NCBI GenBank assembly: GCA_937924775.1
Contig: CALDUT010000001.1
Location: forward strand, 124,001-188,000
Length of the DNA stretch: 64,000 bases
Source of the DNA: an uncultured Gemmata sp.
GTDB lineage: Bacteria > Planctomycetota > Planctomycetia > Gemmatales > Gemmataceae
Direction of reading: 5' to 3'
This document shows positions 1-64,000 of the stretch, one piece after another. The notes beneath the pieces are model-generated. The model made no database searches. It was given only the letters and a program-made list of their open reading frames with translations, and was not told the origin of the DNA. The first letter of the stretch is position 1. Every line of letters begins with the position of its first letter. Both the position numbers and the translations under genes were made by a program.

Positions 1-799
1 TCGCGGCAATAATGGTGTCCGGTTGGCGGTGGATCGTGCCACGCCAGCGGGCGTCTTGCTGGCGAATGGCTTCGGCACCGCTGGCCAGTAAGCCGGCGAT
101 CACCGCATGAATTCGGTCGCCGGAATCTTCGATCACTTGAACGAAAAAGGGTGTGCCCAAAAGCCACGCAATCTCGGCCGCTTCGCCTTCGACCAGTTGT
201 GGATGGCCGGTGGTGAATTCACCAGCGAATGCTGCCCGCGTCTGGTGGTTCGAGAGGGCTGGGAAGATCGCGGCTTCTGCCCCAGCGTAGCCGGTGTGCG
301 GATCGAAACGCCGCCCCGTCAGCAGGATGACGAAATCCGCTTCCACCACCGAACGGTTCAGATACAACCGACGCCCGGCTTTGGTTGTGGCTAAATAGGC
401 ATGCTTGCAGGCATCATTCGGATCGTGGATTTCCGTGGTGATACCGGCGAATTCCGCGGGCATGTCACGAATCCATCCCTCCGGTGATCCGGGGGGAGAA
501 ACAACAGTGACCGCCTGGGGGGGGATACCCACTCGACCCAAATAGCGGATCACTTCGGCCAGCATTTCGGCTAAGTGCGGCAAACGCGGCTCGATGACGA
601 TAGCGATCCGGTCGTCGGGCGTCAGGGCTCGGCGGAGGGGTTCGAACTGATAGGGATTCTCCAAAGCGGCTTCGATCAACTGGGCGGGGGTGCGGTCGGT
701 GGGCGCGTAGGGTTTCTGATGCAGCCGAACGGCTTGGGCCGCGGTCAGCGTCAACCGCCACGGCTCCCCACCCACGATCAATTCCACGGGTGTGGTCAT
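1..799 (-). CDS. LarA-like (DUF2088, lactate racemase N-domain) protein, partial
   Basis: The gene reads leftward and its 3' end lies outside the window, so only about 266 N-terminal residues are visible. They resemble the N-terminal domain of nickel-dependent lactate racemase LarA (DUF2088): a segment DDRIAIVIEPRLPHLAEML is followed by an alternating beta/alpha region and then GRRFDPHTGYAGAEAAIFP. LarA enzymes racemise 2-hydroxy acids with a nickel-pincer nucleotide, but many planctomycete homologues are uncharacterised, so the substrate is unknown. Two ATG codons compete. The one at 799 has GAGGA six bases upstream, while the one at 805 abuts it, so 799 is preferred. It is divergent from the aldehyde dehydrogenase gene, with about 100 bases between them. 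The Ni-binding His residues cannot be checked fully on this fragment. Confidence 0.7.
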   Translation of the reverse strand, partial: MTTPVELIVGGEPWRLTLTAAQAVRLHQKPYAPTDRTPAQLIEAALENPYQFEPLRRALTPDDRIAIVIEPRLPHLAEMLAEVIRYLGRVGIPPQAVTVVSPPGSPEGWIRDMPAEFAGITTEIHDPNDACKHAYLATTKAGRRLYLNRSVVEADFVILLTGRRFDPHTGYAGAEAAIFPALSNHQTRAAFAGEFTTGHPQLVEGEAAEIAWLLGTPFFVQVIEDSGDRIHAVIAGLLASGAEAIRQQDARWRGTIHRQPDTIIAA

Positions 800-823
800 A
801 GGCATTCCTCACGACAGTTGTCC

Positions 824-829
824 ATTATA
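824..829 (-). promoter_or_regulatory. Candidate -10 box (TATAAT) for the LarA-like gene
   Basis: An exact TATAAT is present on the minus strand, 18-24 bases before the two possible starts. No good -35 box lies 16-18 bases further upstream, so the promoter is a sequence-based guess. Confidence 0.35.
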
Positions 830-901
830 CACTGCCGGAGCTTCCGGGTTTCATCCTGGGCCGCGGTCGCGTAGAATGCGATAGCGGAAAGGAGATCAAC
901 C

Positions 902-2416
902 ATGACCTCTCCCATGGCGTTCGCCCCAGTGGCCGGTCGGTTGCTCATTGGTGGCCAATGGTTGCCCCCTCGGGACGACTTCCCCAGCCGCAGCCCGGCC
1001 GATCTCGATATGGTGATCGGGACGTTCCCCCAGGCCAGCCCAGATGAAGTGCAAGCAGCCATTGAGGCGGCCCGGGCCGCCTTTCCAACGTGGCGGCGCA
1101 GCTCCCGGATTGTGCGGGCAGAAGCCTTCGACCGGTTGGCGCAACTCATCAAACGCGACACCGACGCGCTTGCGGAATTGATGGCCCGTGAATGCGGCAA
1201 AAACATCACCGAATGCCGAGCCGAGGTTGTGGAGGGTCTGCACATGGTGCAGTACGTTTTCGGCAAGGGGCGTGAAGGCATTTATGGGGACGTTGTCGCT
1301 TCGGAAATCCCGGAAAAGGATGCCTATGTCCGTCGCAAGCCGTGGGGCGTCGTCGCGGTCATCACACCGTGGAATTTCCCCTTTGCCGTGCCCTTGTGGA
1401 TGCTCGGCCCCAGTTTGCTCGAAGGCAATACCTGTGTTTTCAAGCCCAGTGAAGAAACCGCGGCTGTCGGGCAGCGGCTCATCGAGCTGTTCCTCGAAGC
1501 CGGTTTTCCTCCGGGAACTGTCAATCTTCTCCACGGTTCCGGCGCCGTCGGTGAAGCGATTGTCCAAAATCCCGGTGTGAATGTAGTATGCTTCACGGGG
1601 AGTTATGCCGTTGGTCAGCGGATCCAGGAAATTTCCGCGAGTATTCCCAATCGTATTGTCGCGGCAGAAATGGGCGGCAAGAATGCGGTGATTGTGTGTG
1701 ACGATGCCCGCTTCGATTTGGCCGTCAATGCGGGCATCCTGTCGGCCTTCAAAACCACCGGGCAACGGTGTGTGTCCGCAAGCCGGATCATTGTTCATGA
1801 ATCGCTCCTGGATCGTTACGCGAAGGCTTTCACCGAACTGGCGCAACGCCTTCGCTTTGGTGAACCGCTAGACCCGAAAAATTTCGCAGGTCCACTCGTA
1901 AACCGGCAGGGGGTCGAGAAGGTTCTGAGCTACAACGCCTTGGCCCGGCAAGAGGGGGTGAAAATCCTCCTCGATGGGACCGAATGCGGTAGCAAAGGCT
2001 GCTTTGTGCAACCGTTCATTTATATCAGTCAAGCCAATCCCCGCTCGCGGGTGCTTCGCGAAGAGGTCTTCGGCCCCCATGTGGCCCTGATCCCCTTCCG
2101 AACCGATGAAGAAGCTGCCGAAATTTACAACGACACCGAATACGGCCTCTCTCTGGCCGTGATTACGGAAAGTTACCGCCGCATGCGGTTCTTCCGCGAC
2201 GAATGCGACTACGGCATGGCTTATGTAAACCTCCCTAGTATCGGGGCGGAAGTTCATCTGCCATTTGGCGGCGTGAAGAAAAGCGGCAACGGCCACCCCA
2301 GCGCCGCCGGACTGATCGACGTGGTGACGCACAAGACCGCGTTCACCATCAATCATGGTACTGATATCAAAATGGCCCAAGGGCTGACCACCGCCATCGA
2401 CGGCGGACCAGCCTAA
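902..2416 (+). CDS. Aldehyde dehydrogenase (semialdehyde dehydrogenase type)
   Basis: NAD(P)-dependent aldehyde dehydrogenase of 504 residues, the usual family length. Visible hallmarks are PWNF (about 156-159), the nucleotide-loop FTGS (231-234), the general base Glu256 in EMGGK, and the nucleophile Cys290 in TTGQRCVS. The C-terminal segment AEVHLPFGGVKKSGNGHPS is typical of dehydrogenases that oxidise amino-acid-derived semialdehydes. The next gene is a class III aminotransferase 27 bases downstream, so the pair probably deaminates an omega-amino acid (GABA, lysine or ornithine type) and oxidises the resulting semialdehyde. Start: AAGGAG lies 7 bases upstream of the ATG. The exact substrate cannot be told from sequence, so no symbol is given. 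Confidence 0.93.
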   Translation: MTSPMAFAPVAGRLLIGGQWLPPRDDFPSRSPADLDMVIGTFPQASPDEVQAAIEAARAAFPTWRRSSRIVRAEAFDRLAQLIKRDTDALAELMARECGKNITECRAEVVEGLHMVQYVFGKGREGIYGDVVASEIPEKDAYVRRKPWGVVAVITPWNFPFAVPLWMLGPSLLEGNTCVFKPSEETAAVGQRLIELFLEAGFPPGTVNLLHGSGAVGEAIVQNPGVNVVCFTGSYAVGQRIQEISASIPNRIVAAEMGGKNAVIVCDDARFDLAVNAGILSAFKTTGQRCVSASRIIVHESLLDRYAKAFTELAQRLRFGEPLDPKNFAGPLVNRQGVEKVLSYNALARQEGVKILLDGTECGSKGCFVQPFIYISQANPRSRVLREEVFGPHVALIPFRTDEEAAEIYNDTEYGLSLAVITESYRRMRFFRDECDYGMAYVNLPSIGAEVHLPFGGVKKSGNGHPSAAGLIDVVTHKTAFTINHGTDIKMAQGLTTAIDGGPA

Positions 2417-2443
2417 CCTTTGCGGTTGAGGAGAACCTGACCG

Positions 2444-3811
2444 ATGTTTCAGTTCGACCACCTGACGGTTCCCGACATCCGCACCCCCCTTCCGGGGCCT
2501 AACGGGGCCGAATTACTCGCTCGCGACAAAAAATACGTTTCACCCTCCTACACGCCGGCGTATCCGCTGTTTGTGGAGAAAGCCAGCGGTTGTGTCATTC
2601 AGGATGTCGACGGCAACCTGTTTCTCGACTTCACCGCCGGGATTGCGGTCACCAATACGGGGCATTGCCATCCGGACGTCGTCGCGGCGATTCAGGATCA
2701 GGCAACGAAGCTCATCCACATGAGTGGTACCGACTTCTACTACCGCCCGCAAATCGACCTGGCCGAAAAACTCGCCACCATCGCCCCCGGACCGACCCCG
2801 AAGAAAGTTTTCTTTTGCAATAGCGGGGCCGAAGCCTTGGAAGGGGCTTTGAAGCTGGCGCGATGGCACACGAAACGCAACCGCGCCGTGGCCTTCTTCG
2901 GAGCCTTCCACGGCCGCACCTATGGGGCCATGTCACTTTCGGGTTCGAAACTTGTCCACCGCCGGGGCTTCTCCCCCCTCGTACCCGATATTCACCATGT
3001 CAACTTTCCGCGGCAGTGCCCCGAAGGCGGTGTGTGCCGCGACAAGTGCCGCTTGGTGGCCGAACTCGAAGACACGATCTTCCGCCGCACTGCACCGCCG
3101 GAGGAAGTGGCCGCGATTTTCGTTGAACCCATCCAAGGGGAAGGCGGTTACTACCCCATCGCTCCAGGATGCTTGCCCGCATTGCGACAATTGTGCGACA
3201 AACACGGGATTTTGCTTGTCGTTGACGAAGTTCAATCGGGTATGGGACGCACTGGTAAGCTGTTCGCGGTGGAACACTATGGTGTCGAACCCGACATCAT
3301 CTGTTCGGCCAAAGGCATCGCCAGCGGCATGCCCTTGGGGGCCATCATTGCGAAAGCCAATGTCATGGATTGGCCCCCGGGCAGTCATGCCAGTACCTTT
3401 GGCGGTAACCCGGTGAGCTGTCGGGCCGCACTGGTGACAATCGAGCTATTGGAACGAGAATACATGGCCAACGCCACCGCTCGCGGGGAACAACTCCGCG
3501 CAGGACTCCGCGAATTGGCCCAAAAACACCCGGTGCTGAGCGGCGTTCGTGGTCTGGGGCTGATGACGGCCGTGGATTTGCCATCGCCCGGTTACCGCGA
3601 GAAAGTCATTCAAACGGCTTTTCATCGCGGCCTGTTATTACTGGGTTGTGGTGAAGCGGCCATTCGCTTCTGCCCGCCCCTATGCGTTTCCGCTCAACAA
3701 GTGGCGATGGCATTGACCATTCTCGATGGCGTACTCGGGGCTGTAGAAATCGCCAAACCCCCAACGACTACCGCGCAGCTGATCGTTCAAAACACCCCAA
3801 CCGGAGCCTGA
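2444..3811 (+). CDS. Class III PLP aminotransferase (GABA/acetylornithine type)
   Basis: Fold-type I aminotransferase of 455 residues. It shows the PLP-phosphate region NSGAEA (126-131), GEGG (232-235), the cofactor Asp in DEVQSG (261-266) and the Schiff-base Lys290 in SAKGIASGMPLG. It most resembles the GABA/ornithine/acetylornithine aminotransferases, and its partner upstream is a semialdehyde dehydrogenase, so a catabolic omega-aminotransferase is likelier than arginine biosynthesis. A short insertion around 192-202 carries three Cys (CPEGGVCRDKC), which is unusual to the eye and might bind metal or simply be a family feature. A GAGGAG site lies about 11 bases before the ATG. Downstream, a weak hairpin (ACACC/GGTGT, 3821-3836) separates it from the convergent stress-protein gene. 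Confidence 0.92.
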   Translation: MFQFDHLTVPDIRTPLPGPNGAELLARDKKYVSPSYTPAYPLFVEKASGCVIQDVDGNLFLDFTAGIAVTNTGHCHPDVVAAIQDQATKLIHMSGTDFYYRPQIDLAEKLATIAPGPTPKKVFFCNSGAEALEGALKLARWHTKRNRAVAFFGAFHGRTYGAMSLSGSKLVHRRGFSPLVPDIHHVNFPRQCPEGGVCRDKCRLVAELEDTIFRRTAPPEEVAAIFVEPIQGEGGYYPIAPGCLPALRQLCDKHGILLVVDEVQSGMGRTGKLFAVEHYGVEPDIICSAKGIASGMPLGAIIAKANVMDWPPGSHASTFGGNPVSCRAALVTIELLEREYMANATARGEQLRAGLRELAQKHPVLSGVRGLGLMTAVDLPSPGYREKVIQTAFHRGLLLLGCGEAAIRFCPPLCVSAQQVAMALTILDGVLGAVEIAKPPTTTAQLIVQNTPTGA

Positions 3812-3866
3812 CACCACAAAACACCGCGATTGGTGTAACCTGTCGACAACGACAAAAGACGATGGA

Positions 3867-4325
3867 CTACGCAGACTCGGTCAGCGGCCGTACGGTCAGA
3901 ACTGGGCATGGAGCTTGTCGAACAATCATCTCGGCAACGCTGCCCAGCAACACCCGCAGAATTCCGGTTCGGCCGTGTGTACCAATACAGATCAGATCAG
4001 CCTTGAGATCGTTCGCGGCTGCAATGATTTCAGCAGCCGGTGAACCGATCCGCACTTCCGCACGGGGCTGAAGATCGTCCAATTGTTCAGAGGCGATCAC
4101 GTTCGCCAATCCCTGCTTGCCGGATGCCACCATCGCCTCCAAATCGGCCAAGGGCGCTGGGGTCGGCATCACCGCATCTGGCAGTGCCAGAATCGTGTCG
4201 GGCACAACATGCAACAGGATCAATTCAGCCGAGAATTTCCTCGCCAATTCCGCAGCGTAACCGACAGCAGGCAGAGCATATTCGCTGAAATCCGTGGGAA
4301 CCAGGATGCGGCGAATGTTGACCAT
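3867..4325 (-). CDS. Universal stress protein (UspA family)
   Basis: Single-domain Usp of 152 residues. The ATP-binding signature G-x2-G-x9-G-S is present as GTHGRTGILRVLLGS (115-129), and the N-terminal RRILVPTDFSE is the usual first strand with its Asp. Proteins of this class are cytoplasmic dimers that bind ATP and respond to stress or energy state. The gene is monocistronic, convergent with the aminotransferase, and sits just downstream of the AT-richer block. ATG at 4325 is used. There is only a weak GAGG upstream. Confidence 0.93.
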   Translation of the reverse strand: MVNIRRILVPTDFSEYALPAVGYAAELARKFSAELILLHVVPDTILALPDAVMPTPAPLADLEAMVASGKQGLANVIASEQLDDLQPRAEVRIGSPAAEIIAAANDLKADLICIGTHGRTGILRVLLGSVAEMIVRQAPCPVLTVRPLTESA

Positions 4326-4367
4326 GGTGGCTGCCTCGAAGTGGTGACTATCGGTATGTTACCCGAA

Positions 4368-5207
4368 CTATGACCGCATGAAACGCTCAAAATCGTCGCG
4401 AATACTGCGGGTGACCAACCCCTCGGTTCCAGAACCGATGACGACATTGTCGATACGAACGATACCGATGACCCCGCAAGCCGTACCAACGATAAAGACT
4501 TCGTCCATCATCTTGAGCTGTGCCAAGGTCAATGGTTGTTCGATTGGCGTTCGATGCAATGCATCAAGCACGTTGCGTATAAAATCCAAGGTACCATTCT
4601 CAGGTTGCCCCGCGGTCATAACAATCTGATCATGCTGCACCGCAAACAAACATCCCTCCGTCGAACTGGCGATGTGGCCAGTACGCGTCGGAAACAAAGC
4701 CTCTAAACAGCCTTGTGCCAGGGCATAGCGCTTGGCCTGAACAATGTGCAATTGATTCAGGGTACGATAGCGATGGGCTGGGTTTTCCAAGTCTAGCGAT
4801 AAAGGAGCGATCACGCCGTGAAGACCATGGCCATACAACTCTCGTGGGAATGGATGATACTCCTCAGCGATGATGATAACGTGCGGATCGAGTTTCCGCG
4901 GATCAGGACCCAGCGTGCCAACTCCACGTGTTACAATAATTCGGACGTAGGCATCTGAACGTTGATTTTCCTTCGCTAAAGATAAAGCCGCAGATTGCAA
5001 CTCCAGGTGCGAATACGGGATGTCGATACCGAGTGCATCGGCTGCCTGAAATAGAGAATGAGCGTGACAATCGAATGCGGGAATTCGGGAATCAACAATC
5101 CGGAAATGCTCCCAAACACCGTCGCTGTAGAGAAACCCATGATCAAAAACATTGATCGATGCGTGAATTTTCTCAAGGAATCGACCGTTCACCCAGACCT
5201 GTGACAT
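4368..5207 (-). CDS. Class IV PLP aminotransferase (branched-chain / D-amino acid type)
   Basis: Fold-type IV aminotransferase of 279 residues, matching the usual length of about 280. The N-terminus (VNGRFLEKIHASINVFDHG) and the LNQLHIVQAK segment with the likely PLP Lys match the IlvE/D-alanine aminotransferase/aminodeoxychorismate lyase family. The usual E-x-S-x-S-N-I-F element is altered to STEGCLFAV, so the substrate is unclear. The gene is markedly AT-rich compared with genes on either side (see the AT-rich block finding). No Shine-Dalgarno site precedes the ATG. A TATAAT lies about 11 bases upstream, suggesting a very short leader. Confidence 0.88.
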   Translation of the reverse strand: MSQVWVNGRFLEKIHASINVFDHGFLYSDGVWEHFRIVDSRIPAFDCHAHSLFQAADALGIDIPYSHLELQSAALSLAKENQRSDAYVRIIVTRGVGTLGPDPRKLDPHVIIIAEEYHPFPRELYGHGLHGVIAPLSLDLENPAHRYRTLNQLHIVQAKRYALAQGCLEALFPTRTGHIASSTEGCLFAVQHDQIVMTAGQPENGTLDFIRNVLDALHRTPIEQPLTLAQLKMMDEVFIVGTACGVIGIVRIDNVVIGSGTEGLVTRSIRDDFERFMRS

Positions 5208-5217
5208 AATTATTACA

Positions 5218-5223
5218 ATTATA
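5218..5223 (-). promoter_or_regulatory. Candidate -10 box (TATAAT) for the class IV aminotransferase
   Basis: An exact TATAAT on the minus strand ends 10 bases before the ATG at 5207, which would give a leaderless or nearly leaderless transcript. The surrounding DNA is AT-rich, so chance occurrence is possible. No convincing -35 box was found. Confidence 0.3.
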
Positions 5224-5293
5224 AGTGGAGAGGTAATGTAAAAAGTCGCGATGCATATGTTACCGTGATAGATTGTAGCCTGCTGGAGAAATA

Positions 5294-6028
5294 TTAAACA
5301 GTAATGAGCAGTTGAGCAGTGGATGACGACGGGAGTAATCCGGGATCGTCTGTAATCTGACCATTACACATTCGAACGACACGATCCGTCATCGGTACAA
5401 TATCCAGGTTGTGTGTGACCATGATAATCGTCACTCCTTCTTCGCGGTTGATTTCCCGAAGAAGTTGAATGATAACACGCCCGCTGTCAGCGTCGAGATT
5501 GCCAGTCGGTTCGTCAGCCAGCAACACGCGTGGATTCATGATTAGCGCCCGAGCAATCGCGGCCCGTTGCATCTCCCCGCCGGAGAGTTCGCGGGGGCGA
5601 TGCTTTATACGAAGGCTCAGACCAACTTTCTCAAGCAGCTCATGCGCACGCTTGCGCCATTGCCGGCGTGTTTGCCACCAATTCATGAACGAATGAGCGA
5701 CATACGCCGGCATCAAGACGTTGTCTAGTGTCGAAAGTTCTGGGAGCAGGTGATAAAATTGAAAAATATAGCCGAATGTCCGGTTGCGAAGTCGATCACG
5801 TTCTTTGGATGGTAAGTTATCGATTCTCTTGCCGTCGAGTATAATCTCTCCAGAATCAGGCTTATCTAGAACGCCAAGGAGATGCAATAGTGTACTTTTT
5901 CCAGAACCAGAGGCGCCAACAATGCTGAGAAATTCGCCTGTATGGACTTCAAGATTTAACCCGTTGAGAACGCGCACTTCAACCGCATCACGTCGGTAGG
6001 TTTTCCAAATATCTCGCGCCATCAACAT
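5294..6028 (-). CDS. ABC transporter ATP-binding protein, LolD/MacB type
   Basis: ABC ATPase of 244 residues with Walker A GASGSGKST (38-46), Q-loop Gln90, signature LSGGEMQ (148-154), Walker B VLLADEP (168-174) and H-loop VTHN. The LolD/MacB/FtsE type is shown by the short length, the D-loop GNLD and the neighbouring FtsX-type permease upstream (6114-7580). Together they likely form a cytoplasmic-membrane machine that extracts lipoproteins or exports a substrate to the periplasm. The pair shares the AT-rich composition of this block. ATG at 6028 is used, and an in-frame ATG at 6022 is an alternative. Confidence 0.93.
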   Translation of the reverse strand: MLMARDIWKTYRRDAVEVRVLNGLNLEVHTGEFLSIVGASGSGKSTLLHLLGVLDKPDSGEIILDGKRIDNLPSKERDRLRNRTFGYIFQFYHLLPELSTLDNVLMPAYVAHSFMNWWQTRRQWRKRAHELLEKVGLSLRIKHRPRELSGGEMQRAAIARALIMNPRVLLADEPTGNLDADSGRVIIQLLREINREEGVTIIMVTHNLDIVPMTDRVVRMCNGQITDDPGLLPSSSTAQLLITV

Positions 6029-6113
6029 GATGTTAGGATCCTGTTTAAATACGTCGGAAATACCTTTATAGCAACTTTATTTTTTTTGATTTCAGTAAAT
6101 TCTGAATACGCGC

Positions 6114-7580
6114 TCATTCAAATCGCAGAGCTCGTACTGGATGCAATGACGCTGCATGCCAAGCTGGTATCAAGCTGAATAACATAGCTGTCGCCACAGC
6201 TCCAGCATCAATGAGAATTATCGTCCAAGAATCAATATTCGTTGGTATTTCCTTGAAGTAGTAGACATCGCGTGGAAAGACTGCACGACCGGTGAGACCC
6301 GACAATACTGCTTCGATTTCATTGATATTGTTCGTGATACATACTCCCATCAGCGTACCGAGGGCACAACCGACTGTTCCAAGTAACAAACCATATCCAA
6401 TAAAAATCTGCAGCACCCCCCAATTACTTGCGCCAAGAGATTTCATGATCCCAATATCACGATATTTTTCACTCACAATCATGGTGAATATTGCCAAAAT
6501 GCTAAAACCAGCTACACCTACTATCATAAAGAGTAACAGATTCAGAATGCCGCGTTCCACATCGATGGCCGCGAGCAGTGGACCTTGATGTTCTTCCCAC
6601 GTCGCAATCCGCACTTCTGGGGAATTCCGGAATAGCGTTCTCAATTCTTTGGTGACAATGTCCTTATCCCGTTCGTAATTCGTGAGTTTGATCTGAAACG
6701 CGGTGGCACGACCGATCATCCCGCGGATTCTCTGCAATTGATCTAGTGGAACAAATACGAAGCTCTGATCGTATTCGCTCATCTCCGTTTTCAAGTAATC
6801 CGTGACCAGGAAACTCCCCCAGACCGGTTTCAGCTCTTGCCCCCCTGCTGTTGTAATGATGACATCATCCCCTTCTTCTAATGCGACTTCTTCAACAGTT
6901 TGTCCTTTGTCATCACGATAACGGAAATGAGCGATGGCATAACCGACGATAGCGCCGTAGGGTTTTGGCTGTGGAATGCCTTTATCAATTTCCATATTTG
7001 GTGGCGGCACTGCATTAGGGTCATCTATATTCATTTTCGTTGGCTGCGCTAGTGAGCTGGCTGCTTGAAATTCAAATTGCTTTCGATTCCATTCATGACG
7101 TTGGATAGCTTCTGCTGTCAAATCGAAGCTAGGAGTAGCTGATCCTTTTTGCCGAACGAGATATTCGGCAAATCCCCCCACAGCAGCCCGGCTTTGTGGG
7201 TCTATACCAATTAATCGTACAGGTTTTGCTATCACAGTACCGCGGTAGCGGAATTGCAGTATCGCAAAAGTTTCAATCGTGGGTGTTATCGCTTGGATCC
7301 GGTCCCGCAGGATCTCGTTGCTTTTGATTTTTACGATCATCTGCTCGGGGGTTAGCGGATAACCATTTTCGTCCAAAACCTCAAAACCGTCGGTCCGCTC
7401 GGTGTCGATGACGACGTCCGAGAGGATGCCATGCAGCCGGTCTTTGAGTTTTGTACTGAATCCGCTCATCACTGCATTGACGACGATCAGCGTAGCGACG
7501 CCCAGCATCACACTCACAATGCACACAAACGCGAGATACCGCGTTTGCAAATAACGCGCACACAATAATATTTTGTACAC
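6114..7580 (-). CDS. LolC/LolE-type ABC permease (FtsX/MacB fold)
   Basis: Permease of 488 residues. The N-terminal amphipathic stretch leads into the first membrane helix (YLAFVCIVSVMLGVATLIV, about 18-36). A large periplasmic domain of about 300 residues follows, then three C-terminal helices of the FtsX domain (from LLLFMIVGVAGFSILAIF onward). The order is typical of LolC/LolE and MacB. The ATPase partner is 85 bases downstream. The start is a GTG at 7580 with no clear Shine-Dalgarno; the nearby upstream ATG is in another frame. The gene is AT-rich (two sampled 60-base lines inside it are 37 and 43 percent GC). Confidence 0.88.
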   Translation of the reverse strand: MYKILLCARYLQTRYLAFVCIVSVMLGVATLIVVNAVMSGFSTKLKDRLHGILSDVVIDTERTDGFEVLDENGYPLTPEQMIVKIKSNEILRDRIQAITPTIETFAILQFRYRGTVIAKPVRLIGIDPQSRAAVGGFAEYLVRQKGSATPSFDLTAEAIQRHEWNRKQFEFQAASSLAQPTKMNIDDPNAVPPPNMEIDKGIPQPKPYGAIVGYAIAHFRYRDDKGQTVEEVALEEGDDVIITTAGGQELKPVWGSFLVTDYLKTEMSEYDQSFVFVPLDQLQRIRGMIGRATAFQIKLTNYERDKDIVTKELRTLFRNSPEVRIATWEEHQGPLLAAIDVERGILNLLLFMIVGVAGFSILAIFTMIVSEKYRDIGIMKSLGASNWGVLQIFIGYGLLLGTVGCALGTLMGVCITNNINEIEAVLSGLTGRAVFPRDVYYFKEIPTNIDSWTIILIDAGAVATAMLFSLIPAWHAASLHPVRALRFE

Positions 7581-7987
7581 AGGATGCGTCCCATTCGCTG
7601 CGGCTCACGCCGCTACTTACTCTTTCCTGCTTGTAGCAAGATTCATGACTTCGGAAAAGCCGAACTGAAAGACGGCTGTTAGCCCCCCTATGGCATAACC
7701 AGCAATATGTTAACTTTTGTTCATTATGTGCAATGAACCGGCAATGTCAAGAAAAAAAAAAGCAAAATAAACGGGATGGGATTCTCAACCCCGTTGTTGC
7801 TCAAGAGGACCTGTTACATGAAGGGACGTACGAGGTCTGAACGCGAGCCATACCTAGCAATGGCTCGTTGGGGAGGCAAAAAGGTAGCTGCCGCGTGGGG
7901 AATTCACTGGTCGAATCTATCAGCTCAATAACTTTGTGCTGGAATTTTTCGGACGATACGGTTATTTGAGCTGCGATGCCATAACTT
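7581..7987. other. 407-base intergenic region without a gene
   Basis: Lies between the LolC-like start and the end of the kinase gene, both on the minus strand. It includes an A-rich run near 7750 and no credible ORF, tRNA or strong hairpin that I can see. It probably holds the promoter of the LolC/LolD genes. Confidence 0.6.
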
Positions 7988-9016
7988 CTAGTGCGACGTG
8001 CCCGCGACGGTGGCGATGGCTTGCCTCAGTTCCTCGTAGTTCTGGGGGCGATCGTTGGGATTCTTGGCCAGCATCCACAGGCACAAGTCCGACAACAGCA
8101 TAGGAATACCGGCAGCCCGCTCCACTGGAGGCACTGGTGGCGTATTAAGATGCTGGAAGATGATCTGCACGCGATTACGGCCTTCGAACGGCAACCGCCC
8201 GGTGAGGGCTTCGTAGAGTGTGACGCCCAGGGAATAAATATCCGCCCGGTGATCGACCACGCTGGCATCCTTGGCCTGCTCCGGGGCCAGGTATGCGGCA
8301 GTACCGGCCAGTTCTGGACCGGTGCGTTCCCGCGTCGCTTCGAGAGCGTCGGCCTTGGCTAAGCCGAAATCGATGAGCTTGGCATACCCATGAGGTCCGA
8401 CGAGAATGTTATCCGGCTTGATGTCGCGGTGGACCAAACCGGCCCGCCAAACGGCCCCCAGAGCCTCGGCCATCTGCGAAATGATGTACAAGGCCCACGC
8501 TGGCGGTAACGCGCCACCTATGCGTAGCAATTCCCCCAACGGCCGCCCTTCAAAAAATTCTGTGACCAAATATGGCCACCGCGGATCAAAGCCCAGATCG
8601 ATGAAGCGAATCACGCGCGGATGCTTCACCCGGGCCAAAGCGGCCGCTTCCATCCGCAGTTGTTTCATCGCGGCATTACGATCATAAACATTGGCCCAAT
8701 TGAGAATCTTGAGGGCCACTGGCCTTGAGCGAGGCCGATCCCAACCGCGAAACACAAAGCACGAAACCCCTTCCCCCAGTTTTTCTTGCAACAGATAGCC
8801 GCCCACCTCCAGACCCACTTCCGGCGGCGGGGCAGCGGGTTCACTGGCCAGCGGGCGTGCGGGGGGATGAGCGATCGTGTGGGTATCGCCGGTGCTAGCC
8901 TGCGATACCGTCGCGGCATTGGCGGCGACAGGGGTTTCGAGGTTGGGCGGCGACATGGGGGGGCACAGCGAGGGAACAATTCCTCGGGTGAACGACGACT
9001 TGTCATTCCCCATCAT
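7988..9016 (-). CDS. Hanks-type Ser/Thr protein kinase
   Basis: Eukaryotic-like kinase of 342 residues. After a Pro/Ala-rich N-terminal tail of about 70 residues the catalytic domain runs to the C-terminus. It has glycine loop LGEGVSCFVFRG, Lys103 in VALKIL, catalytic HRDIKPDN (196-203), DFG (216-218) and GTAAYLAPEQ (238-247), so it should be active. There is no transmembrane helix or extracytoplasmic sensor, so it is probably cytosolic, unlike many planctomycete kinases with PASTA or WD40 tails. The frame stays open further upstream but would overlap the carboxypeptidase gene, so the tandem ATG at 9016/9013 is chosen. There is no Shine-Dalgarno, and the ATG near 8959 is an alternative. Confidence 0.92.
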   Translation of the reverse strand: MMGNDKSSFTRGIVPSLCPPMSPPNLETPVAANAATVSQASTGDTHTIAHPPARPLASEPAAPPPEVGLEVGGYLLQEKLGEGVSCFVFRGWDRPRSRPVALKILNWANVYDRNAAMKQLRMEAAALARVKHPRVIRFIDLGFDPRWPYLVTEFFEGRPLGELLRIGGALPPAWALYIISQMAEALGAVWRAGLVHRDIKPDNILVGPHGYAKLIDFGLAKADALEATRERTGPELAGTAAYLAPEQAKDASVVDHRADIYSLGVTLYEALTGRLPFEGRNRVQIIFQHLNTPPVPPVERAAGIPMLLSDLCLWMLAKNPNDRPQNYEELRQAIATVAGTSH

Positions 9017-9135
9017 TTTTTCGTCGGGCTTGGTACGCACGGGCTGACATCCGCCCAGGGATCGTGCCGTCCGGGAGGATGACCAACAAATGAACAGTGT
9101 GTGCGTCCGCCGGTCATTGCAGCCGACATTCGACT

Positions 9136-10650
9136 TTAGCACACTCCGTAAAGGGGACCGAATTTTTCGGTTAAGTAAGCAAGAAAAGGTTGTGGCGACA
9201 GCGGAAAACCTGTTGCGCGGCGGCATAATTCCCCGGCCTGGTAGCGTTGTCCGTGGCGATAGATGGCCGTTTTCAGCCATTGCCGCAGCGGACCGAACTC
9301 GCCGCGGCGGAAATCGTCGTCCAGCGACGGGCAATCCCGCTTCGCAGCTGCCATCAGCTGTGCGGCGTACAAGTTGCCCAGCGTGTAGGTGGGGAAATAG
9401 CCGATCCCTCCAAAACTCCAGTGAATGTCTTGCAAACAACCGCGGGCATCGTCGGGTACGATCAGCCCGAAGAGGGCTTGGAACCGTTCCTTCCACGCCC
9501 CGGGTAAATCCCCGGTACTCAAATCGCCCGAAAGCAACGCCAGTTCCAGCTCAAACCGGAGTGCGATGTGCAAGTTGTAAGTCACTTCGTCGGCTTCGAC
9601 CCGAATGAACGACGGTTGGACGGCGTTGATAGCGAAGTAGAAATCGCTCTGGGAAACATCCGCTAAGGCCATGGGGAAGGTTTGTTGCAACCGGGGGAAG
9701 AAATGCTCCCAAAACGCCCGACTACGGCCCACTTGGTTTTCCCACAACCGAGATTGCGACTCGTGAATGCCGAACGAACACGCGGCGCCCAGCGGTGTCC
9801 CGAATTGTTCCGTGGGAAGCCCTTGCTCATACATGGCATGGCCAGTTTCGTGTAGAACACCAAAAAAGGCCTCGTTGAAGAACCGCGGGTTATACCGGGT
9901 GGTGATCCGGCAATCGCCGGGGCCGAAGCCGGAGCAAAACGGGTGCGCGGTGGTATCCAGCCGCCCCGCGGCGAAGTTGAAGCCGAGAGCGGCGGCCGCA
10001 GACTCCGCGAAAACTTTCTGCCGGTCGATGGGGAATTCGCGGGTGAGTATCCCCGTGTGGGGCTGCCGCGGCGCGGCCACGATCTTCTGCACCCATGCGG
10101 CCAGTTCCCTGGTGAGGGTGGCAAAAAGGGCTTGCAATTCGGCAACGGTGGTTCCCGGTTCGTATTCCTCCAGCAAGGCGTTGTAGCGGTGTTCCTGATA
10201 GCCGACGGCATCTGCTTCTTCTCGCTTCAATTCAATAACCCGTTGCAAGAGGGGTTGGAAACTCGGGTAGTCGTTCGTCTTTTTCGCGTGTTCCCACACC
10301 TGCTGGGCCTCGGTGGTGACACGGGCCAGCTCTTCAACCAACGCCGGAGGTATCTTCGTAGCACGGTTGTAGGCTCGGCGTAGCTCGCGAATATTGGCCG
10401 CGGCATCCGATTCCGCATCTTGCACTAGGTCAGAAGCTTCCACCGTGGCCAACCACTCTCCAACTTGAGGATCGGTCAACTTCTGATGAGCCAACGACGC
10501 CAGGAATGCGAGCTGTTCTCCCCGCAGGGTTCCTCCCTGGGGGGGCATGTAAGTTTGGTGGTCCCACCCTAGAACCGCGGAACAAGAATGGATCAGCCCC
10601 AGCTCTTTCGAGCGGCGAATCAGTTCGGTGTAGGCGGTTTCGGCCGGCAT
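9136..10650 (-). CDS. M32 family metallocarboxypeptidase
   Basis: Thermostable carboxypeptidase 1 family (M32), 504 residues, the standard size. The zinc motif HETGH is at 267-271, with the downstream third ligand in GIHESQSRLWEN (about 294-305). Other conserved family segments are HPFCSGFGPGDCRITTRY (from 236) and a helical N-terminus (ELGLIHSCSAVLGWD). These enzymes release C-terminal residues from peptides in the cytosol. The start at 10650 is chosen because GGAGG lies 7 bases upstream and the longer frame would overlap mnmE on the other strand. It is divergent from mnmE, with 59 bases between them. Confidence 0.95.
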   Translation of the reverse strand: MPAETAYTELIRRSKELGLIHSCSAVLGWDHQTYMPPQGGTLRGEQLAFLASLAHQKLTDPQVGEWLATVEASDLVQDAESDAAANIRELRRAYNRATKIPPALVEELARVTTEAQQVWEHAKKTNDYPSFQPLLQRVIELKREEADAVGYQEHRYNALLEEYEPGTTVAELQALFATLTRELAAWVQKIVAAPRQPHTGILTREFPIDRQKVFAESAAAALGFNFAAGRLDTTAHPFCSGFGPGDCRITTRYNPRFFNEAFFGVLHETGHAMYEQGLPTEQFGTPLGAACSFGIHESQSRLWENQVGRSRAFWEHFFPRLQQTFPMALADVSQSDFYFAINAVQPSFIRVEADEVTYNLHIALRFELELALLSGDLSTGDLPGAWKERFQALFGLIVPDDARGCLQDIHWSFGGIGYFPTYTLGNLYAAQLMAAAKRDCPSLDDDFRRGEFGPLRQWLKTAIYRHGQRYQAGELCRRATGFPLSPQPFLAYLTEKFGPLYGVC

Positions 10651-10709
10651 CGGGTTGCCTCCGGAGAATGGTATCGCGGATAATGCCGGTGTACGGATTG
10701 GGGGGAGAA

Positions 10710-12128
10710 ATGGCGTTCGAGAAGGTTGCGGCGCCGCATAACGACGATACGATTGTCGCGGTCTCATCGGCTTCCGGTCCGGCGTGGCGGGCGATTGTCC
10801 GCGTTAGTGGCCCGGATGCGCAACGCGTGGTGCAAGCGGTTTTCACCGCTGCGGACGAACCCTGGCCCCAGCTTGCGGCCGCACGGCGACGACGGCTGAT
10901 CCGCGGCAGGCTGCGGCTGAGCGGGGTTCACGCCCCCTTACCGGCCCTGCTCTTCTTCTTCGCTCAGCCGCATTCCTATACCGGGCAAGATGTTGCGGAA
11001 ATTCACACCCTTGGCTCGCCTCCGCTGGTCGAACGCCTGGTGGCCGATCTTTTGGCCGCGGGGGCGCGACCGGCACGGCCCGGCGAATTCACCCTGCGGG
11101 CCTTCCTGGCAGGCAAGAAGAACCTGCCGCAAGCCGAAGCCGTCCAAGCAGTGATCGAAGCGGAAACTGATGCCGACCTGCAAGCCGCCCTCGCCCAACT
11201 GGCCGGCGGTGTTTCCGAACCCCTGGAAGCCCTCCGCGACGATCTGCTCAACCTTCTGGCCGACATTGAAGCCGCTCTCGATTTCGTGGATGAAGACATC
11301 ACCTTTGTCGGAAAATCTGACACTCTCCAACGAATTCGGGCCGGTATCGAACAACTCGAAAGTGTGGAGAAACAACTCGACACACGCACCGTCAGCGGCC
11401 GGCCTGTCCGGATCGCCCTCGTCGGGCTTCCCAACGCGGGCAAAAGCAGCTTGTTCAACGCCCTCGCCGGAGCCACCGCCCTCGTCAGCCCCCTCCCCGG
11501 GACCACCCGCGACTATCTGACGAAATCCGTGACTATGGCCGGTGTTCCAGTCGAACTCATCGACACCGCCGGCTGGCAAGCCGCCACCGATACCATCGAA
11601 GAACAATCGCAGCAACTCGGTCGCGAACAAGCCCTCCAGGCCGACATCGTTGTGTGGTGCGACGAACACGGCCAGTTCCAGCCCGCCGCGGAATGTCTCC
11701 TGCACCGGCGGGGCGGGAAAGTCCTGAAAGTGCGAACGAAAGTGGACTTAGCCAACGAAAAAACCGCTCGCGAACTGTCTGCGCTGGTCAGCTCCGCCCC
11801 CGCGCCCCCGCGGGGGCCGTTGCCGGTTATCCCTTGTTCGACACGCATGCCCCACGGTCTGGAAGCGCTGCAAGCTGCGTTGCGGGAAGAAGTGATCGCA
11901 TTGACGCGACCGTCCCTGGCCCCCAGCCAAAGCCGCTGCCGGCATCACGTTCAAGCGTGCCTCGCCCAGCTCCGAGAAGCCTACGAACTGGCCACCACCG
12001 ACCAACCCCCAGAATTACTCGCATGGACCTTACGGGAAGCCCTCGAAGAACTCGGCGAAATGACCGGGGCCGTTTACACCACCGACCTGCTGGATCGCAT
12101 CTTCTCGCGGTTTTGCATCGGAAAGTGA
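10710..12128 (+). CDS. mnmE: tRNA uridine-34 modification GTPase MnmE
   Basis: MnmE (TrmE), 472 residues. It has an N-terminal tetrahydrofolate-binding domain (about 1-125), a helical domain, and an inserted G domain with P-loop GLPNAGKSS (239-247), GTTRD (264-268) and DTAG (285-288). The C-terminal pentapeptide is FCIGK, whose Cys is needed for modification. With MnmG it installs (carboxymethyl)aminomethyl groups at the wobble uridine of tRNA. mnmG is not in the window. GGGGGAG precedes the ATG by 2-3 bases, and the upstream in-frame ATGs overlap the carboxypeptidase gene. Confidence 0.96.
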   Translation: MAFEKVAAPHNDDTIVAVSSASGPAWRAIVRVSGPDAQRVVQAVFTAADEPWPQLAAARRRRLIRGRLRLSGVHAPLPALLFFFAQPHSYTGQDVAEIHTLGSPPLVERLVADLLAAGARPARPGEFTLRAFLAGKKNLPQAEAVQAVIEAETDADLQAALAQLAGGVSEPLEALRDDLLNLLADIEAALDFVDEDITFVGKSDTLQRIRAGIEQLESVEKQLDTRTVSGRPVRIALVGLPNAGKSSLFNALAGATALVSPLPGTTRDYLTKSVTMAGVPVELIDTAGWQAATDTIEEQSQQLGREQALQADIVVWCDEHGQFQPAAECLLHRRGGKVLKVRTKVDLANEKTARELSALVSSAPAPPRGPLPVIPCSTRMPHGLEALQAALREEVIALTRPSLAPSQSRCRHHVQACLAQLREAYELATTDQPPELLAWTLREALEELGEMTGAVYTTDLLDRIFSRFCIGK

Positions 12129-12248
12129 ACTATTGTCCAAAACAATCGGATCACTCCAAGGATCGTCGATTCAAAAGTGAACCATCTTCATCAACAATCT
12201 CATCAATCTCCAGCACCCTCTCTTGGTCATCGGTCAGCAGATGAGGCT

Positions 12249-12950
12249 TCAGGCCGCCGTTTGTTGCCAACTGACCGCTTTGACTTCGGGTTCCAAGCTG
12301 ACGCGGGCCACAATCTCCTCCACCGCTCGATCATTTCGTTCGGGGGAATAAACGGTAGCGACAACGATCGCACGATCGCCTTCCTCATCGTCAGTCGCGA
12401 TACCTTGTAAGGTGAGTTTGTCGTGGCCATTGATATGCCGCATGAGAATGTGGCGGATGTGGGCGTCGCGGTTGTGCAAAGTTTCAACCCGCAAGCGATA
12501 TAACGCTTCCACATCGGTAGCGGACTTGGTGCGAGCATCGATCCACCGGGTCACCGGTCGAAGACCGAGGTGAACGAAAAGAACCCCGGCAGTTCCCAAG
12601 AGGGCCTCCAGGGGAAACCCCGCCCCGGCCAACGACCCCACCGCCCCGCTACACCAGATGGTGGCCGCGGTGTTCAATCCCCGGACATTGAGCCCTTCAC
12701 GAAGAATGACCCCGCCGCCCAAAAAGCCCAACCCGCTGACCACCTGCGCGGCAATCCGCGTCGGGCTGGCTTCATGATCCATGAGGGTGGACATCCCCAC
12801 GAATAAGGCGGCCCCCAAAGCGACCAGAGCATTCGTCCGCAAGCCGGCGGTATGCTGCCGCCATTGCCGTTCCAAACCGATGAGAACCCCCATCAGCAAT
12901 GCGGCCGCCGTATTTAAGGTGAATGTCGCAAAAACCATCCCACATCCCAT
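12249..12950 (-). CDS. mgtC: MgtC/SapB family inner-membrane protein
   Basis: 233 residues. The N-terminal half is a bundle of four to five membrane helices with the MgtC signatures GLERQW (25-30) and GLNTAATIWC (91-100). The C-terminal half is a soluble ACT-like domain (about 150-233). MgtC proteins help cells cope with low magnesium and modulate ATP synthase in some pathogens. The role in environmental bacteria is less clear. Its ATG overlaps the TGA of the 48-codon ORF upstream (TGATG), which itself overlaps the end of mgtA, so the three are probably translationally coupled in one operon. This context makes a magnesium role likely. Confidence 0.92.
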   Translation of the reverse strand: MGCGMVFATFTLNTAAALLMGVLIGLERQWRQHTAGLRTNALVALGAALFVGMSTLMDHEASPTRIAAQVVSGLGFLGGGVILREGLNVRGLNTAATIWCSGAVGSLAGAGFPLEALLGTAGVLFVHLGLRPVTRWIDARTKSATDVEALYRLRVETLHNRDAHIRHILMRHINGHDKLTLQGIATDDEEGDRAIVVATVYSPERNDRAVEEIVARVSLEPEVKAVSWQQTAA

Positions 12951-13096
12951 CAGTTCCGGTGGCTTCGCTCTGACAACCAACGCAGCACGATATACAATGC
13001 GATCCGGAGAAGCAATCCGGCCCCCACCACCGCCCCCATCCCATGGCGGCGGATCAGTTTTTCGACCGTATCCAGAGCGCCCCCGTTTACAACCAC
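12950..13096 (-). CDS. Possible 48-residue single-helix membrane protein between mgtA and mgtC
   Basis: Small frame starting at GTG 13096, overlapping the last ten bases of mgtA, and ending in a TGA that overlaps the mgtC ATG. It encodes a short polar N-terminus, one hydrophobic helix (MGAVVGAGLLLRIALYIVL, about 20-38) and a basic tail (RWLSERSHRN). The perfect fit between two genes with overlaps at both ends supports real translation. The absence of a Shine-Dalgarno and the GTG start weaken it. I recognise no family. By position it could be a regulator or stabiliser of MgtA or MgtC, as small membrane peptides are in enterics (MgtR, MgtS), but that is analogy only. Confidence 0.5.
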   Translation of the reverse strand: MVVNGGALDTVEKLIRRHGMGAVVGAGLLLRIALYIVLRWLSERSHRN

Positions 13097-15729
13097 ATGC
13101 CGAAGCGGCGAATGTACCAGCGCTTGACCATTTGCGCGAGCCAGCAGTAAGCGAGGAGAGTGGCGATCAACCATGGGAAGTAGGCCCACGGTAGCGGAAC
13201 CATACCAACGGCCGCGCCTAAGGGGCTGTAGGGAATGGTGATCCCCAGGACCATGATGCAGATCGTCAGAATCAGCAATGGCGGCGCCGCTGTGCTTTGG
13301 AAGAAGGGAACCTTACTGGTTCGGATCATGTGAATGATCAGCGTCTGCGATAATAACCCTTCAACAAACCAGCCCGATTGGAACAGGCTCTGCCTGTCGG
13401 GAGTATTCGCCTGGAAGATGAAGTACAGAACACAGAAGGTAGTGATGTCGAAAATCGAGCTGATCGGCCCGATCAGCAGCATGAAGCGGCCCAGGTCATG
13501 GATTTGCCATTTCCGGGGTTTTTCCAAGTATTCGTCGTCCATGCGGTCGAAGGGAATGCCGATTTGTGAAATGTCGTACAGCAAGTTTTGAATGAGCAAG
13601 TGAATCGCCAACATGGGCAAAAATGGCAACCACACACTGGCCACCAGCACGCTGAAGACATTGCCGAAGTTGGAACTGGCCGCCATTTTGATGTATTTGA
13701 TGGTGTTGCCGTATGTCTGCCGGCCGAGAAGCACCCCCTCTTCCAGCACCAAAAGGCTTTTCTCCAACAGGATGATGTCCGCGGATTCCTTGGCGATGTC
13801 CGCGGCGGTGTCTACCGAAATCCCGGCGTCGGCTTCGCGAAGAGCTGGGGCGTCGTTGATACCGTCGCCCAAAAAACCGACAGTATGCCCACAACGCTTC
13901 AAGGCGGCGATGATCCGCGCTTTTTGGGAGGGGTTGAGTTTGGCAAAGAGGGTGACGTTGTCCACCGCGGCCTGCAACTGGGCATCGTCCATCGCTTCCA
14001 CGTGATGCCCCAGAAGAGTTTGCGACACGGTTAAGCCGACATCCTTGCACACTTTCCGGGCCACCAGGTCGTTATCCCCCGTGAGGATTTTGACCGCCAC
14101 ACCATGTTGGGCGAGAGCCGCCAAGGCAGGGGCCGCGGATTCTTTGGGCGGGTCGAGAAACGCGATAAACCCAATCAGCGTCAGGTTTTGCTCATCTCCC
14201 ACCCCGTATTGTTTGTTGGGTTGGCTCCAAACTTGCTTGACCGCGACCGCTATCACCCGCAGGCCATCTTCGTTCATCGCAGTTCGCTGCCGCAGGACTT
14301 CCTCCCGCACTTCGCGGGTCAGAGGAATGGTTTGCCCGCCGACGCGGGCCTCAGAACAGACGGCGAGAACTTCTTCCACCGCGCCTTTGCAGATCAGCAG
14401 ATCCCGGCCTTTGAACACTTCGTGAACCACCACCGACATCCGCCGTCGTTGAAAATCGAAGGGGACTTCGTCGTATTTGATGTAACGTTTGGTCAGTTCA
14501 CGAGTTACGGTGAGGTCTTCATGTTCCAGCACGGCCCGGTCGAGCAGATTCTTCAACCCGGTTTGGAAGTAGCTATTCAGATAGGCGTATTCCAGAACTT
14601 CTTCGCATTCGTTGCCTTCGAGATCTAAGTGCTGAATCAGCACGACTTTATCTTGCGTGAGAGTTCCGGTTTTGTCGGTACACAGAACGTCGATAGCCCC
14701 CAAATTCTGAATCGCTGGCAGTTTCTTGACAATCACCTTCCGATACGACATCGCCACCGCGCCGCGGGCCAAGTTGGCGGTGACGATCATTGGTAACATC
14801 TCGGGCGTCAGCCCCACCGCAATCGCCACAGCGAACATGAAGGCTTCGGTCCAATCCCCTTTGGTCAGCCCATTGAGGAAGAAAACCACCGGAACCATCG
14901 CCAGCATGAAACGAATGAGCAACCAACTGACGCCGCGCACACCCTTATCGAAGGCCGTTTCCGCCCGTCGGCCGACGAGATGGCCAGCCAGCGAACCCAG
15001 ATAGGTTTGTCCACCGGTCACCACCACCACGGCCTGCGCAGTCCCGCTGACCACGGTGGTTCCCAAAAAGCAAACATTGGGTAATTCGAGAGGTGAGACT
15101 TTGGCCGCCAATAGGCGTTCGATGTCCGCCGGGGGTGTGTCCGCGGTCTTCTCCACCGGAATTGATTCCCCGGTCAGTGTCGCTTGGCTGACGAACAGGT
15201 CTTTGGTCGAAAGCAGGCGAACATCCGCAGGTATCAGATCACCCGCCGACAATTGGATCACATCACCAGGAACCAGCTCGTGAATCGGGATCTCCTGCGG
15301 CTTGGACTGTGGCCGTAACACCGTAGCTGTGGTGCGGACCAACGACCGCAGCCGTTCAGCGGCCTGCCCCGACCGATATTCTTGCCAAAACCGCAGCAAG
15401 CCACTGATCCCGACCATCAGACTGATGATGGCAGTCGCCATCCGGTCGTCGGTGACGAAGGAAATGATGGCCAAGGTCAACAGGAGGTAGGTAAAGGGCG
15501 TATGAAATGCATGCAACAGTTGGATGTACCACCGCGGCGGCCGTTCACTGGCGATTTCGTTGGGTCCGAAGCGGGTCCGGCGGATCAACGCTTCCACGCG
15601 GCTCAGCCCCTGTTGGCTGCTGGCCATGGAAATCAACACGTCCAACGCGGGCTGCCGTGCCGCTTCAACAACAGTATCCGTCGTTCGGGAATGGCTACTT
15701 GTGGGGCGAGTGACGGGCGGGGCCAGCAT
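13087..15729 (-). CDS. mgtA: Magnesium-translocating P-type ATPase (P3B, MgtA/MgtB)
   Basis: 880 residues, a typical MgtA length. Hallmarks are TGES (186-189) in the actuator domain, GLTPEMLP (306-313) in helix M4, phosphorylated Asp352 in DKTGTLT, and GDGINDAPALREADAGI in the hinge. Ten membrane helices are expected, with six after the catalytic core. The Mg-type M6 and C-terminal region (NLLYDISQIGIPFDRMDDE) fits P3B ATPases rather than Ca or H pumps. It imports Mg2+ using ATP. The ATG at 15729 has GAGGAG six bases upstream, while upstream ATGs in frame extend into the hairpin leader. It heads the operon with the small ORF and mgtC. Confidence 0.96.
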   Translation of the reverse strand: MLAPPVTRPTSSHSRTTDTVVEAARQPALDVLISMASSQQGLSRVEALIRRTRFGPNEIASERPPRWYIQLLHAFHTPFTYLLLTLAIISFVTDDRMATAIISLMVGISGLLRFWQEYRSGQAAERLRSLVRTTATVLRPQSKPQEIPIHELVPGDVIQLSAGDLIPADVRLLSTKDLFVSQATLTGESIPVEKTADTPPADIERLLAAKVSPLELPNVCFLGTTVVSGTAQAVVVVTGGQTYLGSLAGHLVGRRAETAFDKGVRGVSWLLIRFMLAMVPVVFFLNGLTKGDWTEAFMFAVAIAVGLTPEMLPMIVTANLARGAVAMSYRKVIVKKLPAIQNLGAIDVLCTDKTGTLTQDKVVLIQHLDLEGNECEEVLEYAYLNSYFQTGLKNLLDRAVLEHEDLTVTRELTKRYIKYDEVPFDFQRRRMSVVVHEVFKGRDLLICKGAVEEVLAVCSEARVGGQTIPLTREVREEVLRQRTAMNEDGLRVIAVAVKQVWSQPNKQYGVGDEQNLTLIGFIAFLDPPKESAAPALAALAQHGVAVKILTGDNDLVARKVCKDVGLTVSQTLLGHHVEAMDDAQLQAAVDNVTLFAKLNPSQKARIIAALKRCGHTVGFLGDGINDAPALREADAGISVDTAADIAKESADIILLEKSLLVLEEGVLLGRQTYGNTIKYIKMAASSNFGNVFSVLVASVWLPFLPMLAIHLLIQNLLYDISQIGIPFDRMDDEYLEKPRKWQIHDLGRFMLLIGPISSIFDITTFCVLYFIFQANTPDRQSLFQSGWFVEGLLSQTLIIHMIRTSKVPFFQSTAAPPLLILTICIMVLGITIPYSPLGAAVGMVPLPWAYFPWLIATLLAYCWLAQMVKRWYIRRFGMWL

Positions 15730-15787
15730 AATCGACTCCTCAGCACCAAACCGCAGGGATGAGGGGAACGGTACCCTGCAAAAGCCA

Positions 15788-15836
15788 GTGTCGGAAAAAC
15801 TGACAACCGTCGCTTTTCCACCACGACGGCCGACAC
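15788..15836 (-). promoter_or_regulatory. Nested hairpin in the mgtA leader
   Basis: On the minus strand, about 59-107 bases before the mgtA ATG, an outer 7-bp stem (GTGTCGG with CCGACAC; 15836-15830 and 15794-15788) encloses an inner 6-bp stem (CCGTCG with CGACGG; 15829-15824 and 15812-15807). The two 5' arms are contiguous and a 12-base A/T-rich bulge lies on the 3' side. A competing short stem TGTC/GACA spans the T5 run. Structured leaders control mgtA in other bacteria, so this may be a magnesium-responsive leader. It does not look like the known M-box to my eye. Confidence 0.4.
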
Positions 15837-15920
15837 AGACCATTCGTTACGCAGGAAGCGTTGGGCTTACCTCGACGACCACGAGCCGGGCCGCATCACG
15901 GCCGATCGGTCCGCTCCGCG

Positions 15921-15952
15921 AAAAGCCCCGACCACGGCGGCGTCGCGGTCGG
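15921..15952 (-). terminator. Putative terminator of the secreted lipoprotein gene
   Basis: Stem CCGACC/GGTCGG (15952-15947 with 15933-15928) with a 13-base loop, followed on the minus strand by GGCTTTT. It lies 13 bases beyond the stop codon of the lipoprotein gene. Confidence 0.4.
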
Positions 15953-15964
15953 TGTGGGGGACTG

Positions 15965-16378
15965 TTACGAGGTCAAATCGATGTCGAAAGTCTGGGAGGC
16001 ATGACGCACCGGGCAAACCAGATCGGTAGTCTCGGGGTCGGTGTATTTCAAGGGAATCGGCGGTAATGCCAGTTTGGCAGGCCCTTTGCCGGTACGATCC
16101 TTTTTCTTGGGCGGTAGGGCCACAACGGTGACTTTGACTTGGCCGTAGGGCACTTCCAGGATGCGGTAAGTCCCGTCGGGTTGGATGTAGGCCGAAACAT
16201 TGCGTCCCGGTTGGCGCGGATGGTAAAACGTAATCTTACCGCCGCGGAGTGGTTGCCCTTCGAAACGCACTATGCCCGTCACCTCCGCGCCGGCAGAGCG
16301 CGAACACCCTGAGACGGCCACCGCGAGGCTGCTGAGCGTCAAAATAGCTAAATACCAGGTGAATCGCGGAAGTCTCAT
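15965..16378 (-). CDS. Small lipoprotein with carboxypeptidase regulatory-like (transthyretin-like) domain
   Basis: 137 residues. Signal peptide with lipobox VAVSGC (Cys about residue 25), then a small beta domain: GIVRFEGQPLRGGKITFYHP, then DGTYRI and YGQVKVTV. This is the planctomycete carboxypeptidase regulatory-like fold found in many surface lipoproteins. Function is unknown; a role in binding or structure at the cell envelope is assumed. GAGGGA precedes the ATG at 16378 by 7 bases, and a longer frame from 16402 would spoil the signal peptide. It follows the DUF1559 gene by 66 bases, a common pairing in this phylum, and may be co-transcribed. Confidence 0.8.
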   Translation of the reverse strand: MRLPRFTWYLAILTLSSLAVAVSGCSRSAGAEVTGIVRFEGQPLRGGKITFYHPRQPGRNVSAYIQPDGTYRILEVPYGQVKVTVVALPPKKKDRTGKGPAKLALPPIPLKYTDPETTDLVCPVRHASQTFDIDLTS

Positions 16379-16444
16379 AGGCTGGTCCCTCGGGAATAAC
16401 AATGCAGAATGTGTGGCTGACCGCCGTTGGTGAAAGCCAATCCG

Positions 16445-17437
16445 TTACCAGTCGGCACCGAGCGGCAGGCCATCTTGCGGATTGACAGCTCGCCGCCACG
16501 TCAGCAGAGAAACCCCGGCCCCGACGGTACGCACGCTGCCATCCATGAGGCTGACCACCATGACACCGGAATGGAAACTCTGACACGTATCGGGGTTGGC
16601 TTCGCGGATCGTCGTGCCGATTTGGGGGGGATCATACAACCCGGCATTGGGACCCACGACATCAAAGTAGATCGGATTCGGATAGTGAGGTCCGTAGGTA
16701 TCGAGGTAGGCGGGATACGCCCAACTGGTGATGTTGTGGTAGGAGTTATCCGGGGCGTTGGGATCGTAGCTGGGATTTTGCAAATGGGCATACGGATAGG
16801 ATGCGGCTTGTTCGACCGTGGCAATCGTGTTGGACGCACCATCGGGAATGTTGCCGATCAAAAACGGGCTGGACCGCCCTGAGGGCAGTACGTCAGGGGC
16901 ATCGAGCAGGCGGTCGTCATAAGTGCGGCCAGCTCCGAATAATGCCAAGTTGTACGACACCGAGCATGCCGCGATCGGCACCCCGGAGAGCGTGTCCCGG
17001 CTGACCAACTCCGTGGGGGCCGCGGGCAAAGTACTCATACCATTCGCATGCGTTGGGTCGGAGGGGCACACAAAGACCTTCAGGGGTACTAGCCGCGCTC
17101 CCAAAAAACCATTTTGACTGATGGCTATGTCATACTGGCGAAAAACATTGTCTTGTTCCAAATACGGTAGAATCGCGAAGTGGGCGCTAGCGATGACCGG
17201 TGTGGCCCCCAAGCGATTGATGTAATTCACCGGCGGCAAACGCCCCTGATGGGCATCGGCGTAGTTATGAACCGCCAAGGCCACTTGCTTGTGGTTGTTC
17301 TGACAGCTCATCCGCGCCGCCGCTTCCCGCACCTTCTGCACCGCCGGTAGCAGCAAACCGATCAGAATGGCGATGATGGCAATCACCACCAACAATTCAA
17401 TCAAAGTGAAGGCACAACGATAAATATGGGGTTTCAT
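16445..17437 (-). CDS. DUF1559 type II secretion pseudopilin-like protein
   Basis: 330 residues. The N-terminus [20 protein letters not shown] is a type IV pilin/pseudopilin prepilin sequence, with cleavage expected before the Phe and Glu at +5. The DUF1559 body follows, including the near N-terminal [21 protein letters not shown] and the C-terminal [19 protein letters not shown]. This family is hugely expanded in planctomycetes, and the function of individual members is mostly unknown. It is presumably inserted in the inner membrane and exposed to the periplasm. GGAG lies 7 bases before the ATG. The downstream lipoprotein gene is on the same strand. Confidence 0.95.
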
Positions 17438-17544
17438 GGCACAGCTCCAAAGACTGCTAAGAAGTCACAATTCCACGGAAGACGCAAAAGCGGTAAGAAG
17501 CCCCGCCGTCGGATCGTCTCACGCAGACACAATGGGGACAGGAC

Positions 17545-19428
17545 TTAACGTCCAGCAGGTAACGTGATGACAAATCGCGTGCCAATCGACCCGTGCGCCG
17601 GCTCGCAGCGGATCGTGCCACCGTGGGAATAGATGATTTCGCGACACAAATACAGGCCAATACCCGATCCACGAACATCCTCTTTCCGCCGACCGACATG
17701 ATGTTCGACGCGGAAAAATTTCTCGAAAATTCGCTCCCGGAACGGCTCCGGAACCCCCGGTCCTTCGTCTGTCACAGCAATTTGCACACTATCAGCGGCT
17801 CCGAAGTCGGCATTTTGCCCGGACGACAAACTCACCCACACGGTGCCCCCCGCGGGGGAATATTTCAGGGCATTGCCCAAAACATTGGCGAAAACATTTG
17901 CCAGGCGGGCCGAATCCCCCCAAACACGGAACGATCCCGAGTTCGGCTCCGCAGTCACGACGAGCCGCACCCCGGCATCTTCGAAGCGGGTTTGTAATGT
18001 ATTGACCACTGCGGCCAACACGGTCGACAAATCCACCGCGGTGCGGTTCAACCGCAATTGCCCCGCCTCGATCCGGCTGACATCGAGCAGTTCTTCCACG
18101 GTCCGGCCTAGCTCTTCACAACCGGCAATCGCTGCCGCGAGCAATTCGCGAGGCCGTCCTATCAGCGGTTGTGAACATTCGCATAGCATCAGCAAGTTCA
18201 TTCGCAGAGCGGTCAGGGGGCTATTGAGTTCGTGCGAGGCCATCCCAATGAGTTCGCTGCGCAGTTCATCGAGGCGGGCAAACTCGGTCACGTCGTCAAA
18301 AACGGCCACGGCCCCGCATTGGCTGGGAGCAAACTGCGGTATGGGCACGGCCGTTAGGAGCAGGCGTCGCGGTTGACCGCGGAGAACGACCGTTAAGGTG
18401 CGGGTGAAATCGAAGCCGTGGGCTGGGGGGGAGCGACCGGCGAGGGCTGTTTCGATGGCGGTGCGATACTCCGCGGGCAGGGGAATGTCGGCTAGGCGTT
18501 CGGCTGTCGCAGCACCCTGAGCCGCTAACAATTCGTGGGCGGGGGCATTGCTGGCCGCGATACTGCCACCCGGGGCGAACACCACCACCGCATCGGGCAG
18601 GGCATTGAGCGTGGCTTCGAGTGTCATTTTGGCTGCGAGCAACTCCCCCAAGCTCGACTGCCGGTACTCGGCCAAGGCTTCGGCCATGCGATTGAAGCCC
18701 AAAGCCAGTTGGCCCAATTCATCCTGGGAAGAAATGGTCACCCGTCGGTTGAAATGGCCCCGGCGAATGTCTTCCACGGATTCGGTCAGTTCCCGGATGG
18801 GTCTGAGGACCGTACGGGCCAACCACACTGCGACGGTGATACCCAAAACAACACTGCCTAGGGAAATTGCGACGACCCACCGCGTCCCGAGGGCGGCTTG
18901 ATCGCGAGCCGCGACACCGGCTTCTTGCATCCGCCGAAAATTCTTCTCACGCAAGAAATCGCAGCCTGCGACCGCTTCGCGTAAGCGGGGATTGACGGTT
19001 TGATGGTACGTTTCCAACCCCCCGTTGCGGTCGGTGGTGGCCAACAGAGCGTCCCCGGCGGTTCGATACTGGGCCACGTTGTGCTGTAAAGTGGCCGCGA
19101 GATGCTGTTGTTCGGCGGAATCGGTGCGAAGCCGGTGGATCAATCGCTCCAGGGCGGCATCGCCCCGTTGCCGCTCAGCGGCCAAGCCCCGCCGGGCTGT
19201 ATCGATCTGGCCAGTGAGAAAGAGTAACAGGGCATCGTCTTCGCGTTCGAGCGAGCTATGAATTTCCGCGCTCAGATCAATAATTTCTTGGCTATACCGC
19301 ACCGCGTCGTCGGTGGCTTTGGTGATTTGGGCGAACGTCCAAACACTCCCCAGACTACTACCAATGGTGGCGGCCACCAGCAGACAACCGGCCAGGATGA
19401 AACGGGTTTGCAAGCGGAGGTGGTTCAT
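17545..19428 (-). CDS. Sensor histidine kinase (HAMP-PAS-HisKA-HATPase)
   Basis: 627 residues. Membrane helix 1 is about 10-30. A helical periplasmic sensor follows (about 31-182, four-helix-bundle look), then membrane helix 2 (about 183-205), HAMP (about 205-255), a PAS-like domain (about 265-380), HisKA with His399 in MASHELNSPL, and HATPase with NVLGNALKYSP, DEGPGVP and GSGIGLYL. It should autophosphorylate and pass phosphate to the regulator encoded just upstream. The ATG at 19428 overlaps the regulator's TGA by four bases, so both are coupled. The longer open frame runs through the regulator gene and was not used. The signal sensed is unknown. Confidence 0.95.
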   Translation of the reverse strand: MNHLRLQTRFILAGCLLVAATIGSSLGSVWTFAQITKATDDAVRYSQEIIDLSAEIHSSLEREDDALLLFLTGQIDTARRGLAAERQRGDAALERLIHRLRTDSAEQQHLAATLQHNVAQYRTAGDALLATTDRNGGLETYHQTVNPRLREAVAGCDFLREKNFRRMQEAGVAARDQAALGTRWVVAISLGSVVLGITVAVWLARTVLRPIRELTESVEDIRRGHFNRRVTISSQDELGQLALGFNRMAEALAEYRQSSLGELLAAKMTLEATLNALPDAVVVFAPGGSIAASNAPAHELLAAQGAATAERLADIPLPAEYRTAIETALAGRSPPAHGFDFTRTLTVVLRGQPRRLLLTAVPIPQFAPSQCGAVAVFDDVTEFARLDELRSELIGMASHELNSPLTALRMNLLMLCECSQPLIGRPRELLAAAIAGCEELGRTVEELLDVSRIEAGQLRLNRTAVDLSTVLAAVVNTLQTRFEDAGVRLVVTAEPNSGSFRVWGDSARLANVFANVLGNALKYSPAGGTVWVSLSSGQNADFGAADSVQIAVTDEGPGVPEPFRERIFEKFFRVEHHVGRRKEDVRGSGIGLYLCREIIYSHGGTIRCEPAHGSIGTRFVITLPAGR

Positions 19429-20780
19429 GCGAGGCCATAGCGTTTGCGTTTGCGTTGCAAAGTAGTCACGTCGATGCCGAGGATACGGGCGGCCGCTTCG
19501 TAAGAACCGGCGCGAGCGACGACCCGGGCGATGTGTTCTCTCTCGAGAACTTCCAAGGAGACGTCGGCCCCCAATTCCACGGTGGATGTTGATCGTGGCG
19601 GAGCCAACCCCAAATCGGGGGCCTCGATCACGGAGGCGGGACAGAGGATCACAGCCCGTTCCACGGCATTGCGGAGTTCGCGGAGATTGCCGGGCCACGC
19701 GTGGGCCGTGATGGCCGCTTCACAGGCTGGGGAGAAGGTCAGGTGGCGCCGTCCCTGTCGGCGTTCGAAGAAACTCAGATAATGCCGGGCCAACGGCAGG
19801 AGGTCGTCTTTGCGTTCCCGCAGGCTGGGTACGGTGAGGGTGATGACATTGAGGCGGAAGAATAAGTCTTCACGGAAGCGACCGGCTTTCACGTCGTCTT
19901 CCAAGGCCCGGTTGGTAGCGGCGATCAGCCGGACATCAGCCTGACGTTCTTTGGCTTCCCCCACCCGTTCATAGGTGCGATCGTTCAGAAAGCGTAACAG
20001 GCGGGCCTGCGCATCGGCGTTGAGGTCGCCCACCTCATCGAGAAACAGGGTACCGCCTTCGGCCTCCTCCACCTTGCCGACAGCATCCGCGACAGCCCCG
20101 GTGAAGGCTCCTTTCTTGTGGCCGAAGAGCACACTCGACATCAACTCATTGGATAGCATCGGGCAATGGACGGTCACGAACGGCCCCTCCGGGCGGCGGC
20201 TATACTTGCGCATCCAGCGAGCCAGCACCGTCTTACCTGTACCGCTTTCCCCACGCAGCAGGACTACGGCATCCGAGGCGGCGGCCCGATGGGCCGTTTG
20301 CAAAAACGCGGCGTAGCTGGGGCTGCAGGTTTCGAAGTTGATTTCGCCTTCGGTTTCATCGAGTCGGTCCTGCAGTTCGGTCAGACGGCGGCGTAACACG
20401 CCGGCGGTGACGACCCGCTGCGCGGCGGTGCGAACCTGATCCGGCGTGAAGGGTTTGGGCAGATAATCCACCGCGCCCAATTTCATGGCTTCCACGGCGG
20501 ATTCATAGGTGGCATACGCTGTAATCACGATGACACCGGCTCCCGGCTGACGGCGCAGAATTTCCGGCAGTACCGTCAGACCCGATTCAGACCCCAACCA
20601 CAAATCCAAAAACACCACATCGAAACGACCACGCTCGAGTGCATCCAAACACCCCGCGGCCGTTCCGGCTTGCTGAACACGCCCGCGTTCGGCTTCCAAA
20701 CACAACCGCAGCGACTGACGAATGGCCGGGTCGTCGTCCACGATCAGAGCCGACCAACTAGAGTCCATAGATGTGGCCAT
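19425..20780 (-). CDS. NtrC-family sigma54-dependent response regulator
   Basis: About 451 residues. The receiver domain has phosphoacceptor Asp59 (VVFLDLWLG). The AAA+ domain has Walker A GESGTGKT (177-184), the sigma54-contact loop GAFTGA (224-229) and Walker B LFLDEV (245-250). A C-terminal Fis-type helix-turn-helix (AARILGIDVTTLQRKRKRY) completes it. Once phosphorylated it should drive ATP-dependent opening at sigma54 promoters. No sigma54 gene or clear -24/-12 site was spotted nearby, so targets are probably elsewhere. The start is uncertain: ATG 20780 is used, and ATG 20768 or 20837 are possible. No strong Shine-Dalgarno is present. It is the first gene of the two-gene operon. Confidence 0.95.
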   Translation of the reverse strand: MATSMDSSWSALIVDDDPAIRQSLRLCLEAERGRVQQAGTAAGCLDALERGRFDVVFLDLWLGSESGLTVLPEILRRQPGAGVIVITAYATYESAVEAMKLGAVDYLPKPFTPDQVRTAAQRVVTAGVLRRRLTELQDRLDETEGEINFETCSPSYAAFLQTAHRAAASDAVVLLRGESGTGKTVLARWMRKYSRRPEGPFVTVHCPMLSNELMSSVLFGHKKGAFTGAVADAVGKVEEAEGGTLFLDEVGDLNADAQARLLRFLNDRTYERVGEAKERQADVRLIAATNRALEDDVKAGRFREDLFFRLNVITLTVPSLRERKDDLLPLARHYLSFFERRQGRRHLTFSPACEAAITAHAWPGNLRELRNAVERAVILCPASVIEAPDLGLAPPRSTSTVELGADVSLEVLEREHIARVVARAGSYEAAARILGIDVTTLQRKRKRYGLA

Positions 20781-21164
20781 ACATTCATAACACTCGGCAG
20801 CGCTGAGCCGGATGAAAAATCCGGCAATTACTCGCACCCAATTTTAGAGGCTATCAAACCGCCATTGGTGTGAACAATCTTCAAAACCGCAATCGCTGGG
20901 GTGCGCTGGGAAAATCTCCTGGCAAAGCCCATGCCGGCACAGTTCGCGGTATCAAAACCGCTCAAAGTTGCTGAACTTCCGGCAATCCCCTGGTCTGAAG
21001 GCTTGTTGAACCTCTGGTAATCCCCTCGACCGGTCGTTTCGATCCGTCGTTGGCGGTTGTCAGTACTCTTCTTCAACCGCGATGACGCTTGGCCATCAGA
21101 AGAAAGGAAATTACATTCATCCTCAATGTGATGAATAAGCGACACCTGGGGTGAAAAGATAACT
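20781..21164. other. 384-base intergenic region with repeat CAATGTGATGAATA
   Basis: Holds the promoter side of the regulator gene and the end of nagA. A 14-base direct repeat CAATGTGATGAATA is found at 21124-21137 and 21176-21189 (the second inside the nagA 3' end). A 7-bp inverted repeat overlaps the first copy. No ORF is convincing. Confidence 0.5.
21115..21136 (-). terminator. Putative nagA terminator hairpin
   Basis: Perfect 7-bp inverted repeat ATTCATC/GATGAAT with an 8-base loop, about 29 bases beyond the nagA stop. It is followed only by GTAATTT, so it is a weak intrinsic terminator at best. Confidence 0.35.
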
Positions 21165-22280
21165 TCATTGATCTACAATGTGATGAATATGCAATTCCCC
21201 GTTGGGTTCCCAATCAAAAAGGATGAAATCGGCCTTCGCCCCTACGGCCAGCGTCACCGGCGGGAGGTTCAGCAGGTGTCGCGGTTGGGTGGAGGCCAAA
21301 TGGATCGCCTCCGCGAGGGACAAGCCCGCCATGCGGATGATGTTGGCCACGCAAGTATCGGTGAAATGGCCACTTCCGGCTAAAAAGGGCATTCCACAGA
21401 CGACAATTTTCCCATTTGGCAGCACTTCGAGATCCGTTCCCCATTCGTGATAAAGGCCTGGTGGCAGCCCCGCGAGGCTGCTGGCATCGCAAGTAATGAA
21501 CAATTTCTGAACACCCTTGATGCGAGTAATGCACTTCACCACAGTCGCCGGCAGGTGGTGGCCGTCGGGGATGATGCTAGCCCATAAATCGTCGCACGCG
21601 AGTTGCTCCCACAAGTAGTTGTCGTGCCGGGGCAGTGTGGCATGGCAGCCGTTGCCCAAGTGGGTACTGGCACGGGCCCCGGCTTTAACCGCGTCGCGAA
21701 TCTGTTCACCGGTGGCCGCGGTATGGCCGATCGCAGCCACAACACCAGACGCTGTCAGTTTTTCGATAAACTCCAGCGCCCCGGGGCGTTCTGGGGCGAG
21801 GGTGACCATGCGGATACGCCCCCCGGCTGCGTCCTGCCAGCGGCGGAATTCATCCCAATTCGGATCACGAATGTGAACTTTGGGGTGTGCGCCACGCGGA
21901 CCGTCTTCGTGCGACAAATACGGCCCTTCGAGATGAAAGCCGGGGATTCGTTCCGCCAATCGTTGGTCTTGCTCAATCGCGTGCGCCAACGTGGCGAACC
22001 CATGCCGCAACGCGTCAAACGAGCTGGTGATCAGCGTGGGGCAGAAACCGCCGATCCCATGGGCGCGGCAGAGTTCCACCACGGCTTGCACCTGGTCGAG
22101 TGTGAGTGTGGGTGAGTTGAAGCTGATGCCGCGACCACCGTTGATTTGCGGGTCGAAGAACGACGGGGCGATCCACAGCGACGGTTGCTGATCGGAAGGC
22201 GTCCATGCCACAATCCGCCCCGCTTCGACGGTCACTGCCACCGCTTCGCCAGTGCTAAAATGCCGGGCATGGTAGATCAT
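21165..22280 (-). CDS. nagA: N-acetylglucosamine-6-phosphate deacetylase
   Basis: About 371 residues, amidohydrolase superfamily. The N-terminal metal region reads DPQINGG, as in NagA (Gln rather than His). Further motifs are HLEGPYLSHEDGPRGAHP, GHTAATGEQI, THLGNGCHA and a Ser/Asp-rich DASSLAGLPPG near the active-site Asp. It removes acetate from GlcNAc-6-phosphate, feeding amino sugars or recycled wall sugars into glycolysis. No nagB or PTS genes are adjacent, so this may serve glycan recycling. Two ATGs compete. 22280 has AAGGG about 8 bases upstream and is preferred over 22286, where it sits 2 bases away. Confidence 0.93.
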   Translation of the reverse strand: MIYHARHFSTGEAVAVTVEAGRIVAWTPSDQQPSLWIAPSFFDPQINGGRGISFNSPTLTLDQVQAVVELCRAHGIGGFCPTLITSSFDALRHGFATLAHAIEQDQRLAERIPGFHLEGPYLSHEDGPRGAHPKVHIRDPNWDEFRRWQDAAGGRIRMVTLAPERPGALEFIEKLTASGVVAAIGHTAATGEQIRDAVKAGARASTHLGNGCHATLPRHDNYLWEQLACDDLWASIIPDGHHLPATVVKCITRIKGVQKLFITCDASSLAGLPPGLYHEWGTDLEVLPNGKIVVCGMPFLAGSGHFTDTCVANIIRMAGLSLAEAIHLASTQPRHLLNLPPVTLAVGAKADFILFDWEPNGELHIHHIVDQ

Positions 22281-22394
22281 TGCCATTTCCCTTCAGTGGG
22301 GCTTTTCTTTTACTTGGAGAACCTGCCAACATAATCCGGTTCAGGACGTTATTCGGGGAGTATCACTTTGTTTATCCTAAAAGAGAACAGCCAC

Positions 22395-23096
22395 ATGTCG
22401 CGGAAGATTCTCAGCATCGTGGTTGCTGGGCTTTGGGGCCATTGGTTGTGGGCCGCCCCGGTGCCCCCACCACCGAAAATGGACGACCCTGTTCCACCAA
22501 CGACGGCGAAACTGCTCCAACACCGCAAAATCCAAATTGAACTCCAGATGACTGCCGAACAACGCATTATCCTGATCGATCGCATTGCCGACATCGAGGA
22601 AGAGTACGACAACAAGCTGAAGGATTTGTTTCAAATCCCCGATTTCCCTCTCGAACTCTTCCAGAAAGTTCTCAAAGACCAACATAGAGCCTTGGAGAAA
22701 GCCTACACTGACAGTGCTGAATCGCTAACAGCCGTGCAGCGTTGGCGTTTGCGGCAGATCGATTGGCACCTCCGGGGAGCCGCCGCGTTGACCGATCCGC
22801 TCGTTCAGGAGAAACTGCAACTCACCGCGGCACAAAAGAAAAAAACGGAGGAAATCGGCGAACAAATCTGCCGTGACTTCAAGCGGTATGTCGAGCGAAA
22901 GGAAATTGAGGGGGCCTCCGCGAAGGCGGACCTTTTCGCCGTCCGCAAAGATCGGCTGAAGACTGCCGAGCGGTTGCTGACCGACGAACAGCAGGCTGCC
23001 TGGAAAAGGCTCCTCGGCCCCCCTCCCACCGCTTTCAACGTGGACGAGATGTGGCTTTACATCAAAGAACTGGAGTCTGACGACGAAGATCCGTGA
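22395..23096 (+). CDS. Secreted helical protein of unknown function
   Basis: 233 residues. A signal peptide with cleavage probably near WAAPVPPP is followed by an almost all-helical, charged body. LQMTAEQR, LQLTAAQKKK and LLTDEQQAAWKR echo the LTxxQ motif of Spy/CpxP-type periplasmic proteins, and segments of about 60 residues may be repeats. I do not recognise a specific function. A periplasmic chaperone-like or metal-sensing role is only a suggestion. The ATG at 22395 is chosen over 22368 because it starts the signal peptide cleanly, although the upstream AAGAGAA is a weak site. It is monocistronic and divergent from nagA. Confidence 0.75.
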   Translation: MSRKILSIVVAGLWGHWLWAAPVPPPPKMDDPVPPTTAKLLQHRKIQIELQMTAEQRIILIDRIADIEEEYDNKLKDLFQIPDFPLELFQKVLKDQHRALEKAYTDSAESLTAVQRWRLRQIDWHLRGAAALTDPLVQEKLQLTAAQKKKTEEIGEQICRDFKRYVERKEIEGASAKADLFAVRKDRLKTAERLLTDEQQAAWKRLLGPPPTAFNVDEMWLYIKELESDDEDP

Positions 23097-23243
23097 CAAG
23101 GAGCAGTATTGCAGATGTTCCTGCGTGGGAAAGTCGTGATCGTTGGCGGCGTCAGGGGCCCGGTGCCGCCGGATGATATTCCGCCCTTACGCTCCGGCGA
23201 GGCTTGCAAAAATGGCTTCTAGCCCGAGCCGATTTTTCTCGAA

Positions 23244-23486
23244 TCACGCCTGGGTACCGCCTTTGGTTTTCTCGTAAAGTTCGATGGCCGCCTTGGCTTT
23301 ATCAAAATCCTCGCTTTTCACCCACAATTCCACAGAATCGGCCAACGCGGTGCCGATGCTGGCCGTCAGATCCAGCCCCACAACCTGACTATCAATGTGG
23401 GCTTCACGCAGAGCCTGTTGATACAACTCCACGGTCACCAACGGCCCGGAGTAGATTTTCACAATGTCATGCTCGTTGTTTGTCAT
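23244..23486 (-). CDS. DUF2007 small protein
   Basis: 80-residue protein resembling DUF2007 (putative prokaryotic signal-transducing protein): VKIYSGPLVTVELYQQALRE, then LWVKSEDFDKAKAAIELYE, an alternating beta/alpha pattern of the kind seen in PII-like or ACT-like folds. It is cytosolic with no membrane helix. Function is unknown. It stands alone, convergent with the secreted helical protein gene. The ATG at 23486 has a GAGA site 7 bases upstream. Confidence 0.75.
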   Translation of the reverse strand: MTNNEHDIVKIYSGPLVTVELYQQALREAHIDSQVVGLDLTASIGTALADSVELWVKSEDFDKAKAAIELYEKTKGGTQA

Positions 23487-23792
23487 GGTGTATTCTCAGC
23501 CAGAATTCGATGAGACTATTGTAGGAAACCTCAGAGGATTATGAAACGTGGCCGCCGGAGGAACTTCTTGCTCGCCCCCGCGGGCCGAATGTTCTCCGGG
23601 GAACATGGCGTCACAATTCGCCATGCCGGCTGTGCGCTGCACGCTCTCATGAGCCAACGGCCACCCCGCCCTCGGCGCGTAGCACAAGCCCTCCGCAACT
23701 CCTCACAAATCAACGGCGGGGCTTTCCCATTCGTGAAGCGAAACTTCCGACTTCGGAAGCCATGGTCGGCGGATCATTCCCCCTCGGGGCAC
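23487..23792. other. 306-base intergenic region
   Basis: No credible gene. Contains a 6-bp inverted repeat ATGTTC/GAACAT (23589-23606) and the terminator-like hairpin annotated at 23742-23760. Apparent frames here are short and Arg/Pro-rich, and they look like noise. Confidence 0.5.
23742..23760 (-). terminator. Putative terminator after the 180-residue membrane protein gene
   Basis: Stem CTTCCG/CGGAAG with a 4-base loop, followed on the minus strand by TTTCGC. It lies 33 bases beyond the stop of the membrane protein gene. Confidence 0.4.
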
Positions 23793-24335
23793 TCAGGCCA
23801 AGATCGCGATCAGCACCACAATCATCACACCCACAACCAAGCTGAAGCCGAGTAGGATCGCATGAAACAGGAACGCGACCCACGCCGCCCGCCAGAAGGT
23901 CGTCGGTAGCATCAAACTCAACACGAAGCACATGAAGAGAAAGCCGAAAGGGATATTGAGGGCTAAAACAAGCATCCGGGTTTCGAAGCGGCGCAGGCGC
24001 AATTCCAGAAACGCCTCCACAAACAACCCGAGAGAAAGGTAACTGATGGTTTCCGCGATCAGCGTGAGAAACACGATCACTAGGGCTTTGGCCCAACTGG
24101 GTTGGGAAATGGCTTTCACGCGGGGCGGAGGCGGTAGTTCTTCGGGTTTGTCGTCGTCCCAATCGTCCCAGTTCCACTGGCGAAGATCCCCCCAGTCATC
24201 GGTCGCAGAGCTTTTTCGGGGTTTTTCAGGCCGAATGAACAGATTGGCAAACGTGATGGCCAGGCGGAGCCAGGCGGCCGTCACGAAAAAGACGATTACC
24301 ACGGAGCCACACGAACAGCAGAATTCGGACAGCAT
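23793..24335 (-). CDS. Membrane protein of unknown function
   Basis: 180 residues. An N-terminal helix (about 10-30) is followed by an acidic, Trp-rich linker (DDWGDLRQWNWDDWDDD) and a Pro run, then three or four helices (ALVIVFLTLIAETISYLSLG, LALNIPFGFLFMCFVLSLML, and AFLFHAILLGFSLVVGVMIV). No known family is recognised. It is divergent from the MFS transporter gene, with 140 bases between them. ATG 24335 is used. It could be an envelope or small-solute protein, but nothing in the sequence specifies a role. Confidence 0.7.
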   Translation of the reverse strand: MLSEFCCSCGSVVIVFFVTAAWLRLAITFANLFIRPEKPRKSSATDDWGDLRQWNWDDWDDDKPEELPPPPRVKAISQPSWAKALVIVFLTLIAETISYLSLGLFVEAFLELRLRRFETRMLVLALNIPFGFLFMCFVLSLMLPTTFWRAAWVAFLFHAILLGFSLVVGVMIVVLIAILA

Positions 24336-24475
24336 CGCCCAGCGCCTTGCCGACGAAACACGGGTGCCCGCGACATCCTACAAGCTGCGGTCGGAACGAC
24401 TACACGCGACCTCGACACCCAGGGCAATTGATACAACACAACCAGAAAAGGTGGTCACAACTGCAAGGAGCGAGG

Positions 24476-25750
24476 ATGCCCGGGTCGGTACCCATACGTT
24501 TATCCGGGATGATGTTTCTCCAATACTTTGCTCTCAGCGCGATGATTGTTCCGCTGACGCGCTATTTGCAAACACCCCCGGAACACGGCGGCTTGGGGTT
24601 CTGGCCCACACAAGTGGGGCTGATCTACGCCACGTTCGCCATCGGTGCGATTGTGGCCCCGCTGGTAGTGGGTCTGCTCGCGGATCGCTGGTTTGCCACG
24701 GAACGGGTCCTCAGTGTCACCCATGCCGGAATGGCCCTGGTGATGATCGCGGCCGGTACCGCCTGCGACCGTTTCGCGGCAAGCGAGCGGCAGTCGGCTG
24801 GATTCGTCAGTACGCTTTTCATTCTGATGTTGGCTTATGCCATCGGAACGCAGATCACTTTAACTCTCAGTACCGTGATCAGTTTCCGGAATTTACCCGC
24901 GGGCAATGGGGTGTTCTGGTATGTCCGACTGACGGGGACATTGGGTTGGATTGTGGCGGGTTTTGTCGTCGGTTGGTGGCTGGAGCCGGTTTCGCCGCAG
25001 CCGTTGTATGTGGCCGGGGCGACTTCGGCCCTCTTGGCGCTATTCGCTTGGGCATTACCTCACACCCCGCCCAAGGGCTACGGCCGGCCAGTGAAGGAAG
25101 TGATCGGTTTACCCGCGATTCGCATGTTCGCCGACCGGTCGTTTGTGGTCTTCGCGCTGGTGCTATTTGTGTGCAACGCGATGAATCAGTTCTATAGCCT
25201 CTTCGTTCCTCCGTATTTGAAGGAATTGGGGGTGGAATGGGATTGGGGCCGGTGGGGCCGATGGTCCCCGGAGGTGATCATGACCCTCGCTCAGTGGTGC
25301 GAAATTGGTTGCATGGCCGCAACCCCGTGGCTATTGCGGCGTTTGCGTCTGAAATCGCTGATGCTTCTGGGTTTGGGCGGATTGGTGTTGCGCAATGCTC
25401 TACTATACACGGCCTCGGTTCCCGGTATTGTCGCTGTCGCTTTGCCCATGCACGGCTGGGGCTACGCGTTCTACAGCATGCTGGGCGCATATTTGGTGGA
25501 TCGCGAAGCCCCGCAGCACCTGCGCGCGGGTGCCCAATCGCTGGTCACCTTTCTGGCCAGTGGACCGGCCGTTCTCATTGGAAATTTGGTAGCCAGCCAA
25601 ATCGTCGCCACCTACCGACACGACGGAATCACCCAGTGGCCCGCGGTGTGGTTGGTTCCTTTGATTGGTTACGTCGCGGCCCTACTGGTGTTTGCGGGTT
25701 TCTTCCGAGAACCACCACCGCGGAGGGAGCTGAACACCGCGATGGCCTGA
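24476..25750 (+). CDS. MFS transporter, nucleoside/H+ symporter-like
   Basis: 424 residues with about twelve membrane helices. The cytosolic 2-3 loop shows GLLADRWFATERVL, the MFS A-motif pattern. Overall layout and the GTLGWIVAGFVVGWW segment resemble the NupG/XapB nucleoside:H+ symporter group, so the substrate may be a nucleoside or small metabolite. The ATG at 24476 has AAGGAG six bases upstream, while a longer frame beginning at 24347 has a polar N-terminal stretch that does not look like a membrane leader. No neighbouring catabolic gene supports a substrate call. Confidence 0.88.
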   Translation: MPGSVPIRLSGMMFLQYFALSAMIVPLTRYLQTPPEHGGLGFWPTQVGLIYATFAIGAIVAPLVVGLLADRWFATERVLSVTHAGMALVMIAAGTACDRFAASERQSAGFVSTLFILMLAYAIGTQITLTLSTVISFRNLPAGNGVFWYVRLTGTLGWIVAGFVVGWWLEPVSPQPLYVAGATSALLALFAWALPHTPPKGYGRPVKEVIGLPAIRMFADRSFVVFALVLFVCNAMNQFYSLFVPPYLKELGVEWDWGRWGRWSPEVIMTLAQWCEIGCMAATPWLLRRLRLKSLMLLGLGGLVLRNALLYTASVPGIVAVALPMHGWGYAFYSMLGAYLVDREAPQHLRAGAQSLVTFLASGPAVLIGNLVASQIVATYRHDGITQWPAVWLVPLIGYVAALLVFAGFFREPPPRRELNTAMA

Positions 25751-25886
25751 GCGCTGAGACATCCGGCGGCCGGCAGCCAACTCCTTCAACCACGATTCCC
25801 ACCGCAGGCGCATTGAGCCTCACCAGGGCACCAATAAGACGATTTCCACAACAATTCCAAACGTCCCTCATTCTGCGGAGGCCGTC

Positions 25887-27323
25887 ATGGCGCGGTTCTT
25901 CAAGTACAAATCGACAGCGGCGTTGGAAGCCGAAAACTCTCGGCTGGGCATCGACCTACGCTTCTCGGACGATCTGTCGCCCTTGTTTCAACCGATCACA
26001 ATCGGCCCGCGGACCATCGGCAATCGCTGGTGCGTTCACCCGATGGAAGGCTGCGATGGTGAACTCGATGGCTCGCCCGGGGAACTGACGTTTCGTCGTT
26101 GGATCCGCTTCGGAGCTGGCGGGGCGAAACTCATCTGGGGGGAAGCCTGCGCCGTGACGAATGAATCCCGGGCCACCCCCCGGCAGATCACGCTGAATGA
26201 AGCGACCAAAGCGGCCTTCGCCCGCTTGGTTGCGGAGTGCCGCCATGCGCACCGCCAGGTTTTTGGCGACGATTCCGATCTGTTGGTGGGCCTGCAACTG
26301 ACCCACTCGGGGCGGTACAGCCACCCGCGCCCCATCATCGCCACCCACGACCCCATCCTCGATCCGCGGACCATCGCCAACAAAGCGACCGGCGAACGCA
26401 TCACTCCGGACTATCCGTTGATTTCCGATGATGCCTTGCAACGGCTCGTCGAGGATTATGTCCGGGCCGCAATGTTGGCCGCCGACGTCGGCTTCGATTT
26501 TGTCGATATCAAGCAGTGCCATCGGTATTTGCTTAGTGAACTACTCGGAGCCCGCAATCGTCCGGGCCGCTATGGCGGCAGCTACGAGAACCGCACCCGG
26601 TTGGCCCGCGAAACGATCCAAGCGGTCCGGGCGGCCTTACCGCGTCACATCCTCATCGCCACCCGCATCAACATTTTCGATGGCATCCCATTCCATAAAG
26701 GCGACAACGGCATCGGTGTTCCCGATGCTCACACCCTGCCATTGGCCAACGGCTGGGGCATGGCGGAAAACGATCCCTTCACCGTCGATCTGACGGAACC
26801 TTTGCAGTGGATTGCAGAAATGCAAACGTTGGGAGTAACGCTCGTGAATGCGTCGATGGGCAACCCCTACGCTCAGCCCCACTACGGGCGACCTTTCGAA
26901 TATCCCCCCCTCGATGGGTACGAATCCCCCGAACACCCGTTGGTGGGGGTTGATCGGCACTTCCGGGCCACGGCAGCCATCCAGCAAGCCTTTCCCAACC
27001 TCGCGTTGGTTGGTACCGGCTACAGCTACCTACAGGAGTTTTTACCGCCAGCCGCCGCGGCCAATGTTCGCGATGGCCGCGTGAAGATTGTCGGTGTGGG
27101 ACGAGCCACCCTCGCCCAACCGGATTGGGTCCGGCAGTTGCTCGAACAGGGGAAACTCGATCGCCAGCGGGTGTGCCGCACCTTCAGTTACTGCACGGCC
27201 CTCATGCGGACCAAAGACCACCCCCTGGGGCAATTCCCCACCGGTTGCCCACCATTCGATAAAGAAGCCTATGGCGACATTTGGAAAGAAGCGCAACAGA
27301 TTCACCGGAAAAAACCGACCTGA
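25887..27323 (+). CDS. Old Yellow Enzyme family NADH:flavin oxidoreductase
   Basis: 478 residues, TIM barrel with FMN site features. The region TIGNRWCVHPMEGCDG corresponds to the N-terminal FMN-binding strand. HSGRYSHPRP carries the phosphate-binding Arg/His, and VDIKQCHRYLLSELLGARNR carries the later barrel strands. It reduces activated C=C bonds or related substrates using NAD(P)H. The downstream aldolase and DapA-like genes read the same way, so a joint pathway is possible (see findings). ATG 25887 has GGAGG five bases upstream. Confidence 0.9.
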   Translation: MARFFKYKSTAALEAENSRLGIDLRFSDDLSPLFQPITIGPRTIGNRWCVHPMEGCDGELDGSPGELTFRRWIRFGAGGAKLIWGEACAVTNESRATPRQITLNEATKAAFARLVAECRHAHRQVFGDDSDLLVGLQLTHSGRYSHPRPIIATHDPILDPRTIANKATGERITPDYPLISDDALQRLVEDYVRAAMLAADVGFDFVDIKQCHRYLLSELLGARNRPGRYGGSYENRTRLARETIQAVRAALPRHILIATRINIFDGIPFHKGDNGIGVPDAHTLPLANGWGMAENDPFTVDLTEPLQWIAEMQTLGVTLVNASMGNPYAQPHYGRPFEYPPLDGYESPEHPLVGVDRHFRATAAIQQAFPNLALVGTGYSYLQEFLPPAAAANVRDGRVKIVGVGRATLAQPDWVRQLLEQGKLDRQRVCRTFSYCTALMRTKDHPLGQFPTGCPPFDKEAYGDIWKEAQQIHRKKPT

Positions 27324-27363
27324 CCCCGGTTGCCCGGCATCCCTCTACGGAGAAGGCCCCCCA

Positions 27364-27409
27364 CGACGCGGCCCGCAGCGTCGATCCCGCCCGACGCGCC
27401 CCCGCGTCG
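27364..27409. repeat. Two tandem hairpins sharing the arm CGACGC
   Basis: Hairpin 1: CGACGC (27364-27369) with GCGTCG (27378-27383). Hairpin 2: CGACGCG (27392-27398) with CGCGTCG (27403-27409), loop CCCC. Both share the same arm in the OYE-aldolase intergenic gap. They may act as a terminator pair, REP-like element or mRNA stabiliser. Confidence 0.5.
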
Positions 27410-27448
27410 CCGCTGCCTTGCGTCACAAATTCCCCTACAACTGCCCTT

Positions 27449-28243
27449 ATGCGAACGAATTCTGTGAAGCGTCTGTTGAAAGCCGGCAAGCCCGCGGTCG
27501 GCACTTGGCTGTCGCTGGGCAGCATCACCGCGGCCCGCTTTCTGGCCCGCATGGGCTTCGATTGGCTGACGGTGGATGTCGAACACTCCCTGGTGAATGT
27601 CGAAACCATGACACACATGCTGGCGGCCATCGCCGACGCCGGCTGCGTGCCACTGGCCCGCATTCCCAGCAACCGTCATGATCACATCAAGCGGGTTCTC
27701 GACAACGGCGGCTACGGCATTGTCGTTCCTATGGTGCTGTCGCGGCAAGAATCGCTCGAGGCCGTCCGAGCGTGCTTGTATCCGCCGCAGGGTAACCGCA
27801 GTGTGGGCGGGAGCGTCCACGCTCTCAACTTCGCCACAACGCCGGCCGACTATTACGCGAAAGCCAACGACGAGATTCTCGTCATTCTCCAATGTGAGCA
27901 TATCGACGCGGTTCGCCATTTTGAGGACGTCTACGGTGTGCCTGGAGTCGATGCCATCTTCGTGGGCCCCAACGATCTGGCAGCCAGCATGCGACACGCC
28001 GATGGGCGGCCGCCATCGGCTGAGGAATTCCGCCAAGCGCTGGCCGATATCCTCGCCGGCTGCCGGCGTCTGGGCATTCCGGCGGGGATACATACCTTCA
28101 GTATCGACGAAGCCAAAACCCGCCTCGCCGAAGGCTGGCAGTTCATCGCCATCAATAGCGAGCTGAAGTTCATGAGCGAGGGGGCCAAACAGGTGGTGGA
28201 TGCCCTGGGATTAGCTCACGGTGGGGATTTGGCCAAATACTGA
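27449..28243 (+). CDS. HpcH/HpaI-type aldolase (class II, 2-oxo-3/4-hydroxy acid)
   Basis: 264 residues, PEP-mutase/pyruvate aldolase superfamily. Motifs seen are [14 protein letters not shown] (with the metal-site acid/His), [20 protein letters not shown], and [11 protein letters not shown], typical of HpaI-like aldolases that cleave or form 4-hydroxy-2-oxo acids to pyruvate plus an aldehyde. It sits between an OYE-like enzyme and a DapA-like protein, so it may act in degradation of a sugar acid or aromatic-derived acid. ATG at 27449 is used, giving the standard length; upstream ATGs in frame would add a low-complexity tail. Confidence 0.88.
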
Positions 28244-28338
28244 TCCGGAAGCAGCCGGTTTGCTCCCGACTGTCCGCCACCGCAGGGTTTCATAATCTGA
28301 TTCTTTTCGAGGCCTGGTTGTTTGTGCCGAGGTTTGCT

Positions 28339-29238
28339 ATGGCTGCCACCCGCGGGGAATTGTTTGCCGGTGTGACGGTCGCACTGGTGACACCGTTCAA
28401 AAATGGGGATGTGGATTGGGACGAATTGGGCCGCCTGGTCGATTGGCACTGCGAACAAGGCACCGACGCCCTTGCGCCCTGCGGCACCACGGGGGAATCT
28501 CCCACGCTCACGCACGACGAAAACGAACGCGTGGTCGCCTTCGTTTGTGAGCGGGCCCGGGGGCGAACAAAAGTCATGGCCGGCACCGGCTCGAATTCAA
28601 CCGCTGAGGCGGTCCGCATGACCAAAGCCGCTCACAAAGCCGGGGCTGACGGTACCCTGCAAGTGGGGCCGTACTACAACAAACCCACTCAGGAAGGTTA
28701 CTTCCGCCACTTTGCAACCATCGCCGAAGCGACGGATTTGCCGATCGTTCTCTACAACATCCCCGGCCGTACTGGCGGAAACATCCTACCCGAAACGATG
28801 GCCCGCTTGGCCGAGGCGTGCCCCACGATCGTCGCGGTTAAGGAAGCCACTGGTTCCCTCGATCAGGCCTCGCAAATTGCGGCCTTGTGCGATCTCACCA
28901 TCCTCAGTGGCGACGATAGCCTCACCCTGCCACTTCTGAGTATAGGCGGCCAAGGCGTTGTGAGCGTGGTGGGCAACATCGTTCCGCAAGACATGATGGC
29001 CCTCGTGCGTGCGTTCGCCGCCGGTCAGTTCGATGAAGCCTTACGCTGGCACCGCCGACTGTTCCCCCTCTGCCGCGACATGCTCGGCGTCGCCACTAAC
29101 CCGATCCCGGTGAAAACCGCCATGAAACTGCTTGGTCGCGGCAATGGCGAGTTGCGGCTGCCGATGTGCCCGCTTGATGCCGCGGGCGAGGCCAAAATCC
29201 GACAAACGTTGGTCCACTACGGCCTGCTGAACGCTTAA
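28339..29238 (+). CDS. dapA: DHDPS/NAL family aldolase, probable dihydrodipicolinate synthase
   Basis: 299 residues, TIM barrel class I aldolase. Key residues visible are CGTTGES (48-54), Tyr139 in [11 protein letters not shown] and Schiff-base Lys168 in VKEATGS. All match 4-hydroxy-tetrahydrodipicolinate synthase (DapA), which condenses pyruvate with aspartate semialdehyde for lysine and meso-DAP. The family also contains sugar-acid aldolases (NanA, KDG aldolase), and location next to an HpaI aldolase leaves some doubt. The ATG at 28339 gives the family length. The convergent CBS gene follows. Confidence 0.88.
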
Positions 29239-29353
29239 AGCCGCTCGGACCCACCGGATTATGCCAACGCTCCGGGGAGGCTAAGCCACCCACACGGGAT
29301 GGGGAACGCGTTCTGGTGAGGAGTGCTGGCGGGGCCAGGATGACCGGGAACCG

Positions 29354-29881
29354 CTAAGCCCCGTCGGGGGTTTCGGGAAACCGACTCGGATCCGGCGGCA
29401 GATTAAACACCAACTCGGGGAAGTGTTCCACCAGATAGTGCACCACGCGACGCACCGATAGCACCCCGACCGGATGGCCGGCTTCATCCACCACCGGCAG
29501 ATGTCGGTAACCGCCTTTCTGCATCCGCTTGATGGCGGTGCGAACGGAATCTTTGGGCGACACCGAAACCGGATGGGGCGTCATGCACTGGCGAATCGCG
29601 GTGTCGAGCGATAGTCCGGGCCATAAGATGCGGGTCAGCAAGTCGCGTTCGGTGAAAATGCCCACCAACAATCCGTCTTGGGTCACCAGCAAACAGCCGA
29701 CATTCGCTTCCCGCAGCAGGGCCACCGCGTGGGCCACCGTCTGATCCGCGGCGATGGTCCGCGGGGACGTAGGTTCGAGCCGCGAAACGCTATCGACTCG
29801 CAGATTCCGGGACAATTCCATCGGGTAAAGGCCAATGGAGGGGCGCGGAGCCGATCGTCGCGGTTTGGGTGCAAAACTCAT
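29354..29881 (-). CDS. Tandem CBS-domain protein
   Basis: About 175 residues with two CBS repeats: RTIAADQTVAHAVALL...GIFTERDL (about 40-85) and VSVSPKDSVRTAIKRM...PVGVLSVRRVV (about 110-150). CBS pairs bind adenosyl ligands such as AMP, ATP or SAM and regulate partner proteins. The partner is unknown. The N-terminal 30 residues are basic and Pro-rich. Two starts are possible, GTG 29893 and ATG 29881, and neither has a clear Shine-Dalgarno. It is convergent with dapA. Confidence 0.9.
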   Translation of the reverse strand: MSFAPKPRRSAPRPSIGLYPMELSRNLRVDSVSRLEPTSPRTIAADQTVAHAVALLREANVGCLLVTQDGLLVGIFTERDLLTRILWPGLSLDTAIRQCMTPHPVSVSPKDSVRTAIKRMQKGGYRHLPVVDEAGHPVGVLSVRRVVHYLVEHFPELVFNLPPDPSRFPETPDGA

Positions 29882-30142
29882 GCCATTATTCACGGGCTCA
29901 ATAGCCCGGCGCCAATCGGGGCGAAGTGAAACTCCTAACCAAATTTAGTACACAATGCTGATATTCTCCGAAACCTTGGGATTTGGACAAGGCCAACTGA
30001 CCGCGGCGCGAAGATCACCCTAACGAAACGCCCGTGAATTGCCCCAGGCCGGTCTCTTCTTCACCGCGTTGGGCTCCAGACGATCACCGCCGATCGGTGT
30101 TCTGAGAAGAAATCACCGACGACGTTTCAGACTCGCCTCGAC

Positions 30143-31033
30143 GTGCTAGAATACTTTTATCCCCGGGATCCGAGGAATTGGCCGGTGCCTGCGCCCGAAC
30201 GCATGCTGACCCATTTACGGCACGCCATCGCCCTGGTACGCGCTACACCGGGGCGGCGGGGCCATACTGTCCGGTTAGAGAATTGCACGGAAGTTCTGGT
30301 CGCCGGCGATCTGCACGGGCAGGTGGCTCACTTTCAAGTACTGCTCCAGGCCGCCGACCTGGCCCACCATCCCACCCGGCATTTGGTCCTGCAAGAGCTT
30401 ATCCACGGCAAATACCGCTACCCCCACGGCGGCGATAAATCCCATCAATTGGTCGATCTGTTCGCGGCCCTCAAGGGTCAGTTCCCCAAACAGGTCCACT
30501 ACCTGCCAGGGAATCACGAATTGGCGCAATGGACCAACCGCCCGGTCATGAAAGCCGATGAAAACCAAAATGCCCTGTTTCGCGAAGGTGTCTTGGAGGC
30601 CTACGGCCCGACATTTGGCCCGCAGATTTACGAAACCTACCTCGAACTCTTACGCACCCTGCCGGTAGCATTACGAACTCCCAACAATGTTTTGATCACC
30701 CACAGCCTACCGGCCACGCGAGCCTTGCCCCATTTCGACCCGATGACGCTCGAACGTGACACCTACGACAACGACGATCTGGAACCCGGCGGCTCAATCC
30801 ACAGCCTCTTGTGGGGTCGCGATACTAGCGCCGACGCAGCCACCAACTTTCTCCGCAAAATGGGTTGCGATTGGCTGGTCAGCGGTCACATCCCTTGCCA
30901 CGAAGGCTTCGCCGTGCCCAACGACCGGCAGGTGATCGTCGACTGTGCAGAATCCCCCGGTGGCTATGTGTTATTTCCCGCCGATCGCCCACTGACGCAA
31001 CACGACTTGATCGCGGGATTGCGAACCATTTGA
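30143..31033 (+). CDS. Calcineurin-like metallophosphoesterase with altered second motif
   Basis: 296 residues. GDLHGQ (55-60), GNHE (123-126), ITHS and SGHIPCHEGF match the metal-binding motifs of PPP-type phosphatases. The usual second motif GDxVDRG is replaced by QELIHG (84-89), so the bridging Asp is absent and Glu may substitute. The product may be a variant phosphatase or nucleotidase. The start is GTG 30143; an internal ATG at about residue 21 is an alternative. No Shine-Dalgarno is visible. It lies in a run with a methyltransferase and a rhomboid protease. Confidence 0.82.
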   Translation: MLEYFYPRDPRNWPVPAPERMLTHLRHAIALVRATPGRRGHTVRLENCTEVLVAGDLHGQVAHFQVLLQAADLAHHPTRHLVLQELIHGKYRYPHGGDKSHQLVDLFAALKGQFPKQVHYLPGNHELAQWTNRPVMKADENQNALFREGVLEAYGPTFGPQIYETYLELLRTLPVALRTPNNVLITHSLPATRALPHFDPMTLERDTYDNDDLEPGGSIHSLLWGRDTSADAATNFLRKMGCDWLVSGHIPCHEGFAVPNDRQVIVDCAESPGGYVLFPADRPLTQHDLIAGLRTI

Positions 31034-31106
31034 AACACCTGACAACCTGCATTCTCTGGGATCTTCGGCCTTCTTCCCCCGCGGCCCGTGTTGAGTCGCA
31101 CTGTGT

Positions 31107-31811
31107 ATGCCCCCGCGTTTTCATTGCACTCCCCCCGAACTGGTGAGCGAAACGATCTGCGAAACGGTCTTTGTGGGCGATTACACCTTCCGTATTCAGC
31201 GGCCGGCGGCGGGGGATAAGCTCCTTGATCATCCGTGGTGCCGCTCGGCGTATGTGGCCGATGAGTACGTTCCCTATTGGCCGACGCTCTGGCCGAGTGC
31301 CCGCATGTTGGCCAAGGCGGTGTTGCGGGAACCGTGGGAACGCTATCCCCAGCCGGTGGAAGTGCTAGAAGTCGGCTGTGGTTTGGGGCTGGCAGGGGTA
31401 GCGTGTCTGGCCCGGGGATTATCGGTGACGTTTTCCGATGTCGATGAAACGGCCCTCGCGTTCGCGGCAGCCAACGCCCAACTCAACGGCTTCACCACCG
31501 GCTATCGCACCCAATTGCTGGATTTTCGCGCGCCGCCGCGGCATCGCCGGTTCTCGGTCGTGATCGGCTCCGATCTGATGTATGAAGAACGGCTGGTGGA
31601 TCCGCTGGTGGCTTTGCTGGAGGCCGTGTTGGCCCCCGGCGGTGTCTGCTGGATCGCCGACCCGGATCGGCGGCCGGCCCGGGTTTTCCGCTGGAAGCTG
31701 GAAGAAGCCGGCTACCATGTGACGACGGAGTTGGGCCGCGCCGGCGAACCGGGGGGCGAACGGACCAAAGGCACGCTGTACCGCATCCGGCCGGGCTCAG
31801 CGCCACAGTGA
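31107..31811 (+). CDS. Class I SAM-dependent methyltransferase (METTL16/21-like)
   Basis: 234 residues, Rossmann-fold methyltransferase. The SAM-binding motif is VLEVGCGLGLAGVACLA, and the acidic end of strand 2 is in FSDVDETAL. The following strand reads VVIGSDLMYEERLV, as in the METTL21/nicotinamide N-methyltransferase-like protein-lysine methyltransferases. The substrate is unknown and may be a protein Lys. Start ATG 31107 is used without a strong Shine-Dalgarno. It follows the metallophosphoesterase by 73 bases and precedes the rhomboid gene. Confidence 0.85.
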   Translation: MPPRFHCTPPELVSETICETVFVGDYTFRIQRPAAGDKLLDHPWCRSAYVADEYVPYWPTLWPSARMLAKAVLREPWERYPQPVEVLEVGCGLGLAGVACLARGLSVTFSDVDETALAFAAANAQLNGFTTGYRTQLLDFRAPPRHRRFSVVIGSDLMYEERLVDPLVALLEAVLAPGGVCWIADPDRRPARVFRWKLEEAGYHVTTELGRAGEPGGERTKGTLYRIRPGSAPQ

Positions 31812-31913
31812 TGTGCCCGGGCTACCGCCTTGGGTACATTCCCCGCGGGTAACGCCCTCATCCCTTAGAAAACCACCTCCGCCGCATCGACAGAGACTTG
31901 TGAATTCTTCATA

Positions 31914-33554
31914 ATGCCGAGTATGGAATCGGATCGCGAATCGCCTCCTTCCTCCCCCCCCGCATGCTCGGGGTTGACGTCGGCAGCCTCGGCGAACCGC
32001 AACACGGCAGCCTCGGCGTCACCCGCCGCCGCGACCGCGCCACCGCTGACGGCCGAACGCCTGCTCCACATCATTGCCCACAGCCAACAACCGTGGTTTC
32101 CTGCGGAATATGCCACCCACTGTGGCATCGACCGCGACGCTCTCGACGAACCCCTCATGCAATTACGCTGCGCGGAACTGATTCACGTCATCGATTGGGT
32201 TCGCGGAGTCGGCCAAGGATATGAAATCACCGACGAGGGCCGGCGGGCGGTCGCAGACCCTGCGGCTCTGCAACGCGCCCGGCAGGTCTGGGAGCAGGCC
32301 ACCGCCACACCAATGCCCCGACCCGGGGAACCCGATCCGGCCAGCACCGCGTGGCAGCCGGTGCCGGTCGTTGACGACGTCGGTCTGAATTTTCGGGCCC
32401 CGCTGATGGTCCCGATCCTGCTATTGGCAAATGTTGTTTGGTTTTTGGTCAGTGTCGTTCTGAGCCTTCGTTGCGGCTGGACGCTGTGGCGCAGTCTTAC
32501 CGAGGGCCATCCCGATGTGTTGCATGAATTGGGTGCAGTCACTGGCAGCGATTTGCTGCATGGCGAATGGTGGCGGCTGCTGATGTGCTGTTTTGTTCAC
32601 ATTGGGGCCCTCCATCTGATCGCCAACATGCTAGCATTGGCGATGATGGGTCCGTTGGCCGAGTTGCTCTGGGGCCGGCTGCGGCTGTTGCTCATTTACG
32701 CGATCGCCGGTTGGAATGGTAGCATTTTGGCAATGCTCCTGCGGCCTGAGTCGCTCTTGGCTGGGGCGTCCGGGGCGATGTGGGGCATTTTGATGTCGTT
32801 ATTCGTATGGCTTTACAGGTATCGTCGTTCCCTGCCGGGGGATTTGGCCGCAGATTGGTTCCGCCGGCTTCTGATCGTATTTGTCCTCAGCGCGGGGGTG
32901 AGTTTTCTGCCGGGAATCAGCTGGGAGGGTCACTTGGGCGGCGGTCTGGCCGGGTTCCTGACCGCGGGGCTACTCACCACAGCTCGCACCGGGGATCGCC
33001 CCCGGCAAATCAGCGCGTGGCTGCTGCTGGCATTGATACCGGTTTTGGCCGTCGCCGCGTTGGCCGCGGCCATGGACGCCCCCAGCATGGCCGCGTGGCA
33101 ACAACTGCGAGACCGCCTCGCCCACCCCGACGGCTTGCAAAGCTTGACCCACCACGACGCGAAGCTACGGGAAATCGAACACACCTACAACACCGAGGTG
33201 GCCCCCCGGCTGGCCGAACTGTCTCCCACGCGGCTCAAACCCGAAGAAGCCAAAATCGGTATGCTGCTTTTGCGGAAACGGTCCCCGGAAAAAATCGCCG
33301 CCGCCGAAGCCCAAGTGAAGAACTGGAAAGCCCTCGCCGAGGCCATTCTGCAGTATACGCCCCGGGAACCCACCGGCATTCCATCCTTCGACAAACAATG
33401 CGAACGGATTCGTGCCTTTGCCCACGCCCGGCTGAAATCCTTCGATCTGCTGCTGAGTCTATTGACGGCTCCCGAGCCTCCGTCCGCAACCGAATGGGAC
33501 TCTTGGCGGGCCCACCAGCGTACCGCCGACCACTTGTGGCCGCTGCCCCCTTGA
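31914..33554 (+). CDS. Rhomboid intramembrane serine protease with N-terminal winged helix
   Basis: 546 residues. An Ala/Ser/Pro-rich leader (1-45) is followed by a winged-helix-like segment (about 46-115: TAERLLHIIAH ... YEITDEGRRAV) and a linker. The rhomboid core (about 165-365) has HIGALHLIANM, nucleophile Ser286 in GASGAMWG and His340 in GHLGGGLAG. The last 180 residues are soluble and helical. Rhomboids cleave membrane helices. The winged helix could bind DNA or a partner, and the fusion is unusual to my eye. The substrate is unknown. Confidence 0.85.
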   Translation: MPSMESDRESPPSSPPACSGLTSAASANRNTAASASPAAATAPPLTAERLLHIIAHSQQPWFPAEYATHCGIDRDALDEPLMQLRCAELIHVIDWVRGVGQGYEITDEGRRAVADPAALQRARQVWEQATATPMPRPGEPDPASTAWQPVPVVDDVGLNFRAPLMVPILLLANVVWFLVSVVLSLRCGWTLWRSLTEGHPDVLHELGAVTGSDLLHGEWWRLLMCCFVHIGALHLIANMLALAMMGPLAELLWGRLRLLLIYAIAGWNGSILAMLLRPESLLAGASGAMWGILMSLFVWLYRYRRSLPGDLAADWFRRLLIVFVLSAGVSFLPGISWEGHLGGGLAGFLTAGLLTTARTGDRPRQISAWLLLALIPVLAVAALAAAMDAPSMAAWQQLRDRLAHPDGLQSLTHHDAKLREIEHTYNTEVAPRLAELSPTRLKPEEAKIGMLLLRKRSPEKIAAAEAQVKNWKALAEAILQYTPREPTGIPSFDKQCERIRAFAHARLKSFDLLLSLLTAPEPPSATEWDSWRAHQRTADHLWPLPP

Positions 33555-33877
33555 ACACGGGTGACCGGTATGCGGCCAAGAAATCCCCAATCCGCTCCCC
33601 CCCCACTGGCCTGGTTGCTTTCCACGGAATGAAGGTCCCTTGGGGCTATTCGGCCCACAAACACGCTGTATGCATGGTTCTTCTGCGACCCTCGGGATCC
33701 GGAGGTTGAACGAATCGGCTAGGGGCTCTCGCATTCCCCGCGGCCAGTGATTACAATTTCCAACGCTACCGACACCAATTCCGCACTCGCAGCGAATATC
33801 CGTCGGCATTGTCTGTTGAGGCACTCTCCTGACGCAGGTGCGAGCGCAGGATTTTGAGACACAAGTTGAGTCATCGC
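33555..33877. other. 323-base gap upstream of rho
   Basis: No convincing ORF or hairpin. It probably holds the rho promoter and leader, but no clear -35/-10 pair was found. Confidence 0.5.
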
Positions 33878-35029
33878 ATGTCGGAACCAACTGAAACAGC
33901 GGCCGGGGTTTTGGAAATTCACCCCCGCGGCTATGGCTTTCTCCGCATTCCCGCGCGGCACTATGTGTCCACCCAGCAGGATGTGTACGTTCCTGGCCCC
34001 TTGATTCATCACTACCGGTTGGCCGAAGGGCTGTGGATCGCCGGCCCGCTGGAACCCTTCCGCCGCAGCCACGGGCCACGGTTGGCCGATATTACGCAAA
34101 TTGAAGGGGTGGCCCCGCACGATTTTCGCCGCCGCAATTGGGATGAACTCACCCCGGTGGACCCCACCCGGTGGATCCGCCTAGAAACCGGACCTGAACC
34201 TTTAACCACCCGCGTCATGGACCTCTTCACCCCCATTGGCATGGGCCAGCGGGGGCTGATCGTGGCCCCACCGCGCAGCGGGAAGACCGTTCTTTTGCAA
34301 CATGTGGCCCAAGCCGTCATCAAAAACTACCCGGCCATGCATGTGATTGTGCTACTGGTTGATGAACGGCCCGAAGAGGTGACGGAGATGAAACGGGTCC
34401 TCATCGGCTCGCGTGTCGAGGAGAAGACGCCTTCGAACGTGGATGTGATCGCCTCTAGCTCCGATCGCGATACGGCCAACCACATTCGCATCGCCGAGTT
34501 GGTCATCGAACGGGCCAAACGGCTCACCGAGCTGGGGCGGGATGTCTTCGTTCTGCTCGATAGCCTCACCCGTTTGGCGCGGGCTTACAACAAAACCGCC
34601 GGCAGCGGCCGCACCCTCAGCGGTGGCGTCGATTCTAAAGCCCTCGATGTGCCCAAACGGCTTTTCGGGGCCGCCCGCGCCTTCGACGAGGGCGGCTCCC
34701 TCACCATTCTCGGTACCGCCCTCATCGAAACCGGCAGCCGCATGGACGAGGTCATCTTTCAGGAATTCAAAGGCACCGGGAACATGGAGTTGGTGCTGAA
34801 CCGGCAGCTGGCCGAGCGGCGTATCTTCCCGGCCATCGATTTGGGCGCTTCCGGCACCCGCAAAGAAGAGCGTCTGCTTCCCCCCGACATGCTGGAACAA
34901 ATCACCCTGTTGCGGCGGAGCCTCATGTCGCTGCGGCCTATCGAAGCGATGGAAAGCTTAGTGAAACAGCTCGCCAAAACCCGGAGTAACGCCGAATTCC
35001 TGATGATGGTGAGCAAATTTGTCAAGTAA
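33878..35029 (+). CDS. rho: Transcription termination factor Rho, lacking the N-terminal helical domain
   Basis: 383 residues, shorter than the usual 419. The protein opens directly with the cold-shock-like RNA-binding domain ([14 protein letters not shown], about 10-23). The helicase core follows, with Walker A PPRSGKT (131-137), [11 protein letters not shown] (Walker B and catalytic Glu region), SSSDRD and Arg-finger region residues. The expected Rho_N helix bundle is missing, and an in-frame TGA at 33830-33832 closes the frame upstream, so a missed start cannot restore it. ATG 33878 is preferred over a TTG at 33854. Rho is the hexameric helicase that ends unstructured transcripts. Confidence 0.95.
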
Positions 35030-35057
35030 TCGCCCTCCTTAGAACCTTTACTCCGTC

Positions 35058-35092
35058 CATCCCGGTGGATGGTAGCCACCGCGGCCGGGATG
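35058..35092. terminator. Putative bidirectional terminator between rho and the ABC-2 permease
   Basis: Perfect 8-bp inverted repeat CATCCCGG/CCGGGATG with a 19-base loop between convergent genes. No T run on either side, so the assignment rests on position and structure only. Confidence 0.35.
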
Positions 35093-35203
35093 ACACACCC
35101 TGATGGCTTCGCGGCCGGCGGAGCACCGACCGTTCGCACTCCCCGGCAGCGTTAGGTGGGGTGGGGGGGTCCGTAGCCCTCCGGCGGGCGGTGGTTTCGG
35201 GTT

Positions 35204-36856
35204 TCAATCGAGGTCCATGCGCCACCAGGCCAACGCCGTCAGGACCAAGCCAAACGCCCAAAGCACACCGCAGGAAGTGAAAACAACCCCCACATCCGGT
35301 TGCGGCGAGGCCAATAGTTGTGCGTAAGCTTCCAGTGCCCAGGCCTGCGGGGTGACCAGGCTGATGGTCTTCATTTGTTCGGGCATTAAGTCCCGCGGCA
35401 TCAGCGAGCCGCTAATACCGCCTAGAATCAGCACCAGGAGCGTACCGTAGACCGCGACTTGGGTTTCGGTACGGGCGACACTGGCTGTCAGCACGGCTAG
35501 CCCCACCGCCGCGATTGAGGTGCTAACCACCAGCGGCACAAGAAGTTCGGGCCGCGATCCCCACGTCATCCCGAAGAGAACTCGTCCGGCCACCAACAGG
35601 AAAAAGCCCTGCCCCAGCGATACAGCCAGACACGGAAGAAGTTTGCCCACAAGGATTTGCGACCGCGTCAGCGGGGCGGCCCGCAAGCGTATGAGCGTCC
35701 CGTGCTTACGTTCGGCAACGAACAACCACCCCACGCTCAACACCAAGAAGAACGCGAACATCACCGTGTACGACGGAACCAGAATCTGATAGCGCAACGC
35801 CCCACGGTTAAGTAGTCCGCTGCCGCTGGTGTCGCGGTACTCCATCCGGTTGGCGTCATTAGCTGCCCGAGCTTCGCTGTGGACCAGATCTGCCCATGTT
35901 GTCGCCTCAAAATTATAGTTGGAGAATAAATCGCTCACCCCCCGTTTCACTGTTGGCCCCACCTGCTTTTGGGCCGACGGGGTCAGAACTTCCCCAAAAG
36001 CGATTTCGCGGCCCAAACGTTCGAGAATGTCCCGCTTCTGGAAGGCTTTGTGAACCGCCCGTTGAAACTCGGGGGTGCGTTTGGCCACCACCGCGGCGTC
36101 CTTGGTGGCTTCCAGGATGTTACTCCCCTTGGCTTCGCTAAACTCTTTCAGCACAAGGAGTTTGAAATCGGGATCGTTGGTGAGGGCCGCCAGCAGCTTC
36201 TGAATTACCGGATCGAGTTCGGCCAAAACGTCCGCCGGGATGGGTTTGACGTCCAACAGCCGGGCGGCCACTTGCTCCATGAAGCGGTCGTCGCCCACGC
36301 GGGCGAAGGCTTTGCCGATCATCCACGGGATGACCACCCGCAGCAGGGTCACTTGGGTCAGTTGCTCAATGATGGACGCCGACACCGGTTGGGTTTTATC
36401 GGTCAGAATCGTCACCCGCAGTTTGGCAAAATCGATCCCGTCGCGACCAAACGGGTTGACCGCCTCGGAAGAACCTAGGAACGAGGCCCGCGTCATGCGC
36501 TCGCTGAATTCCGGCTCAAAGATGATCACCGCGGGCCGCCGGCCTTTCTCGATCAGTCGCTGGGCTTCGTCGCGACCGGGAATGATCTCCAAGCGAATAT
36601 CCTGCGTGGCGCTGAGGTCGTCGATGACCACTTCTGACCACGGCTTGCCGGGGTAAGCCATGGGATCGATTAAGCCCCGATCGAGATTGACAATCGAAAT
36701 GCGGAGCCGGTCATCCGGTTTTTCGCCGAAACCTTCCCCTAAGGCTAAACCTAAAACGAGTATAAGAAGTAGCGGCGTCAGCAGCAGAATCACCGCGCTG
36801 CGAGGATCGCGGAGCAGCAGGCGAAGGTCTTTGGCCGCCAGCGTGACGATGGGCAT
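35204..36856 (-). CDS. ABC-2 type exporter permease
   Basis: 550 residues. An N-terminal helix (about 20-40: VILLLTPLLLILVLGLALG) precedes a long extracytoplasmic domain (about 45-345), and then five to six helices with FAFFLVLSVGWLFVAERKHGTLIRLRAAPLTR, the cytosolic motif typical of ABC-2 permeases. The partner ATPase ends 3 bases before this ATG, so they form one exporter. The cargo is unknown; drug, lipid or glycan export are the usual options. Start ATG 36856. It is convergent with rho. Confidence 0.93.
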   Translation of the reverse strand: MPIVTLAAKDLRLLLRDPRSAVILLLTPLLLILVLGLALGEGFGEKPDDRLRISIVNLDRGLIDPMAYPGKPWSEVVIDDLSATQDIRLEIIPGRDEAQRLIEKGRRPAVIIFEPEFSERMTRASFLGSSEAVNPFGRDGIDFAKLRVTILTDKTQPVSASIIEQLTQVTLLRVVIPWMIGKAFARVGDDRFMEQVAARLLDVKPIPADVLAELDPVIQKLLAALTNDPDFKLLVLKEFSEAKGSNILEATKDAAVVAKRTPEFQRAVHKAFQKRDILERLGREIAFGEVLTPSAQKQVGPTVKRGVSDLFSNYNFEATTWADLVHSEARAANDANRMEYRDTSGSGLLNRGALRYQILVPSYTVMFAFFLVLSVGWLFVAERKHGTLIRLRAAPLTRSQILVGKLLPCLAVSLGQGFFLLVAGRVLFGMTWGSRPELLVPLVVSTSIAAVGLAVLTASVARTETQVAVYGTLLVLILGGISGSLMPRDLMPEQMKTISLVTPQAWALEAYAQLLASPQPDVGVVFTSCGVLWAFGLVLTALAWWRMDLD

Positions 36857-36859
36857 AAG

Positions 36860-37795
36860 TCAATCCCGAAGTTCCGGACCCGTCAGATGCAGGAAAACCC
36901 GCTCGAGCGTCGGCTCGCGGGTGGTGGCCGATTGCAACGCCACACCCGCCGTAACGCATTCCTGCGCCAATTGCCCCAACACCGGGCCGATCTCTTCGAC
37001 CACAAGTTCGAATTCTTCACCCTGTTGACGCAGTTGCTTCACACCCGGCAGCGCCGCCAGGCGCTGGGTCCAATCGGCCGGAGGGCGTGTGAATTGGGCG
37101 CGAATCGTCGTATCGAGCAAACGCAGCAGATTCGGCAGGCTATCGCATGCCCGGACTTTGCCGTTATCAAGAATGGCAAGGCGTGGGCAGAGAGCTTGCA
37201 CTTCCTCCATGTAATGGCTGGTGTAAATGATCGTAACTCCTGCCGCGTTCAGAGCTTGGACCTGCTCGAAGATAAGATTGCGGCTCTGGGGATCAACCCC
37301 GGTGGTGGGTTCATCGAGAAACAGCAGCCGGGGGTTATGAACGACCGCGACGGCGAGGTTGAGGCGGCGTTTCATGCCCCCCGAAAAAGTGCCGGCGCGG
37401 TCGTTGGCGCGATCGGCCAAGCCGACGGCCGTCAGCACTTCTTCGATGCGGTTTTCTAATGCCTTGCCGCTCAGACCGTACAGCTGACCGAAAAACCGCA
37501 GATTCTCCCGTGGCGACAAATCCGGGTAAATCGCCAGATCTTGCGTACCAATACCCACCCAATGCCGCAAATCCCGGCGGCGACGGCTCAACCGCTGACC
37601 GAATAGTTGCACCGTTCCGCTATCGGCTTCAAGCAGACCGGCCGCGATGGACAGAAGCGTTGTTTTCCCTGCCCCATTGGGCCCTAGAAGCCCAAAAACT
37701 TCACCCTCCTGGACCGCCAACGAAACCCCATCCAAGGCCATCAACGGGCCGTAGCCTTTGCGAATATCTGACAGTTCGAGGACAAAATTGGCCAT
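36860..37795 (-). CDS. ABC transporter ATP-binding protein (drug/lipid exporter type)
   Basis: 311 residues. Walker A GPNGAGKTT, Q-loop GIGTQDLAIY, signature FSGGMKRRL, Walker B LLFLDEPTTGVDP and H-loop TSHY are all present. A C-terminal extension of about 90 residues after the NBD ends in LERVFLHLTGPEL. It powers the ABC-2 permease encoded just downstream on the same strand. It is divergent from the photolyase gene, and the gap carries a promoter-like TTGACA reading toward photolyase. Confidence 0.95.
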   Translation of the reverse strand: MANFVLELSDIRKGYGPLMALDGVSLAVQEGEVFGLLGPNGAGKTTLLSIAAGLLEADSGTVQLFGQRLSRRRRDLRHWVGIGTQDLAIYPDLSPRENLRFFGQLYGLSGKALENRIEEVLTAVGLADRANDRAGTFSGGMKRRLNLAVAVVHNPRLLFLDEPTTGVDPQSRNLIFEQVQALNAAGVTIIYTSHYMEEVQALCPRLAILDNGKVRACDSLPNLLRLLDTTIRAQFTRPPADWTQRLAALPGVKQLRQQGEEFELVVEEIGPVLGQLAQECVTAGVALQSATTREPTLERVFLHLTGPELRD

Positions 37796-37801
37796 GCGCC
37801 C

Positions 37802-37829
37802 TTGACAATTATGAACACAAGGATAGTAT
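37802..37829 (+). promoter_or_regulatory. Candidate sigma70-like promoter for the photolyase gene
   Basis: A perfect -35 box TTGACA (37802-37807) is followed after 16 bases by TAGTAT (37824-37829), four of six matches to TATAAT. It reads toward photolyase in the divergent gap. Confidence 0.5.
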
Positions 37830-37920
37830 ACGAATTACCACATATCGTTGTGGTGGCCCACCCGTGCGGTGCAGGTTGGGGCCGATGTTATGTACGTGGC
37901 GACCTTACGGTTCGTTCTCG

Positions 37921-39492
37921 ATGACGCCACAGCCCCTTTCTACTGCTCGGATTCGTTGGTTGAACGACCGGCCGTTCAACCTCCAGGGCCGCTACGTTCT
38001 GTATTGGGCCCAGATGTTCCGCCGCTTGCATGCCAACCATGCTCTCGACCACGCCCTGGCCCTCGCTGTGGAACATCGCAAACCCTTGGTGGTGTATGAA
38101 GCCCTCAAGCTGAACTATCCGTGGGCCAATGCCCGCATTCATACCTTCGTTTTACAAGGAATGCGCGATAATGCACGCGCCGCCCAGCAGATGGGTGTCT
38201 CTTATTGGCCGTTTGTGGAAACTCCGGACACTACCGGACACGGGCTGGTGAAGAAACTTGCCACCGAGGCCGTATGCATTGTGACCGACGATTACCCGGC
38301 TTTCATTGTGCCTGCACACAACCGGGCGTTGGCCGCCAAATGCGATGTGCCGTTGATCGTGGTCGATAGCAACGCGATCGTTCCTTTGGCACTTTTGGGC
38401 GATGCCGTCGGGGCCGCAGCCCATCTGCGCCCGCGGATTCACAAATTGTTCGCCGAGGCCTGGAACCATCGCGCCATTCACGAACCGGTGATTCCTCCGG
38501 CTATCAAAACCCTCATTGACCCACCGTTTGAAGCGTGGGATGCGACGCGCGACATCTCCGGTTTTGTCGCCTCGCTTCCGGTCGATGCTTCAGTTCCGCC
38601 GGTCGCGGGTGTGAAGGGTGGCACAGTGGCTGGCCGGGCGATTTTGGCCGACTTTGTCCGCCACAAACTGCACCGCTATGCCAACGAACGCAACAACCCG
38701 GATGCCCCTGAGCGGGCCGCCGCCAGCGGGCTCAGCGCGCACATCCACTTTGGCCACCTCGCGATCCAAGAAGTGGCTCAAGCCGTGTTGGGGGAGGGTT
38801 GGACTCCCCGGGAAATCAACCCCAAAACCCGCAACAAGGACGATTTCTTCTGCCGCGATGCCAACGTGAATAGTTTTTTGGACGAAGCCATCACTTGGCG
38901 GGATCTGGGGCATCATTGGCACTTCGTGCGTGTGCAGAAGTTGGCAAACACCGCTGTCTCGACCAAAAGTTGGCAGCAGAAGCAAGAAACCGTTCCGCAA
39001 TTCAACTTTGCAACCATGGATTTTTCCCCCGGGGGAGATCGAACGCTCGATGTGATACTGCCTGAGTGGGCCCAAGCCACACTCCGCAAGCACACCAGCG
39101 ACCCCCGCGACCACCTCTACACGCTCGAACAGTTTGAAGCGGCGGCCACGCACGACGAGTTATGGAACGCGGCCCAAACCGAATTGCTCACCACAGGGCG
39201 TGTTCACAACTACCTCCGTATGCTTTGGGGCAAGAAGGTGATTGAATGGAGCCGCACCCCTGCCGAGGCTTACCGCGTTCTTGAACATCTCAACAACAAG
39301 TACGCCCTCGACGGCCGCGACCCGAACTCCTATAGCGGCATTCACTGGTGTTTCGGCTTGTTCGATCGCCCCTGGGCCCCGGAGCGGAAGATTTTCGGCT
39401 CGGTGCGGTACATGTCGTCGGAGAACACCGCCCGTAAATTCGATCTGCAAGGTTATTTGGCCTATGTGCAAGCGTTGGCGGATGGCCGCTAA
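37921..39492 (+). CDS. phrB: Class II CPD photolyase
   Basis: About 523 residues. The N-terminal RIRWLNDRPFNLQGRYVLYW and the C-terminal FAD/lesion-site region YLRMLWGKKVIEW, NNKYALDGRDPNSYSGIHW and FGLFDRPWAPERKIFGSVR match class II photolyases (deoxyribodipyrimidine photolyase). The enzyme repairs UV-induced cyclobutane dimers using FADH- and light. The frame stays open for 154 codons further upstream across the divergent ABC gene, so an internal start must be used. ATG 37921 is chosen, with ATG 37885 (12 codons earlier, near GGTTGGGG) as an alternative. Confidence 0.93.
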   Translation: MTPQPLSTARIRWLNDRPFNLQGRYVLYWAQMFRRLHANHALDHALALAVEHRKPLVVYEALKLNYPWANARIHTFVLQGMRDNARAAQQMGVSYWPFVETPDTTGHGLVKKLATEAVCIVTDDYPAFIVPAHNRALAAKCDVPLIVVDSNAIVPLALLGDAVGAAAHLRPRIHKLFAEAWNHRAIHEPVIPPAIKTLIDPPFEAWDATRDISGFVASLPVDASVPPVAGVKGGTVAGRAILADFVRHKLHRYANERNNPDAPERAAASGLSAHIHFGHLAIQEVAQAVLGEGWTPREINPKTRNKDDFFCRDANVNSFLDEAITWRDLGHHWHFVRVQKLANTAVSTKSWQQKQETVPQFNFATMDFSPGGDRTLDVILPEWAQATLRKHTSDPRDHLYTLEQFEAAATHDELWNAAQTELLTTGRVHNYLRMLWGKKVIEWSRTPAEAYRVLEHLNNKYALDGRDPNSYSGIHWCFGLFDRPWAPERKIFGSVRYMSSENTARKFDLQGYLAYVQALADGR

Positions 39493-39527
39493 CCATTCGG
39501 GGGATTTCTACTACAACAACGACTTGA

Positions 39528-40934
<1,407 letters not shown>

Positions 40935-40971
40935 GTTTCGGACCAAACCCGAACGGCCCCCGGCGGATCGT

Positions 40972-40997
40972 GGCAAGTGGCCCGTATTGGCCTTGCC
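40972..40997. terminator. Putative terminator between ahcY and the Rieske oxygenase gene
   Basis: GGCAA and GGCC arms pair with TTGCC and GGCC, leaving a two-base bulge and a 6-base loop. It sits between two convergent genes. A second small hairpin TCGCG/CGCGA lies at 41039-41053. No T run is present. Confidence 0.35.
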
Positions 40998-41060
40998 CCC
41001 TCCGCTATACTCCTCAGGGGCAAAGAACCTCCCGTTCGTCGCGATTCCCGCGATGGTCCT

Positions 41061-42071
41061 TCACGCGATGGTACGCCATGAGGCGGATTGGCCCCGATAA
41101 ATCCGGGCAATCCGCTCGCGTGTCAACCCCAACACCTTGTCGAAACGGCTGAGTTTGAGGCCTTCGATATGCGTGCTGTAATCGGCCATGTGATCGAGCA
41201 TCGCGATATCCGCCCGGATCTCACGATCAATCTCCCGCCGCAGCCACCATCCCGCCAAGCGTAACCCGCCACCCGGCCCCACCGGGTAACGCGATTGGGC
41301 GAACGCCAGCGTAAAGATCCGCGTGCTTTTCGCATCTTGGGGAACGAAGAAAATGTAAATCCGCCAGCGGACCATCGATTCGCGAGTGCCATCGGGGCTG
41401 GTCCACCAATGATCGAACACCGAATACACTGGGGAGAAACGCGTGGTCCAATGGTCGTGGAAAATATCCCCCCGGCGAACACCGAGCAGGAGGTGGTAGA
41501 GCCAGTTCAAGCGTTTGGTCGGGCCTGAATTCACAACATGCACGCTATCCGCGGTGGCCTCGATTTGGACCTTCACTTCACTGAGCCGGTCCAGGTCGTA
41601 GCCAAAGGTTTTGTGAACCGTGCCGCTGTGTTCGATTTCGTTGAAGTTATCCACGACCAATTCCAGCGGAGCGGGAATCGTGTGTTCGAGGATAGCAACG
41701 GGCAGAAACCCCGACGCGGTGATCGTGGGAAACGGTGGGTCGCTCGTCCGCGACTTGATCCATACCAGCCCGTGAGCTTCGCGGACATCGTAACTGGTGG
41801 TACAAGCCATCATTTTGGGCGTCGCGGGGCTTTCCCCCCGGCCTGCGGTGTCGAAAGTCCACCCGTGGTAGCGGCATTGCAACCGATCACCAACCACGCA
41901 ACCCACGCTCAGTTTCAGCCGCCGGTGCGGGCAAACATCCGAGAGGGCCCCCACTTCCCCACTGGCCGTGCGAAACACCGCGATGAGGGTGTCGGCCACC
42001 CGCACCCCGATCGGTCGGCGGCTCAGGTTGTGGCTGCGTACCACTGGCTGCCAATGATCCAGCATCCCCAT
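41061..42071 (-). CDS. Rieske non-heme iron oxygenase
   Basis: 336 residues. The N-terminal Rieske domain has CPHRRLKLSVGCVVGDRLQC followed by RYHGW. The catalytic domain has the mononuclear iron motif within DNFNEIEHSGTVH (Asn/Asp, His, His). It may hydroxylate, demethylate or desaturate an aromatic, sterol or similar substrate; the family does not fix which. No reductase or ferredoxin gene is adjacent. The ATG at 42071 has AAGGGG six bases upstream, better than the upstream TTG. Confidence 0.88.
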   Translation of the reverse strand: MGMLDHWQPVVRSHNLSRRPIGVRVADTLIAVFRTASGEVGALSDVCPHRRLKLSVGCVVGDRLQCRYHGWTFDTAGRGESPATPKMMACTTSYDVREAHGLVWIKSRTSDPPFPTITASGFLPVAILEHTIPAPLELVVDNFNEIEHSGTVHKTFGYDLDRLSEVKVQIEATADSVHVVNSGPTKRLNWLYHLLLGVRRGDIFHDHWTTRFSPVYSVFDHWWTSPDGTRESMVRWRIYIFFVPQDAKSTRIFTLAFAQSRYPVGPGGGLRLAGWWLRREIDREIRADIAMLDHMADYSTHIEGLKLSRFDKVLGLTRERIARIYRGQSASWRTIA

Positions 42072-42171
42072 CCGCAACCCCTTTAGTAAAATACCCTTAA
42101 TGAATTATCGGTTGGGTGCAAAACGGGCGCTCACCAAAACGAAAATTGCGCACAATCGCCATAGGTTCACT

Positions 42172-42783
42172 ATGTTCACCGGCTTAGTTCAGGCACTGGG
42201 GACTGTCCAAAATGTGGACGACGCCCGCGACGGGCGCCGGCTCCGCATCGCCGAACCCCGAATCGCTTCGCAACTGTCGGTGGGAGAAAGTGTTGCTGTC
42301 AATGGTGCCTGCTTGACCGTGGTGGCCCGGACCACGGATACGTTCGACTTCCAAGTCGGGCCGGAAACGCTGGCCAAAACCGTTTTAGGCCAACTGACCG
42401 CAGGCGATCGCGTCAATCTGGAGCGTGCCTTGCGCGTTGGTGAGGCGTTGGGCGGACATTTTGTGACCGGGCATGTGGATTGTGTAGGCACCATTCGCGA
42501 CGCCACCATCACCGGGGATTGGCTCACCATGACTTTTGGCTTCCCACCCGAATATGGCGACCTGTTGGTACCGAAAGGTTCGATCGCGGTCGATGGTGTC
42601 AGTCTGACGGTGGTCGATGTGGGCGAGGATCAGTTCTATGTGATGCTGATTCCCCACACTCGTGACCAAACCACGCTCGGTTTCAAACGCCCCGGAGCGG
42701 CCGTGAATCTCGAATTCGATTTATTGGCCAAACACATCCAAAAGCTCTTCCAGAGCCGCAGTCGGACGAGCAGGAACGGCTAA
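42172..42783 (+). CDS. ribE: Riboflavin synthase alpha chain
   Basis: 203 residues. The start MFTGLVQALG is the classic riboflavin synthase N-terminus. Two barrel repeats follow: VGESVAVNGACLTVV with the GHFVTGHVD motif, and PKGSIAVDGVSLTVVDVG with MLIPHT. It dismutates 6,7-dimethyl-8-ribityllumazine to riboflavin. The lumazine synthase gene is not adjacent. ATG 42172 is chosen because it matches the family start exactly. rsmA begins 75 bases downstream on the same strand. Confidence 0.96.
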   Translation: MFTGLVQALGTVQNVDDARDGRRLRIAEPRIASQLSVGESVAVNGACLTVVARTTDTFDFQVGPETLAKTVLGQLTAGDRVNLERALRVGEALGGHFVTGHVDCVGTIRDATITGDWLTMTFGFPPEYGDLLVPKGSIAVDGVSLTVVDVGEDQFYVMLIPHTRDQTTLGFKRPGAAVNLEFDLLAKHIQKLFQSRSRTSRNG

Positions 42784-42858
42784 TTCCAGAATATTTCCTC
42801 ACACCGCCGGTCCCAACGGACCACGGTGTGGGGTGTTGGTCCCGGCGGGATACTATCG

Positions 42859-43767
42859 ATGGCTGACGCACCCCTGCCAGATTCGTCCCCACGACAGACG
42901 CTCTCGTACCTTCGCCGCCTCTTCGAGAGCCACGGGCTGACGGCCAAGAACAAACTTGGTCAGAACTTCCTGATCGATTTGAATCTCCTGGATTTGCTCG
43001 TGCGAACGGCCGAATTGGACGCCCACGACGCGGTTCTAGAAGTCGGCACCGGCACCGGCTCGCTGACCGCTCAACTGGCCCATCACGCCGGCGCGGTGGT
43101 GACCATCGAAATCGATCCATCCTTGCAACCCATCGCCCGCCAGATCGTCGGTGAACGGGCCAACGTGCGTTTTCTCTACGGGGATGCCCTGGCCAAGAAA
43201 AGTGAATTGAACCCCGAGATGATCCGGGCGTGGGAAGAGTTCGCCCGCGAGAAGGGCTGTACCCGGAAGAAACTTGTGGCCAACCTGCCCTATGTGATCG
43301 CAACCCCGCTGATCAGCAACCTCCTAGTGGCCCGCGACGACATCGAGCGGATGGTGGTGATGGTCCAGTGGGAAATCGCCGAACGGCTCCGGGCGACGCC
43401 GGGCACTAAAGACTACAACGCTTTGTCGGTTTTGGTACAAAGTGTCGCGGATGTCGAGGTGGTGCGGAAAGTGCTGCCATCGAACTTTTATCCGCGACCG
43501 AAGGTCGACTCAGCGATTGTTCTCATCAAGCCCAACAGCCAAAAGCGGGCTCATGTGGGGGATGTTGCCAAATTCCGTGTTTTCCTCCGCGATCTGTACG
43601 TTCACCGGCGGAAAAACCTTCGGCAAGCGTTGTGTGGCTGGCCCAGCGGGCGCAAAGACCGGGCCGAAGTGGATGCCAAATTGGCCGAATTGGGCATCGA
43701 GGGCACGGTACGCAGTGAAACCCTCGATATTGACCAGCATCTGAAGCTCTGCGCCGTCTTCGGTTGA
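42859..43767 (+). CDS. rsmA: 16S rRNA dimethyladenosine transferase RsmA (KsgA)
   Basis: 302 residues. LGQNFL (33-38), the SAM motif EVGTGTG (61-67), the catalytic motif NLPY and the following segment (PSNFYPRPKVDS) are characteristic of KsgA. It dimethylates two adenines in the 3' end of 16S rRNA during 30S maturation. The segment GDALAKKSELNPEMIR looks slightly extended relative to other KsgA. ATG 42859 is used over the upstream frame starting at 42826. It is followed by a 20-bp perfect inverted repeat. Confidence 0.96.
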   Translation: MADAPLPDSSPRQTLSYLRRLFESHGLTAKNKLGQNFLIDLNLLDLLVRTAELDAHDAVLEVGTGTGSLTAQLAHHAGAVVTIEIDPSLQPIARQIVGERANVRFLYGDALAKKSELNPEMIRAWEEFAREKGCTRKKLVANLPYVIATPLISNLLVARDDIERMVVMVQWEIAERLRATPGTKDYNALSVLVQSVADVEVVRKVLPSNFYPRPKVDSAIVLIKPNSQKRAHVGDVAKFRVFLRDLYVHRRKNLRQALCGWPSGRKDRAEVDAKLAELGIEGTVRSETLDIDQHLKLCAVFG

Positions 43768-43827
43768 CCTGGGAACCAGCGTGGGCATCGCCGCTGTCAG
43801 GCTCTCTCACCCCCTCTGGAGAATACG

Positions 43828-43880
43828 CATACCGGGACTTGAGGCCGCCTGGGAAAGCGACGGCCTCAAGTCCCGGTATG
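43828..43880. terminator. Perfect 20-bp inverted repeat between convergent genes
   Basis: Arms 43828-43847 (CATACCGGGACTTGAGGCCG) and 43861-43880 are exact reverse complements with a 13-base loop. It lies between rsmA and the Tyr-rich gene, so it could terminate both transcripts. There is no T run, unlike a classic intrinsic terminator. Confidence 0.6.
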
Positions 43881-43906
43881 GCTCCCGGACCGCGTCGCCG
43901 GACAAA

Positions 43907-44866
43907 TCAACGGCTAACAATCTTGTAATCCACCGTTTCGCGGTCGCCCAGTTCGATCTTCTTATGGTAGATGGCTTTACCGCTTTCCCCACCCACATAC
44001 AAGTACCACGTTCCCGCGGGCAGCCGCAGGTCGAATTCCCCGAAGGTGTTGGCGGTGACGTATTCTTTGTGATCCAGTTTCTCGGCATTCACGAACACCA
44101 GCTGGGCTCCACCGCGGGGCGTGATTTGGTCGTTCAGTACCACCTCGCCACGGACCGTTACCAGACTCGGGCGGCTGACCGTTTTCTCGGGGCGCAATTT
44201 GGTGTTACCGGGTTTGGGATTCGACGTACCGGGTACTGGCAGATCCATCGGCGGCAATTTGTCGCTGCCATTATTGGGCATCACACTGGGGGGATTATCT
44301 CGCAATTGTTCCACGGAAGGCGGCGTGGTGATCGCCGGCGGTAGCGGGTAGAAACTAGAACTCGATGGTGGGTAATAGTAACTGACCACCGGCTGTTGGT
44401 AGGTCACCGGTTTGAGGGTGGTCACCGGCACCATAGCACAGCGTTCGACATAGCTGGTCACGGAGTTACACTGAGCCCGCAGCCGATACGACGTGCAGGG
44501 AACGCACACCCGCTGGGGGCAACCGGTGCAAGGATCGTAGTAAGTGGTGTAACGGTAGGTGGTGACTGGTTCGTAGTAGTAACTGGTCACTTGTTTCACC
44601 ACCGGTTCATAGTAGGCTTTGCGGACGTATTCGGTCACAGGTTGATAGTAGGTTCGCTGCACATAGCTGATACGCACTTCCGGTTGGGGGCAGGGGTCGG
44701 GCGGGCACGGCGGCGGGCACGGGGGCGCGAAACTGACGCGTGGCCGGCAATCATGGCAGCACACTTGGAACACATTATCCCAAGCGGCCGCGGCGCGGGG
44801 AGTGGCACTGGCCGCATGCAGCAGGCCCAGCGCCAAAAGGAAGCCAGCGCAACGGTAGTAGGTCAT
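43907..44866 (-). CDS. Secreted Tyr-rich YYxPV-repeat protein
   Basis: 319 residues. The signal peptide (about 1-28) is followed by a Cys/Pro-rich region (CCHDCRPR ... CPPPCPPDPCP), repeats of TYYQPV, AYYEPV and SYYYEPV with PCTGCPQRVCVPC between about 68 and 165, a Pro/Ser-rich linker, and a C-terminal transthyretin-like beta domain (about 220-319). I recognise the pattern from planctomycete envelope proteins but not a function. A surface or wall protein is likely. GGGAG lies 7 bases before the ATG. Confidence 0.82.
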   Translation of the reverse strand: MTYYRCAGFLLALGLLHAASATPRAAAAWDNVFQVCCHDCRPRVSFAPPCPPPCPPDPCPQPEVRISYVQRTYYQPVTEYVRKAYYEPVVKQVTSYYYEPVTTYRYTTYYDPCTGCPQRVCVPCTSYRLRAQCNSVTSYVERCAMVPVTTLKPVTYQQPVVSYYYPPSSSSFYPLPPAITTPPSVEQLRDNPPSVMPNNGSDKLPPMDLPVPGTSNPKPGNTKLRPEKTVSRPSLVTVRGEVVLNDQITPRGGAQLVFVNAEKLDHKEYVTANTFGEFDLRLPAGTWYLYVGGESGKAIYHKKIELGDRETVDYKIVSR

Positions 44867-45194
44867 GGTGAAAACTCCCTGTGGCTTGCGAACCCGACAT
44901 TCGGGCCTCACCCTTTAGAGTAATTCGCCTCAAGGTCTTCACAAAGGATTTCAGCCGTCGGCACAACCGCCATGACCACCATTGGTCGCTACAAACGGTA
45001 GAGTCCGCGTATTCGGCCACGTTTCGCCAATTTGCGGCTCTGGCGGCGGTAAAATGGGAGGAAAAACTGGATTTGTAAAAATGACCAACCTGAAGTCCCA
45101 GAGAGAGAAAACGGCCGGCTCCGTCTGCCTTGGGCAAGGTCAGCGTGGCGCCGCGGTGGCCCACGCCGACGTTCGTTTCTACCTGAACAAAAAA
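44867..45194. other. 328-base gap, promoter side of the Tyr-rich gene
   Basis: No credible gene. Reading toward the Tyr-rich gene, TTGTGA followed after 16 bases by TACTCT is a weak promoter-like pair. It also contains the end of tpx transcription. Confidence 0.4.
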
Positions 45195-45710
45195 TCACTT
45201 CGCTGCGGCTTTGAGAGCTTCCAATGCGGCGGCGTAGTTCGGTTCGCTTGTCACTTCCGGCACATACTCAACATAGGTCAATTTACCGGTTTTATCGACG
45301 ACAAACACCGCGCGGGCCAGCAATGGGAGGGGTAAGCCGCTTTCGATCAACACGCCCCAATTTTTGCCGAAGGAATGGTCGTGAACATCGGACAGCGTCG
45401 TCATGGAAGCGATGCCTTCGGTACTGCAGAAGCGTTTTTGGGCAAACGGTAAATCCAAACTGATGGTATAACAGGCGACCGCGTCGCCGAGTTGTTTGAT
45501 TTCCTCTTCAAACTTCTTGGTTTGGGTGCTGCACACCGGTGTATCAAGCGACGGAACCACGCTGAAGAGCCGGGCTTTAGCTGGTGTGTCGGCCAACGTC
45601 ACCGGATCGAGGACTTTGAGGCACTTGAAGGCCGGGGCCGGATCCCCCACTTTGAGTGGGGAGCCGGCCAGGGTGACGGGGTTGCCCTTGAATGTTACCG
45701 TGTGAGCCAT
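45195..45710 (-). CDS. tpx: Thiol peroxidase Tpx
   Basis: 171 residues, atypical 2-Cys peroxiredoxin. The peroxidatic Cys60 is in SLDTPVCSTQT and the resolving Cys95 in KRFCSTEG. The N-terminal AHTVTFKGNPVTLAG is typical of Tpx. It reduces peroxides using thioredoxin, probably in the cytosol or periplasm. GGAG lies 8 bases before the ATG at 45710, and an upstream frame adds an unlike N-terminus. Confidence 0.96.
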   Translation of the reverse strand: MAHTVTFKGNPVTLAGSPLKVGDPAPAFKCLKVLDPVTLADTPAKARLFSVVPSLDTPVCSTQTKKFEEEIKQLGDAVACYTISLDLPFAQKRFCSTEGIASMTTLSDVHDHSFGKNWGVLIESGLPLPLLARAVFVVDKTGKLTYVEYVPEVTSEPNYAAALEALKAAAK

Positions 45711-45825
45711 GTGAGTTTCTCCATGTGAGGAAGAATCGGGCGGGGGAGAGAAGCACACCACGCGATCGACTACCGGTGGAGTAAGATGTACGTTCGGAAG
45801 CGATCACTGCCTACGGGAAAGCCCG

Positions 45826-46479
45826 TTAATTCACACTGAAAGGCGGGGGGAAGGGCCGCTCGGCGCGGGCGGCGGACACCCGCAGGGTATCGATGATCAT
45901 TTCCGCCCGGCGTTCGACCTGCGCTTCGGCCAACAACGCTTGCTTCAACTCGACCGGCAACGGTAAAGCGTAACCCAGAATATCGCACACTTCCCCCAAG
46001 GGCGTATCGCCCTCGAACAATTCGAGCAACTGCTGCCGGGCAGGCGAATTCTCGGCAAAACGCGGCAACACCACCGCGGCCAAATCCCGCCGCCAGCGGG
46101 TCAGTTCGGCCAGGTCCGCGGCGGTTGTCTCAACCAGTGGTTCCACACGGGCCATCCGATACAGACGATCCGACGGCACTTCTTCCACGATGCGGACGCG
46201 CTGCAAGCCGCGGAGCCGCAAATTGTAGCGGCCATCCGGAAATTGCTCGTGCCAGATGATTTCACCCAGACAGGCCACGTCTTCAATTTCCGGCTCACTT
46301 GTGGGAGATTCGGCCGACAACCGCAACATGACAATGGCGATCCGCTGATCGGTGGCCAGAGCATCGGCGGTCATTTGTCGGTAGCGAGTTTCAAAGATGT
46401 GTAAACCCTGAATGACGCGCGGAAACAGCACCAGATTGGGGAGAGGGAACAATCGCACGATCGTGGGTGAGTCGCTCAT
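45826..46479 (-). CDS. LON N-terminal (substrate-binding) domain protein
   Basis: 217 residues, standalone LON-N domain without ATPase or protease parts. The pattern VRLFPLPNLVLFPRVIQGLHIFE, ETRYRQM, and the LRGLQRVRIVEE region match LON substrate-binding domain proteins. Role is unknown; it may bind misfolded protein or act as an adaptor. It is the last gene of an overlapping four-gene operon; its ATG overlaps the TGA of the PilB-N-like gene. Confidence 0.9.
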   Translation of the reverse strand: MSDSPTIVRLFPLPNLVLFPRVIQGLHIFETRYRQMTADALATDQRIAIVMLRLSAESPTSEPEIEDVACLGEIIWHEQFPDGRYNLRLRGLQRVRIVEEVPSDRLYRMARVEPLVETTAADLAELTRWRRDLAAVVLPRFAENSPARQQLLELFEGDTPLGEVCDILGYALPLPVELKQALLAEAQVERRAEMIIDTLRVSAARAERPFPPPFSVN

Positions 46480-47012
46480 GGGGCACTTTCGGTGGAAGGC
46501 CGATCCTCGGTCAACAGCGTTTCGGAATCGGTGACCGCCTCCTCCGCCGCCAATCGGGCGGCATAGGCCGCGAGGGCTTCCCCTGCAGGGGAAGCCAGTT
46601 CTTCCGCCCCGTCGATATCGAAGCGGATAAAGCCGAACGGTTCACGCGGGTCGATCCGTACCACCAGATCCAACCATTGGCCGGCCAGTTGGTAGGTCAA
46701 CCAGCCCACCTCGAGCGGTTCGTAGCGTGCACCGGGTACCCCGGCGAGAACGGTCACTTCCGGACGCTCGGGCTGCACCAGGCGGGCGACCGCGCGTACG
46801 GTATCTTTCAGCTGGGGGTAAATCGTCTCCGGCGGCGGAGCCAATTCCCAATCCCGGCCGTTGACCCGATAGTACAGCAAGCCCCCGCTTTCGCCAAAGC
46901 GGATTTCCAGTCGGGTGGCCTGGTCGCGGAAGGCATTCAACAGAATCACATGGAGGAACCGGCGGGCATCCGGTTCGGCAAGCAGTTGTTCGGCAGATTC
47001 GTAGCTTAGCAA
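46476..47012 (-). CDS. Protein resembling the N-terminal domain of PilB/GspE ATPases
   Basis: 178 residues. The segment RFLHVILLNAFRDQATRLEIRF (above the 20-residue limit if given whole; key residues RFL, LNAF, TRLEIRF) and YYRVNGRDWELAPPP echo the start of the PilB/GspE catalytic region (DIHIEP ... YRVDG ... PP). No Walker A or B box follows, so it is not an ATPase. It is probably a degenerate or adaptor version. Start is TTG 47012 with AAAGGA nine bases upstream, overlapping the preceding gene. No other in-frame start is available early on. Confidence 0.7.
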   Translation of the reverse strand: MLSYESAEQLLAEPDARRFLHVILLNAFRDQATRLEIRFGESGGLLYYRVNGRDWELAPPPETIYPQLKDTVRAVARLVQPERPEVTVLAGVPGARYEPLEVGWLTYQLAGQWLDLVVRIDPREPFGFIRFDIDGAEELASPAGEALAAYAARLAAEEAVTDSETLLTEDRPSTESAP

Positions 47013-47644
47013 GTGGCATCGTCCTTTCGGTTTTCAGACCCCCAAAGTGTCTTCGGCGGTTCGTCTGGACGGGGGGCGAAGGCCTGCGGTGCCGCAACGC
47101 GCAAGACGGTCTCCAATTCGTCGAAGTCGCCGCGATTCATCATATTCTGTTGGATCACCAGTGGATGCGGGCATAGCTCGTGGTTGATGACGAGTTGTTC
47201 GTCGCCCGGGTCGGGGGCGTTTTTCCGCAAGACTTGGCGAATGGCCGTAAAGGGAATTCGCTCCGGATGTGTCGGTGGATCCGCCGTCGCCGCCGAGCGG
47301 GCCGGGGGTACTGCAGTTTCTTCGTCCGTGTTATGTTGCAAGCAACTGGGTAGGATCAACTCGGTAGTGGAAACGCGTAACAGCGGTGGTCGGAGAGTAT
47401 CACGAATCCCCAAAACGAACATGAGTCCCCCCAACAGCAAAAGAGGGATACCACAGGCTCCTAATCCACTCAGAACGATACCGACCGGGAGGTTGCCTTG
47501 TTGAATCCGTTCCCAACCGATCAGGAGAAGCTGAATCCCCACACCCCCGACGGATGCTAACGACGCGATCAAACACCCCAGGCTCCGCCACCCCATCCGG
47601 TACGGGTAGGAGCGTTCAAGAGGTATTTCGTCTTCAAACGCCAT
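47006..47644 (-). CDS. Membrane protein with PH-like domain
   Basis: 212 residues. Two helices near the N-terminus (LGCLIASLASVGGVGIQLLL and IVLSGLGACGIPLLLLGG) are followed by a soluble domain whose strand pattern (LRVSTTELILP, IPFTAIRQVL, LVINHELCPHPLVIQ, DFDELETVLR) resembles bacterial PH domains. The ATG at 47644 has GGGGGAG nine bases upstream and overlaps the sigma gene's end by 11 bases. It may be an anti-sigma-like or sensing partner of the ECF factor, but no classical anti-sigma motif is visible. Confidence 0.72.
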   Translation of the reverse strand: MAFEDEIPLERSYPYRMGWRSLGCLIASLASVGGVGIQLLLIGWERIQQGNLPVGIVLSGLGACGIPLLLLGGLMFVLGIRDTLRPPLLRVSTTELILPSCLQHNTDEETAVPPARSAATADPPTHPERIPFTAIRQVLRKNAPDPGDEQLVINHELCPHPLVIQQNMMNRGDFDELETVLRVAAPQAFAPRPDEPPKTLWGSENRKDDATC

Positions 47645-48275
47645 CGGGGCGTTCTCCCCCATCGGGCACCAGCACCATCCGCAACCGACGCAAGGCCCGC
47701 AGGTAGCGCATCGACGCCGCGGCTTCGGTCAATTGCAGGGCATGCGCCACCTCTTGGTTGGAGAGGGCTTCATGGTGCCGCATGAGGATGATTTCCCGGT
47801 CGTCGTCCGACAGCTGGTCGATCGCGGCATTGAGGCGTCGCTGTAATTCCAAACGGATCGCTTCTGAAGTCGGCGTCCGCTCGGTGTCGATGAGCTGAGC
47901 AATGAGCGAGACACTCGATTCGTCGGCCCAGGCCGGCCGGGCCATCGGTTGCTCGCGATCGACGCTGCGGCGCTGGGCCAGTCGGTGCCGCCGGTGGGTA
48001 TCGATGATGCGATCCTGGGCCAAATGCCGCAACCACAGGTGAAAGGGCATATCGGGCTTTTTCAGATACTCGGTCAGCCGTTGATTCGCTTCCACGAGAA
48101 CATCTTGGACGATGTCGGAAGCATCGACACGCCGGGCGACCGCCGGATCGAGCCGCAGGCCGATGACCTGCCGCAGCGGTTCGCGGAATTCGCCCAAAAG
48201 CTTGTCCACAGCCCCAGGTTCACCCTTGCGGGCTTCGTCGAGGAGTCGCTCGGTTTGTTCGCGGTTGGGCCACAT
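47634..48275 (-). CDS. ECF-type RNA polymerase sigma factor
   Basis: 213 residues, slightly long for an ECF. Region 2 contains DASDIVQDVLVEANQRLTEYL and the -10 recognition helix WLRHLAQDRIIDTHRRH. Region 4 contains LSDDDREIILMRHHEALSNQEVAHALQLTEAAASMRYLRALRRLR. It fits planctomycete-type ECF sigma factors. It heads a tight four-gene operon whose other members are a membrane PH-like protein, a PilB-N-like protein and a LON-domain protein. Regulated promoters are unknown. Start ATG 48275. Confidence 0.92.
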   Translation of the reverse strand: MWPNREQTERLLDEARKGEPGAVDKLLGEFREPLRQVIGLRLDPAVARRVDASDIVQDVLVEANQRLTEYLKKPDMPFHLWLRHLAQDRIIDTHRRHRLAQRRSVDREQPMARPAWADESSVSLIAQLIDTERTPTSEAIRLELQRRLNAAIDQLSDDDREIILMRHHEALSNQEVAHALQLTEAAASMRYLRALRRLRMVLVPDGGERPDGV

Positions 48276-48396
48276 ACCAATATTTTACTCACTTCTCACG
48301 CCGATTTCGCCCCACAGGGACAAGTTGTGCCATTGTGAGGGTAACGGCTCCACCAGCCACAGGGCTGTGGTCGTGGAACTATCATCCGCTTGTTGT

Positions 48397-48402
48397 TATA
48401 AT
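48397..48402 (+). promoter_or_regulatory. Candidate -10 box (TATAAT) for the HAD phosphatase gene
   Basis: Exact TATAAT 16 bases before the ATG at 48419. A three-of-six match to the -35 consensus, TGGAAC, lies at 48374-48379 with a 17-base spacer. Confidence 0.4.
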
Positions 48403-48418
48403 CGATTCCTTCTAAACC

Positions 48419-49021
48419 ATGTTTATGAGAACTTCTGAATGGACGCCCCCACCGGGAACAGCTGCTCTGATCTTCGATTGCGACGGCACTCTCGCCGATA
48501 CCATGCCCGCCCACTACCAGGCCTGGACCAGTATGCTCCGCCGCTACGGGATTCCATTTCCCGAACCGCGATTTTACGCATTGGGCGGGATGCCCACGGC
48601 GCACATCATTCGCCTTCTGGCCGACGAAGCCGGAATGGTTGTCACCGATGTCGAAGCGATGGTCCAAGAGAAAGAAGCCCTGTTTCTGGAGCATCTCAAG
48701 GGAATTCGACCGATTGAGCCGGTGCTGCGGATCGCAGCTCGCTTCCGCGGTCAGTGGCCCCTCGCCGTGGCCAGTGGCGGCTATCGCCACACGATCACAC
48801 GCACGCTGGACCATCTGCAGATTCGCGACTGGTTCGCTGCAGTCGTCACCGCGGAGGATACCCCCCGGCACAAGCCCGAACCCGATGTTTTTCTCGAAGC
48901 CGCGGCCCAGTTGCAGGTCGAACCCCGCCGCTGCGTGGTTTTTGAAGATACCGACATCGGTCTTGAAGCCGCTCGCCGCGCCGGCATGCTGGGTATCGAC
49001 ATCCGCCCCTGGCGGCGGTGA
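48419..49021 (+). CDS. HAD-family hydrolase, beta-phosphoglucomutase-like
   Basis: 200 residues. Motif I is FDCDGTLADTMPAHYQAW, followed by motif II (AVASGG), motif III Lys (HKPEPDVFLEAA) and motif IV (FEDTDIGLEAARRAG). The small alpha-helical cap fits the beta-phosphoglucomutase/YqaB subgroup, which acts on sugar phosphates. A mutase is possible but a phosphatase is equally likely. ATG 48419 is used. Confidence 0.9.
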   Translation: MFMRTSEWTPPPGTAALIFDCDGTLADTMPAHYQAWTSMLRRYGIPFPEPRFYALGGMPTAHIIRLLADEAGMVVTDVEAMVQEKEALFLEHLKGIRPIEPVLRIAARFRGQWPLAVASGGYRHTITRTLDHLQIRDWFAAVVTAEDTPRHKPEPDVFLEAAAQLQVEPRRCVVFEDTDIGLEAARRAGMLGIDIRPWRR

Positions 49022-49117
49022 ATGCCTGCTGCCGCCGGGAATTTCGACTAACCTCTTCCGTAACGCAACCAGCAGCGGTACACTCGACTCACTGGGTTCC
49101 GGTGGGGAGGGTATCCC

Positions 49118-50353
49118 ATGAGGCGCATCGGCAGTTGGATTCTCATAGCAACATTCGTGGGAGCGACTGCGACTGCCCCGGACGATGCCGTCGCCCAAGT
49201 GGAACCACCGACCCGGATCGAAACCAAAAAGCCTGATGGTTTCTCCGGACGTACCCGCGAGGGTAAAGCCCGCTTGTTGAAGGAATTTGGCGGCTCCGAA
49301 GAGGGGGAAGAAGCCGTCATGCTGGGGCTGGCGTGGCTGACGCAGCAGCAAAAGCCCGAAGGCTATTGGGAATACGACGACGGGCATTACGTGTCGTCCC
49401 GGGCCGCGGCCACGGGCATGGCCGTTTTGGCATTTCTGGGAGCCGGTCAATCGCACAAAGACGGCCGCTTCAAGCAAACCGTACAAGCGGGGCTCGATTG
49501 GATTGTGAAGAATGTCCACATGGAACAAGGCCCCAATAACGGCAAGATCAATACAATCAGATATATGTATTGCCAAGGCATCGCGACGTTGGCCCTGTGC
49601 GAAGCCTACGGCATGACTGGTGACCCGGCCCTCAAAAAATCGGCCCAGGCCGCGATTGATTACATCCAACGGGCCCAGGGAGCTAATGGCAGTTGGGGAT
49701 ACTATGCCGGGCAGGAAAGCGATACCTCGATCGTCGGTTGGCAGATTCAAGCTCTCCATGCGGCGATGTTAACGCAAGACCTGGTCGTGGACCGCAAAGT
49801 GATCGAACGCGCCCTGGCATTTCTCGATTCGGTCAGCTCCGATCGCTACAAATCCACCTACGGCTATCGCTGGCCCCCCGGACAACACGCCACCTCCTGT
49901 ACCGCGATTGGGCTGCTCTGCCGGTACTATGTGGATGGGTGGCGTCGCGAACACCGCGGCTTTGCCGAGGGTTCCCAAGGGTTGATGAAACGTGCCCCCA
50001 CCCCGGCCGATCGCAACAATATCGACCTCTACTACCTCTATTACGCCACCCAAGTGGTCCGCTTCTATGGTGGCGAAGAATGGAAGATCTGGAACGAAGG
50101 ACCCCTCGGCCCCGACGGGAAACGCCGCGGGGGGCTGCCGGAATTGCTCCTGAGCGTGCAAGACCGCACCCCGGCTCACCGCGGTAGTTGGCCGGCGCAG
50201 ATTGATTGGAAAAACGGGCAAGGCTTTGGTCGCAATTGCGGCCGGCTGGGCACCACCTGCATGTGTCTTCTGACACTGGAAGTCTACTACCGCTATCTCC
50301 CGGAAGAGAGTACGGCCGACCCACGCAAACCCGAAAAGCCAGACAAACCTTAA
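49118..50353 (+). CDS. Secreted prenyltransferase/squalene-oxidase-repeat protein
   Basis: 411 residues. The signal peptide (about 1-27) is followed by alpha/alpha-toroid repeats: YWEYDDGHYVSSRAAATGMAV, YIQRAQGANGSWGYY, and TYGYRWPPGQHATSCTAIGL. The fold matches squalene cyclase/prenyltransferase barrels. No DxDD or other clear catalytic acid motif is visible, so it is probably a noncatalytic, planctomycete-type secreted member. GGAGG is 7 bases before the ATG. Confidence 0.87.
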   Translation: MRRIGSWILIATFVGATATAPDDAVAQVEPPTRIETKKPDGFSGRTREGKARLLKEFGGSEEGEEAVMLGLAWLTQQQKPEGYWEYDDGHYVSSRAAATGMAVLAFLGAGQSHKDGRFKQTVQAGLDWIVKNVHMEQGPNNGKINTIRYMYCQGIATLALCEAYGMTGDPALKKSAQAAIDYIQRAQGANGSWGYYAGQESDTSIVGWQIQALHAAMLTQDLVVDRKVIERALAFLDSVSSDRYKSTYGYRWPPGQHATSCTAIGLLCRYYVDGWRREHRGFAEGSQGLMKRAPTPADRNNIDLYYLYYATQVVRFYGGEEWKIWNEGPLGPDGKRRGGLPELLLSVQDRTPAHRGSWPAQIDWKNGQGFGRNCGRLGTTCMCLLTLEVYYRYLPEESTADPRKPEKPDKP

Positions 50354-50359
50354 GCGATC

Positions 50360-50492
50360 GCGGTTTCACACTAAAGCCGGCAATAACCGAAGTAAGCCAA
50401 GAGCGGTTTCACACCGGAGAGGCCGCATTCCAGACTTTCCCACACCCCGGCTAGCCCATCGAGGCCAACTCCGAAGAAGCCGCATTCCAGAC
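50360..50492. repeat. Short imperfect direct repeats in the gap before the GT39 gene
   Basis: GCGGTTTCACAC occurs at 50360-50371 and 50403-50414. GCCGCATTCCAGAC occurs at 50422-50435 and 50479-50492 with similar flanks (about 57 bases apart). No gene explains them. Confidence 0.6.
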
Positions 50493-50569
50493 CGTCCCAC
50501 ACCACCCCAGGGTGGACAGGAAATCGGACCCACTAAACGGCCCAGAATGGCCGGGCGGCTCAGTTTCTG

Positions 50570-50599
50570 TTGACCCCACCGCGCTTCTTATGCGATAAC
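50570..50599 (+). promoter_or_regulatory. Candidate promoter for the GT39 gene
   Basis: TTGACC (50570-50575), an 18-base spacer and GATAAC (50594-50599, four of six matches to TATAAT), about 30 bases before the ATG at 50629. Confidence 0.35.
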
Positions 50600-50628
50600 G
50601 CTTCACCTGTAAACGTAAGGGTGAAGCG

Positions 50629-52356
50629 ATGGCAACGCTTGAATTCCACAGCCCCCTGGCGTGGGTCCGATTTCTCTTCCGCGAGGTACTGTTTTCCGGC
50701 CCTCTGGCCACCGATACGCAGATCCGCCTCTCATCACTTTTCCTCGTTCTGGTTCTGCCCGGCGTGCTCCTGTATCCCACACGATCGTTCCACTTATTGG
50801 AACCCGATGAAGGGCGTTATGCGCAGATTCCCAAGGAGATGCTTGAAACCGGTTCATGGATTGTCCCAACTTTGCAAGGGGAAGCGTACCTCGACAAGCC
50901 GCCACTCCTGTATTGGCTTGTAGCGCTCAGTTACAAAGTGTTCGGAGTTTCTGCAGAAGCAGCCCGGCTGGTTCCGGCGTTGTGCGTGCATCTGACGATT
51001 CTGGCCGTGTACCTGATCGGTCGCCAAAGCCTGGGCGAGCGGGCCGCGATGTGGGCCGCCCTGCTGCTGACCGTCGCTCCGGGATATGTCAGTGTCGCTC
51101 GGCTGATCCTTCTTGATGGCTTACTGACCCTATGCGTGACGGTCTCGGTGTTGTGCGGCTTTGAAGCAGTCCGCACTGGGACATTCCGGCCGATGTGGTG
51201 GCTGGCCGCGGCGTTGGCTTCAGGTTTCGGCTTTCTTACGAAAGGTCCGATCTCGGAAGTGCTACTGTTTGTTCCCCTGTGGGTGTTCGCGTACTTGGCC
51301 GCGGGCGAAAAGTCGGTCGGGTCGGCGTCCCTGTCCAAAAACTGGGCAGAGCCTTCGGGTCCTCCGATCAAGAATAACCCTGCCGAGGCGGCGCATTCAA
51401 CCACAGAGAGTTCGCCCACAAGCTTGATCAGAAATTGGTCAGCCCATCTGCCCGCGAATCCCCCGCTGGTGTGGTATGGGATTTTCTTCGCGGTCGTGTT
51501 GGCGGTGAATTTGCCGTGGTATGTCGCGATCTATCTCGATCAACCGCACTTTTTGAAGTACTTCTTTTGGGAACACAACGTGTTGCGGTTCCTTCAGCCA
51601 TTCGACCATTTGCAACCAGTGTGGTACTACGCCCCGATTCTGGCGGGCGGATTGCTCCCGGGCACGATCTTTTTAGCGGTATACCTGTGGCAACTGATAC
51701 GGGGGGAACTGTCGGTGCGCCCATCGCTAGCGGGAGGATTCTGGTTGCTGGCCGGGGGCTGGTGTATGGTCTTCTTCAGTTGTTCGGGAAGCAAACTGCC
51801 GACGTATATCTTGCCGGCGTATCCGTTTTTGTGCTTAGCGATGGGGGAATTCATCGCACGCACGCGGTGGAATCGGGCTTTCGGCACGCGAGTGCTGATC
51901 GGTGCCATGGCTGCGATCGTTGGTTTTGTTCACTTTGTAGCCATTCCGTGGTATGCTCAGGAGCGGTCGCCGGTGGGGCAACCGGAATTGGTCGAACGCT
52001 ATGTCGGGAACCCGAACGTGGCCGTGGTGTGTTTCCCCCGTAATTGCGATTCGGTCGCGTTCTATTACAACCGTTGCGATTTGAAGAGTATCCGCACTAA
52101 GAATATCAATCAGTTGATGGTCGATTGCCACCACCGGCCGCAAACGGTGATTTTATTCACCCATCGCGATTCGCTGACGGGCTTCAAAAATACATTACCG
52201 CCCAGTCTGAAAATCGTGGAAACAACGACCCTGAAACGCCAAGGGCGTGGAACCCTTTTGGATAAGCTCACCGGCTCCACGCCGTGGGGGCTGTGCGATA
52301 TCGCAGTTGTGGTGCCGCTCTATCAAGTTCCGCCACCACCCGATGGAGCCGAATAA
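50629..52356 (+). CDS. GT39-family membrane glycosyltransferase (ArnT/PMT-like)
   Basis: 575 residues. LEPDEGRYAQIPKEMLETG (the GT-C Asp-Glu motif in the first periplasmic loop) is followed by LDKPPLLYWLVAL, then about ten membrane helices. Members move sugars such as Ara4N or mannose from polyprenyl phosphates to lipids or proteins. The hydrophilic tail (about 440-575) resembles the soluble part of ArnT relatives. GTAAGGGTG precedes the ATG. It is convergent with the neighbouring glycan cluster, suggesting a shared theme. Confidence 0.9.
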   Translation: MATLEFHSPLAWVRFLFREVLFSGPLATDTQIRLSSLFLVLVLPGVLLYPTRSFHLLEPDEGRYAQIPKEMLETGSWIVPTLQGEAYLDKPPLLYWLVALSYKVFGVSAEAARLVPALCVHLTILAVYLIGRQSLGERAAMWAALLLTVAPGYVSVARLILLDGLLTLCVTVSVLCGFEAVRTGTFRPMWWLAAALASGFGFLTKGPISEVLLFVPLWVFAYLAAGEKSVGSASLSKNWAEPSGPPIKNNPAEAAHSTTESSPTSLIRNWSAHLPANPPLVWYGIFFAVVLAVNLPWYVAIYLDQPHFLKYFFWEHNVLRFLQPFDHLQPVWYYAPILAGGLLPGTIFLAVYLWQLIRGELSVRPSLAGGFWLLAGGWCMVFFSCSGSKLPTYILPAYPFLCLAMGEFIARTRWNRAFGTRVLIGAMAAIVGFVHFVAIPWYAQERSPVGQPELVERYVGNPNVAVVCFPRNCDSVAFYYNRCDLKSIRTKNINQLMVDCHHRPQTVILFTHRDSLTGFKNTLPPSLKIVETTTLKRQGRGTLLDKLTGSTPWGLCDIAVVVPLYQVPPPPDGAE

Positions 52357-52414
52357 ACCCGGGCTGGCCAGCGGCCAGCGGGCTTGATGTCACAGCCCCC
52401 TTACCTCCCTGACG

Positions 52415-52434
52415 CACTCTCCCCGAGTGTTTTT
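52415..52434 (+). terminator. Intrinsic terminator of the GT39 gene
   Basis: Stem CACTC/GAGTG (52415-52419, 52425-52429), loop TCCCC, followed by TTTTT. A 7-bp stem GCTGGCC/GGCCAGC (52363-52379) lies just after the stop codon. Confidence 0.5.
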
Positions 52435-52474
52435 CCATCCTCCGAGCGTTTTTTTCGCAATGCGAGAAGCCACG

Positions 52475-53746
52475 TTAAGCTGCCGCTCGCCCGGCGGCGA
52501 CGTAAACAATCGCCGGATGGTGGGCAAAACCCGCGGCGAGGAAATGGGTGGGATCGATAAGACGCGGTTGGTTCATGGCGTGTTGAACCTGAGCGGGCGT
52601 CAGTTCCCGATACTGGGGCCACGGTGTCGCGAGTACGCCAAGATCGGCCCCGGTGAGAGCTTCGACGGCGCTAAAAGCCAGTTCCACCCCTTCCAACTCC
52701 GCGGGGAGCTGGCGAATCGCCGGATCGTGAGCTCGGACCTTCACCCCACGCGTCAGTAGCCAGTGGCACAATTCCACCGAACTGGAACGGCGGAGCGTAT
52801 CGGTCCCAGGTTTGTAGGTCAGCCCCAGAACAGCAACCGTCGAACCAGGCGGCACATCGGCCAACTGCTCGCGGAGCCAGCGTTTCTGGCATTCATTACT
52901 GTCCCAAACCCCGCGGAAGAGAGGGGCCGGGCGGTGGTGCCGTTCGGCCAATTCCAACAGAAAGCCGATGTCGCGGGCTAGGGTGCCGCCGGCAAAGGCA
53001 GCCCCCGGCGACAGATACGCCCGGGGCCCGATCCGCTGCTCACTTTTGAGGCCACGTTCCACTTCCTTGGCATCGGCACCGACCACTTCACACAGCCGGG
53101 CCAGTTCATTGATGAACGCCACGGAGGTGGCGAGGAAGGCATTGACCGCGTGTTTGGTCATTTCCGCAGAAGCCACCGACATCCACACCCGCTCGCCGCC
53201 GAAGGGAGCGAAGAGTTGAGTCAGCGTGTCCCGATCACGCGGATCGCAGCCAATCACAATCCGATCGGGGCAGCGGAAACAGTTTAGGGCTTGCCCCAAG
53301 CGGAGGTTTTCCGGCGAACAGGCCACCCGAACCCCCCGGAGTTGCCAATCGGTAGCCAGCTGAAGTCCAAACCCCACAGGAACTTGCGACGAAATTAGCA
53401 CCAGTTGCCCAGGGCGAAGCCAAGGGGCGATGGCGTCGAGGCGGTCGCGGACCCACGCCACGTCGGCCCGGTCGTTCTCATCCACCGGGGTATCGAAACA
53501 CACCCAAATCACCTCGGCGGTAGGAATGGCTACAGCTGGATCGGTGGTGAAACGCAACCGCCCGGCTTTCTGCTGTTCAGCGATCAACGCCGTTAGCCCC
53601 GGTTCGTCCACCGGCGGCTTATTGGCCACCAGATCGGCAATGGTCCGCAGCTCCGGATCGAGGCCGATGACATTATGACCGCCTTCGGCCAGACAAGCGG
53701 CCGTCACGCTGCCGAGGTGCCACAGCCCATACACGGTTACATGCAT
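52475..53746 (-). CDS. UDP-glucose/GDP-mannose dehydrogenase family protein, catalytic Cys replaced
   Basis: 423 residues. The Rossmann start MHVTVYGLWHLGSV, the helix containing Lys198 and Asn202 (SAEMTKHAVNAFLA) and the FAGGTLARDI segment match UGD/GMD enzymes. In this segment the nucleophilic Cys of the usual GGSCFPKD is replaced by Thr255, confirmed in the DNA as ACC. Without Cys the two-step oxidation to an acid is unlikely, so activity may be a single oxidation, an altered mechanism or none. It is the last gene of the minus-strand glycan cluster. Confidence 0.9.
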   Translation of the reverse strand: MHVTVYGLWHLGSVTAACLAEGGHNVIGLDPELRTIADLVANKPPVDEPGLTALIAEQQKAGRLRFTTDPAVAIPTAEVIWVCFDTPVDENDRADVAWVRDRLDAIAPWLRPGQLVLISSQVPVGFGLQLATDWQLRGVRVACSPENLRLGQALNCFRCPDRIVIGCDPRDRDTLTQLFAPFGGERVWMSVASAEMTKHAVNAFLATSVAFINELARLCEVVGADAKEVERGLKSEQRIGPRAYLSPGAAFAGGTLARDIGFLLELAERHHRPAPLFRGVWDSNECQKRWLREQLADVPPGSTVAVLGLTYKPGTDTLRRSSSVELCHWLLTRGVKVRAHDPAIRQLPAELEGVELAFSAVEALTGADLGVLATPWPQYRELTPAQVQHAMNQPRLIDPTHFLAAGFAHHPAIVYVAAGRAAA

Positions 53747-53814
53747 CGGTTCCTATCCTCGTGCTGGCGAAAAGCGGAGGGAGTCGTCCTCTCTGGGGCC
53801 GCGGCTGGGAGCGA

Positions 53815-54780
53815 TCAAGCTGCGGCGGGCCGGGCTTCCAAAACCCACGGATTGGCTCGCAGATAGTCGAGTGTGCGAATGACCGCTTCCCGGATGCTGA
53901 CTTTCTGCCGCCACCCGTAGGATTTGAGCTTGGTTGTATCCAGAAAGATGAACGGGCTATCCCCCACCCAACCGCGGATACCTCCGGTGTAGGTCCGCTT
54001 CGGCTGCAAACCCAATCGTTCGGTGATCCAATCGAGCGAATCATTCACTTCGCAGTATTCATCCGCCCCGAGATTGACGATATTGACGGGTTCGGTGGCT
54101 TTTTCGATCACGGTGAACATCGCGTCGATGCAATCTTGTACATAAAGGTAGCTCTTGCGTTGGCGACCGTTACCCAAGACTTCGATGGTGTGCGGATTGG
54201 CCCGCAGTTTCGCGTAAAAGTCGAAAACGTGGCCGTGGGTGTAGCGTTCGCCCAAGATCGACACAAAGCGGAAGATATACACCTGCAAGCCAAAGCCGTA
54301 GGCGTATGCAGTGATCAGCCCTTCACCCGCGACTTTACTGGCCGCGTAGAGGCTTGTTTGCACGGGAAACGGGGCGGTTTCCGGCGTTGGAAAGACCTCC
54401 GGTTCGCCATACACCGAGCCGGTCGATGAAAAACCAATCCGCTGGATGCCGTTACGTCGCATCGCTTCGAGAACGTGGAACGTCGCAATCGTGTTCTGTT
54501 GCAAGTCGCGATCCGGATGATGAGTCCCGAAACGGACATCCGCGTTGGCCGCCAAGTGAAAAACGAAGTCGTGCCCGGCGATGGCTTGTTGCAACGCCGG
54601 CAAGTTTAAGAGATCGCCCTCGATGAGTTGGAACCGCGAATTCTGCAACGCGGCTTCGAGAAACCTCCGCTGACCGGTACTGAAGTTGTCGTAGGCGGTT
54701 ACTTCATGGCCGGCGGCCAACAACCGATCCACGAGGTTGCTTCCGATAAATCCGGCCCCGCCAGTGACAAAGTAACGCAT
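53815..54780 (-). CDS. NAD-dependent sugar epimerase/dehydratase
   Basis: 321 residues, extended SDR. The GGAGFIGSNLVD nucleotide motif, catalytic Ser in SSTGSVYGEPE and YAASK are present. It is like GalE/UDP-glucuronate epimerase-type enzymes, and the exact sugar is not fixed by sequence. AAGGA precedes the ATG by 5 bases. It lies in the glycan cluster between GT2 and the UGD-like gene. Confidence 0.93.
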   Translation of the reverse strand: MRYFVTGGAGFIGSNLVDRLLAAGHEVTAYDNFSTGQRRFLEAALQNSRFQLIEGDLLNLPALQQAIAGHDFVFHLAANADVRFGTHHPDRDLQQNTIATFHVLEAMRRNGIQRIGFSSTGSVYGEPEVFPTPETAPFPVQTSLYAASKVAGEGLITAYAYGFGLQVYIFRFVSILGERYTHGHVFDFYAKLRANPHTIEVLGNGRQRKSYLYVQDCIDAMFTVIEKATEPVNIVNLGADEYCEVNDSLDWITERLGLQPKRTYTGGIRGWVGDSPFIFLDTTKLKSYGWRQKVSIREAVIRTLDYLRANPWVLEARPAAA

Positions 54781-54873
54781 GGGGTTCCTTCCTGCGATGT
54801 CGGTAGGGACTTTGGGGCGTACAAACGGGTTTCGGTACCATGGGCGCTGACTGACCAGATTCTGAACAAGTGC

Positions 54874-55599
54874 TCATGCCACACGGTGCGGTCGAGCCCA
54901 GCGAATACGTAAGAGATCCTGGAGGTTCTTCCAATTGCCGCGAATCAGTTGCAACCGCGTGTCGCCGTCGTCTTGCCAGTGGACGCCGACCTCCTTGATC
55001 GTGTAGCCCAACCGGGTGGCCAATGTCAGGATTTCGACATCGAACATGTAGCCGTCGATCCGTTGTCGGGAAAAGAGATCGCGAGCCACGGCGGCGCGGA
55101 AGAACTTGAAGCCGCATTGGGTATCGGCAATCCCCCGTAAGCCCACCAGCGGCCGCATCAGCAGAGCAAAGCCTGTGGAACCGAGGGTTCGGTACCAGGG
55201 TCGTTTCGCGTGGATGGCCGCCCCCGCGACCTTGCGCGAGCCAATCACAATGTCGTACCCCTGTTGGAACCAGGGCAGAACCTTCTCGATTTCCTCAATG
55301 GTGACTTTGTAATCGGCATCGAGAAAGCCGCAGATATCGCCGGTGGCCGCGAGCATGCCTTCCCGAACACCACAGCCTTTACCGCGTCGCTGCGGTTGGC
55401 CCATCACTTGCACCGGGAGTTCGCCGGCCAGAGCCGTCGCGGCTTCACGGGTGCCGTCGGTGCCATCGGCGGCGACAATCAGCTCGTAGCGGTAGCCCCG
55501 GGGCTGCAGATAGGCATGAATGGCCCGGAGCGTGCGTTGAATCGTGGCGACCTCATTAAACGCCGGGATGACCAGACTGAGACTCGGAATCCCATTCAT
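54874..55599 (-). CDS. GT2 family glycosyltransferase (dolichol-phosphate mannosyltransferase-like)
   Basis: 241 residues, 245 if the ATG at 55611 is used. Motifs are LVIPAFNEVATIQ, VAADGTDGTREAA, GKGCGVREGM, DADYKV and the later QCGFKFF. The layout is that of DPM1/undecaprenyl-phosphate glycosyltransferases, which charge a lipid carrier with a sugar at the membrane. A 12-base tandem repeat lies just upstream. The gene follows the giant membrane protein gene by 148 bases. Confidence 0.92.
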   Translation of the reverse strand: MNGIPSLSLVIPAFNEVATIQRTLRAIHAYLQPRGYRYELIVAADGTDGTREAATALAGELPVQVMGQPQRRGKGCGVREGMLAATGDICGFLDADYKVTIEEIEKVLPWFQQGYDIVIGSRKVAGAAIHAKRPWYRTLGSTGFALLMRPLVGLRGIADTQCGFKFFRAAVARDLFSRQRIDGYMFDVEILTLATRLGYTIKEVGVHWQDDGDTRLQLIRGNWKNLQDLLRIRWARPHRVA

Positions 55600-55617
55600 G
55601 TTGGCGACCATTCCTTC

Positions 55618-55641
55618 CGTATGGGGTCCCGTATGGGGTCC
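55618..55641. repeat. 12-base tandem repeat ahead of the GT2 gene
   Basis: CGTATGGGGTCC occurs twice in exact tandem (55618-55629, 55630-55641), 6-18 bases upstream of the possible GT2 starts on the minus strand. It overlaps the Shine-Dalgarno zone. Confidence 0.65.
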
Positions 55642-55747
55642 GTGACATCCGCATGAAAGCCGCCGGGGTGAGCCGATCGCAGAAGACCAACACCAACAGT
55701 CCACCCGTCGGGCACACCTGTGGCGGCTACTGTCGAAATACCGACAC

Positions 55748-58700
55748 TCAGGGCCGCACCGGCACAAAACCGAGAAACCGCAACTGGGCCGCCACGTTGC
55801 GGCCATCTGGTGGCGAAAGCGTTTGTGTATGCGAAAATCGGCATTCCACCCACCGGGCTTGAGAACCTCTGGCGACCGGGGCCCGAACTTCAAATTCGCC
55901 CACGCCCAACGACCGACGCGCCACCTCCGCACCATCGACCCACACCGTCAGCTCGGTGAAAAAGGCACTATTGCCCTCCACTGCGGGAACCAATCCCCGC
56001 ACCACAATCTCGCTGTCGTCGGCTGCGGGCAACAATTTCGCCCGCAAGTGTCCCTGACACCAACCATCGCTGTGAATTCCGGTTTGTTCGAGGTTGGGAT
56101 GGCTCAAATCGGCGGGGAAGACGCTGAGCCGCTCGGGCGGGCGGGCGCGGGCTTCGTCGCGAGCTTCAAAGCCGAGGGAATCAATCAGAGCCGCGACCCG
56201 CCGGCCATCGGGCTCGGGAATCAGTTGCGTATGGGAAAATCGGAGTTCAACCCAGCGGGGGCCAATACCGGGGGAACCTGCGGCTCGAATTTCGAATCTA
56301 CCGGAGTGGAGCTTCCGGCGTTCGACCAGAACTCCGTCGATGAGAACCGCGACTTCGGTTTGGAAGTTTTCGGCCTCCGGCAAGCCCGGAACCAGTCCAC
56401 GGATGACACATTCTTGATTGGAATCGGTCTGACTGAGGCGCATTTTGGCGACCGTCCCGATCCAGCCGTCTTCCATGAAGCCGGAGTACTCCAAATGGGG
56501 GTGCAACAGGTCGTGGGGAAAACGATAAACGCCCTGCGGTGGTACGAACGCGGCATATTCTTCTTCCGACAGAACGGAAATATCCCGAATGTGCCCCGTC
56601 AGCCAACGTCGATCGCGGGGAAGATCGCTGGCCCACAATTTCTCGGCCGCTGGCAGTTGGTTGGGATTGCGGCGAGGTTCACCGAAATCGAACGCGAGAT
56701 AATGGCCACCGGCGATGCTCTGAGTGCCCAACGGCGGGGAGACCAACCGGGCTGAACCCAACCCCACAGCTCCCAACGATACGCGGCGATCACCAATGAC
56801 CTGCACCCGCGGCACCCAGCGCCAAACAGGATCGACCCGCGACGAGCCGGTGGTGTTCACCAGCACCCGGACTTGCGGCGAGGGATTCAGGACATGGGTC
56901 ACCATGGCTTGCCCCACCCCGGCGAACGTCCGTTGGGGAAAGCTCGGATCGGCTTCGAGCCGGTGCAGGGCAATTTCCCGGGCATAGTCCATACCCAGAA
57001 ATGCCTGGCGAGCCCCGGTGGCATCGCAAAACACCAGGACATTCCGCAATTCCCCCAGTGGGTTGCAAATGAGCGGTTTACTGCCTTCTGGATAGTGGAA
57101 GCGATTCAGTACCGACAATGAACCACTCGGTAGTACGACCAGCGTTCGTTCGGGGTGAAGTTGGTCCACACGAGGCTGCTCGGTCATCAACCGATGCAGA
57201 GCCACACCTTGCTCCGGATCGCGGATCAGAGGTCCGCGGCTGTGGGGGCGGTGAGCGAAATACGCGTCCGACAGCCGTTGGAAAGCTCCTGAGGATTGTT
57301 CGCGATAATGCTGCGAGCGTGCGAAGTTGTCCATTCCCGGCAGGAGATTACGTACGACCATGTCGAATTGGTTAACACCCAAACACAGCGTCGGCAGGCC
57401 GCGTAATTCCGGCACAAGGAGTTTGGTCAGATACAAATTTTCTGCTCCGATCAAAATTTGTTCGACTTCGCCCCGTTGCTTGCGTGTGAGAACTTCCGCT
57501 TGCAGATCGTCCACCGTCTGGCCCCCCCAGTGGCTGGGGAGTTCGACACGGAATTCCTGACCGCGGCTTTGGTCCACATACCAGAACTGTACTCGGGCAT
57601 TCTGAGCAGCCACGACAAGCAACACCACAAGTCCTGTGAGAGTGGCCCAGTGACGCCGACGCGTCAGCACCCACGCCGCAACCGCCGCCCACAAAAACGG
57701 TTGCAAGAACATCACTAACTTGAAGAGGCCGAAAGCACTTTTCGCGGTGAAAAGCAAAACTCCCAAAGCCATCCCCACCGCCAGCAGAGCGGCAAATGGG
57801 CGGCCTCGCCGCACACCGGCTACCACCGGAAGGCCGGCCACGGCTAACAAAGCCAACCCGATAAAAACGGCCACATTCTGGAATTCGTCTGATTCTGGAC
57901 CGGTGAACGGAAGCAATCCCCACACCAATGCTCCCAATCGCGGGGTTAAGTTGAAGGGGAATATTTCTTGCACACGTTCTTCGGAATTGGTTCCTTGAGA
58001 GCTTTGGGAAAGAATGAAACGAGCCGTTGCGGAAACATACGCGGGGAACAACGCGAACATCAGGCCAATCGCGGCCGCCGCATGAAGAAGATACCGACGA
58101 TCTAATTGATGCAAGACAATCCGCCGCACCCCCAAAATCACGCAAGCCCCAACCAGAAGCGGGATCACTTCGGGGTAAAACAACGTTTGCCCAGCAAGAA
58201 CTACCCCGGTCACACCAGCCCGGGTGAACACCAGTGACCCGGAAATCCGCGGCCACCGGGCATTGACCAGTGCCAACGCCACACACAAAAGCGATAAACC
58301 GCTCACCTGCGCGATCAATTGCTGAACAATCCCATAGGTGGTTTGCGACGACACCATGAGTAACAGGGATGTCAACACACCCACGGACCGTCGGCCTGTT
58401 CCGGCGATGGCCAATCCGCCGGCCGCGGCAACCAGCGCCATATTCAACGCCACAATCACCGGCATGAAAATTTGCACCACCGGCGTGCCGCTCCATACCG
58501 ACACCAACGCCAGCAACACCTCCGAGCCCGGCCGCGCTTCCGCCAGGGGAAAGCCAAAAAACGCCTGCGTGTAATCGGTTCCCGTGACCAAATCCTGACC
58601 CTCGGGAACTTTCACATACCCATGTTCGCGATAACCGGTGGCCATAAGGCAGTAGTTGGCCATATCGTCGTTGCCGTTGGCCAACCAGTTGAAGCCGTAA

Positions 58701-59041
58701 CTGAACATGGGCCAAGCGGTTACGCCAAATGTGGCCACGAGAATGGCAGCCCACACGCGGCTCTGCCGCCATAATCCCCACCAGCGCGACCCGGTCGGTC
58801 GGTATCGGGCCAATAGTCCCACACTGGCCAGAACTGTGACCACCACGATGGGCCACGCCAACACCCGTACCGGATAACCCAAGCGAACGAAAAAGTACGT
58901 CGCCGCGACAATGGCGGCGAAACCCACCGTCGGGGCGAAAAGAAGCGTCGTTAGTTTCCAGCGGTAACGGCCAACACTCAGTAGCGCCAGGCCGCTGATG
59001 GTCCACAACAGGAACAGCGACCAACTGAGTAATACCGCCAT
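55748..59041 (-). CDS. Large multi-pass membrane protein with duplicated C-terminal domain (probable GT-C-like)
   Basis: 1,097 residues. About twelve membrane helices lie in the first 530 residues, with an acidic loop NGNDDMANYCLMATGY after an early helix, as expected for GT-C transferases. A soluble middle region of about 300 residues follows. The C-terminus carries two copies of one domain, about 841-960 and 975-1097. Shared markers are DGW, RGLVP, FE(I/V)RA, RFSHTQ and PDGR. I do not recognise the domain; a carbohydrate-binding or interaction role is guessed. GGAG lies six bases before the ATG at 59041. First gene of the glycan cluster. Confidence 0.85.
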   Translation of the reverse strand: MAVLLSWSLFLLWTISGLALLSVGRYRWKLTTLLFAPTVGFAAIVAATYFFVRLGYPVRVLAWPIVVVTVLASVGLLARYRPTGSRWWGLWRQSRVWAAILVATFGVTAWPMFSYGFNWLANGNDDMANYCLMATGYREHGYVKVPEGQDLVTGTDYTQAFFGFPLAEARPGSEVLLALVSVWSGTPVVQIFMPVIVALNMALVAAAGGLAIAGTGRRSVGVLTSLLLMVSSQTTYGIVQQLIAQVSGLSLLCVALALVNARWPRISGSLVFTRAGVTGVVLAGQTLFYPEVIPLLVGACVILGVRRIVLHQLDRRYLLHAAAAIGLMFALFPAYVSATARFILSQSSQGTNSEERVQEIFPFNLTPRLGALVWGLLPFTGPESDEFQNVAVFIGLALLAVAGLPVVAGVRRGRPFAALLAVGMALGVLLFTAKSAFGLFKLVMFLQPFLWAAVAAWVLTRRRHWATLTGLVVLLVVAAQNARVQFWYVDQSRGQEFRVELPSHWGGQTVDDLQAEVLTRKQRGEVEQILIGAENLYLTKLLVPELRGLPTLCLGVNQFDMVVRNLLPGMDNFARSQHYREQSSGAFQRLSDAYFAHRPHSRGPLIRDPEQGVALHRLMTEQPRVDQLHPERTLVVLPSGSLSVLNRFHYPEGSKPLICNPLGELRNVLVFCDATGARQAFLGMDYAREIALHRLEADPSFPQRTFAGVGQAMVTHVLNPSPQVRVLVNTTGSSRVDPVWRWVPRVQVIGDRRVSLGAVGLGSARLVSPPLGTQSIAGGHYLAFDFGEPRRNPNQLPAAEKLWASDLPRDRRWLTGHIRDISVLSEEEYAAFVPPQGVYRFPHDLLHPHLEYSGFMEDGWIGTVAKMRLSQTDSNQECVIRGLVPGLPEAENFQTEVAVLIDGVLVERRKLHSGRFEIRAAGSPGIGPRWVELRFSHTQLIPEPDGRRVAALIDSLGFEARDEARARPPERLSVFPADLSHPNLEQTGIHSDGWCQGHLRAKLLPAADDSEIVVRGLVPAVEGNSAFFTELTVWVDGAEVARRSLGVGEFEVRAPVARGSQARWVECRFSHTQTLSPPDGRNVAAQLRFLGFVPVRP

Positions 59042-59229
59042 ATGCGACTCCAACTTCGCCTCTTCTGACCATTGGGTCAGAATCTGGAAACCCCATAGCG
59101 AATGGCAGTCCTCGACGCAATGCGACTCTGAAAGGCTTTCACCAACGTCACGACGAGAGGAATTGCCGACCCACCCATCAACCGATCCTAATAACCGAAT
59201 TCGACGGCTATTCCTGATGGCGAAGAAGC

Positions 59230-60468
59230 TCAGACGACATCGTACAGATGCACGGCAACCGATTCCCCCGGCTCCAAGCGGTCGCGTGCCGCCGGCACCA
59301 CGACGAAGCCATCGGCGAAAACGGTGGTACTGAGGTTCGCTGCTCCACCCCGGAAAAGCGGCTGAACCTGATCGCCGTGCAACCGGACACGCACATAATC
59401 GACCCGACCATAAGCAGAAACGATTTCGACCGCCAACGATCGGTGGATAGTCCGGTACGGCCATTCCCAACCACGGCCGGCCAAGCGGCGAATGACACCC
59501 CCGGCAAAGAAGTCATAGGTACACAAACAAGCCACCGGATTACCCGGCAATAGAAACACCGGGACCGACGACCGCAACCATCCGATGCCCACCGGGGCTC
59601 CGGGGCGCAACGCCACGCCATGAATCGGCAACTCGCCCAGCTCGGCCACCACATGCGCGGTGTAGTCCTCGGTTCCCGCTGAAGTTCCCCCAGTGAACAG
59701 AATCCCATCTACCACGCTGACCAAATTCTGAACACACTGCCGCAAGGCCGCGACATCATCCGCGACCCATTCAATCGAATGCAATCGCCCACCGTCGCGT
59801 GTCACCAACGCCGCGAGCATTGGGGAGTTGCAATCGACGGTGTGAAACCCGCGGGCTGTTCGACCGGGGGGCAACAGCTCATTGCCCGTAACGACAATAG
59901 CCACCTGGGGCGACCGCACCACGTCCACTGTGGTAAACCCCATCGCGGCCAAAAGGCCCACATCTTGCGGTCGCAAGCGCCGGCCGGCTGGCAACACTTC
60001 TTGCCCGTGTTTCACATCTTCTCCAATCGCCAGAATGTGTTTCCCGGGCACGATGGCCTGCTGCGCCGCAATTTCTTGACTATCCAAGACTTGCGTCAAT
60101 TCTTGCATCAACACAGCATCCGCACCGGGAGGAATCGGGGCGCCTGTGGCAATGCGCACAGCCTCGCCCGCATGCACTGACCCCTCGAACGGAAGGCCCG
60201 GTTTCGCGACTCCCACCACGCGCAGCCGTCGGGGGGCGGTAGCTGTGGCCCCGGCCGTATCCGCAGCCCGCACCGCGAAGCCATCCATGGCCGATTTGGC
60301 AAACTGGGGAATGTTCACCGGGGAAACCACGGACGCGGACAAAATCCGGTCCGCACTCGCTGCGAGCGGAACAGCTTCTCCCGGCAGGGGTTGGGTTCGC
60401 GATTGGAGTAGTGACACTACATCGGCCACAGCGGCCTGCCAACGGTGAGGTCGGGGCGTCATCGCCAT
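59230..60468 (-). CDS. moeA: Molybdopterin molybdenumtransferase MoeA
   Basis: 412 residues. MDGFAV near the N-terminus, GGTSAGTEDYTAHV and LLPGNPVACLCTYDFF are standard MoeA motifs. It inserts molybdate into adenylated molybdopterin. The rest of the pathway (moaA-E, mogA) is not visible. The ATG at 60468 has AAGGA four bases upstream, and 60462 is an alternative. It is divergent from the small lipoprotein gene. Confidence 0.95.
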   Translation of the reverse strand: MAMTPRPHRWQAAVADVVSLLQSRTQPLPGEAVPLAASADRILSASVVSPVNIPQFAKSAMDGFAVRAADTAGATATAPRRLRVVGVAKPGLPFEGSVHAGEAVRIATGAPIPPGADAVLMQELTQVLDSQEIAAQQAIVPGKHILAIGEDVKHGQEVLPAGRRLRPQDVGLLAAMGFTTVDVVRSPQVAIVVTGNELLPPGRTARGFHTVDCNSPMLAALVTRDGGRLHSIEWVADDVAALRQCVQNLVSVVDGILFTGGTSAGTEDYTAHVVAELGELPIHGVALRPGAPVGIGWLRSSVPVFLLPGNPVACLCTYDFFAGGVIRRLAGRGWEWPYRTIHRSLAVEIVSAYGRVDYVRVRLHGDQVQPLFRGGAANLSTTVFADGFVVVPAARDRLEPGESVAVHLYDVV

Positions 60469-60763
60469 GTCATCCTTCAATAATCCCTACAATTGGCGAA
60501 ATTTTTCCACGCTCCTCAGACAAATTAACCAGCACATTCGTGACAACCGGCAGAATCGGCGCCTGCTCCAAGGAAAATCGCCATTTTCGTTCAAGTTCAC
60601 CTCAATACGTGGATCATTTCGTTCCTACAGTGTATTGTGCCGGACCGCTCACCGGCCTCCGAATTGGGGTAGAACCTACGCTGGTGGGGACAGTGACTGC
60701 CCCCATTTGCGGGAATTTATCAACACTCACGGATGGCCTCGTTAATAGATGGAGCGACCACCC

Positions 60764-60931
60764 ATGACACGACGCTTTTGGCTCATCCTCATCGCTCTGA
60801 CGCTCCTGATGCCCTTGTCGGGCTGCGGTTGCCGCCGCAACAGCTGCTGCAACGAGCGGAGCTTCGCCCCGCCGCCCGCCTGCTGTGATCGGGCACTGCC
60901 CCCGGGGCTGATCCCTAACCCCAATCCGTGA
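60764..60931 (+). CDS. Small Cys-rich lipoprotein
   Basis: 55 residues. MTRRFWLILIALTLLMPLSGC is a lipoprotein signal with lipobox LSGC. The mature part has a Cys/Pro pattern (CRRNSCCNERS, PPACCDRALPPG). The family is unknown. GGAG lies about 10 bases before the ATG. It is followed by an 11-bp inverted repeat, so it may be its own transcript. A second small lipoprotein gene lies 268 bases downstream on the same strand. Confidence 0.65.
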   Translation: MTRRFWLILIALTLLMPLSGCGCRRNSCCNERSFAPPPACCDRALPPGLIPNPNP

Positions 60932-60963
60932 TCCTGGCGAGTTCCGCCACAGCAACCCTTAGA

Positions 60964-60993
60964 TCATGAATCACAGGAAGCGGTGATTCATGA
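60964..60993 (+). terminator. 11-bp inverted repeat after the small lipoprotein gene
   Basis: TCATGAATCAC (60964-60974) and GTGATTCATGA (60983-60993) are perfect reverse complements with an 8-base loop. No T run follows. Confidence 0.5.
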
Positions 60994-61110
60994 CCTCTTG
61001 GAATTATCGTTGCCGTTGTTTCCAATATCGAAGTTTTCCTGATCGGCTCACTTTTCGTGGTCGCGCCAAGTCGTGCTGGATTTCCCAACTTGGGAGTGAA
61101 TTGAACTGTT

Positions 61111-61116
61111 TACAAT
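61111..61116 (+). promoter_or_regulatory. Candidate -10 box (TACAAT) for the second lipoprotein gene
   Basis: TACAAT lies 83 bases before the ATG at 61200. TTGGGA at 61090-61095 is a possible -35, but the 15-base spacer is short. Confidence 0.3.
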
Positions 61117-61199
61117 TTGCACAGGGGTGGCTCGTTGCGCATGATTGCCGCGACGGCAGTGGAACGCCGCGGCCCGCCGCGCGTAAAGGAGTCACCTCA

Positions 61200-61607
61200 A
61201 TGTATAAGCGTCTACTCAGCCTGTGTATCGTGGCTTTGGTTTCCCAAGTACTTGCCAGCGGTTGTTACCCGATTGCTCGATACCGCGCCAATCACCCTTA
61301 TGGGTTATGTTGCGGATTGGGCTACAAGTACCATCCGCTGCTTCACCCCATCCAAACGCGGCGGGCTATCTTGAGCCAACTTGCTGATCATCCGGTTCCG
61401 ATTACCATGCCCGCGTGTCATGGTTGCGAAGCTCCGGGTCTGCCCGTAGGCTATGGCCCCTACCCCGCCCACATGATCCCTGCGGGTGTGCCCAGCATTG
61501 GCAGCCCGATGCCAATTACCCCGGGTCCTTCAGTGGTTCCTCAGCAAGGCCTCCCCATGCCCATGGAACTGCCGAAAAACAGCGGCAATGGTTCGGGAAA
61601 CAAATAA
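61200..61607 (+). CDS. Small secreted lipoprotein of unknown function
   Basis: 135 residues. A signal peptide with lipobox LASGC precedes RYRANHPYGLCCGLGYKYHPL, then a Pro/Gly-rich tail (GYGPYPAHMIPAG and PMPITPGPSVVPQQG). AAGGAG lies 8 bases before the ATG. Family unknown; planctomycete envelopes contain many such proteins. The frame stays open upstream to 60990, but the signal peptide and the Shine-Dalgarno set the start here. Confidence 0.8.
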   Translation: MYKRLLSLCIVALVSQVLASGCYPIARYRANHPYGLCCGLGYKYHPLLHPIQTRRAILSQLADHPVPITMPACHGCEAPGLPVGYGPYPAHMIPAGVPSIGSPMPITPGPSVVPQQGLPMPMELPKNSGNGSGNK

Positions 61608-61637
61608 TGGGCATGCTTCTTTGGATGGATCGAATTT

Positions 61638-62321
61638 TCACACGCTCTGCTGTTTGAGTTTTTCCTCGGCGGAGCTCCCCCGCAGGTAGAGAGGTTCCAG
61701 AGCGAACAGTTCAGGCTGCGTCAGCGAGGTGAGCCGGGAACCGACCGCGAAGACGCTTTCGATACGAGCTTCGCGGTCGATTTCTGGTACCCTTCGGCAA
61801 TCCGGGGGAATGTAGGGGTCATAAATGGCGACACCTGGTCCGCTGATGCTACAGGGTGTCACCACGTTCTTTTGCCACTCGGGAAATGGCAGGATTTGCA
61901 GAGGTTGTGTCGGACACCAGACCGCGTTTATCCACTCAAATTTCTGAACGTAAACCTGATTCTGAAGGCCATCGGCGATCACCCACACCTGTTGGTCATC
62001 TTGCGGCGTTTGCTCCGCGATGGCTGCGAAGGTATCCACGGCCCGCAGTTGGCACCCCAAGGCGTAGGCTAAGGCTTTCGCGGTGGCCAGTCCGACCCGA
62101 AGACCGGTGTAGCTGCCTGGGCCCCGGCCGACCATGACCCCCGTCAGTTTTCGGGGGGAAATTCCCTCCGCTTTCAACATTCTGTCGATGGTGGGGAGGA
62201 TTTCTCGCGCATGCCGGCGGCTGGTCGGCACATCGGCCTGCTGCCCCACTGCTGCATCACAAATCAGGCCCAGTCGCGCGATCGGACCGGAGGTTTCGAT
62301 AATCAACCAGTTGTCGTTCAT
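61638..62321 (-). CDS. tsaB: tRNA threonylcarbamoyladenosine biosynthesis protein TsaB
   Basis: 227 residues, actin-like fold. The N-terminal NDNWLIIETSGPIARLGL and VGRGPGSYTGLRVGLATAKAL are characteristic of TsaB, the TsaD partner for t6A37 in ANN-decoding tRNAs. It lacks the metal-binding His of TsaD, as expected. The ATG is divergent from the RNase HI gene, and its end is 31 bases past the small lipoprotein stop. Confidence 0.95.
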   Translation of the reverse strand: MNDNWLIIETSGPIARLGLICDAAVGQQADVPTSRRHAREILPTIDRMLKAEGISPRKLTGVMVGRGPGSYTGLRVGLATAKALAYALGCQLRAVDTFAAIAEQTPQDDQQVWVIADGLQNQVYVQKFEWINAVWCPTQPLQILPFPEWQKNVVTPCSISGPGVAIYDPYIPPDCRRVPEIDREARIESVFAVGSRLTSLTQPELFALEPLYLRGSSAEEKLKQQSV

Positions 62322-62424
62322 TCCGCTGCTGGCCCTTAACGCAGCTGTCCACCGGGGAAAGGCTTCCCCACAATGGAAAGCATTCTAGCGCCACACTCTG
62401 GAAGCTATCACCCACGAGAGACGA

Positions 62425-63051
62425 ATGAGCCGCACTGCCACCTTGTACATCGACGGGGCCGCCCGTGGCAATCCCGGACCGGCAGCCTACGCGGTCGTGT
62501 TGACCAGTCCCGGTCAGCCAGACATTGAACAGGCACAAGCCATCGGCACCGCGACCAACAATATCGCCGAATATACCGCTTTGATAGAAGGTTTATCCCT
62601 GGCTGCCCAAAGGGGTGTTCAAAAATTGAACATCTTCAGCGATAGCGAGTTGGTGGTGCGGCAGATGAACGGTGAATACCAAGTTCGCAGTCAGGAATTG
62701 CGCAAGTTGCATGAAAAAGCTCGGCGACTGTGGGATCAATTTGAGCAAGTGACCATTCAGCACATCCCGCGGGAACAAAACCAACGGGCTGATACGCTGG
62801 CCAATCAAGCCCTCGATGGCACGCGCGACACGAGCCGCCATGGCCAGAGTGGCCTCCTTAAGCTTGCACGAACGCCATCACCAACATTGGCCAGCGAAGA
62901 AGCCATTCGCGCTGAGGCCATCCGCTGCCTAGCCGACGCCGCCCGCCATTGGGCTAGCCACGGAACGACCGAATTGGCCCCCGAAATGGTGTGGGATCAG
63001 TTGTGGTCGCTCTTGGAGGAAGCCGGACTTTTGAAAAAGAAGGCGCACTAA
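62425..63051 (+). CDS. rnhA: RNase HI with C-terminal extension
   Basis: 208 residues. LYIDGAARGNPGPA holds catalytic Asp10, with Glu49 in NNIAEYTAL, Asp73 in FSDSELVV and a later Asp in QRADTLANQAL. The core ends near residue 140; the last 65-70 residues form an extension with no recognised family. It cuts RNA in RNA-DNA hybrids. Its stop is one base before the next ATG, suggesting coupling to the PEP synthase-like gene. Confidence 0.93.
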   Translation: MSRTATLYIDGAARGNPGPAAYAVVLTSPGQPDIEQAQAIGTATNNIAEYTALIEGLSLAAQRGVQKLNIFSDSELVVRQMNGEYQVRSQELRKLHEKARRLWDQFEQVTIQHIPREQNQRADTLANQALDGTRDTSRHGQSGLLKLARTPSPTLASEEAIRAEAIRCLADAARHWASHGTTELAPEMVWDQLWSLLEEAGLLKKKAH

Positions 63052-63052
63052 C

Positions 63053-64000
63053 ATGCCGGAAATCGTGTTCTTCGATCAGATCACCGATGCCGAGGTCGGA
63101 TCGGTCGGGGGCAAGGGTTTCAACCTCGGGAAAATGGTTCAAGCCGGGTTGCCTGTACCCCCGGGGTTTGTCGTCACCACCGCGGCATATCGACGCTTGG
63201 CCGAACACGGCCTGCGTTCCGACCCGGAACTGGTACGCGCGATTCTGGTGGCCTGCGAACAGATCGGGGGCGGATTGGTTGCCGTGCGATCGAGCGCCAC
63301 CGCCGAAGATGCCAGCGACACCAGCTTTGCTGGGCAGCAGGAGACGATTTTGGGGGTTTCGGGGCCAGCCGTTGTCGATGCGATTGAACGCTGTTGGCAG
63401 TCGCTGTTCTCCCAACGGGCCGTGGCCTATCGCCGCCGCCAGCAGCATGACGAAGCCGATCTGGCCATGGCAGTGGTGGTTCAACGCTTAGTGCCGGCGG
63501 ACGTGGCGGGGGTCTTGTTCACCCGCGACCCGCTCGACCCCGACGGGCGGCAGATGCTCGTGGAAGCCGCATGGGGGTTGGGGGAAAGTGTGGTCTCAGG
63601 ACGTGTACAACCCGATCGTTTCGCACTGGATCGGGTCAGTGGCCGTGTTCTCGACCGTCAGCGGGGTTCCAAGGCGGTTCGCGTCGATGCCGCCGGTGAA
63701 AGCCACGTTCCGCCCGAACAGCAACAACAGTTTTGTTTGGACGACCACGCACTCACTCAATTGGCCGACCTGGGCCGGCAGGTGGAAGCGTTCTACGGGC
63801 AACCACGCGATATCGAATGGGCCTACGCCGGCGGGCGTTTCTACTTGCTGCAAGCCCGACCGATCACGGTGGCTTCGGCGGCGGAACGCGAAGAAGTGCG
63901 GCAAGCAGTCATCCGCGAGTTGACCACGAAGGCGGACCCACGCGGCACTGTTTGGGTGCGGTATAACCTCAGCGAAGTGCTGCCCGCACCCACCCCCATG
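63053..64000 (+). CDS. PEP synthase/PPDK-like N-terminal domain protein, partial
   Basis: 316 visible residues, running off the right edge. VGGKGFNLGKMVQAG, AVRSSATAEDASDTSFAG and EAAWGLGE match the ATP-binding domain of PEP synthase, pyruvate phosphate dikinase and related PEP-utilising enzymes. The visible end VRYNLSEVLPAPTPM resembles the linker of rifampin phosphotransferase-like and PpsA-like proteins, so either is possible. The phospho-His swivelling domain and PEP domain are outside the window. Confidence 0.88.
   Translation, partial: MPEIVFFDQITDAEVGSVGGKGFNLGKMVQAGLPVPPGFVVTTAAYRRLAEHGLRSDPELVRAILVACEQIGGGLVAVRSSATAEDASDTSFAGQQETILGVSGPAVVDAIERCWQSLFSQRAVAYRRRQQHDEADLAMAVVVQRLVPADVAGVLFTRDPLDPDGRQMLVEAAWGLGESVVSGRVQPDRFALDRVSGRVLDRQRGSKAVRVDAAGESHVPPEQQQQFCLDDHALTQLADLGRQVEAFYGQPRDIEWAYAGGRFYLLQARPITVASAAEREEVRQAVIRELTTKADPRGTVWVRYNLSEVLPAPTPM

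What the first reader, a model, noticed from the sequence alone, without database searches (positions are those of the whole stretch)
55748..59041. Giant GT-C-like membrane protein with an unassigned tandem C-terminal domain
Two copies of about 120 residues (nucleotides 56521-56162 and 56119-55751) share DGW, RGLVP, FE(I/V)RA, RFSHTQ and PDGR. I cannot assign the domain; position in the glycan cluster suggests carbohydrate or lectin-like binding.
Basis: partly seen in the sequence, partly recalled or inferred. Interest (0 to 1): 0.55.

Follow-up and report, generated by a model that had tools for sequence, protein, structure and literature searches.

The report
Membrane sugar transferase with twin sugar-binding-like tails
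A Gemmata-like bacterium carries a large membrane protein that looks like an enzyme adding sugars outside the cell membrane, ending in two copies of an unnamed domain predicted to fold like known sugar-binding modules; the overall design is known from cell-wall enzymes, but this family matched no named one.

Summary
The 1097-aa frame (55748-59041, minus strand) ends in two copies of one domain (aa 835-959, 969-1094), 46% identical, far above shuffled sequence. No Pfam, NCBIfam or PDB sequence match was found. One copy is predicted (pLDDT 84) as an eight-strand beta-sandwich; its structural neighbours include CBM35, CBM6 and CBM36, which EmbC's C-terminal module also matched in print. The rest has 14 predicted helices, N and C termini outside, and an invariant Asp-Asp in the outer loop after helix 4. 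All 19 membrane-region rows among the 50 VIA rows shown are, or appear to be, GT-C enzymes, but that model is weak (pLDDT 47). In 13 of 13 relatives examined a GT2 gene like polyprenyl-phosphate-sugar synthases and an SDR gene follow. The domain also ends TIGR04372, GT4-GT2 and GT2-GT4-GT2 glycosyltransferases and one distant GT-C-like protein. Best reading: a GT-C enzyme moving a sugar from a lipid carrier to an outside glycan, gripping the glycan with tandem CBM-like domains. Catalysis, donor, acceptor and binding are inferred. GT-C plus C-terminal CBM is a known design (EmbC, AftD, GT136); this family, its duplication and the domain's sharing among glycosyltransferases look undescribed in the searches made.

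The parts
55748..59041 (-). Whole gene, 1097 aa: GT-C-like membrane protein with tandem C-terminal domain
57596..59041 (-). Membrane part, aa 1-482, 14 helices by my assignment, N-out; helix 4 onward corresponds to the GT-C fold in the VIA rows, helices 1-3 are extra
   Evidence: hydropathy and positive-inside count over 13 sequences
58664..58672 (-). N124-D125-D126 in the outer loop after helix 4, invariant in the 13 cores of A7 and present in L030; candidate catalytic Asp (D126 has a counterpart in distant L136, D125 not)
56540..57595 (-). aa 483-834, predicted extracytoplasmic, fold unassigned (model pLDDT mostly under 50)
56165..56539 (-). Tandem domain copy A, aa 835-959
55760..56137 (-). 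Tandem domain copy B, aa 969-1094; predicted 8-strand beta-sandwich, pLDDT 84.4
54874..55599 (-). GT2 glycosyltransferase, 241 aa (start chosen from relatives), like dolichol-phosphate mannose synthase 5mlz and ArnC; no 19-residue stretch above 1.08 in Kyte-Doolittle hydropathy
53815..54780 (-). SDR nucleotide-sugar epimerase/dehydratase-like protein (best PDB 3ehe, GalE-1)
52475..53746 (-). UDP-glucose 6-dehydrogenase-like nucleotide-sugar dehydrogenase (TIGR03026 above cut-off)

Best explanation
The protein is an extracytoplasmic glycosyltransferase of the GT-C kind. Proposed path: the dehydrogenase and the SDR enzyme make a UDP-sugar derived from UDP-glucuronate; the GT2 enzyme loads that sugar (or another) onto a polyprenyl phosphate on the inner face; an unidentified flippase turns it over; and the GT-C protein, with D126 (or D125) as the catalytic acid in its first GT-C outer loop, transfers the sugar to a glycan outside the membrane. 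The two C-terminal jelly-roll domains act as CBM-like modules that grip the acceptor glycan, the pair giving more avidity or reach than one copy. Shown here: the repeat, a confident fold prediction of one copy, the topology signal, the invariant residues, the gene neighbourhood, and recurrence of the domain on other glycosyltransferases. Inferred: catalysis, donor, acceptor, flipping, glycan binding and the role of duplication.
For: Domain model pLDDT 84.4, pTM 0.79; VIA Z 9.0, rmsd 2.9, 102 aligned to CBM35 2w47, with further CBM35, CBM22 and CBM6 rows; CBM36 1ux7 and CBM6 in the Foldseek list. Topology: the 7 loops assigned inside average 2.6-5.5 Lys+Arg, the outside loops of up to 36 residues 0-1.8. 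Full model: 19 of the 50 VIA rows shown align to the membrane part; 18 are titled as GT-C enzymes (AglB 3waj Z 13.4, rmsd 3.1, 223 aligned; AftA 11.2; PglB 9.7; ArnT 8.7) and one is a translocon chain I take to be STT3. N124-D125-D126 in 13 of 13 cores of A7 and in L030. GT2 and SDR genes downstream in 13 of 13 loci, the dehydrogenase in 10 of 13, one of these cut by a contig end; the GT2 is closest to DPM synthase in PDB, E 1.2e-17. The domain ends TIGR04372 glycosyltransferases, GT4-GT2 and GT2-GT4-GT2 proteins and a distant GT-C-like protein L136. Precedents: GT136 ORF12, whose isolated C-terminal CBM bound its acceptor (PMC11127046: abstract, passages, sections 9 and 10); EmbB D285/D286 and C-CBM (PMC7341804, passages); EmbC CBM, whose DALI list shares 1ux7, 2w47 and 2w87 (PMC3044687, passages).
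Against: The full-length model is poor (mean pLDDT 47.1); Foldseek's GT-C rows for it are not significant (AftA E 4.3e-3, PglB 9.0e-3, TM-scores by query length 0.14-0.20); VIA's own note says mostly helical models reach Z about 14 without a clear relative, and the AftD row has rmsd 18.7. No sequence match to a GT-C or CBM family. The domain's VIA list also holds toxin, Eph-receptor and other jelly rolls at similar Z. No GtrA in this genome. A close GT2 also occurs with the SDR but without this protein in G007 and G040, 2 of 15 genomes with that GT2. A weak domain match (3.0e-4, 1.4e-4) lies on a Ser/Thr-kinase-like protein (L036). Outside loops are not all poor in Lys/Arg: the 70-residue loop before helix 5 averages 3.8 and the first 20 residues after helix 14 average 3.0. 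The ORF12 CBM was dispensable for activity.
Confidence: 0.6

Rival explanations
1. GT-C enzyme as above, but the tandem domains are structural: they brace the enzyme or mediate dimer or partner contacts and bind no glycan.
For: Jelly rolls serve many roles; the VIA list also holds toxin receptor-binding and Eph ligand-binding domains at similar Z.
Against: The same domain ends several unrelated glycosyltransferase folds, easier to explain by a shared sugar-related task.
Confidence: 0.22
2. The membrane part is not a single-sugar transferase but a polymerase, O-antigen-ligase-like enzyme or other lipid-linked glycan handler of the same locus.
For: No sequence family assigns it; the middle 350 residues are unassigned.
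Against: The 19 membrane-region VIA rows shown are, or appear to be, GT-C enzymes and none is titled a polymerase or ligase of that kind (50 rows shown); a DPM-synthase-like GT2 follows in 13 of 13 loci.
Confidence: 0.12
3. The protein glycosylates proteins (OST- or PMT-like) rather than a glycan, the domains serving to contact acceptor proteins.
For: The highest structural rows are AglB/STT3 oligosaccharyltransferases.
Against: No Pfam STT3 or PMT match; no WW.[YFW]G motif, the recalled OST signature, in the protein; CBM tails are known on glycan-acting GT-Cs.
Confidence: 0.06

Closest known systems
Mycobacterial arabinosyltransferases EmbA/B/C and AftD (GT-C with CBMs)
   Same: GT-C membrane protein, conserved acidic pair (EmbB D285/D286), extra N-terminal helices, C-terminal jelly-roll CBM with CBM6, CBM35 and CBM36 structures among its neighbours (passages)
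   Different: No sequence match; here two tandem copies of one about 125-aa domain; EmbB also has an N-terminal CBM; donor and acceptor unknown here
GT136, Citrobacter youngae ORF12 three-component system
   Same: GT-C enzyme with a C-terminal beta-rich CBM in a locus with a polyprenyl-phosphate-sugar synthase and an epimerase
   Different: 11 helices and one CBM (residues 503-652) there; the synthase there uses PRPP, here the neighbour is DPM-synthase-like; MATE flippase there, none identified here; sequences not compared directly
Gtr and ArnT type lipid-linked sugar transfer
   Same: DPM-synthase-like GT2 plus GT-C; a UDP-glucose-dehydrogenase-like and an SDR gene as in the Arn pathway (pathway recalled)
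   Different: No GtrA in the genome; ArnT and Gtr lack the tandem tail (recalled)
CBM35 / CBM6 / CBM22 / CBM36 modules
   Same: Predicted fold; the rows titled CBM35, CBM22 or CBM6 have Z 8.0-9.0 over 93-110 residues
   Different: 8-11% identity in those rows, no profile match; Ca2+ and ligand residues not checked

Membership tests
GT-C glycosyltransferase fold | 7 or more membrane helices | tested here: met
   14 helices assigned from hydropathy and the model, with a consistent positive-inside pattern
GT-C glycosyltransferase fold | Conserved Asp in the outer loop after the first GT-C helix | tested here: met
   D125-D126 in 13 of 13 cores of A7 and in L030, outside by positive-inside, after helix 4, which most of the VIA rows place as the first GT-C helix; only D126 has a counterpart in L136
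GT-C glycosyltransferase fold | Fold similarity to solved GT-C enzymes | tested here: inconclusive
   AglB Z 13.4, AftA 11.2, PglB 9.7, but model pLDDT 47 and Foldseek not significant
GT-C glycosyltransferase fold | Use of a polyprenyl-phosphate-linked donor | not testable with these tools
   Only the neighbouring GT2 points to it
Pfam or NCBIfam families of GT-C enzymes | Profile match above cut-off | tested here: not met
   DUF6541 touches 2 of 13 members at best E 7.4e-4, and its search of 19 genus genomes has no match over the cut-off
CBM35/6/22/36-like modules | Jelly-roll beta-sandwich fold | tested here: met
   Predicted model only:
CBM35/6/22/36-like modules | Profile match to a CBM family | tested here: not met
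   No Pfam match at E<=1, no NCBIfam match at E<=5
CBM35/6/22/36-like modules | Carbohydrate binding | not testable with these tools
   Needs an assay
Three-component periplasmic glycosylation system | Adjacent polyprenyl-phosphate-sugar synthase | tested here: met
   DPM-synthase-like GT2 downstream in 13 of 13 loci; its activity is inferred
Three-component periplasmic glycosylation system | Dedicated flippase (GtrA, SMR or MATE) | tested here: inconclusive
   No PF04138 in the genome at E<=0.001, controls positive in 7 of 14; SMR and MATE not searched

The most novel reading that the evidence does not exclude
An undescribed GT-C family of Gemmata-like planctomycetes with three extra N-terminal helices and a duplicated acceptor-binding domain; the domain is itself an unnamed, mobile accessory module that planctomycetes attach to the ends of unrelated glycosyltransferase folds (GT-C, TIGR04372, GT4-GT2), probably on both sides of the membrane, to hold a common glycan.
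Probability: 0.35. Interest if true: 0.55.

Novelty: new variant of a known kind. Interest (0 to 1): 0.4.

Why it matters
Planctomycete surface glycans are poorly known (recalled). This gives a concrete enzyme, a candidate donor pathway and a testable binding module. The domain could be named as a family and used to find glycosyltransferases that may act on related glycans. The tandem copy makes it possible to test what duplicating such a module does in a GT-C enzyme, against the single-copy relatives L031 and L032.

Tried and rejected
A hidden further copy of the domain in aa 1-834: no support (hhalign probability 0.2). DUF6541 as the family: 2 of 13 members at best 7.4e-4, but no match over the cut-off in 19 genus genomes, and the own-genome hit is on another contig; not adopted. 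DUF7810: E 0.41 and 0.33. Plasmid records: no match. Literature: DUF6541 none; TIGR04372 with glycosyltransferase none; Gemmata glycan terms 3 listings, none relevant by title; planctomycete GT/DUF terms 2 listings, none relevant by title; planctomycete GT-C/CBM terms 19 papers, 8 listed, none about this by title, none opened. L036 kinase was left as a possible chance match.

Weak relatives. G019/L088 (E 2.8e-7; read as L090): hmmsearch with default filters gave nothing, with filters off E 2.8e-8 over 23 frames but 22.9 bits with 18.9 bits of bias; possible distant GT-C-like relative, not counted. L136: hmmsearch of the core with filters off E 0.0013, 7.2 bits with bias 45; hhalign of A2 98.2% over 819 columns, with E for a single comparison, and a domain match; counted as a probable relative. 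G013/L018 (E 0.004, frame with four stops) was put through the domain profile, which reported no match at E<=1, and was not pursued.

Limits of the genome searches: per genome only part of the first-look candidates was scored (up to 11, 10), so misses are possible.

Rows dropped: one search kept 27 of 30 domain hits (three short pieces from the broken frame of L030). Of 14 core genes (window and L020-L032), A2 holds 12 (L030 and L032 left out) and A7 13 (L030 left out). A4 leaves the frame-broken L071 out, 8 of 9 rows of A3. A6 holds 8 of the 27 rows of A1 plus L051.
Full report
Observation. The minus-strand frame 59041-55748 encodes 1097 residues, with a start Met aligned in all 12 rows of the ortholog alignment. 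Its last 263 residues hold two copies of one domain, aa 835-959 and 969-1094. Their alignment scores 266 against at most 52 in 500 shuffles. They are 46% identical as protein and match at 223 of 365 bases as DNA.

Database status. The protein has no Pfam match at E<=1, no NCBIfam match at E<=5, and no PDB sequence match for the tandem part at E<=10. Profiles of the whole protein, the domain and the core find nothing significant in PDB.

Relatives. Among 95 genomes of the same family, own genome included, the domain profile A1 hits 15 and the core profile 15, of which 14 are strong: 13 of 19 in the genus plus G053. The domain's fifteenth is a weak hit on G054. In a draw of 294 genomes of the phylum the core is found only in the own genome; in a draw of 392 the domain profile A1 finds the own genome and one weak hit, G365, and the broader profile A6 adds G121. 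Only part of the candidates was scored in each genome, so these are lower bounds. The 8 named contigs are titled Gemmata sp. (3), Planctomycetia or Planctomycetota bacterium (4) and Singulisphaera sp. (1); the nearest is Gemmata sp. SKYG68 at 82%. Two relatives, L031 (934 aa) and L032 (961 aa), carry one copy only. A tree of 27 domain copies splits A from B copies with one change (support 72/85, so weak; 98% of 200 bootstrap trees). The single copy of L031 falls in a set with A copies (85/95), that of L032 and the TIGR04372 copies outside. One duplication before the genus spread, with a loss in L031, is the simplest reading.

The domain. AlphaFold with 15 rows gives pLDDT 84.4, pTM 0.79 and eight strands. 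Foldseek finds no PDB match at E<=0.001, but its list holds CBM36, CBM6, CBM51 and glucuronidase jelly rolls. VIA-align gives Z 8 or more for 55 of 999 chains: C. difficile RBD1 9.1, CBM35 2w47 9.0 (rmsd 2.9, 102 aligned), then other CBM35, CBM22 and CBM6 rows, mixed with binary-toxin, cellulose-synthase-subunit and Eph-receptor rows. This supports the fold, not the function. The crystal structure of EmbC's C-terminal module had 1ux7, 2w47 and 2w87 among its own neighbours (passages of PMC3044687). In 27 copies the invariant aromatics are one Trp (W860, W994) and one Phe (F935, F1069).

Where else the domain occurs. It ends two TIGR04372 glycosyltransferases (L033, L034; 197.5 and 188.3 bits, cut-off 45), a GT4-GT2 protein (L137, the longer reading of L051) and a GT2-GT4-GT2 protein (L135) ('GT4' for PF00534 is recalled), and a 915-aa membrane protein in another family of the phylum (L136). 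L136 aligns with the window protein by hhalign (98.2%, 819 columns, 23% identity), while plain hmmsearch of the core is weak. One weak hit lies on a kinase-like protein (L036). So outside the ortholog set I count 5 proteins with a glycosyltransferase assignment or GT-C-like core and 1 without.

The membrane part. Averaged over 13 sequences I assign 14 helices. The seven loops that would be inside carry 2.6-5.5 Lys+Arg; the outside loops of up to 36 residues carry 0-1.8, the 70-residue loop before helix 5 carries 3.8 with 9.5 acidic residues, and the first 20 residues after helix 14 carry 3.0. This puts the N terminus, the loop with N124-D125-D126 and the C-terminal 600 residues outside. The acidic pair is in 13 of 13 cores of A7 and in L030; D126 but not D125 has a counterpart in L136. 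The full model is weak (pLDDT 47.1). Foldseek with it lists AftA (E 4.3e-3) and PglB (9.0e-3) among beta-rich hits, neither significant. Of the 50 VIA rows shown, 19 align to the membrane part; 18 are titled as GT-C enzymes (AglB, OST complexes, AftA, PglB, PMT, ArnT, ALG3, AftD) and one is a translocon chain I take to be STT3. Such Z values can be generic for helical models, so this is a consistent pointer, not proof. In most of these rows the enzyme's first helix falls on helix 4 of our protein, which puts D125/D126 about where GT-C enzymes keep a catalytic Asp (position recalled, not computed). EmbB's pair D285/D286 corresponds to residues reported as required in its relatives (passage of PMC7341804).

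Neighbourhood. In 13 of 13 loci with the core (L020-L032) the GT2 and SDR genes follow it; the dehydrogenase is found in 10 of 13, one cut by a contig end. In L032 the GT2 is only 42% identical. The GT2 is most like dolichol-phosphate mannose synthase (5mlz, E 1.2e-17) and next ArnC among solved structures and shows no membrane helix. The dehydrogenase passes TIGR03026; the SDR is GalE-like. A close GT2 (E<=1e-60) occurs in 15 of 95 family genomes: the 13 genus genomes with the core, plus G007 and G040 without it. In both the SDR follows; no core was found in the stretches held, which for G007 is 2.4 kb upstream on a short contig. So the core may be an addition to an older cassette. GtrA was not found in the own genome while 7 of 14 controls were positive; the flippase is open.

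Mechanism. The order proposed is: UDP-sugar made by the dehydrogenase and SDR, loading on polyprenyl phosphate by the GT2, flipping by an unknown carrier, transfer by the GT-C protein, with the tandem jelly rolls holding the acceptor. The closest worked example is GT136 ORF12, where the isolated C-terminal CBM bound the unmodified O antigen but was not essential for activity (section 10 of PMC11127046). That caution applies here.

Verdict. The design is known. The family, the duplication and the sharing of this domain among glycosyltransferases of different folds were not found described in the searches.

Noticed in passing
window 50629-52356 (+): A second GT-C-type gene: PMT_2 above cut-off, best NCBIfam match the ArnT model but far below its cut-off, in the same cluster.
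   Followed up: no
window 49118-50353 (+): Protein with weak squalene-cyclase/prenyltransferase-like toroid matches, all below cut-off; 92% identical in L020.
   Followed up: no
L021, L023, L025, L027, L031, L032 between the GT2 and SDR genes: One or two frames that read like SAM-dependent methyltransferases (by eye, not searched) stand between GT2 and SDR in these relatives; the window has only 93 bases there.
   Followed up: no
L030:8901-12258 and L071 (Gemmata sp. IIL30): The orthologous frame is broken inside the tandem domain and continues in another frame; real or a draft-assembly error.
   Followed up: partly
L090:8141-10399: 753-aa membrane ORF in G019, core-profile hit at 2.8e-7 in the genome search, seen in hmmsearch only with filters off and with strong bias; possibly another GT-C-like protein.
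   Followed up: partly
L036:94-1782: Ser/Thr-kinase-like protein (by eye) whose C-terminal tail weakly matches the domain.
   Followed up: no
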